28,297 nt of DNA from a virus. Below the pieces are notes generated by a model. It was not told the DNA's origin. It ran no database searches and worked only from the letters and a program-made list of their open reading frames with translations. Positions within the stretch are counted from its first letter, which is position 1. Each line of letters starts with the position of its first letter. The stretch spans positions 1-28,297 of the IMG/VR virus record IMGVR_UViG_3300035682_000149; one strand, written 5' to 3'. A program made the translations under genes and the position numbers. Below, piece by piece: positions 1 through 28,297 of this stretch.

Positions 1-549
1 GAACCGATAGAGTCCGACCGCGACGGTGACGTCGCTCTTGTCGAGTTCCTTGTCGTGGCGGTCGTCGTCATCCTCGTCATCGTCATTGCCGCCCGGATTG
101 AGCAGGCCCTCGATGTCGGCAGGCTCGAAGCCCGCGAGGATCGTATCGAAGTCGATGGCCTTCCACTCGCTGGCGATTTTTTCGAGTTCGTTGAGATCGA
201 CCGTGGAAAGTTCGGCCAGGCGATTGTCTGCCACCAGCACGGCGAGTTCATCGTTCTCGCTGGCAAAATCCTGATAGTCCACGGGCACGACTTCCACGCC
301 GAGGTGCTTGGCGGCCATCAGGCGACCATGACCGGAAACGATCAGGCCGGTGAGATTGGAAACCGTGATCGTCTGCCGCCATCCGAAATAGCGGATGTTT
401 TTGGCGAGCAGTTCGATCTGCCGCTGCGGGTGCGTGTTAGGGTTGCGCGGATTGGGTTTCAGTTCTCCGACCGGCACGAGCTTGTCGAAGCTGCACCAGA
501 CTTCGATGCCATTGGCGAGTGTGCGAGCTTTGGGAGAATCATCCGTCAT
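1..549 (-). CDS. ParB-domain protein, partial (probable ParB-DNA methyltransferase fusion)
   Basis: This gene runs off the left edge of the window, so only its first 183 codons are visible. Residues of about 20 to 120 form a ParB/sulfiredoxin-type N-terminal domain. The visible hallmarks are NPRNPNTHPQRQ near residue 33, VSGHGR near 72 (the GEGR-like nucleotide-binding box) and VADNRL near 107. A very acidic Asp/Glu linker follows near residues 153 to 162, and the frame stays open to base 1. In phages this domain arrangement usually precedes an N4/N6 adenine or cytosine DNA methyltransferase, which would lie outside the window. That is inference from family knowledge. The ATG at 549 overlaps the end of the upstream gene by 11 bp. 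A stand-alone ParB-like nuclease is the alternative. Confidence 0.8.
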   Translation of the reverse strand, partial: MTDDSPKARTLANGIEVWCSFDKLVPVGELKPNPRNPNTHPQRQIELLAKNIRYFGWRQTITVSNLTGLIVSGHGRLMAAKHLGVEVVPVDYQDFASENDELAVLVADNRLAELSTVDLNELEKIASEWKAIDFDTILAGFEPADIEGLLNPGGNDDDEDDDDRHDKELDKSDVTVAVGLYRF

Positions 550-784
550 CGTCGCTTTGGATGGTGTCAACGGCATGGGTGACTTGCGCGAGCAGGGGGA
601 GGATCGCCTTCCACGCATCAGGCGGGCACCATCCGAGGGCAAACCATTCGCGGCTGCCGGCCACGTCGCGCCATTCCACGGTGACCGGTGTTTCCCGCCG
701 CATGTCCGGCGAGCGGTGTCGGAAGACGGCGCGGGCGAGGCGACCGCTGCGGTCGAAGGTGATCTGATGGATTCTCGCTTTCAT
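539..784 (-). CDS. Small hypothetical protein (81 aa)
   Basis: I do not recognise this small protein. It begins MKARIHQITFD and has a basic N-terminal half followed by a Trp-rich segment (VEWRDVAG, WFALGW) and an acidic end. The ATG at 784 overlaps the stop of the upstream AAA+ gene as ATGA, which is the usual junction in this operon and argues against the longer N-terminal extension that is also open. Its stop overlaps the start of the ParB-domain gene by 11 bp. The strict coupling on both sides suggests a genuine accessory gene of the same transcription unit. Confidence 0.65.
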   Translation of the reverse strand: MKARIHQITFDRSGRLARAVFRHRSPDMRRETPVTVEWRDVAGSREWFALGWCPPDAWKAILPLLAQVTHAVDTIQSDDDG

Positions 785-1449
785 GACAGCCCCTCCGCAT
801 CCAGCCAGGATTCCAGATCGGCGAGCGCGGCCCGCACACATCCGCCGCTGCCCACCGCGATTCGCAATGACGTCTGTTCATCGACCGGCCAGTGACGGCG
901 GAGCATCGCGGCGATTTCCTCGGTGGACGGTGCCGCGAGCTTGATCGACTGGAAGCGCGTCTGGAACCGCTCGGTGAGCAGGTCGAGTTGCAGGTTGCTG
1001 GTGCCGATCACGGCGCGACCCGGTGGCAGGCGGTCGAGATAGCTCAGGAGCAGGTCCTGTGCATCCCGCGTGCAGCGGTCCATTTCGTTGATGATCTTCA
1101 CCGAATAGACGCCGAACAGCGAGCAGACACCGAGCGTGCCCATCCACTGCTTCACGGTTTCGACGGTGACGAGCTTGCCGTTGAACTCCTCGATGGCGAA
1201 GCGCGTGCCGGACAACGCGTCGGCCACCATGTCGGCGATGCTGGTTTTCCCGACACCGGGCGGGCCGTAGAGCAGGATTTTTACCGGGACGGCGGGATCA
1301 TCGTGAAGCTTGCGCGCCTTGGCGACGAGTCGGCGGGCGACGGTGGCGGCGGGGCCGCAGAGGTCATCGGGTCCGGTAGGTCGCCACGCCAGCGGAGAGC
1401 TTGCGAGGCACGGTGTAGGGTTCGGCAGAATCTTGAAGAGTTGTGACAT
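781..1449 (-). CDS. AAA+ ATPase resembling an RFC-type clamp-loader subunit
   Basis: This 222-residue protein carries a full AAA+ core. WRPTGPDDLCGP near residues 22 to 33 resembles the entry motif of clamp-loader subunits. Walker A is GPPGVGKTS with K68. The Walker B position reads VKIINEMD (residues 117 to 124) and is followed by TRDAQ, which resembles the INE-D-LT-DAQ signature of RFC small subunits. The sensor-1 motif is GTSN near 149. A short lid follows, but the protein ends before a C-terminal collar domain, so a complete clamp loader is not encoded here. It probably remodels a replication or recombination complex of the element. The chosen ATG precedes the WRP motif and makes the gene overlap the preceding small gene by 86 bp. 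Upstream extension is possible but lacks supporting motifs. Confidence 0.75.
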   Translation of the reverse strand: MSQLFKILPNPTPCLASSPLAWRPTGPDDLCGPAATVARRLVAKARKLHDDPAVPVKILLYGPPGVGKTSIADMVADALSGTRFAIEEFNGKLVTVETVKQWMGTLGVCSLFGVYSVKIINEMDRCTRDAQDLLLSYLDRLPPGRAVIGTSNLQLDLLTERFQTRFQSIKLAAPSTEEIAAMLRRHWPVDEQTSLRIAVGSGGCVRAALADLESWLDAEGLS

Positions 1450-1603
1450 GGGGATCTTGGTTGGAATTGGTGATGGCCCTGGCGACGGCCTCCGCGCCCT
1501 TGCGGTAGAGGGTGACTGCGAGCAGTTCGCCATCGACGCTCACCGACCAGTAGCGCGTGAGGTAGCCGTCGGGTTTTCGATATTTTTCGACCGCGACCTT
1601 CAT
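1364..1603 (-). CDS. Small hypothetical protein (79 aa)
   Basis: The start is fixed by a TGATG junction with the preceding gene: the A at 1603 is shared by that gene's TGA stop and this ATG. The first 45 or so residues look like a compact beta-rich domain (KVAVEKYRKPDGYLTRYW, then DGELLAVTLYRKGAEAV). The last 28 residues are encoded by DNA that also encodes the beginning of the AAA+ gene in another frame, so the tail is probably poorly conserved. I do not recognise a family. Context suggests an accessory replication-module protein. Confidence 0.6.
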   Translation of the reverse strand: MKVAVEKYRKPDGYLTRYWSVSVDGELLAVTLYRKGAEAVARAITNSNQDPHVTTLQDSAEPYTVPRKLSAGVATYRTR

Positions 1604-1938
1604 CAGAAGTTGTAGTCGTGGAAGTGGCGGCGGCCGGGGATGACCGGCTTGCCGTTGGTGGTGCGGAACCAACCATCCTTGCGGAGGCTGGCACGGTGAG
1701 TCGCCCCAGCAGGATCTGGCGAGTATTGGTAGGACTGCGTGGCGTTGTTCACGCAATGCCCGCCAAACCCACCGGCGACGAACTCAGGCTTCCAGCCGTC
1801 AAGAACGGCGGTGTCCTCCCTCATCCAGATCGTCTTCCCGCTCGGGCTGATGCGGATGATCGTGCAGGCGGTGCGGTCGCTGTAGTGGCAGACGCTCGCG
1901 CCTCCGCCGACTGCCGGTATCCATTCGGGTGCGCTCAT
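1603..1938 (-). CDS. Conserved phage-type hypothetical protein (111 aa)
   Basis: The protein starts MSAPEWIPAVGGGASVCHY and shows the order G-x-GA-x-V-x-x-YSDR, then a GKTIWMREDTA strand, QSYQYSPDP, a THRASLRKDG strand, and a terminal GRRHFHDYNF. I recall this order from uncharacterised phage and prophage proteins in which a small beta-barrel-like domain ends in an HRxxYxDxxF-like tail, but I know of no assigned function. The ATG at 1938 overlaps the upstream stop (ATGA) and the stop overlaps the downstream ATG, so it is translationally coupled on both sides. Confidence 0.7.
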   Translation of the reverse strand: MSAPEWIPAVGGGASVCHYSDRTACTIIRISPSGKTIWMREDTAVLDGWKPEFVAGGFGGHCVNNATQSYQYSPDPAGATHRASLRKDGWFRTTNGKPVIPGRRHFHDYNF

Positions 1939-2453
1939 TTGCCCCAGCCCTCCCTCCGACTACGGGTCTTGATCGAATTGGGGGACAGTCCGAAATGCTC
2001 AGCGGTTTGTTTCACGCTGCGGCATTCGAGCCAGTATGCTTTCACCTGCGACCAGTGGTCGTCGCCGTGGCCGGGATTGCCGACCTTCTTGGCGGGCTTG
2101 GATGCCTTCGCCTTGGGTGGCGTAGCCTTCGCCGGTGTTGGTTGCGACTCAGCCGCGTCGGCGAACGCATCGTAGCGTCCCGGGCTGGCCTCGTTCGCCG
2201 GTCGGGTGAGCGGCACGACGTTCGCGGCCTGCGCGACATTTCTGCCGTCGCCGCCGGCGAGAATTTCCGCAACGATCTCGCGGATCAGTGGCACCGGGAT
2301 TTCGGTGATGGTGAAGACCAGTCCGTTGAGGGTCTTGCGCCCGATGGTTTGCTTGAGGAACTTCAATGCCTCGCCTCGGGTGCGGCCCTGGTAGCGGCCT
2401 TCGAATACGTTGGTTTCCTTGTCGTCGCAGACGATCCAATACAGTTTGTTCAT
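1935..2453 (-). CDS. HTH-containing hypothetical protein (172 aa)
   Basis: The N-terminal 75 residues are a compact domain (MNKLYWIVCDDKETNVFEG and RTRGEALKFLKQTIG). An Ala/Pro/Lys-rich linker of roughly residues 90 to 128 follows. The C-terminal 45 residues read like a helix-turn-helix: SVKQTAEHFGLSPNSIKTRS has the layout of a terminase-small-subunit or resolvase-type HTH. The ATG at 2453 is not coupled to an upstream gene and sits behind an A/C-rich leader without a visible Shine-Dalgarno. A DNA-binding role is inferred from the HTH only. The gene could be an orphan terminase-small-like protein, but no large subunit is nearby. Confidence 0.65.
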   Translation of the reverse strand: MNKLYWIVCDDKETNVFEGRYQGRTRGEALKFLKQTIGRKTLNGLVFTITEIPVPLIREIVAEILAGGDGRNVAQAANVVPLTRPANEASPGRYDAFADAAESQPTPAKATPPKAKASKPAKKVGNPGHGDDHWSQVKAYWLECRSVKQTAEHFGLSPNSIKTRSRREGWGK

Positions 2454-2465
2454 GGTGGTGTTTGG

Positions 2466-2696
2466 TTATGGTTTGGGGTTGGTGACGTTGCCGTCGGTGT
2501 CGATCCGGACGCTGAACGCCAGCAGCCCGGTTTTGGTTTGCTTGGCGAAATCAGCGCAGAACTCGCGGGCATGGATGCCGGCCATCGGATCGACCGGCAG
2601 GATGCGCCGGGCGGTGAAGCCGTTTTTCTCAAGTCCGCGAATGCTTTGCTGCATCGCCTTGGTCAGGTAGTTGTTAGGGAGTGATGCTTTTGTCAT
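2466..2696 (-). CDS. Small hypothetical protein (76 aa)
   Basis: An ATG at 2768 overlaps the upstream stop and would give 100 residues. I prefer the ATG at 2696, which gives 76 residues, because the DNA immediately upstream (2705 to 2754) is a near-duplicate of the non-coding leader of the DNA ligase gene at 4521. The similarity continues across both start codons into the first codons (AAAGCA, then a CCTAAC block). The protein begins MTKASLPNNYLTKAM and ends in a hydrophobic strand pair followed by a DTDGNVT turn. I know of no family. Confidence 0.55.
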   Translation of the reverse strand: MTKASLPNNYLTKAMQQSIRGLEKNGFTARRILPVDPMAGIHAREFCADFAKQTKTGLLAFSVRIDTDGNVTNPKP

Positions 2697-2704
2697 AGCA
2701 TCCC

Positions 2705-2754
2705 TCATCTGCCCGTCTGATCGGGCACGTCCATGTCTTTTTTCGTCTTTCTGT
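2705..2754 (-). repeat. Leader repeat, copy 1, with nine-codon mini-ORF
   Basis: On the minus strand this holds a 26-bp block (2754 to 2729) identical to 4577 to 4552, then 15 variable bases, then GGCAGATGA (2713 to 2705), also identical in the other copy. A mini-ORF from ATG at 2734 to TGA at 2705 has nine codons, Met-Asp-X5-Gly-Arg-stop, and the same frame is kept in the second copy. It lies 8 bases before the ATG at 2696. It could be a duplicated promoter with 5' leader, or the residue of a gene-start duplication. Confidence 0.6.
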
Positions 2755-2764
2755 TGCCGGGTTT

Positions 2765-3010
2765 TCATGATGCTTGATTCGGTTGTGGATTGGCTTTCGG
2801 TCCGATCCAGCGCAGCAGATGGGATGGCTCCCTCTCAACGAGTCCGGCGTCGATCAGGAGGTCGATGACCTGCCCGTATTGGCGGAGATCCATGATGCCC
2901 ATGAGGCGGGCGTAGAGGTGGCCGCTCGGGATTTCACCGAGTTCACGGATGGATTCGGCGATGGCATGGGCGACCCGGACGGCCGCGAGAGCTTCGGATG
3001 TCTTGCTCAT
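2765..3010 (-). CDS. Small hypothetical protein, possible winged-helix fold (81 aa)
   Basis: The ATG at 3010 overlaps the upstream stop (ATGA) behind a GGAGGCC Shine-Dalgarno, so the long N-terminal extension that is also open should be discarded. The protein begins MSKTSEALAAVRVAHAIAESI. It is predominantly helical with the run LGEIPSGHLYARLMG and then YGQVIDLLIDAGLVER, resembling a small winged-helix domain in which a terminal strand (HLLRWIG) follows the recognition helices. I know no named family. A regulatory or DNA-binding role is inferred from fold impression only. Confidence 0.65.
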   Translation of the reverse strand: MSKTSEALAAVRVAHAIAESIRELGEIPSGHLYARLMGIMDLRQYGQVIDLLIDAGLVEREPSHLLRWIGPKANPQPNQAS

Positions 3011-3717
3011 GACTGGCCTCCGGTGAGTGGACGATTGATCTGGATGGTGCGGCCCTTGGTTTCTCCGGCGACATAACTGCCGGAATGGAGGTGGCGGCGG
3101 CGTTGCGAACGGGTGCGGAGTTTGCCGTATGCCTCCTCGACATAGCGGGTGATCGCTGCCTCCTGATCCACGACTACCAGTCCGTATGCCTGGCGCTGGT
3201 CGGCGGCATAGGATTGCTCGGCCCGTTGCTTCGCCGCTTTGAGTTCGGCGTTCAGTCCGTCGCGCAGACCCCGGTAGTAGGATGCCTTGTCCGGGTTGGC
3301 GTGAGTCCGTTTGAACTCGTTCCAACAGCGGAAGAAGGTCTGCCGCAGGTAGTTGAACGCATAGATCGCGAAGTCTATGTCGGCAGCGGCACCGATGATG
3401 TCCACCGGCGTCCCACGGCCATTGGGCATCAGGATCGTCTTCACGTTGAAGTGCGCCTGCAGGATCGAGAGAATCATCAGGTCGGCCGGGTTGAGAGTCT
3501 TCGGAAGATCGACCTTGCCCATGTTGACGGTGAAGCCCGCGCCGCCGGATTCGCCGCGTTCCATGCGGAGCAGCGCCGAGTCGATGTTGTGGCGGGTCAT
3601 CAATTCCTGCGCCTTGGCCAGTGCGACCTTGGCTTCGTTTTCGGTGGAGCCGCGGGAGCGGTCGGCCAACCGCAGTAGCTTGCGGATTTTATCGAGGATG
3701 TCGGATTCGGATTTCAT
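3007..3717 (-). CDS. DUF2786-domain protein
   Basis: The first 45 residues match DUF2786: ILDKIRKLLRLADR, then a Ser/Thr-Glu-NEA segment (STENEAKVALAKAQELM) and the RHNI box near residue 43. The remaining 190 residues contain alternating helices, including a DIIGAAADIDFAIYAFNYL segment and a basic RSQRRR cluster near 208, and probably form the companion domain common in long DUF2786 proteins of phages and mobile elements. The molecular function is unknown. The gene lies 27 bp downstream of DNA ligase and is coupled to the next gene by ATGA. The start is the only sensible ATG and sits behind an A/C-rich leader. Confidence 0.8.
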   Translation of the reverse strand: MKSESDILDKIRKLLRLADRSRGSTENEAKVALAKAQELMTRHNIDSALLRMERGESGGAGFTVNMGKVDLPKTLNPADLMILSILQAHFNVKTILMPNGRGTPVDIIGAAADIDFAIYAFNYLRQTFFRCWNEFKRTHANPDKASYYRGLRDGLNAELKAAKQRAEQSYAADQRQAYGLVVVDQEAAITRYVEEAYGKLRTRSQRRRHLHSGSYVAGETKGRTIQINRPLTGGQS

Positions 3718-3744
3718 GGATCTAAGCGGTTTGTTTGTTGGGGT

Positions 3745-4521
3745 CTATTCGTAGTTGCGGATGGCGATGAAGGTCGGGAAGCGAGGAACTCCATCAGGAG
3801 TCAGTTCGAAGTAGCGGACGGTGACGATGGAGCCGATGGCCGGCGGGTTTTCCCTTTCCGCGTCGGTGAACCCGGACCCGGCGCGGAACGTCGTGCCGTC
3901 CCTGAGCTGGCAGACCAGCGCCCCAAGCCGTCCCTCGTGTTTGCCTTCTCCGTCCTGGTGGCCGACCACGGTGGCCTCGTCGTCGATGAAGCGCTTGAGC
4001 TTGCGTAGGTGGCCGGATCGCTTGAATTCGTAAGGCGAGCGTGGGGAGCGGAGCATGACGCCCTCGCCCTTGCCGCTAAGGATGGAACGCTCGAATTCAA
4101 GCAGGGCGTTTTCAGACTCGCAGAGCACCTGCTCGACAATCGAGACATGGCCGGGGAGTTGCAGGGCCAGCAACGTGCGCTGGCGGTCTTCCGTCGGACC
4201 GTCAGTCTGAACATCAAAGACCAGATACTTGATAGGCGACCAGTCGGCGGTCATGGACCGAACGATGCTCACCGCGTCGTTGAACTTCCCGCGCCCGACG
4301 AACAGCTCGCCGTCCAATGGCAGGGCGGGCAGTCCCGCTTTGAACCATTCCGGGGCGTGGAAGATGTTGCCGCCACGGGAGCGGAAATGTTCGCCGTCCC
4401 AAATGGCGCGGACGCCGTCGAGTTTTTCCGACATCCACCAACCCTCCGGCCGCATGGTCTTGTCCCAATTCTTCGCCAACATCGGCGGCTTTGTTGTTAG
4501 GTTAGGAGTGTTTGCTTTCAT
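3745..4521 (-). CDS. ATP-dependent DNA ligase
   Basis: At 258 residues this is a minimal ATP-dependent DNA ligase with nucleotidyltransferase and OB-fold domains. Motif I is EKLDGVRA with the adenylated lysine at K33. LDGELFVG near 69 and LVFDV near 100 are motifs II/III-like. EGVMLR (153 to 158) is motif IV and LRKLKRF (172 to 178) is motif V, followed by an OB-fold with DDEATVVG and LGALVCQL. Such small ligases seal nicks in phage and mobile-element DNA. It is the first gene of the left minus-strand block and has its own leader (4522 to 4577) shared with the small gene at 2696. The start has an AAGGA-like sequence a few bases upstream. Confidence 0.9.
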   Translation of the reverse strand: MKANTPNLTTKPPMLAKNWDKTMRPEGWWMSEKLDGVRAIWDGEHFRSRGGNIFHAPEWFKAGLPALPLDGELFVGRGKFNDAVSIVRSMTADWSPIKYLVFDVQTDGPTEDRQRTLLALQLPGHVSIVEQVLCESENALLEFERSILSGKGEGVMLRSPRSPYEFKRSGHLRKLKRFIDDEATVVGHQDGEGKHEGRLGALVCQLRDGTTFRAGSGFTDAERENPPAIGSIVTVRYFELTPDGVPRFPTFIAIRNYE

Positions 4522-4527
4522 CGTCCT

Positions 4528-4577
4528 TCATCTGCCAGTCCCACAACCACTGTCCATGTCTTTTTTCGTCTTTCTGT
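4528..4577 (-). repeat. Leader repeat, copy 2, with nine-codon mini-ORF
   Basis: This is the second copy of the leader repeat. The minus-strand block 4577 to 4552 is identical over 26 bp to copy 1, and GGCAGATGA (4536 to 4528) is identical as well, with the same 15-base spacing. The mini-ORF runs from ATG at 4557 to TGA at 4528 and again encodes Met-Asp-X5-Gly-Arg. It lies 6 bases before the ligase ATG, so the repeat is in the 5' leader of the ligase operon. Confidence 0.6.
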
Positions 4578-4608
4578 CGGAGTTATCACATATCCGATAG
4601 CCTCCGCT

Positions 4609-4696
4609 TTGGCACACCTCCTGAGCGTCACGACGCGTGCCAAGCCCATGTCATTCCGAGCGTTCCGAATGCCTTGCGATTGGCACGCTTCATGAG
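4609..4696 (+). promoter_or_regulatory. TTGGCAC direct and inverted repeats in the divergent control region
   Basis: Two 17-bp direct repeats at 4609 to 4625 and 4680 to 4696 match at 14 of 17 positions and share TTGGCAC and TGAG. An inverted copy of the core, GTGCCAA, lies at 4637 to 4643. The region separates the leftward ligase operon from the rightward amidoligase gene, so an operator or control site is plausible. The GG and GA spacing is reminiscent of a sigma-54 promoter but lacks the GC of the -12 element, so I do not call it one. Confidence 0.4.
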
Positions 4697-4781
4697 TGAA
4701 ACGATGCGGATAAAATTTGTCTTTTTTCCTCTAACTCCACTTAGCCATGGACGTGAGGTGGCACCATGGCAGATATTACCC

Positions 4782-5588
4782 ATGACAACGCCAACGATGT
4801 CCCGCCGCTTCGGAGTCGAGATTGAATTCCTCTCCACCATCACCACCGAGCAAGCCGTCACTAGCCTGAGAGCCGCAGGCATCCGGGTCGAATCCTCCTA
4901 CTACACACACGACACGACACCACACTGGAAGATCGTCACCGACGGCTCCTGCGGTTTGGAACTTGTCTCACCAGTTCTCGAAGGTGAAGCCGGTCTTGAA
5001 GAAGTCAGGATCGCCGCCGCCGCACTCGAAGCCGCAGGGGCCAGGGTGGACAAGCGCTGCGGACTCCACGTCCACTTCGACGCCCGCACGATGTCGCTGA
5101 AGGCGGTGAAGAACCTCTTCAAGATGTGGCTCAAATTCGAGGATGTTCTCGATGCCTTCCAGCCGCAGTCACGCCGGGGCAACAATAACACCTACTGCCG
5201 CACGAACCTTGACCACAGCATCATCGACGCCGGGAATCACCGGGGCCAATGCTCCGAGATGTTCCGCAAGATCGACGCCTGCCGCAGCATGGAGCAAATG
5301 AAGCAGCTCTACCCCTGCCGCTATCGGAAACTGAACATCCATTCCTACTTCCGCCACCAAACGCTCGAAGTCCGTCACCACTCGGGCACCACGGACCCTG
5401 CCAAGATCACCAACTGGGTGCGACTGATGGCCCGCATGTTCGACGCCGCCGAATCCGCCGCCACCGTCCGCAACCGCCCCGAGGACAACGGAGTCGGAAT
5501 GCCCCGCATGAAGTGGTTCTTCCAAGCCATCGACGCCCGCGGACTCTCCAAATTCTACACGGCACGCGCCAAAAAACTGGCCGCCTGA
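4782..5588 (+). CDS. Putative amidoligase enzyme (Amidoligase_2-like)
   Basis: The protein of about 268 residues begins MTTPTMSRR and carries FGVEIEF near residue 10, an acidic ATP-grasp-like entry motif of the glutamine-synthetase/GCS-fold amidoligases. DGSCGLELVSPV near residue 53 and CGLHVHFDAR near 90 are further hallmarks of the family. RRGNNNTYCR and YRKLNIHSYF, then TLEVRHHSGT, complete it. Such enzymes join an amine to a carboxylate in peptide or cell-surface modification, but the substrate is unknown. The open frame extends upstream to 4512. I chose 4782 because it sits just before the conserved FGVEIEF, with 4797 as the alternative. Two small genes follow closely on the same strand. 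Confidence 0.8.
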   Translation: MTTPTMSRRFGVEIEFLSTITTEQAVTSLRAAGIRVESSYYTHDTTPHWKIVTDGSCGLELVSPVLEGEAGLEEVRIAAAALEAAGARVDKRCGLHVHFDARTMSLKAVKNLFKMWLKFEDVLDAFQPQSRRGNNNTYCRTNLDHSIIDAGNHRGQCSEMFRKIDACRSMEQMKQLYPCRYRKLNIHSYFRHQTLEVRHHSGTTDPAKITNWVRLMARMFDAAESAATVRNRPEDNGVGMPRMKWFFQAIDARGLSKFYTARAKKLAA

Positions 5589-5598
5589 TTTCCCACCA

Positions 5599-5877
5599 AT
5601 GACACTGACCACCATGAACACCGAATACCACACGATCGACGGCGCGACATTCTCCGCCGCCGATGCCACCGACCTGATGACTCAACTCCGGGCCGACAGC
5701 TTCAACCCTGAGGATGATCTGCCGTCCTACTGCCGCGCCACCGCACGGGCATCCAAGATGCAGACCGGCAAACCGCACCGCCCGTGGCCGCCGAAGGCAC
5801 TGGTCGAAGACATGCTCGCCTCCGGACTGATTGCCACTGGCGAGCGCCACCCGGAATGGGGAAACACCAACGACTGA
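5599..5877 (+). CDS. Small hypothetical protein next to amidoligase (92 aa)
   Basis: It follows the amidoligase stop by 10 bp and precedes the next gene by 6 bp, so all three are probably one transcript. The visible motifs are TIDGATFSAADATDLMTQLR, PSYCRATARASKMQTG and RPWPPKALVEDMLASGL, giving a helical protein with one cysteine. An internal ATG at 5614 (MNTEYH) is an equally good start. I know no function. Close partners of amidoligases are sometimes substrates or adaptors, but nothing here proves that. Confidence 0.65.
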   Translation: MTLTTMNTEYHTIDGATFSAADATDLMTQLRADSFNPEDDLPSYCRATARASKMQTGKPHRPWPPKALVEDMLASGLIATGERHPEWGNTND

Positions 5878-5883
5878 ACGACC

Positions 5884-6162
5884 ATGGCCTACCGAATCAT
5901 GGAACCGCGCTTCCCGCTCGGGAAAACCGTGGCGACTCCCGGAGCGATGGCGCTCGGCATCGACCTGGCATCCTACATGCACCGCCACCACTGCGGCGAT
6001 TGGGGCGATCTCGACGAATGCGACAAGCAGGCGAACGAGGATGCCCTGATTCACGGCGACCGCATTCTCAGCCACTACAAGGTGGGAGGCGGCCGGCGGA
6101 TCTACATCATCACAGAACACGACCGCAGCTCGACCTGCATCCTCCTGCCCGAGGAGTATTGA
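5884..6162 (+). CDS. Conserved hypothetical protein of plasmids and phages (92 aa)
   Basis: The region ALGIDLASYMHRHHCGDWGD, then CDKQANEDAL, HGDRILSHYK and RRIYIITEHDRSSTCILLP has a pattern I recall from short plasmid and phage hypothetical proteins (a GIDLxxxLxRHxxGDWGDL block and an ITExDRSxTxILLP block). Its function is unassigned. It ends 6 bp before the converging stop of the HNH lipoprotein gene, with no obvious terminator between. Confidence 0.75.
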   Translation: MAYRIMEPRFPLGKTVATPGAMALGIDLASYMHRHHCGDWGDLDECDKQANEDALIHGDRILSHYKVGGGRRIYIITEHDRSSTCILLPEEY

Positions 6163-6168
6163 ACGCCC

Positions 6169-6777
6169 CTACTTTGCCGCAGCCAGCACCCGCCTGAGAC
6201 CGGCCTCGGATAGCAACGACTCGGCGTGCAACCTTCGGGCGAGTTCAATCTGCTTTGAACCAACTTCATCGTTCTTCTGCTGGTTCAGTTTGAGCGGCAT
6301 AAATTCCAAATTCGCGATGACGTTGTCCAATTCCGGGGCAACTGCTCGCGGGATGATGTGATCGACCGAAACGATGTCTCCTTTGTGGGGACCGCTCCTC
6401 ACGATGGGGGCTTTGCCGCGTTTCATTAGTTCGATGTCCTCTGGAGTGACCGAACCAAGGCTTTCCGCAATGCTGAGATTCTGGATTAGGGCGTCGGCAG
6501 TCAGCTTTCCTTTCCCTGTGCCCGACCATCCAATTCGAATGACGGCATCATCGGCGACCTTGGCCGGGTCCGTTCCCGCCTGCTTGGCGGCCCAGAGAAT
6601 TGCCACTGCCTTCTGTATTCGGGGATTCGCTCCACGGTCGCCAAGGGTGGAGAGTTTTGCCGGATCGATCAGCGGTGCCACAAGGGCGGATTCCCGGGTG
6701 AGGGAAACACCTTCCTTACCGCAAGCTGGCAAGATGGCGCACAGAACAAGGACAATCAGATTGCGGACGATTTGCAT
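6169..6777 (-). CDS. Predicted lipoprotein with an HNH endonuclease motif
   Basis: The 202-residue product begins MQIVRNLIVLVLCAILPACG, a type II signal peptide with lipobox L-P-A-C and the lipidated cysteine at C19. The C-terminal third carries an HNH-like active site: SVDHIIPR with D139 and H140, N156 (IANLEF), then LNQQKND with N165 and K168. This matches an HNH nuclease in spacing and residues. The middle (about residues 30 to 120) is helical with no family I know. An envelope-anchored nuclease on a phage-like element would suit superinfection exclusion or degradation of incoming DNA. That role is inference. It may be co-transcribed with the gene at 7061, 23 bp upstream. Confidence 0.8.
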   Translation of the reverse strand: MQIVRNLIVLVLCAILPACGKEGVSLTRESALVAPLIDPAKLSTLGDRGANPRIQKAVAILWAAKQAGTDPAKVADDAVIRIGWSGTGKGKLTADALIQNLSIAESLGSVTPEDIELMKRGKAPIVRSGPHKGDIVSVDHIIPRAVAPELDNVIANLEFMPLKLNQQKNDEVGSKQIELARRLHAESLLSEAGLRRVLAAAK

Positions 6778-6800
6778 TGTGGGGAATTTGCCGAAACATG

Positions 6801-7061
6801 TTACACGCCCTTTGGTGGATTTGGAACCGTTTTCAATAAGGCGCTCAGCACAGCATCGTCAGTCACTCTATCCCAATCAGACCTATACCCCTCAAGGACC
6901 CCGATAGTCCAAATGGCGGGGTCTGTTTCAACCCACGCCGATTCGCCCCAACGAAGGATCAAGGCGCGTCCGTCGCCAGGAAACAAAAGTTTCGCTCCAC
7001 CTTCGGAGATGTATGCCCATGCGTTGCTGGGAGGCTTTGAATTGGGAGGGACGTTCGACAT
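6801..7061 (-). CDS. Small hypothetical protein (86 aa)
   Basis: The frame is open to 7070 through a GTG, but the ATG at 7061 (MSNVPPNSKPPSN) is the simpler start. The product is rich in Trp and small residues (AWAYISEGG, LLFPGDGRALILRWGESAW) and ends with a short helical part. I recognise no family. It lies 23 bp upstream of the HNH lipoprotein gene on the same strand, so it could encode a cytoplasmic partner or protective protein for that nuclease. That is suggested by adjacency only. Confidence 0.5.
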   Translation of the reverse strand: MSNVPPNSKPPSNAWAYISEGGAKLLFPGDGRALILRWGESAWVETDPAIWTIGVLEGYRSDWDRVTDDAVLSALLKTVPNPPKGV

Positions 7062-7194
7062 AACCAGCACTCTGACGTCAAAAGCTTAGCGAATCGGTAA
7101 GACGGCGCAAGACTTTCACCGAATTGCGTGAATGCTCTCAGTCAGGTAATTTCCACTTTGGCTGCCATGTTGGGGTGCTGATTATCCAGGCAGT

Positions 7195-7542
7195 TCAGAC
7201 TGGCATCGTGTTGTAACGAGAAGCCTCAACAATGAAGGCACCAATCCGTTCAATCGTCCCGATCTCCAGTTGCTTTTCGGTCAGCCGGATCACCCGCCAC
7301 CCTGCCAACACCGCTTCGAGATACTTCTCCGCATCCTTGGCGTAACCCGCTCCGCGGCTATGTCGGCCGCCGCCGGGTATGAATATCCCGCCTTCGATTT
7401 CAATCAGCGTGCGGCTCGCCGTATGAGCGAAGTCAGCGCGCCATTTGCGGGTGGGGTGAAAGCGAATTTCCCTTTCCAGGGGCGGGCCTTGCGCCACACT
7501 CCAGAGGAAGAGAAAGCGGGATTCGAGCTTGGAACCTGCCAT
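7195..7542 (-). CDS. PD-(D/E)XK-like endonuclease (VRR-NUC/DUF559-like)
   Basis: The 115-residue protein has the core of a small restriction-endonuclease-like fold. WRADFAH places D37, and LIEIEGG places E48 and E50. GGGRHSRGAGYAKDAEKYLEA follows, with GWRVIRLT as the final core strand. The combination of IEIEGG and GRHSRGAG resembles stand-alone phage endonucleases with a possible Holliday-junction or nicking function. I chose ATG 7542 (MAGSKLESRF). An in-frame TTG at 7563 is possible. It diverges from the gene at 7615 across a 72-bp gap that may contain both promoters. Confidence 0.7.
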   Translation of the reverse strand: MAGSKLESRFLFLWSVAQGPPLEREIRFHPTRKWRADFAHTASRTLIEIEGGIFIPGGGRHSRGAGYAKDAEKYLEAVLAGWRVIRLTEKQLEIGTIERIGAFIVEASRYNTMPV

Positions 7543-7614
7543 TTCCCAGGCTCCCGGAGTCAACGCCCTGATTTGCTGCTGGAATGCGCTCTTCCTTTGA
7601 TGTAGCTATGAACC

Positions 7615-7959
7615 ATGAATGCTGAAGAAATTAGAATCGGGGCCGACTTTGGTTGCGGTCCTTATGGGTGGCGTAGATCGGATGCCAATAGCCTTTGGAG
7701 TAACTTTGCCTGTGTGGGTTCTGGTCTCTCCGAAGAGATTGGAACTTCACGGAAATTGGATGCTGATTTTGCCGAGTGGGTCATATCCTTCGAACGGAAT
7801 TACGAGGATGCAGACTTTGATTGGTCGGCGTTCCATTTCCAGGGAATTGCCCTCTCCAAGCGACTCAAAGCTGAAGTTGGCGACCGCTTCATTATCTACT
7901 ACTGCACGCCGTCTGAGGATCCGATTCGGGGACATAACTCTCCAATGCTGATCGAGTAG
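7615..7959 (+). CDS. Small hypothetical protein (114 aa)
   Basis: The product begins MNAEEIRIGADFGCG and has an acidic, aromatic-rich middle (DFAEWVISFERNYEDADFDW) and a hydrophobic strand near the end (RFIIYYCTP). I know no family. The composition is that of a small soluble immunity-like protein, but I would not assign that. It is followed by a hairpin at 7986 that could terminate it. Two other frames over the same DNA are open but lack equivalent structure. Confidence 0.5.
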   Translation: MNAEEIRIGADFGCGPYGWRRSDANSLWSNFACVGSGLSEEIGTSRKLDADFAEWVISFERNYEDADFDWSAFHFQGIALSKRLKAEVGDRFIIYYCTPSEDPIRGHNSPMLIE

Positions 7960-7985
7960 AAGTGCGAAAATGCAGCAAATGAGCA

Positions 7986-8017
7986 GTGGGAAGCAGATAC
8001 CCCTACTTCCCACATTT
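7986..8017 (+). terminator. Hairpin downstream of the 114-aa gene
   Basis: GTGGGAAG at 7986 to 7993 pairs perfectly with CTTCCCAC at 8006 to 8013 across a 12-base loop and is followed by ATTTT. That is a short but plausible rho-independent terminator. The GTGGGAAG word recurs at 8109 without its partner. Confidence 0.4.
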
Positions 8018-8142
8018 TCGGTCGTTTGCTCCGCAGTCGAAATCGACGAAAACCATTGATTTTGCTAAGTTTTCCTCGTGCCCAGCGTCCCCGGCCGACT
8101 CTCCGTTATGTGGGAAGTGCAAAAATAATTTCTCACGTAAAT

Positions 8143-8349
8143 TCAACGAGGGTCGGGACATCCCCGCCTCCGTCCTCCGGTTTGAATAGATTCCTTCCAG
8201 GGTTCGAATCCTTCGCGCTGTGTTTGGACCTGTCCCATCGCGGCGATCACGTCCGGCGTGAGGTCGATGGAGACGCTGCCGGGCAGTTCCACCATGAACC
8301 GCGCTCCTTCTTCGAGGAGTCGTGAGATTCGTTGGATCGGGGTGGTCAT
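8143..8349 (-). CDS. Small hypothetical protein (68 aa)
   Basis: The frame is open further upstream to 8511, but that stretch passes through the tRNA-like element, so I chose the ATG at 8349 (MTTPIQRISRLLEEG), 11 bases after its 3' end. The product is a small amphipathic protein with VELPGSVSIDLTPDVIAAMG and a basic tail (GGRRRG). It is the last gene of the long minus-strand operon. I know no function. Confidence 0.5.
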   Translation of the reverse strand: MTTPIQRISRLLEEGARFMVELPGSVSIDLTPDVIAAMGQVQTQREGFEPWKESIQTGGRRRGCPDPR

Positions 8350-8360
8350 GATCGGGTGAG

Positions 8361-8432
8361 TGGTTGCAGGGGCGGGAGTTGAACCCGCGGAGGGCGAGGG
8401 TATGAGACTCGCCTGGGACCGTCCCTCCCTGC
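8361..8432 (-). tRNA. tRNA-like element, apparent CAU anticodon, atypical D arm
   Basis: On the minus strand, 72 bases fold with an acceptor stem of six pairs (GCAGGG with CCCTGC, A7-C66 mismatched) directly followed by a good T arm, GCGGG-TTCAACT-CCCGC. An anticodon-type hairpin has loop CTCATAC, giving anticodon CAU, with a U-C mismatch at the closing pair. The D region is only about 14 bases and forms a mini hairpin GGGA-CGG-TCCC instead of a normal D arm. CCA is present at the end, with one extra A before it. It sits 6 bases after the stop of the gene at 9053 and 11 bases before the next ATG, so it is embedded in the operon. It may be a degenerate tRNA-Met or a tRNA mimic. Confidence 0.6.
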
Positions 8433-8438
8433 GGTTGG

Positions 8439-9053
8439 TTAGAGGGCCTGGTAGATGTCGAGGATCAGCTTGAAGTCTTCCTTGAGCGCCTGCCTGCGTT
8501 CTTCGTCCCATTCATCGACTGGTGCCTTCTCGGTTTCGCGTGCCCACCAACGGCGGATACGATTCAGCAGAGCCAGGTAGGTGATGCGTCCCTTGTCCAA
8601 CGGATCGCCCTGAGTCTCTTCCTCTGTTGCGAGGCGGCCGAAGTTGATGGATTTCCTGAGACGCCGAACAGTTAAGTCATGTTGGGCGGCTACTTGAAGC
8701 CAGAATGCTTGCTCATCTGGGTTCTTGAGTTTTGCTACTGTCTCGTAGATGGAGAAATCCAAATCGTCCCGACGTCGGGACGATTCGACCTTTCGTGAGA
8801 TGTAGGCATAATTTTTCAATGTCTGCCTGGACAGCCTCGTGATCTTGAGTGCGTCGTCGTATTTCTCCCGCCAGCGAGATTCACCATAGTTGATCCAGTC
8901 ACCAATGACAAAGCCGATAGACATCCCGGCTCTGCCTAGTTCAGCGCCCATTTGGCTCCATTCCTCATAGCTGATTTCATCGTCGAACTGAATGCCGAGA
9001 GGAGTGATAGTGAATTTAGGGTTGTTGGCTTGGAGTGTTGCGAGTGTTGTCAT
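8439..9053 (-). CDS. Hypothetical protein, possible DNA-binding (204 aa)
   Basis: A helical, charge-rich protein. GFVIGDWINYGESRW is followed by KYDDALKITRLSRQTLKNYAYISRKVESSRRRDDL and later EQAFWLQVAAQHDLTVRRLRKSI. This repeating pattern (GE-x2-W-x-KY, then T/S-x-TL-x-NY, then SRRRDxL) occurs in uncharacterised phage and plasmid proteins whose tail resembles the HTH region of ParB-like proteins. I infer DNA binding. The ATG at 9053 follows an A-rich leader and overlaps the upstream gene by 38 bp. Confidence 0.65.
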   Translation of the reverse strand: MTTLATLQANNPKFTITPLGIQFDDEISYEEWSQMGAELGRAGMSIGFVIGDWINYGESRWREKYDDALKITRLSRQTLKNYAYISRKVESSRRRDDLDFSIYETVAKLKNPDEQAFWLQVAAQHDLTVRRLRKSINFGRLATEEETQGDPLDKGRITYLALLNRIRRWWARETEKAPVDEWDEERRQALKEDFKLILDIYQAL

Positions 9054-9600
9054 TGTTTTCGGATTGGTATCGTTTGAGTTGTGAGGTTCGGTAGATTTTG
9101 CGGGCCAGCTCGGTGCGCATGGCTCGGGATGGCAGGAGGTTCAGCCTTTGGGTAATGTCAACGCAGCGCTTGCTGACGGCTGCCCGGGTGACGCCGTATC
9201 GTTTTGCGATCTCGGTCATGCTCTCGCCGTCGTAGGCACTGAGGCCGAGGGCAACCGACAAGCACTCCATGGTGAGGCGTGCGTTGCCTTCGGACAGGAC
9301 ATCAGCGACCAGATAGCGAAGAATGCGGGTCGCGCTTGCCATGCCGGCGTCCTTTGCAGGTTCGTCCGGTTCACCATCTACGAGTGCGGCGATGTCGGGC
9401 GTGTAGCTCGCGGCAGGAGTGTCGGCCATGTCGTGACCTGGAGCGCCGTTGCCATGACGTTGCAGGCATGGGCTATCGAGGCCGAGTTTCTGGAGATTGC
9501 GCCGTTCTGTCGGTGACATGGTGCTGACCCATTTCCGGTAGTCGCGTTCGTATTCAGCATCCCGCTTCGCCTGTTTTTGGGCATAGTCGTCGGAGTTCAT
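9016..9600 (-). CDS. HTH-containing hypothetical protein (194 aa)
   Basis: The start is the ATG at 9600 because an AAAGGAGG Shine-Dalgarno lies a few bases upstream and the upstream stop overlaps it (ATGA). The longer open frame to 9816 is therefore an artefact. The N-terminal half is charged and helical (KQAKRDAEYERDYRKWV). The C-terminal half holds a sigma-like HTH: GESMTEIAKRYGVTRAAVSKR near residues 138 to 158. A regulatory or replication-initiation role is likely, though the partner DNA is unknown. Confidence 0.65.
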   Translation of the reverse strand: MNSDDYAQKQAKRDAEYERDYRKWVSTMSPTERRNLQKLGLDSPCLQRHGNGAPGHDMADTPAASYTPDIAALVDGEPDEPAKDAGMASATRILRYLVADVLSEGNARLTMECLSVALGLSAYDGESMTEIAKRYGVTRAAVSKRCVDITQRLNLLPSRAMRTELARKIYRTSQLKRYQSENNDNTRNTPSQQP

Positions 9601-9881
9601 GGCTGACCTCCTTTCCTGCCGTGCCACAGGTTGGTGACCGGGTTGAACTTGATCACGCCCTTGGATGCGGCTGAGTGGAAGATCCGGTCGGCGTCTTCGA
9701 TGGTCGTGCCGAAGCTCTCGACCAGGTATCGAAGGACTTCGCTGTTTTCCGGGCGATAGAGGTCGGGACGATTCGGCCAATGGTCGAGGCAGGGCATGAA
9801 CTCCAGCTCGGGCCAAAGGTGGGTGTATTTTGAAACCCTTGGCTTTTGAATCTTCTTCCGGGCTTTCCTTCGGAGGTTCAT
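9597..9881 (-). CDS. Small hypothetical protein (94 aa)
   Basis: The ATG at 9881 is preceded by a strong AAAGGAGG site. The N-terminus is very basic (MNLRRKARKKIQKPRVSK). The middle has aromatic, Pro- and Asp-rich sequence (LWPELEFMPCLDHWPNRP), then VLRYLVESFGTTIEDADRIF. No family is recognised. It is coupled to the next gene by ATGA, with the Shine-Dalgarno of that gene encoded in its final codons (GRKGGQP-stop). Confidence 0.6.
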   Translation of the reverse strand: MNLRRKARKKIQKPRVSKYTHLWPELEFMPCLDHWPNRPDLYRPENSEVLRYLVESFGTTIEDADRIFHSAASKGVIKFNPVTNLWHGRKGGQP

Positions 9882-10123
9882 TTCACACCTCCTTTCGGCG
9901 ACAACGGCACCCTGATTTTCGCTGTCGCTCTCTCAAGCGTAACAGCGTGCGCGAATCCTGGTTCACCAGTTCGCGCTGTTATACTACGTATAACGGTCAG
10001 ATCGACAGTAAGGTGCCTTACTATCCACCGCAGCGGACTGTTAGAAATGACGGGTTCAAATGGGTTCAAGCCGATTTGCACCCGAGGTTCAAGACATGCT
10101 TGGATGACGGGTTCAAATTGCAT
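9878..10123 (-). CDS. Possible small ORF over a repeat-rich region (81 aa)
   Basis: This ORF fills the gap between the primase gene and 9881. It overlaps both neighbours (11 bp and ATGA), and its last codons encode the Shine-Dalgarno of the next gene, as in the confirmed gene downstream. However, the DNA holds extensive inverted and direct repeats and the product resembles no family. The peptide FEPVI occurs twice because of a 15-bp DNA repeat in phase. It could equally be a control or origin region. Confidence 0.3.
   Translation of the reverse strand: MQFEPVIQACLEPRVQIGLNPFEPVISNSPLRWIVRHLTVDLTVIRSITARTGEPGFAHAVTLERATAKIRVPLSPKGGVK
9941..9994. promoter_or_regulatory. Inverted-repeat cluster upstream of the 9881 gene
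   Basis: GTTATAC-TAC-GTATAAC at 9978 to 9994 is a perfect 7-bp inverted repeat with a 3-base centre. Directly beside it, AACAGCG at 9941 and CGCTGTT ending at 9980 bracket nested arms CGAA/TTCG and CTGG/CCAG, giving an interrupted long palindrome. It is a plausible operator or origin-type structure. Confidence 0.45.
10047..10118. repeat. GTTCAA iterons with a perfect 15-bp repeat
   Basis: The 15-mer at 10047 to 10061 recurs exactly at 10104 to 10118, 57 bp apart. GTTCAA cores start at 10054, 10064, 10087 and 10111, spaced 10, 23 and 24 bp (about one and two helical turns). The cluster overlaps the 3' end of the primase-helicase gene, a common place for iterons of a replication origin. That origin role is inference. 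Confidence 0.45.
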
Positions 10124-12143
10124 GATTACACCCCCTCCACAGGCGAGTTGCTTTGTCGAAGATGAGCGGTGAACCCTTCTTCATGTTGGCGAGGCAGTAG
10201 AAGACCCGCTGGGCTTCCTTGAGCGTGCAGTCGCCATCAATCTCGGCGATCCGGTCAGAGATGAACGCCAGCACAGCCGACTCCTGGGGGACACGTCCAT
10301 TGGCCAGTGGCGGCATGTTCTCGACCGCCTTGCCGAAGCGGTCTGCCATGCTGCCCATCTTGTAGGTCGCCTTCGCCTTCTCGCTCTTGGGATTGCCCTG
10401 GGGAGCCTTGAGTTGGGCAGGATCGGCGTTCCGGTCGGTGATGAAGATCGACTCACACCAGCGAACGACGAACGGCTTCACGGGCGGCAGGGCACGCAGC
10501 GTGAGGTCGATGACATGCGCGTCGTCTTCCTGGTGAGGCGTCATGGTCAGGATCACGTCGGGGTCACGGGCGAACACACCCGAGCCGCCGATGCGGTCGA
10601 TGGACTCCTTGCCCGCCTGGTTGCCCTTGGAGAAGTGCGCGCCGAAGACGGCCGCAGCCCCGGACTTCGCCGCCAGTTGCTCGACCTCGTTCAACAGGCT
10701 GGCGATGTCGCCGGCGTCGTTTTCGTTGCGTGCGCCGAGGCCCTTGTAGATCGGGTCGATCAGGATGAGGGAATACCCGGTGTCGCGGATGCGCCCGAGG
10801 ATTTTGGGGATAAGCGCGGAGAAGTCGGTGGCATGGCCGCGGAGGTTCCAGATGTCGAAGCCGGTGAAATCCGCTATCTCCTTCGCTGCCGCAATTCGGG
10901 TGATCCGGTATTGCAGCGCAAACGCAGGCAGCTCGAAGTTCAGATACAGGGCGCGGCCACGGTGCGTCGGAAATCCCCACCACGGCGAGCCGGTGGACAC
11001 CGAGAGCATGAGGTCGATCAACGACCAGCTCTTGCGCGCCTTCGACGGGCCGCCCAGCACCATCTTCGCTCCTTGGTGCAGGATGCCATCGACAAGCTGC
11101 GGCGGCTCCGGTTCCGGCTGCCCCATGAAGGCATGACCCGGGAGAATCGGCGGCAGGTCGGAATTGGCATGAGCCGCTTCCCATGCCGTCCACGACTCCG
11201 CTCCAAATTCGAGCGCGAGCAATGTCTGGCGACGGACATCGCCATCGACCGTGCGCCAACCGTCCGGGCAACGCGACAGGCGCGACGGATTCCGGTTCTG
11301 CTTGTCCAGGTTGATCCCGGAAAACCAGCCCCAGATGATTTCGACGCGGCGCTTGTATTCCTTCTCATCCGGCGCATCGACCCGGATCCATGCGTGCAGG
11401 CTCTTGTTGCCAGAGTCGATCAACGCCGCAACCGGCATGCCGCTGGCGACGACAGCGTGGTATTGCTCTTCCTTGGGGATCTGCTTGCCCGCCTCGTCGC
11501 GGTCGAACTCGACCAGCACATGGCGGTATGCCGTGACATCTTCGTTCTTCGCCCCGCCCTTGGTCATCGGATTGATGCGAAGGAACAACCCGAGCTTGGT
11601 GCCGAAAGCGCGGTCGATGCCGCCCTTTGCAGCCACCTTGGATTTCCACTCGCTCGCGGTGAGCGTGACACCACGGCGCGGAACGATTTCGCCCTCCTCG
11701 TTTTCCGCCGCCGGGGAAATGGCGACGAATTCATCCGGCTGGAAGCACGCGTCGAGGAGTCTAACAAAGCCGTCGTCGATAGTGACCGGCAGCGCCATCG
11801 TGGATCGTTCGCGGTGGACCGGCGCGGGTGACGGTCGCCTGGTCGGTGCGGGCGATGAAACTTTCGGGGTCGGTGCCATGCCCGCGCCAAGCGGTTCGCG
11901 TGACGTGCGGGCATAGACCGAGCGGATGGTCGTCCGCGCTTCGGATTCGGTGAGTCCGTCGGCCAGTGCGCGGGCGAGAAGTTGACCTTCCGTTTCTTCC
12001 AGCGGGTGGCCGGCGTCGCGGAACTGACAGGTCGCATCAAAGAGTTCGGCATTGCGCATGCCCTCGCTCGCGCCGCGCTGGAGGTATTCCAGCGTGCGGC
12101 GCGGCAAGGCCATGGTTAGCCCAGGTGATCGGTATTTTGCCAT
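10113..12143 (-). CDS. Primase-helicase: RepB-like primase fused to RepA-like AAA ATPase
   Basis: This 676-residue protein has three parts. Residues of about 1 to 110 are a helical and Pro-rich N-terminus. Residues of about 120 to 320 are a RepB-like primase with VEFDRD (D214 and D216), IDSGNKSLHAWI and NRNPSRLSRCPDGWR. From about 340 there is a RecA-like ATPase with Walker A GGPSKARKSW (K371) and Walker B LILIDPIYKG. GAHFSKGN and GGSGVFARDPDV are further RepA-like signatures. A protein that both synthesises primers and translocates is typical of phage and plasmid replicases. It is the probable core replication protein of the element. The start lies 6 bp after the helicase gene. An internal ATG at 12113 is a possible alternative. 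Confidence 0.88.
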   Translation of the reverse strand: MAKYRSPGLTMALPRRTLEYLQRGASEGMRNAELFDATCQFRDAGHPLEETEGQLLARALADGLTESEARTTIRSVYARTSREPLGAGMAPTPKVSSPAPTRRPSPAPVHRERSTMALPVTIDDGFVRLLDACFQPDEFVAISPAAENEEGEIVPRRGVTLTASEWKSKVAAKGGIDRAFGTKLGLFLRINPMTKGGAKNEDVTAYRHVLVEFDRDEAGKQIPKEEQYHAVVASGMPVAALIDSGNKSLHAWIRVDAPDEKEYKRRVEIIWGWFSGINLDKQNRNPSRLSRCPDGWRTVDGDVRRQTLLALEFGAESWTAWEAAHANSDLPPILPGHAFMGQPEPEPPQLVDGILHQGAKMVLGGPSKARKSWSLIDLMLSVSTGSPWWGFPTHRGRALYLNFELPAFALQYRITRIAAAKEIADFTGFDIWNLRGHATDFSALIPKILGRIRDTGYSLILIDPIYKGLGARNENDAGDIASLLNEVEQLAAKSGAAAVFGAHFSKGNQAGKESIDRIGGSGVFARDPDVILTMTPHQEDDAHVIDLTLRALPPVKPFVVRWCESIFITDRNADPAQLKAPQGNPKSEKAKATYKMGSMADRFGKAVENMPPLANGRVPQESAVLAFISDRIAEIDGDCTLKEAQRVFYCLANMKKGSPLIFDKATRLWRGCNHAI

Positions 12144-12149
12144 GGGGGA

Positions 12150-13667
12150 TCAGCGGTGTGCGAATTGGGTGTCGAGGAACGCTTTGGCTTCTTCGAAGGT
12201 GGCGATTTCCGGGCGTTGGTGGCCGTAGCGGCGCATCACGCGGACTTGTTTCGGCGTCGCCAGACCGAGCTTGCGACGGGTGATGAGGCGGTCGAGGATC
12301 AGCGACGCGTGCCCCTTGGTGACGATGGCCGCGGTATCCAGGCCGAACTTTTCCAGAACATCGAGCTGCTTTGCAGTGGGCGCGTCCGCCTGCCAGCGCA
12401 TGGTCGGGACATAGTCGGCCAGGGCTGCCTCGTTGAGTGAGACGGCAAGCTCCAGTGGATCGAGCACGCCGCCGCGACGCGTCCGGTTGGCGCGAAGCCG
12501 CTCGGTGAGCGAACGGGTGCGATCCGCATTCACTTCCTCTCGTGCCTCTTCGAGGTCTCCCTCGGCACCGAGTTTTTCAGTGAGTGCCTTCGCGTCCGCA
12601 TCGTCTTCGGCGATCAGGTTCGCTGGCCGCATCAGGCTGTGCTCTCCCGCCTGCCAGAGGAAATCGAGCACGAGCAAATGATCCTTGCCGGGCCAGATCC
12701 GCGTGCCGCGACCAATGATCTGCGAATAGAGAGCACGCACCTTGGTGGGCCGCAGGCACACGACACAATCAATCGACGGCTCGTCGTATCCTTCGGTGAG
12801 TAGCATCGCATTGGTGAGAATGCGCGTCTCGTCCCGCTTGAACCGCTCAAGCGTCGCCTGCCGCTCGGTCGTTTGACCATCGACATGCTCCGCCAACAAC
12901 CCACGGTCGCGACAGATTTCGGAAAAGCGTTTCGACACTGCGATCAAGGGCAGGAACACGAGCGTCTTGCGGTGACGATGTTCCACCATCACATCCGCGA
13001 TCTGTTCAAGATACGGTTCGAGCGCATGGCCGAGGTCATCGGCGCTGAAATCACCCGCAGTGGTGCGCACGCCGCGCAGGTCCATGCCTAACGGAACGGT
13101 CTTGACCTTGATCGGCGAAAGCCATCCCTGGTTGACCAGATCCAGCAACGTCACCTCACAAGCGATGTTCTCGAAGTAGCGACCGAGGTTCTTCTTGTCG
13201 CCACGGTCGGGCGTCGCGCTGACACCAAGCACCTTGGCGTGATCGTGGAAATGACCGAGCGTGTTGAGATAGCTGTCGGCCAGCGCGTGATGAGCTTCAT
13301 CGACGACGACCAGGCCGAAGTGATCCCGCGGCCACCGCTCACGGCGCTTTTCACGCATGAGCGTCTGGACGGAGGCGACGACAACCGGAGCATCTAGTGA
13401 CGCCCTATCTTCACCCATTTCCACCTGAGCCTCGATGCCGGTGGAGGCGCGGAGCTTGTCCACCGCCTGGGTGATGAGTTCCTCGCGGTGGGCGAGGATC
13501 AACGTGCGCTGCGGTTGGTAATCCTGCGCCAAGCGGCTGAACAAAATAGTTTTTCCGGCACCGGTCGGCAGCACGCCAAGCTGGCGGTCGAATTCCTCAA
13601 AGCCCTTGTGGATGTCCTGCCGGGCTTTCATCTGATAGGCGCGAAGGCCCATGGATTGAGTGCTCAA
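12150..13667 (-). CDS. SF2 DEAH-box helicase, TTG start
   Basis: The 505-residue protein has Walker A LPTGAGKT (K39), motif Ia/Ib region TLILAHREELI, DEAH box VVVDEAHHAL (D123), motif III VSATPDRGD near 150, and a C-terminal helicase domain with NAMLLTEGYDEPSID and motif VI SQIIGRGTRIWPGK. The C-terminal 130 residues contain a helical region resembling the tail of phage UvsW/RadD-like helicases. The most likely start is TTG at 13667: AAAGGAGG lies 5 bases before it and the upstream stop overlaps it as TTGA. The alternative ATG 13652 lacks this. It probably unwinds recombination or replication intermediates. Confidence 0.88.
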   Translation of the reverse strand: MSTQSMGLRAYQMKARQDIHKGFEEFDRQLGVLPTGAGKTILFSRLAQDYQPQRTLILAHREELITQAVDKLRASTGIEAQVEMGEDRASLDAPVVVASVQTLMREKRRERWPRDHFGLVVVDEAHHALADSYLNTLGHFHDHAKVLGVSATPDRGDKKNLGRYFENIACEVTLLDLVNQGWLSPIKVKTVPLGMDLRGVRTTAGDFSADDLGHALEPYLEQIADVMVEHRHRKTLVFLPLIAVSKRFSEICRDRGLLAEHVDGQTTERQATLERFKRDETRILTNAMLLTEGYDEPSIDCVVCLRPTKVRALYSQIIGRGTRIWPGKDHLLVLDFLWQAGEHSLMRPANLIAEDDADAKALTEKLGAEGDLEEAREEVNADRTRSLTERLRANRTRRGGVLDPLELAVSLNEAALADYVPTMRWQADAPTAKQLDVLEKFGLDTAAIVTKGHASLILDRLITRRKLGLATPKQVRVMRRYGHQRPEIATFEEAKAFLDTQFAHR

Positions 13668-14026
13668 TGGAACCTCCTTTCCGATACGATGTATTTCGCC
13701 AATTCCCAGACCGGCGGTTTTTCCGAGCATTCGAGCCCGATACATGCGTCAATTCTGAGTGCCTCGCGACCAAGCAGCATGAGTGCGTCATCTGGGCCAT
13801 GAGGATGCCGGCCACATACGTGCCGGAACTCCAATCCATGGGGATCGGCGGCAGCGCGGGCAAATCGCCGCGCATGGACAAGAAGCAGGCTGTGGATGTC
13901 TTCGAGAAATTCGGATACTTCAGCCAACGTCTCTTGGTCCGTCTCAGTGAGTTCCGTCTTGCGAGCAATCTTCGCCACCCGACGTCCAAGATTTCTTGGT
14001 TTGGAATTAGAACGGTTGATTTTCAT
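13664..14026 (-). CDS. Small hypothetical protein (120 aa)
   Basis: The ATG at 14026 (MKINRSNSKPRN) overlaps the end of the DUF669-like gene by 20 bp. A longer start at 14074 is open. The product has a basic N-terminus, a helical stretch LTETDQETLAEVSEFLEDIH and Cys/His positions (CGRHPHG, CIGLEC) that could bind metal but do not form a motif I know. Its stop overlaps the TTG start of the helicase gene, which ties it to the operon. Confidence 0.55.
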   Translation of the reverse strand: MKINRSNSKPRNLGRRVAKIARKTELTETDQETLAEVSEFLEDIHSLLLVHARRFARAAADPHGLEFRHVCGRHPHGPDDALMLLGREALRIDACIGLECSEKPPVWELAKYIVSERRFH

Positions 14027-14420
14027 TACGGCGTGCGGGTTGGGGTTGGGCGGCGGGTTTCGCGGTGCCGACAATCCAGGCGGCCACCTTGTTGTGCTTC
14101 TTGCCGTTGTATTCCTCGACGATGAGCCGGGCGGTTCCGGTGCGGCCGATGACGTGATCGGCGGTGATTTCGACGTCCTGTTCAGGCGTGACCTCCTCGC
14201 CGGTGGCGGCGCGGAAACTGTCGATTTTCCAGAAGGCTGACGGGATGAAGACGAGGTAGTCGTAGAGGTAGTTGCCAGCGGATGTCTTGAGCTTGAGTTC
14301 GATCATGTCGTGGCCGCCTTTACTGGTGGTCTCGATTGCATTGACGACTTCAACTTCGTAGTCGCCCGGTTCGACAAAGTCTGGGCGTTCGCTGGGGATG
14401 GATGCTGTGTATGAGGGCAT
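14007..14420 (-). CDS. DUF669-like phage protein
   Basis: The 137-residue protein begins MPSYTASIPSERPDF and shows EPGDYEVEVVNA, then KGGHDMIELKLKT, FIPSAFWKIDSFRAATGE, HVIGRTGTARLIVEEYNGKK and a Pro/Ala-rich tail. This alternating strand pattern with FWKIDSFRAATG and GRxGxARLxVEEYNGKK matches phage DUF669 proteins found next to Sak/RecA-type recombinases and RecB/Cas4-like nucleases, consistent with a single-strand-binding or recombination-accessory role. The ATG follows an A/C-rich leader with no Shine-Dalgarno. Confidence 0.8.
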   Translation of the reverse strand: MPSYTASIPSERPDFVEPGDYEVEVVNAIETTSKGGHDMIELKLKTSAGNYLYDYLVFIPSAFWKIDSFRAATGEEVTPEQDVEITADHVIGRTGTARLIVEEYNGKKHNKVAAWIVGTAKPAAQPQPARRNENQPF

Positions 14421-14468
14421 GATGTTAGTTCGGTTTGGTTGGTTTGAGATTGGTGAATGGCATAGTGG

Positions 14469-14699
14469 TTATGGATTGGTGGATGGCTCATCGCCCCGCC
14501 CTGAGAGCGGGGTCTTGACGTGGGCTTTCGGCTGGCAGGCATGACGGGCGAGGACGCCACGGGCGGCCTTTTCGGCATCGGCGAGGACCGCGGATGGAAA
14601 CCGCTTCCTGCCCGTCATCCACTCCGCCGCGATCCGCAGGTAATAGGCTCGCGCTGTCGTCTTCCTGAGAATCGGTCTTTGGGATTCTTTGGATCTCAT
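14469..14699 (-). CDS. Small hypothetical protein (76 aa)
   Basis: Coupled to the upstream nuclease gene by an ATGA overlap, which fixes the start. The product is basic and helical (RKTTARAYYLRIAAEWMTGRK, FPSAVLADAEKAARGVLARH) with a Pro-rich tail. It may bind nucleic acid. No family is recognised. Confidence 0.55.
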   Translation of the reverse strand: MRSKESQRPILRKTTARAYYLRIAAEWMTGRKRFPSAVLADAEKAARGVLARHACQPKAHVKTPLSGRGDEPSTNP

Positions 14700-15700
14700 G
14701 ACTTCGGCTTGGTTTTGGATTGCTTGAGGTAGGTCGATGGCGCGGCGTGCTTCACCGACTCCTCGGGAAACGGTTTCTCAGTCGCCATGCGCTGGCTCCA
14801 CAGGTCGCGGAACTTGGAGGCTGATAGATTTCCGTAGGCCGCGAGCACCGGGCCGAAACCCATCGCTGCGATGTGATGGCCGACGGTTTCGCAATCGACG
14901 AACTCGCTGCCTTTGCGCGTGACGAGTTTCCAACCAGGGACCTCGCCGCCGGTCTTGAGTCGCTCGGTGGCAATCTGCTTCGCCCGGTCGCGGAAGTCCT
15001 CGACCACCGCGCAGGCTGCCAGGAATCGTCCGAGCTTTTCCGGGTCGGCGAGCACGGCATCGAAATCGAAGCCGGGTTCCATGACGGTCAGCGTCTCACC
15101 AACCATCGCCAACCGGGCAGGACAGGTATCCGCCTTGGCGCACCAGCCGCAGTATTCACACGGATTCGGCTGCTTCGTGGGATCGTTGAACGATTTGACG
15201 ACCTGATCGACGATGGCATGCGCCTCCTCGTAGGTGAACTTGTGCGTCTCGATCTCGCGCTGGTCGCAGAACAACAGGTGCGCCGTCCACTCGCCGGCAA
15301 AGTGCGCGCCCATCAATCCGAGCGCGTAGGCCGCCATCTGCTCGCGGTAGTTGCGCCGCGCCCCGGTCTTCAGATCGAAGTGGGCGAGCTTGGTCGGCAC
15401 GATGGCATCCGCCGTGCCGGTGAGATTCAGGATCTTCACCCGGCAATCGTCCTCGCGGGCAAGCACCCGCTCGCGGCCGGACATCGCCCGCACCATCGAG
15501 ACCGACCAGGAAACAGCGGCGATCTCGTCAGCAGTCAGCTTGTTGGCGATCACGAACCGTTCTTCGAGTCCGAGCAGTTCGGCGCGGAACGCGGTGTCTA
15601 ACAAGGTGCCGCGCTCGGCAGCGGGGCCGGCCACGGGATTGCTCTCGTAGCATGGGCACATCGCCAGCTTCGGCAGGTTCGATGGACGGAGGGCGCTCAT
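14696..15700 (-). CDS. Cas4/RecB-like PD-(D/E)XK nuclease, probable Fe-S protein
   Basis: The ATG at 15700 overlaps the upstream stop (ATGA) behind GGAGGG. The open extension to 15733 is not used. The 334-residue protein holds C15 and C17 near the N-terminus and a RGTLLD motif near 30. Core active-site motifs are GTAD (D98), HFDLKTG (D109 and K111) and the QMAAY motif (Q121). The segment after residue 180 holds C181, C184, C187 and C193. This matches the Cas4/AddB-type layout of a 4Fe-4S cluster around a PD-(D/E)XK fold (phage-type DUF2800-like). It probably resects ends for the Sak4-like recombinase encoded upstream. Confidence 0.85.
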   Translation of the reverse strand: MSALRPSNLPKLAMCPCYESNPVAGPAAERGTLLDTAFRAELLGLEERFVIANKLTADEIAAVSWSVSMVRAMSGRERVLAREDDCRVKILNLTGTADAIVPTKLAHFDLKTGARRNYREQMAAYALGLMGAHFAGEWTAHLLFCDQREIETHKFTYEEAHAIVDQVVKSFNDPTKQPNPCEYCGWCAKADTCPARLAMVGETLTVMEPGFDFDAVLADPEKLGRFLAACAVVEDFRDRAKQIATERLKTGGEVPGWKLVTRKGSEFVDCETVGHHIAAMGFGPVLAAYGNLSASKFRDLWSQRMATEKPFPEESVKHAAPSTYLKQSKTKPKS

Positions 15701-16758
15701 GGCGTTCCCTCCTTCCGATTGGCGGCGGCCCACTCGTTGACCGTGGCGACGAACCGGTCAGGTTCCGCCAGCATCCGGGCCGCGTAGTCCGGATCCAGGT
15801 TGTCGATGGATTCGAGCGGTCCTTCCTGGGTGTAGCCAAGCTGGCCGCGGGCGACGAGGAAATCGACGACGTTGGCCATGTCCGCCTTGTGCTGGAACGC
15901 GGCGAAGATTCGGTCCGTGAGGGATTCTGCTGGTGCCTGCGCGGTCGGAGCGGGTGAGGCAGCTTGGGCGGCGGCTTCCGTTTTGGCGACGACAGTGCCC
16001 CCCGACACCGTCGCCGCCGCACCGAACACCGGGGCCAGGGCCTCGATGGTGAACGGAAGCTTGTCTGGCAAACCATGACGATTCTTGGCGTCGTAGGCCG
16101 CGCTGTGGTTGGCAAACAGCACACGCTCCTTGCCGCCGACGCCGCGCATCTTGCCGTTGTCCTTTTCCGCGACCTTGGTGACGAAATTGCCGAACAGAAC
16201 CAGATCGGCCCATTCCTTGAGCAAGGGCGCGTTCTGCTTGCTCAGTTTCAGTTCAAAACGGTCATAGCTGCCCGCTTGGTCCGGAGCCTCGAACTTCTTC
16301 ACCGTCGAGTGGGCGAGGAAGACGACGTGCATGCCACGATCCGTCAGGGCATCGAGCGAGGTGAGGAACCGGGCGAACTCTTCGGCGAGGATAACCCAGC
16401 CTTTGCCGTAGCCGAAATCCTCGATGGATTCCTTGTTCGACTTCCGGCACAGGTGCTCGGCCAGGCGCTTCTCAAGCCAGTCCGCGGTGTCGATCACCAG
16501 CGACTTGAACGGGTGATTCGCCTTGGCCAGTTGGGTGACGGCGGCGGTGATTTCCTCCCAAGTGGTCGCCGCATCGAAGCGGGCGACGTCGAGGTGGTGG
16601 GTGCCGCCTTCGGTATCGAGGAAGACGGGTTCCGGTGTTTGGCCGGCGAGCGTCGATTTGCCGACGCCTTCGGGTCCGTAGATGACGACCTTCTGCGGTC
16701 GGGGGATTCGGCCCCGGCGGATGGCCAGGGGATTGGCGGATTTGGTGTTGGTTTGCAT
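15697..16758 (-). CDS. Sak4-like RecA-fold ATPase (phage recombinase family)
   Basis: The first gene of the operon. MQTNTKSANPLAIRRG leads to Walker A GPEGVGKST (K34). LVIDTADWLEK near residue 85 is the Walker B region, and HVVFLAHS near 145 is a sensor-like strand. Its length of 353 residues, and the neighbouring DUF669-like and Cas4-like genes, match phage AAA_24/Sak4 strand-annealing modules. An Ala/Pro-rich linker near residue 260 precedes a C-terminal helical domain. I chose ATG 16758. An in-frame alternative lies at 16782. Transcription comes from the GTGTGAAA operator region. Confidence 0.85.
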   Translation of the reverse strand: MQTNTKSANPLAIRRGRIPRPQKVVIYGPEGVGKSTLAGQTPEPVFLDTEGGTHHLDVARFDAATTWEEITAAVTQLAKANHPFKSLVIDTADWLEKRLAEHLCRKSNKESIEDFGYGKGWVILAEEFARFLTSLDALTDRGMHVVFLAHSTVKKFEAPDQAGSYDRFELKLSKQNAPLLKEWADLVLFGNFVTKVAEKDNGKMRGVGGKERVLFANHSAAYDAKNRHGLPDKLPFTIEALAPVFGAAATVSGGTVVAKTEAAAQAASPAPTAQAPAESLTDRIFAAFQHKADMANVVDFLVARGQLGYTQEGPLESIDNLDPDYAARMLAEPDRFVATVNEWAAANRKEGTP

Positions 16759-16806
16759 CTGGCGAATGCGGCGGGGTGTCAATTGACCGCCGTCGCTTCG
16801 CCTCTG

Positions 16807-16955
16807 TGTGAACGTTCACAACGAGACCGGATTTTTTTCACACATCACACCCCGAGAATCCGCAAACCATTGCAAATCAATGGCAATTGGATTCCTTGCC
16901 GGTGTGGGGCCATGGTGTGAAATTTTCACACATGCCGATTTCGGGGTGTGAAATT
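16807..16955. promoter_or_regulatory. Divergent control region with GTGTGAAA operator cluster
   Basis: Four related sites occur: TGTGAACGTTCACA at 16807 to 16820 (a perfect 14-bp palindrome), TTTCACAC at 16836 to 16843, GTGTGAAATTTTCACAC at 16915 to 16931 (a perfect palindrome with a central base) and GTGTGAAATT at 16946 to 16955. The TCGGGGTGTG word at 16941 to 16950 recurs inverted at 16846 to 16855. The sites lie between the leftward replication operon and the rightward repressor gene. The XRE repressor is the probable ligand. Confidence 0.65.
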
Positions 16956-17036
16956 CCGTCCACCTCGGCAAAAAAATTAGAATTTCTGGCGACAATTCGA
17001 GTTGACGCCCCCGGTCGAGTTAGCAAGTCTGCTTAC

Positions 17037-17402
17037 ATGCTTCAAAAATCGCTTGGAGAACGTCTGGCAGAGCTTCGCCATGAGGCGGGTCTGTCGTTGC
17101 GTGAACTGGGCGAAAAGGTTGGCGCATCCGCCCCTCACGTCCGCGATGTGGAGATCGGAAACCGCCAGCCGTCCGAAGCCCTGGTCGAGAAAATGGCCGC
17201 CGCCTTGGGGACCGATCTCGACGACCTGCTCAAATATTCCACCCGTCCGCCGTCGCGGCAGATGGAGGAACTCATCGAGCAAGACACCCAATACAGCCTC
17301 GCCTTCCGCAAATTCGTCGATGCGGTGCGAGAGAAGAACATCCCGCCGTCCGAGATTCTCGATCTCACGGAGAAACTACCGGACAAAAAAGAAGAACCAT
17401 GA
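17037..17402 (+). CDS. XRE-family repressor (CI-like)
   Basis: The ATG at 17037 begins MLQKSLGERLAELRHEAG, a standard XRE HTH: LSLRELGEKVGASAPHVRDVE forms the recognition helices at about residues 19 to 39, and NRQPSEALVEKMAAALG ends the domain. The C-terminal 50 residues are a helical tail (YSLAFRKFVDAVRE) without a peptidase domain. The gene is coupled to the ImmA-like peptidase by ATGA. The operator cluster directly upstream suggests autoregulation. The upstream open stretch (from 16887) overlaps the operators, so it is not coding. In this arrangement the peptidase would inactivate the repressor. Confidence 0.88.
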   Translation: MLQKSLGERLAELRHEAGLSLRELGEKVGASAPHVRDVEIGNRQPSEALVEKMAAALGTDLDDLLKYSTRPPSRQMEELIEQDTQYSLAFRKFVDAVREKNIPPSEILDLTEKLPDKKEEP

Positions 17403-18112
17403 GCAACGTCAGAAACGCCGCTGGTCCTTTCTGTCGGCGACTTTATCTCCACGAAACCCACATCGAGGACGCCTGTCGCACGGCGCTTTCCGCGGTGGAT
17501 CTCATGCCTTCATCGCCAGGCCCCATCCGTGTCGAACGCTTCATCTTCCTGCGCTTTGGCATCGAAGAGGAATTCGAGTCACTGCCCGAGCACATCATGG
17601 GCTGCGCCAAGTTCACGCGGCAGGGACTCAAGCGCATCATCATCAACCGCCAGCTCGCGGAGCAGGATGACATGGTGAGCAAGTTCCGGGTTCGCTCGAC
17701 TCTGGCGCACGAGGCCGGCCATGGGCTTTTTCACACCGATCTTTTTGTTGAAAAACTCAACGTAGAATCCGCCGGGCAGTTGTTCGGCGAGGAAGCAGGC
17801 ATATTCGATAGCGTAACCAAGGACGGTTTCCTGTGCCGCGCCGAGGGAGGAATGCAGAGCGTGCCCAAGTTCGAATGGTGGGAATATCAGGCGAATCTCG
17901 CCATGGCGGCACTCCTGCTTCCCAAGCACCTGCTGATTGAAGCCGCCCGCGCCGAGCTGCCGCGTGTCCTATCCGGCCCCGGATCATTCGAGGATCGGGT
18001 GGCGGAAGCGGAACGCCAGCTTTCCACACTTTTCACCGTGAGCCGCAGGATGGTTTCAATCCGGCTCGGTCCATGGTGGACCGAACAATCCCGCCAACCC
18101 TCGTTTTTCTAA
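17399..18112 (+). CDS. ImmA/IrrE-family zinc metallopeptidase
   Basis: The 237-residue protein has the gluzincin motif HEAGH (H104, E105, H108) in LAHEAGHGLFH. A downstream WWEYQANLAMAALLLP (E162) supplies the third zinc ligand and the typical E-x2-AN-F/LA motif. In ImmA/IrrE systems such a protease cleaves an XRE repressor to induce a mobile element. Here the gene overlaps the repressor stop (ATGA), which supports the pairing. The C-terminal residues (TVSRRMVSIRLG) form a short HTH-like tail. It might instead be a toxin-antitoxin-like regulator of the unknown genes downstream, since it is followed by them after 17 bp. Confidence 0.88.
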   Translation: MSNVRNAAGPFCRRLYLHETHIEDACRTALSAVDLMPSSPGPIRVERFIFLRFGIEEEFESLPEHIMGCAKFTRQGLKRIIINRQLAEQDDMVSKFRVRSTLAHEAGHGLFHTDLFVEKLNVESAGQLFGEEAGIFDSVTKDGFLCRAEGGMQSVPKFEWWEYQANLAMAALLLPKHLLIEAARAELPRVLSGPGSFEDRVAEAERQLSTLFTVSRRMVSIRLGPWWTEQSRQPSFF

Positions 18113-18129
18113 CTCCCCTCGACGCAGCC

Positions 18130-19287
18130 ATGAGCAAATCCGCATTTAGACGATTCGGCAATCCTGAGTTCCTCCGGGCAATCAAGCCCAAGAACCTCAT
18201 GACTCTCTTGCGGAGATCTGCTCCATTTTTTGAATCGAAGGGCATCAGCCTCAGCGGCGAAGAACTCAGCCAGGAACAGCTCGACCAATTGTCGGCAATC
18301 ATCGTATCGCCACCCTCCGCTTGCCCTGGGGATTTCCTCGCTGCCGTGGACATGCTTGAAATGCTCACTTCGGGCCCGGGCATCGACGAAATCCGCGTGG
18401 TGGTGCCGGAACTTGTTAAAAAGGTCCATGAGGATAAGGATACGGTCGGCGACATCGTGCTCAAAGTCTGGTTCCTCGAAGCGAAAGCGATCCAGCGCAT
18501 CTACACGAAATTCAGTCTCAAGCGGGACCGGACAATGACGTCGTTCCGTCCAACGGAAGGGAAGAAGTCCGTCGAAATGACCCGGGATGTCTGCCATGCA
18601 ATCACCAAGGATCTTGAATTCGGCTGCTCGGACCTCTTCGATATTCCGGTCTGTGAGGTGATGGCATTTCCCGAAGCCACTGGCTACGCGCTGCTCATTC
18701 GCCATGGCGAACGGGTCAAGAGGATCGAGGTCTTTGATGATAACCACAAACGAGACGTCAAAGCACTCCGCCCGGTGAAGCATGACGTTGGATTCTTCGA
18801 TACCCACACCGGCGAACTGCTGATTACCGGTCGCAGCGATGAGGTGAAAAACACGTATCGCCAGGTCTTTTCCAAGCATCTGTTCGGCGACATCAACACG
18901 CTCAAGCCATCGCAACGCTTCACATTGGAGCCACTTCGCACAGGAAGAGAGTGCCTGAGCCGACCAGAGCTGGAAATGATCTCCTCCTCCCGGCTGCGGA
19001 AGCTGATGCTGCGGCGCAAGGGGACTCCGGACATTACGATGCACCATGGCAACGACGTCTATCGCGAGCTTGAAATCCGGGGACACGATTACATGAAGGA
19101 TTTCGATCTGGTGAAAGCCTCATTCTCGATCCACCTCGCATGGGAGCGCCGGGTGCTTGCCCTCATGATCTCCCCCGAGGATGACAAGATTCAGGGCGAC
19201 ATCCACGATCCCAACGTCCGCATGTGGATGGATGCCTGTAAATTCAACCGCTACCACGAGCATGATGCGCTTCTGGCAATGTCTTGA
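18130..19287 (+). CDS. Unrecognised 385-aa protein, first of a pair
   Basis: The ATG at 18130 (MSKSAFRRFGNPEF) lies 17 bp after the peptidase stop, so both are probably on one transcript. The first 100 residues are helical (FLRAIKPKNLMTLLRRSAPFF, LVKKVHEDKDTV). A beta-rich middle contains CEVMAFPEATGYALLIRHGERVKRIEVFDD and GFFDTHTGELLITGR. Near the end the charged HTH-like block LRKLMLRRKG and a HDYMKDFDLVKASFSIHL stretch occur. I do not recognise the family, and I see no nuclease, helicase or ATPase motif. It is one of two long unknown genes between the lysogeny switch and the restriction system. Confidence 0.75.
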   Translation: MSKSAFRRFGNPEFLRAIKPKNLMTLLRRSAPFFESKGISLSGEELSQEQLDQLSAIIVSPPSACPGDFLAAVDMLEMLTSGPGIDEIRVVVPELVKKVHEDKDTVGDIVLKVWFLEAKAIQRIYTKFSLKRDRTMTSFRPTEGKKSVEMTRDVCHAITKDLEFGCSDLFDIPVCEVMAFPEATGYALLIRHGERVKRIEVFDDNHKRDVKALRPVKHDVGFFDTHTGELLITGRSDEVKNTYRQVFSKHLFGDINTLKPSQRFTLEPLRTGRECLSRPELEMISSSRLRKLMLRRKGTPDITMHHGNDVYRELEIRGHDYMKDFDLVKASFSIHLAWERRVLALMISPEDDKIQGDIHDPNVRMWMDACKFNRYHEHDALLAMS

Positions 19288-20374
19288 CCATTTCGGCCGG
19301 CTCGGGGCGGTCCGGGCATCATGGCAGAAGGAACTTGGCGACGAGTTTCCCGAGTGCCAGCCGTTGTTGCGCGCTGCCGACGTGGTTTATTCCATCGAAG
19401 ACCCGGAATGGCCCGGGCATATCCTGGATCTTGAGCCGCAAGACGACGGCAGCTTTCTCGGATTCAGCCAAGAGATCCCATCCCATCGACCACCGCTCGC
19501 CATCAAACGTGAGGAATGCATCCGGATGGTGCCCAACTTGAACGGGATCGCCGATTTCCTCGGAGGAAAACTTGGATTCAAACCTGCCGACCAACCGAAA
19601 TGGAGTCAGGGTGCCGTCCACGAGATCGGGTCTCATGAGGTCCAACCAGGCGAGCAAATTGCCGTCCACTTGTTCGTTCCCAACCTCACCCCCCGAGAGT
19701 CGGCGATCAAGTCCGCGCTCTGCGATGTCGAATCTTCGATCCTGCTTTTGCCCACCAGTGGTGGATTCACTCAGGATGTGATCACGCTCGCCGCGAAGTT
19801 TGACGTTCGAGTCGTTGTGCTCGGTTCAGCCAAGGGACTGGAGAAACTGTCTATCGCCCCGGCACGGATCAAAGTCAGGGGAATCAGCAAAAAGTCGGTG
19901 CCGCCGATGTTTACGCCGAAAGCTGGCTGGAATTGGAAAGACCTGATGCTGTCCATCGAGCTGGAGGGCTTGCGTTGCCGGATACACGACGACGAGCGAA
20001 TCCGGCCATGGTCTGACATGGGCATCAGGTTGCGGCATGGTAGGCACCCAACCCGGCTACTCCAAATCCTAGGCGATCTCGGAAGGGGCAACCGTATGAC
20101 CCAACGGCGCGGCGATGTGAATGACCGCAAAGCGATTTCCGATGTCCGTATCTTCCTGAAAACCTACGTGATGTCCTTGGATGAGGATCCATTCCACGAG
20201 TTCGAAGACGGATGGGGAATCAAATTCACCGTCAACGACAAGATCGGCAGGCGTCAGGTGAAGACCATCGAAGATGATGAAATCGCCGATAATTCCGATG
20301 ATGACTCGCCATTCACTTATCAGGACGATATAGATCCGGCTGAGATGGCCGGGTTTTCATTCCGTAACACTTGA
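19262..20374 (+). CDS. Unrecognised 370-aa protein, second of a pair
   Basis: The start at 19262 (MMRFWQCLDHF) overlaps the previous gene by 26 bp, which implies coupled translation. Three parts are visible. An N-terminal region of about 110 residues includes DVVYSIEDPEWPGHI, CIRMVPNLNGIADFLGGKLGF and few cysteines. A central alpha/beta-like part has SSILLLPTSGGFTQDVI and DVRVVVLGSAKGLEKL. A C-terminal part looks winged-helix-like (RLLQILGDLGRGN then ISDVRIFLKTYV and GWGIKFTV) with a very acidic tail. It reminds me of an unnamed widespread protein class with an N-terminal metal-binding region, but the cysteines are not conserved here, so I do not assign it. A DNA-binding role is possible. Confidence 0.75.
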   Translation: MMRFWQCLDHFGRLGAVRASWQKELGDEFPECQPLLRAADVVYSIEDPEWPGHILDLEPQDDGSFLGFSQEIPSHRPPLAIKREECIRMVPNLNGIADFLGGKLGFKPADQPKWSQGAVHEIGSHEVQPGEQIAVHLFVPNLTPRESAIKSALCDVESSILLLPTSGGFTQDVITLAAKFDVRVVVLGSAKGLEKLSIAPARIKVRGISKKSVPPMFTPKAGWNWKDLMLSIELEGLRCRIHDDERIRPWSDMGIRLRHGRHPTRLLQILGDLGRGNRMTQRRGDVNDRKAISDVRIFLKTYVMSLDEDPFHEFEDGWGIKFTVNDKIGRRQVKTIEDDEIADNSDDDSPFTYQDDIDPAEMAGFSFRNT

Positions 20375-20400
20375 TCCGAAATCTCTACATCACTCACCGC

Positions 20401-22629
20401 ATGTCCGACGACACTAAGAAACAGCTCCAAACCCAACTCTGGAACATTGCCAACACCCTGCGCGGCAAGATGGGCGCGGATGAGTTCCGCGACTACATCC
20501 TTGGCTTCATTTTCTACAAATACCTCTCCGAACGAATGCACCTCTTCGCGGATGAGATCCTGAAGCACGACGGCATCCAGTTCGACCAGATCGACGAAAC
20601 CAAAAAACAGGGAAAGGAAATGCTCGCCGCTATTCAAGAGGAAGCCATCGTGCGCCTCGGCTATTTTCTGAAACCGTCCGAGCTGTTCCACAAAGTCGCG
20701 GAAAAAGGTGCGCGGAAGACGGACAATTTCATTCTCGGGGATCTGGGTGACATCCTGAAACACATCGAGGCCAGCACCATGGGGCATGCCAGCGAAGATG
20801 ATTTTGAGGGACTGTTCGAGGATCTTGATCTCGGCTCGTCAAAGCTCGGAAAAACCGAGAGCCAGAAGAACGAACTCATCGCCAAGGTGCTCAGCCATCT
20901 CGATAAGATCGACTTCCGCCTCGCCGATACCGAGGCCGACGTCCTGGGAGATGCTTACGAATACCTGATCGGTCAGTTCGCCAGCGGCGCGGGGAAAAAG
21001 GCGGGCGAGTTCTACACTCCGCAGGAAGTCAGCACCATTTTGGCGCGGATCGTCACCACCGGCAAAAAGCGACTCAAGAGCGTTTATGACCCCACTTGCG
21101 GATCGGCCTCACTCTTGCTGCGCGTGGCCAAGGAGGTCCGGGACGTGGGCCACTTCTACGGGCAGGAGATGAACCCCACCACCTTCAACCTCGCCCGCAT
21201 GAACATGATCCTGCACGGTGTCCATTACCAGCGCTTCAACATTAAGAACGAGGACACACTGGAGCATCCTGCTCCAGAGCACGCCGACCTGCGTTTCGAG
21301 GCAATCGTCGCCAATCCTCCATTCTCTGCTAAGTGGTCTGCTAGTGCAGTATTCGAAAGTGATGATCGCTTCAGCGCGTATGGGAAACTAGCTCCATCTG
21401 GGAAGGCCGATTTCGCCTTTGTTCAGCACATGATTCATCATCTCGATTGCTCGGGAACCATGGCTGTAGTTTTGCCGCATGGTGTATTGTCAAGACCTGG
21501 AGCTGAATCTCAAATTCGCCGCTATCTTGTTGGAGACCTGAATTACTTGGATGCCGTCATTGGGCTTCCTGAAAATATCTTCTGGGGCACCGAGATTCCA
21601 GTTTGTATTCTAGTCTTCAAAAAGAATCGATCTAAGAAAGAAAAAGTTTTCTTTATTGATGCGAGTCGAGAGTTCGTTCGTGCCACAAATCAGAACCGCC
21701 TTCGAGAAGAAGATGTTGAGCGCATAGTTCGTCTCTATCGGAAACGTAAAAACATTCCGCATCATTGTCGAGCGGTTTCATTAAAAGAAATTTCAGATAA
21801 TGATTTTAATCTTAAGATACCTTTTTATGTGGAGCAGCCAGATCAAGGGGCCGCTTGGTCGCTACCCGCGCTTTCTAAAAAGCTACGGGAATTAGATGCT
21901 CAAATATCTGCAGCAGACAGAAAAATAGGGAAGTTCTGTAAAATGCTGAAAATTCCACCACCGAAAGGTCAGAATCTCTTTTTTATGCTGAAGTATCGCG
22001 AGGAAATAACTCGAATGTTGTTTAGTCGTGAAATATCCTTTACTACAAAAGGTGGTAATGATTTCCCTGACTGGAAAGAAGCGCCTTTGGAAGAATTGGT
22101 TTCAAAGGTGAAAAGTCGGAATATTTCGTTAGAGCACACACTGGTTCTTACAAATTCGGCAACTCGTGGCATCATTGGTCAGAGAGACTACTTTTCAAAA
22201 GACATCGCCAACAAAAACAACATTGGTGGTTACTACATCGTCCAAACGAACGATTTCGTGTATAATCCCCGCATCTCGGCGTCTGCGCCTGTTGGTCCAA
22301 TTAAACGAAACCATTTGGAAACTGGAATCATGTCGCCTCTCTACCGTGTTTTCCGCTTCAAAGCAGGGTGCTTGGACTACTTTGAAGCATTTTTTGAATC
22401 TACTTTTTGGCATTCCCACATGAAGAATGTGGCGAACTACGGCGCACGTCACGACCGCATGAACATCGGGACAGATGACTTTTACGCGTTGCCGATTCCT
22501 CTGCCAAGTGCTGCCGAGCAAGCCTTAATTGCTCGATTTATTTTGGCTATTACTGACAAGATTTCGCTTTTGAGATTCAACGATGAGGAAAATGAGTCGG
22601 CGGAATCAGAGGACACAGCATTAGTATGA
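20401..22629 (+). CDS. hsdM: Type I restriction-modification HsdM fused to a single-TRD half HsdS
   Basis: The 742-residue product starts MSDDTKKQLQTQLWNIAN, an HsdM N-terminus. AGKKAGEFYTPQEV lies near 200 and SAM motif I, DPTCGSASLL, near 230. Catalytic motif NPPF is at 305 to 308, which gives N6-adenine methylation in this family. From about residue 500 the protein continues into an HsdS-like part: ITRMLFSREISF near 540, then NDFPDW near 552 and a target-recognition domain ending PIPLPSAAEQALIARF, the conserved HsdS helix motif. Only one TRD is present and no separate hsdS gene exists nearby. Two fused subunits could therefore pair to give a symmetric recognition site. The DNA is AT-richer from about 21310 onward. 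The stop overlaps hsdR by ATGA. Confidence 0.88.
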   Translation: MSDDTKKQLQTQLWNIANTLRGKMGADEFRDYILGFIFYKYLSERMHLFADEILKHDGIQFDQIDETKKQGKEMLAAIQEEAIVRLGYFLKPSELFHKVAEKGARKTDNFILGDLGDILKHIEASTMGHASEDDFEGLFEDLDLGSSKLGKTESQKNELIAKVLSHLDKIDFRLADTEADVLGDAYEYLIGQFASGAGKKAGEFYTPQEVSTILARIVTTGKKRLKSVYDPTCGSASLLLRVAKEVRDVGHFYGQEMNPTTFNLARMNMILHGVHYQRFNIKNEDTLEHPAPEHADLRFEAIVANPPFSAKWSASAVFESDDRFSAYGKLAPSGKADFAFVQHMIHHLDCSGTMAVVLPHGVLSRPGAESQIRRYLVGDLNYLDAVIGLPENIFWGTEIPVCILVFKKNRSKKEKVFFIDASREFVRATNQNRLREEDVERIVRLYRKRKNIPHHCRAVSLKEISDNDFNLKIPFYVEQPDQGAAWSLPALSKKLRELDAQISAADRKIGKFCKMLKIPPPKGQNLFFMLKYREEITRMLFSREISFTTKGGNDFPDWKEAPLEELVSKVKSRNISLEHTLVLTNSATRGIIGQRDYFSKDIANKNNIGGYYIVQTNDFVYNPRISASAPVGPIKRNHLETGIMSPLYRVFRFKAGCLDYFEAFFESTFWHSHMKNVANYGARHDRMNIGTDDFYALPIPLPSAAEQALIARFILAITDKISLLRFNDEENESAESEDTALV

Positions 22630-25505
22630 GCGCATCAAAATCTAACATACTCCAGACAATCCAGCCGGAACTTGTGCTGGAGAACGAACTAGTTGCCCAA
22701 CTTGTCGGCTGTGGTTACACGCAGGTGGCAGTAGCAGACGAGGCAACAATGTTGACAAATCTGAAGACGCAACTGGAGGTTTTTAACAGCATAACACTGA
22801 CGGATGAAGAGTTCTCCAAGGTGTTGAACCATTTGACCAAGAGCTCCGGGGTCTTTGAAAAAGCAAAGATCCTGCGTGATCGGATGAAGCTGACGAAGGA
22901 AGACGGTCAGACGGTTTACTTGGAGTTCTTCGACTCAGTAGATCCGCTGCGGAACCGCTATCAGGTGACGCATCAGGTGGCCATCGAGGGCAGCTACAAG
23001 AACCGCTACGACGTCACAATCCTTGTGAACGGCCTACCACTGGTGCAGATCGAGCTAAAGCGGCGCGGGTTGGAGATGAAGGAGGCATTCAACCAGATTC
23101 AACGATACCAGAAGCACAGCTACTGGAGCGCAAAGGGACTTTTTCACTTCGTTCAGATTTTCGTGATCTCCAACGGAGTGAATACGAAGTATTACGCGAA
23201 CGCACGGCGGCAGTCCTTCAAGCAGACCTTTTTCTGGGCTAGCGAGGACAACAAAACCATACGGGAGCTGCCCGCCTTTACCACAGCCTTCCTGAATCGG
23301 AAGCATTTGGGAGAGATGATCGGCAAATACACGGTTCTGAATGAGACGGAAAAAATTCTGATGGTGATGCGGCCGTATCAGTATTACGCCGTTGTTGAGA
23401 TGGTGGAACGCGTAATCCATCCGCCGGAAACCGACCCGAACGGCTACGTCTGGCATACAACGGGATCAGGGAAGACTTTGACCTCCTTCAAAGCAGCGCA
23501 GATCATTACCGGCCTGCCAGGCGTGCATAAGGTAGTCTTCTGCGTGGATAGAAAAGATCTGGATTACCACACGATCAAGGAGTTCAACAGCTTCAGCAAG
23601 GGCAGTGTGGACAGCACCAACAACACTAAGAAACTCGTCAAACAGTTCACCGATGACACGAAGCTTATCGTGACTACGCTGCAAAAGCTGAACACCGCCA
23701 TCAGCAAGCCGCAGTATTTGAAGCAGATGGAGAAGCTGCGGAACGAGCGGATCATTTTTATCTTTGACGAGTGCCATCGCAGCCAGTTCGGTGACACCCA
23801 CAAGCGTATCACGGAGTTTTTCCGCAATCACCAAATGTTCGGCTTCACCGGCACACCGATTTTCGCCGACAATGCGGCGAGCAAGGACGGGAAGAAACAC
23901 ACAACCAAGGATCTCTTTCACAAGAAACTTCACAGCTACGTGATCACGGATGCGATCAAGGACGAGAATGTTCTTAAATTCGCTGTGGAGTATGTGGGCC
24001 GCTACAAGCGCAAGCCCGGCACGGCCACTGAGGTGGACATCGAGGTGGAGGGGATCGACACCAAGGAGCTAATGGAATCTCCGGACCGGCTTGAGAAAAT
24101 CACCGATTACATCATCAAGCACCACGCTGTGAAGACCCGGAACAAGGAATTCACAGCAATGATGTGTGTTAGTTCGGTCGATGTGCTGATCAAATACTAC
24201 GAGCTGTTTGCCAAGCGCAAAGCGGATGGCATGCACAATCTAAAGGTGGCTACAATCTTCAGTTACACCAGCAATGAAGAGGACAAGGACGCCGACGGCA
24301 TCCTCGACGAAGGCGGTGAAATCATCGGCGGCGAGGGCGGCAACCCGCACACGCGTGAGAAGCTCGATGGCTTTATCCGCGACTATAACGCGATGTTCGG
24401 CACGAACTACTCTACCAAGGATACTCAAAGCTTCTACAATTACTACCAAGACATCGCCAAAAAGGTGAAAGAGCGGAAGGTGGACATTCTGCTCGTGGTA
24501 AACATGTTTCTGACTGGCTTTGACAGCAAGATGCTGAATACGCTCTACGTGGACAAGACGCTGCGATACCACGGACTGGTGCAGGCTTATTCTCGGACGA
24601 ATCGAATTCTTAACGAGGTGAAGAGTCAGGGGAATATCGTGGTATTCCGCAACCTCAAGGCTCACACGGATGAAGCCATCGCTCTGTTTGCCAACGTCCA
24701 TGCGAAAGAGGAAATTTTCGTGCCTCCATATGAACAATATGTGAAGGACTTCAACGATGTAGTGACAGCGCTACTCGCTCTAACGCCAAACCCAGGAAGC
24801 GTAAAGAACCTGAAGGACGAGGAGGAAGAGGGGAAGTTCGTCCAAATGTTCCGAAATCTCATGCGGCTGAAGAACATTTTGGAATCGTTCTCTGAGTTTG
24901 ACGCGAATGATCTGACGATGACAGCCCAGCGGTTCGAAGATTTCAAGAGCGCCTATCTTGATCTCTATGAGAAAGTGAAATCTGAGCGCCAGAAGGAAAA
25001 AGCATCCATTTTGGAAGACGTGGATTTCGAGCTGGAATTGATCCACCGCGACATCATCAACGTCCAATACATTCTCACGCTGCTCGCTAAACTCTACGAT
25101 GCGGAAGAATCAGAGCGCCAACAGATCCGCAAGCAGATTCTCGACGGTGTATCAGGTGACATCACGTTGCGCAGTAAGAGCGAGCTGATTCAGAAGTTCA
25201 TCGACAGCAACCTGCCAAAACTTAATTCATCTGCAGAGATTCCCGACAGCTTCGAGGATTTCTGGGAGAAAGAACGGGCGGCGGCATTTGACCGGCTGTG
25301 CAAAGAGGAACAACTCGATGCCGACAAGCTCAAGAAGGTGATCGACCGCTACGTTTACACCGGACAAGAGCCACTGCCCGACCCGGACATCGTGGACCTG
25401 ATCCAGAAGTCGCTGGGCATCCTCGAACGCGGCCCGACGAGAAAACGCGTGCTGGAGAAGGTAGTGGATTACGTGGCGACATACATCCATGGAGTAGCGG
25501 CGTAA
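22626..25505 (+). CDS. hsdR: Type I restriction enzyme HsdR
   Basis: The 959-residue translocase-nuclease has a PD-(D/E)XK domain with D129, E143 and K145 (RYDVTILVNGLPLVQIELK), followed by an SF2 motor. Walker A is TTGSGKT near residue 280. DECH is at 381 to 384, FTGTP lies near 405 and VQAYSRTNRI forms motif VI. A long helical C-terminal part interacts with HsdM in known systems. The full length is normal for HsdR and no frameshift is seen, so the restriction enzyme looks intact. It starts within the hsdM stop codon (ATGA). Together with the HsdM-S fusion it forms a compact two-gene type I system. Confidence 0.93.
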   Translation: MSASKSNILQTIQPELVLENELVAQLVGCGYTQVAVADEATMLTNLKTQLEVFNSITLTDEEFSKVLNHLTKSSGVFEKAKILRDRMKLTKEDGQTVYLEFFDSVDPLRNRYQVTHQVAIEGSYKNRYDVTILVNGLPLVQIELKRRGLEMKEAFNQIQRYQKHSYWSAKGLFHFVQIFVISNGVNTKYYANARRQSFKQTFFWASEDNKTIRELPAFTTAFLNRKHLGEMIGKYTVLNETEKILMVMRPYQYYAVVEMVERVIHPPETDPNGYVWHTTGSGKTLTSFKAAQIITGLPGVHKVVFCVDRKDLDYHTIKEFNSFSKGSVDSTNNTKKLVKQFTDDTKLIVTTLQKLNTAISKPQYLKQMEKLRNERIIFIFDECHRSQFGDTHKRITEFFRNHQMFGFTGTPIFADNAASKDGKKHTTKDLFHKKLHSYVITDAIKDENVLKFAVEYVGRYKRKPGTATEVDIEVEGIDTKELMESPDRLEKITDYIIKHHAVKTRNKEFTAMMCVSSVDVLIKYYELFAKRKADGMHNLKVATIFSYTSNEEDKDADGILDEGGEIIGGEGGNPHTREKLDGFIRDYNAMFGTNYSTKDTQSFYNYYQDIAKKVKERKVDILLVVNMFLTGFDSKMLNTLYVDKTLRYHGLVQAYSRTNRILNEVKSQGNIVVFRNLKAHTDEAIALFANVHAKEEIFVPPYEQYVKDFNDVVTALLALTPNPGSVKNLKDEEEEGKFVQMFRNLMRLKNILESFSEFDANDLTMTAQRFEDFKSAYLDLYEKVKSERQKEKASILEDVDFELELIHRDIINVQYILTLLAKLYDAEESERQQIRKQILDGVSGDITLRSKSELIQKFIDSNLPKLNSSAEIPDSFEDFWEKERAAAFDRLCKEEQLDADKLKKVIDRYVYTGQEPLPDPDIVDLIQKSLGILERGPTRKRVLEKVVDYVATYIHGVAA

Positions 25506-25534
25506 CTCCACATTACAATGGCACTCATCCGCAC

Positions 25535-26443
25535 CTAGCGACCGTCGGTGAGCACTTCGCTCAACCTCGTTTCCACCCCACGGGCAATTCCAGAGCGATC
25601 CAGACTCCGGGCGTTTGCAATCAGCACCAGCATGCGTGGCTTCAATGTGTCGATTGTCTTGTGCTTGAATCTCTTCGGTTCGAAATCCACAGCGGCCATT
25701 TGCGGTAGCACTGCGGCGGCGTGACCGGCTTGGACCACTCTTGCCAGATCAGTGAAGGATGAAACCCGAGCCAGCACCCGCGGCCGAAGTTTCTCCTTGT
25801 TGAGCCACTCTTGCCAGAGTGTGGAAAACTGCCCGCCTGGCAGTAGATCCGCCACGAATGCCTTGCGGATCACGTCCTGCACCGTCACAGATCCTTTCCA
25901 GAAATCACTCACCGCGAACAGCGCGTAGCCGACCAATCCCAAACGCCACCGCTTAGTTTCCTTGCTTAGGGCATCTTCACGAACGATGCCGAAATCGAGC
26001 CGACCATCCGCCACGGAACGAACCACGTCCAGAGTCCGCAGTTGCTCCAGTTCGACCATGGCATTGCCGAGTGCCTTGCTGATGTCGCCTAGGCGCGGCA
26101 CCAAGAGCCAGTCAATAATGCTACCCTGTGAGCCAAAGCGGACGCTCACACTGCGGCCGGCCATTGTTTCGCGAAAGTCATCGAGTTCCCGGAAATGCCG
26201 ACGGATCACCAGAGCGAGGCGGAGACCCTCATCGGTAATCTCGATTTGGCGGCCCACGCGGCGGGTCAATGCCACGCCGAAGAAGCTTTCTAGCTCTTTG
26301 ATTTGCCGCGAGAACTGCGACTGCTTCGTCTGATCACCTCGGGCGGCCTTAGTTAGATTTCCCGCCTCTACCACCCGCAGGAAGGTGCGCAGGCGATCCA
26401 GCGAGAGACCGGAAACATCGAAAATACGGTCAAACTCTTTCAT
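25535..26443 (-). CDS. LysR-family transcriptional regulator
   Basis: The 302-residue protein begins MKEFDRIFDVSGLSLDRLRTF. The HTH is VVEAGNLTKAARGDQTKQSQ with FSRQIKELESFFGVAL next to it, the SQFSRQIKELE variety that I recall from Verrucomicrobiota and Planctomycetota. RRVGRQIEITDEG ends the DNA-binding domain. The remainder is a substrate-binding-like domain (GSQGSIIDWLLVPRLG, DGRLDFGIVRED, GHAAAVLPQMA). It converges on hsdR (29-bp gap without a terminator) and diverges from the phosphoesterase gene, so it may regulate that gene. The ligand is unknown. LysR genes on phage-type elements are uncommon. Confidence 0.9.
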   Translation of the reverse strand: MKEFDRIFDVSGLSLDRLRTFLRVVEAGNLTKAARGDQTKQSQFSRQIKELESFFGVALTRRVGRQIEITDEGLRLALVIRRHFRELDDFRETMAGRSVSVRFGSQGSIIDWLLVPRLGDISKALGNAMVELEQLRTLDVVRSVADGRLDFGIVREDALSKETKRWRLGLVGYALFAVSDFWKGSVTVQDVIRKAFVADLLPGGQFSTLWQEWLNKEKLRPRVLARVSSFTDLARVVQAGHAAAVLPQMAAVDFEPKRFKHKTIDTLKPRMLVLIANARSLDRSGIARGVETRLSEVLTDGR

Positions 26444-26508
26444 GACTTTGCAGTCAGGTTACCTAAGAACAACCCTCTTACAAGAACCAATGTTTTCAGC
26501 CATGTTCC
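26444..26508. promoter_or_regulatory. Divergent promoter region with LysR-box-like repeat
   Basis: GGTT at 26457 to 26460 and AACC at 26471 to 26474 form an inverted repeat with a 10-base centre, and a T-N11-A pattern is present. The 65-bp gap between the LysR gene and the phosphoesterase gene is long enough for both promoters. The match is weak. Confidence 0.3.
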
Positions 26509-27474
26509 ATGCGTATGAATGACCCAACACACTACGACATCATTGCCGACATCCACGGACGCTATGACAAGCTCAGCTCCTTAATGGAGCGCTTGGGCTA
26601 CACTGCTACCGGCGATGGCTTCATCCCTCCTGACGGCCACAAGGCGCTGTTCCTCGGTGACCTGATCGACACCAAGCCCGGCCACCCGTTCCCGGGCGGT
26701 GTCCGCGCCACGCTGAGAGCCGTGAAAGCTATGTGCGACCGTGGCGACGCGCTCTGCTTGATGGGAAACCACGAGTGGAACGCAATCCTGTTCCACACCA
26801 GGGGGCCGAATGGGTGGCTGAAAGAGCATGGAGACCGAAACAAACGCACTCATCAGGGCACGTTGGAGGATTTCCCGGACCATTCCGATCCCGCCAGCGA
26901 ATGGCGCACGATCTGGCTGCCATGGCTGAAAACTCTGCCGATCTCACTCGACTTTGACGGCTTCCGGGCGGTCCACGCCTGCTGGCATACGGAGTTGTTG
27001 GAAATCCTAGAGGGCAAGAGCCCGGGCGACGACGGCTTCCTTCTAGCTTGCACCGACAAGAGCACGCCCGACTACAAAGCCATCGAAGCGGTGCTCAAGG
27101 GCATCGAAGTGCCTTTGCCCCCTGGCCATTCCTTCACTGACCACACGGGAACCGAGCGTTTCCAGTTCCGCTCCCGCTGGTGGGAAGCTCCGTCCGCTGA
27201 GATTACTTGCAGCGAGCTTGTGTTTCCTGCCAGTGAACAGATCAAACCGGTTCCAGTGACTCCTGCGGCAAGGGCAATGTTCAGCCCATACCCGCCCGAC
27301 GAGCGCCCCGTATTCTTCGGCCACTACTTCAAGCCCGCCGATTCCCCGGCCCATCCTGAGCGCCACAATGTCGCATGTCTTGACTACTCAGCGGCCACCG
27401 GCGGCCCGCTCGTCGCCTATCGCTGGAAAGGCGAAGCCAGCATCAACCCCGAACACTACGTCTTTCACTCATGA
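26509..27474 (+). CDS. Metallophosphoesterase, calcineurin-like (PrpE/ApaH-like)
   Basis: The 321-residue protein has the metal-binding signature of calcineurin-like phosphatases: DIHG (D14, H16) in IIADIHGRYDKL, GDLID (G50 and D51) and GNHE (N87, H88), then VHACWH near 155 and FFGHYF near 270. GDLIDTKPG replaces the usual GDxxDRG. Relatives hydrolyse phosphoproteins or diadenosine tetraphosphate, but the substrate is not visible. It is divergent from the LysR gene and overlaps the next gene by 4 bp. The second Met (26515) is an alternative start. This may be a host-signal or nucleotide-signal hydrolase carried as cargo. Confidence 0.85.
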   Translation: MRMNDPTHYDIIADIHGRYDKLSSLMERLGYTATGDGFIPPDGHKALFLGDLIDTKPGHPFPGGVRATLRAVKAMCDRGDALCLMGNHEWNAILFHTRGPNGWLKEHGDRNKRTHQGTLEDFPDHSDPASEWRTIWLPWLKTLPISLDFDGFRAVHACWHTELLEILEGKSPGDDGFLLACTDKSTPDYKAIEAVLKGIEVPLPPGHSFTDHTGTERFQFRSRWWEAPSAEITCSELVFPASEQIKPVPVTPAARAMFSPYPPDERPVFFGHYFKPADSPAHPERHNVACLDYSAATGGPLVAYRWKGEASINPEHYVFHS

Positions 27475-27893
27475 AAACCGATCCACAAACTATCCTCCGT
27501 TTCCTCACCGAAGCCCGCAACTGCGCCATGCAGATGATGCAAAACGGCTCCTACATTCTCAACGAACTGCCTCCACTGAGAATGACGGACGCCCTGCGCA
27601 AGAAAATTGAAGCGCTCTGCATCAGCCTGATCGACAGCAAACATGACCTGATTCATGAAATATTTGAAATCGACGAACTTGTAACCTCTACGCCGGAATC
27701 ACCTGCCATCACAGAAGGGATAGAGCGTATGCGACAATGGATCTTCATGGCTACCATGAGCTTTCACGATTGCGTCAAAGACGTTCAGCGGGCTGTGGAG
27801 CTTGGTGAAGCTGATGGCCTGCTTTCCCTCCTGCTCACGGAATCCGCAGTCAACATCCTGAACATGGTTCCATCCGCTCCAGAAGGCGAATAG
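27471..27893 (+). CDS. Small helical hypothetical protein (140 aa)
   Basis: Starts at ATGA overlapping the phosphoesterase stop, so translation is coupled. It is almost entirely helical (RFLTEARNCAMQMMQNGSYI, LRKKIEALCISLIDSKHD, VKDVQRAVELGEADG). I know no family. It might be an accessory of the phosphoesterase. Confidence 0.7.
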   Translation: MKTDPQTILRFLTEARNCAMQMMQNGSYILNELPPLRMTDALRKKIEALCISLIDSKHDLIHEIFEIDELVTSTPESPAITEGIERMRQWIFMATMSFHDCVKDVQRAVELGEADGLLSLLLTESAVNILNMVPSAPEGE

Positions 27894-27991
27894 GAAAGAG
27901 ACGGCTAAACGTCGGACGAAAAGACCTTGATCCGACTCGCCGATCTGGCAGAGGTGTGACGGATGGACCAGAACCTGACCAGTCACGCCGA

Positions 27992-28008
27992 CTCCCGAAC
28001 TCCGGGAG
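27992..28008. terminator. Short hairpin downstream of the last gene
   Basis: CTCCCG at 27992 to 27997 pairs with CGGGAG at 28003 to 28008 over a 5-base loop. It lies about 100 bp after the stop and no T tract follows, so termination is uncertain. Confidence 0.25.
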
Positions 28009-28016
28009 ATGCCCTG

Positions 28017-28058
28017 ATTCTGTCGGGTTCAAATCCAGACAAAAATCCGCGACAGAAT
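28017..28058. repeat. 9-bp perfect inverted repeat
   Basis: ATTCTGTCG at 28017 to 28025 is the exact reverse complement of CGACAGAAT at 28050 to 28058, with a 24-base centre that contains a T-arm-like GGTTCAAATCC. It resembles an integrase arm or core site, but this is only a structural hint. Confidence 0.35.
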
Positions 28059-28194
28059 TTCTCGAAATTCCACACGGATTCCACACAAACGGCCCGTAAG
28101 ATGCGCGAAGTAGCGCAAGGACGGGGGAAACAACGAGCGCAAATATCCCTATGAAATCAAGGAATCACGCACAACCTACTCAGCGTCAGCAAGA

Positions 28195-28282
28195 TGGCGG
28201 AGGGGGTGGGATTCGAACCCACGGAACCTTTCGGCTCTCCAGTTTTCAAGACTGGCGCAATCGACCACTCTACCACCCCTCC
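28195..28282 (-). tRNA. tRNA-Ser (anticodon UGA)
   Basis: On the minus strand the acceptor GGAGGGG pairs with the matching CCCCTCC strand. The anticodon arm CCAGT-CTTGAAA-ACTGG gives anticodon UGA. A long variable arm (class II) and the T arm GTGGG-TTCGAAT-CCCAC follow, then discriminator G and an encoded CCA at 28195 to 28197. The 3' end faces the element, as expected for an insertion site. Confidence 0.95.
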
Positions 28283-28297
28283 GTTGGGAAAACTCAG

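Follow-up and report, generated by a model that had tools for sequence, protein, structure and literature searches.

A conserved gene pair, one member with a predicted RdgC/RexA-type fold, in the immunity region of Verrucomicrobiota temperate phages

What role can be assigned to two long, overlapping genes that lie between a repressor-peptidase pair and a restriction system and resemble no recognised family? The genes are carried by a 28,297-base IMG/VR virus contig, the whole of which was examined and is referred to here as the window. A preliminary description had singled out the two genes, designated here P1 and P2, as a candidate undescribed defence or regulatory cassette. The features on which the analysis draws are as follows.

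10113-12143, minus strand: phage primase, phage replication operon
12150-13745, minus strand: phage DNA helicase, phage replication operon
14696-15733, minus strand: phage exonuclease, phage replication operon
15697-16782, minus strand: Sak4-like annealing protein, opening the divergent phage replication operon
16807-16820, no strand: operator-like palindrome TGTGAACGTTCACA, adjoining the Sak4 start
16867-16883, no strand: inverted repeat CCATTG-CAAAT-CAATGG, between both operators and shared by many relatives that belong to two operator types
16915-16931, no strand: operator-like palindrome GTGTGAAATTTTCACAC, a spaced pattern of which 0.09 are expected by chance in the window
17037-17402, plus strand: XRE-family (CapH-like) repressor candidate (HTH_31, 6e-15; PADLOC capH, 1.9e-14)
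17399-18112, plus strand: ImmA/IrrE-type (CapP-like) metallopeptidase (Peptidase_M78, 2.8e-5; HEAGH motif; PADLOC capP, 5e-5)
18130-19287, plus strand: P1, 385 aa, predicted to adopt an RdgC/RexA/CENP-N-type fold; the N-terminal part is helical (about residues 13-170) and is followed by two alpha/beta repeats, at about 175-252 and 284-369
19262-20374, plus strand: P2, 370 aa, soluble, with a central alpha/beta domain and a winged-helix-like C-terminal part (low confidence)
20401-22629, plus strand: cargo HsdM, ending in a half-size specificity (TRD) domain
22626-25505, plus strand: cargo HsdR (EcoR124-type)

The gene pair is real as previously described, with proteins of 385 and 370 residues encoded by frames that overlap by 26 bp, the first starting 17 bp past ImmA; the distance from P2 to hsdM, earlier given as 27 bp, is 26 bp, with the hsdM ATG at 20401. 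Both genes are under purifying selection (dN/dS 0.11-0.16, three relatives compared) and their arrangement is retained in distant homologues, and they are therefore more than chance open reading frames. No useful match to P1 or P2 was obtained in Pfam, NCBIfam, PADLOC, PHROGs or PDB sequences, and the aligned relatives likewise lack a Pfam match, which bears out the earlier view that neither protein is recognisable. The models of PADLOC-DB 2.0 did not match P1-P2, and profile searches against solved structures, run with deep alignments of each protein and of the C-terminus of P2, returned nothing; a weak WipB match of P1 (E 0.05) disappeared once profiles were used. No promoter consensus was found in the operon region, where the consensus used may not apply.

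The genetics of the pair are well supported. A profile search of 388 Verrucomicrobiota genomes located P1 in 20 (~5%). With each genomic place counted once, enough downstream sequence was available for 44 P1 genes: six window-type (L003 being frameshifted), six intermediate (L041-L046), 12 third-type (L017 being truncated), 19 distant, and one short fragment (L068, a 111-aa frame). P2 is the partner of P1, mostly overlapping it, in 43 of these 44 places, the fragment L068 being the exception, and conservation as a pair was thus borne out. Distant P2 members were partly assigned by position first; leave-one-out profiles recover these position-assigned members with E values of 1e-17 to 1e-38. 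Distances among P1 proteins correlate with those among P2 proteins at r=0.96-0.97 (r=0.96 over 27 loci). One locus encodes a natural P1-P2 fusion of 709 aa in an open frame (L092:7152-9281), and another has a 265-aa protease-like gene inserted between P1 and P2 (L086:7414-8211). An apparent fusion in L003 was rejected, as P1 there carries a frameshift. Searches of phage and plasmid record collections returned no copy of the pair.

The window is a record of a Verrucomicrobia temperate phage, and P1-P2 sit in its immunity region. Phage-type genes for Sak4, exonuclease, helicase and primase make up the left arm on the minus strand, and close relatives of P1 or P2 come from Verrucomicrobia/Akkermansiaceae metagenome-assembled genomes and virus contigs. 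Because the locus in one relative, G002 (L003/L023), runs on into terminase, portal, head protease and major head protein genes, the carriers are prophages and not chromosomal defence islands. Within the clade of the window the layout is fixed, with primase, helicase, exonuclease and Sak4 reading leftward, then the operators, then (XRE-ImmA), P1, P2 and cargo reading rightward. Distant pairs are located in the early regions of other prophages or mobile elements, next to tyrosine integrases (L089, L093, L094), serine recombinases (L078, L080, L081, L083), AlpA-like (excisionase-like) HTH and ERCC4-nuclease genes (L090-L092, L094-L096) or Sak4 (L089, L093), all neighbours except Sak4 having been named by reading protein sequences. 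A tRNA-Ser gene near the right end of the window (28195-28282) is a possible attachment site; so is a second tRNA-Ser gene, whose anticodon differs, where the cargo of the G222 prophage ends (L021:12734-12823). Between the restriction-modification genes and the tRNA lies a calcineurin-like phosphoesterase (26509-27474) akin to the PNKP phosphatase domain, with a LysR regulator on the opposite strand; these may be prophage cargo or host genes.

The divergent promoter region of the clade contains two palindromes at fixed places, TGTGAACGTTCACA and GTGTGAAATTTTCACAC about 109 bp apart in type 1, TGTGTGAGTCCTCACACA and ATGTGTGAGAGTCCTCACACAT about 120 bp apart in the intermediate type, and CGGACATGTCCG or close variants 86-98 bp apart in the third type. 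Operator type (TGTGAACGTTCACA, TGTGTGAGTCCTCACACA or CGGACATGTCCG) matches module type with no exception. Relative to the window, XRE, ImmA, P1 and P2 are 88-98, 91-96, 77-82 and 76-80% identical in type 1 and about 77, 69, 52 and 39% identical in the intermediate type; in the third type XRE and ImmA are absent, P1 is 22-27% identical, and P2 is 23-27% identical or undetected by tblastn. Sak4, exonuclease, helicase and primase remain about 67-95% identical to those of the window across the whole clade, and P1 distances are uncorrelated with those of Sak4 (r=-0.01) and correlate at about 0 or below with those of exonuclease and helicase. Since the replication genes stay alike while operators, repressor and P1-P2 vary together, we conclude that the latter exchange as a block. 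Heteroimmune lambdoid phages differ in the same fashion, the immunity block being swapped and the replication genes retained. Equivalents of the inverted repeat at 16867-16883 occur in L002, L003, L005, L006 and L033, with paired changes in L002 (CCGTTG..CAACGG). Between Sak4 and P1 of L047 (7600-7800), tandem repeats of about 19 bp (TATGTCCGATGACCTGCGA type) resemble operator half-sites.

XRE proteins bind palindromes, and M78 peptidases cleave XRE proteins. The XRE and ImmA genes, which overlap by 4 bp, precede P1-P2 in the window and in the XRE-bearing types; they resemble CapH-CapP, ImmR-ImmA and DdrO-IrrE in that an XRE gene and an M78 metallopeptidase gene with HExxH are adjacent upstream of P1, but differ in being located in a phage immunity region. 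They are also missing from about half of the same-clade phages, which retain P1-P2. The third type has no repressor gene at this position, and no obvious alternative was seen among ten early genes of one such prophage, where the only HTH-tailed protein is encoded far away.

Different genes follow P2 in different phages. Type I restriction-modification genes are present in the window, L029 and (by sequence) L014, BREX in L003, L004 and L016, DISARM DrmD in L007 and probably L020, type III restriction-modification in L044, DNA methylases in L006, L034, L041 and L045, and a NERD-kinase protein in L015, in addition to unknowns. Directly behind P2, the L020 gene (1330-4632) encodes an SNF2 helicase that is a relative of the DrmD of L007 and may include a PLD domain. 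Because the first genes behind P2 vary in this way, the restriction-modification system of the window is one of many interchangeable loads, and the special link to restriction-modification suggested earlier was not upheld. The window HsdM contains a Methylase_S match at residues 634-734, a single half-size target-recognition domain, and is thus an HsdM-HsdS fusion; hsdM is followed by hsdR, and a separate hsdS gene was not seen between the two.

The variety of cargo raises the alternative that P1-P2 are a dedicated regulator of the downstream defence genes, like CapK-CapS, CapH-CapP or BrxR, and that their location in a phage is incidental. CapK-CapS are likewise two genes upstream of diverse immune operons (PMC13373217), and P2 may combine alpha/beta and winged-helix domains. 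However, CapK is an HTH-STAS-GHKL kinase and CapS a 184-aa STAS-wHTH protein (PMC13373217), and no GHKL match was obtained by Pfam in P1 or its relatives; the WYL domain that marks BrxR and CapW was absent from P1, P2 and their relatives in the Pfam search. The palindromes are located upstream of Sak4, XRE or P1 and not between P2 and the cargo, and the distant pairs have no evident defence cargo. P1-P2 are neither CapK-CapS nor a known PADLOC system, and a dedicated cargo regulator is highly improbable.

To what does P1 correspond structurally? An AlphaFold model was computed from 12 natural sequences (pLDDT 77.7, pTM 0.64), and Foldseek comparison with the PDB returned E. coli RdgC as the best match (2owl, E=2.4e-5, probability 1.00), with a second RdgC structure also matching (2owy, E 3.5e-4). 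The 50 PDB matches listed are headed by 18 that all belong to RdgC or to the inner kinetochore (human CENP-N, yeast Chl4 and, by chain letter, one CENP-L). TM-scores are about 0.25-0.54. RexA is not among the 50 matches listed, where RdgC and CENP-N/Chl4 appear at probability ~1.0. Chl4/Iml3 resemble RdgC and TBP (eLife, PMC4080450), and lambda RexA shares the RdgC/Chl4 fold and dimerises (PMC11077077). An attempt to establish kinship from sequence failed: P1 showed no similarity to RdgC or RexA beyond decoys (43/222 decoys score as high as RexA in profile-profile comparison), PF04381 (RdgC) was not matched by Pfam in P1 or any aligned relative, and RexA and RdgC themselves show no sequence similarity to each other beyond decoys. 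With the sequence scores within decoys, the link is structural and comes from one predicted model, by which P1 is predicted to have an RdgC/RexA/CENP-N/Chl4-type DNA-clamp fold. With such a fold, P1 probably acts as a clamp on double-stranded DNA, either by dimerising or in combination with P2. A structural match to a known family was obtained for P1 at the level of fold (RdgC/CENP-N) and none for P2.

RdgC is a recombination-associated protein, and its standing as best fold match, together with the location of P1-P2 directly upstream of Sak4 and in the same direction in L089 and L093, would suit an accessory role in recombination or replication, in which P1-P2, as an inhibitor or loader like RdgC, would act alongside Sak4 and exonuclease. 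This appears quite improbable: in the window clade P1-P2 belong to the opposite, rightward operon, and co-evolution with Sak4, exonuclease or helicase is not apparent from the correlations given above. P1 further differs from RdgC as a phage immunity-region gene with a constant partner. CENP-N and Chl4, the next-best matches, also have a helical N-terminal part followed by beta-rich repeats, and with CENP-L/Iml3 a CENP-N-type protein works as half of a DNA-linked heterodimer; these are, however, eukaryotic kinetochore proteins, and P2 gave no CENP-L-like match.

The P2 model has a pLDDT of 71.4, is good only for about residues 1-190, and gave no significant match in the PDB or BFVD. The C-terminal third resembles a winged helix by eye and in this low-confidence model, and profile searches with the C-terminus did not confirm it; P2 may be a winged-helix protein. 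Paired, zinc-ribbon-like cysteines in the N-terminal part of distant P2 proteins have been lost in the window clade. An Mrr-like nuclease was rejected for P2, the resemblance being one of motif, with neither catalytic residues nor a significant fold match, and a CapS-like STAS-wHTH protein was set aside because the topology permits it but no match supports it.

P1-P2 are a constant two-gene module of the Verrucomicrobiota temperate-phage immunity region, placed like rexA-rexB behind cI; the gene order on the lambda map is cI-rexA-rexB. The likeness to RexA-RexB and to actinophage Rex-like pairs lies in two genes beside a CI-like repressor in the lysogenic operon, with early genes divergent across operators, and would extend to the RdgC/Chl4 fold of RexA (PMC11077077), predicted here for P1. 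P1 differs from RexA in its extra helical N-terminal part and lack of detectable sequence similarity. RexB has four membrane helices, whereas P2 is soluble and unrelated (maximum 19-residue hydropathy 1.26 versus 2.39 for RexB; no membrane segment). Defence cargo follows P1-P2, unlike the lambda and actinophage genes, and the hosts are Verrucomicrobiota. Because sequence similarity to RexA and a RexB-like membrane partner were both looked for and not found, P1-P2 are not filed as RexA-RexB. Among the papers searched, none joins RexA with Verrucomicrobia prophages.

Rex-like actinophage pairs exclude other phages (PMC11077077), which raises the alternative that P1-P2 are themselves a superinfection-exclusion or abortive-infection system, the constant defence among changing ones in the lysogenic operon. 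The operon indeed continues into defence systems, and P1-P2 swap as a cassette independently of flanking genes. On the other hand, motifs of toxins, nucleases or membrane proteins are absent from both proteins, PADLOC gives no match, and the near-invariant residues appear structural. The pair is present in every clade phage examined and in distant prophages without evident defence cargo, and the operators change along with P1-P2, which exclusion alone would not need. We regard an exclusion system as rather unlikely. Of the cassette originally proposed, an undescribed and tightly conserved unit in the operon behind XRE-ImmA stands, and regulatory is the better half of its label; a stand-alone defence cassette is not supported.

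RexA-type proteins bind DNA. We favour, with moderate confidence, the explanation that P1-P2 bind DNA as a pair in Rex-like fashion and tune the lysogeny switch in prophages carrying swappable defence cargo in the lysogenic operon. Lambda RexA, which lies beside cI, shows no sequence preference in its DNA binding and biases the CI-Cro switch (PMC11077077), and by analogy P1-P2 would work like a Rex module. In the prophage state, the XRE repressor, where present, would keep the leftward replication operon shut; meanwhile the XRE-ImmA-P1-P2-cargo operon would be on, and the lysogen would produce P1-P2 plus the defence cargo. Upon removal of the repressor by ImmA, P1-P2 would act at or near the operators and bias the switch, and they may additionally exclude other phages. 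In the XRE-less type, the CGGACATGTCCG operators would be read by P1-P2 or by another protein. A direct repressor role for P1-P2 is conceivable because the third type lacks XRE-ImmA and P1 and P2 are the only constant genes of the rightward operon. We consider it unlikely that the lysogeny repressor of XRE-less phages is P1-P2 itself, with an RdgC/CENP-N-fold protein and its winged-helix partner reading the CGGACATGTCCG operators.

If P1-P2 were such a repressor, they would represent a previously undescribed class of phage repressor and a prokaryotic counterpart to the CENP-N-type DNA clamp. Under the favoured Rex-like reading, a gene pair present in ~5% of the sampled Verrucomicrobiota genomes (20/388) acquires a role that can be tested, and the slot behind P1-P2 is marked as a place at which these prophages swap entire defence systems that are under lysogenic control. 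P1-P2 suggest that Rex-like RdgC-fold proteins recur in phage immunity regions far beyond lambda and the actinophages.
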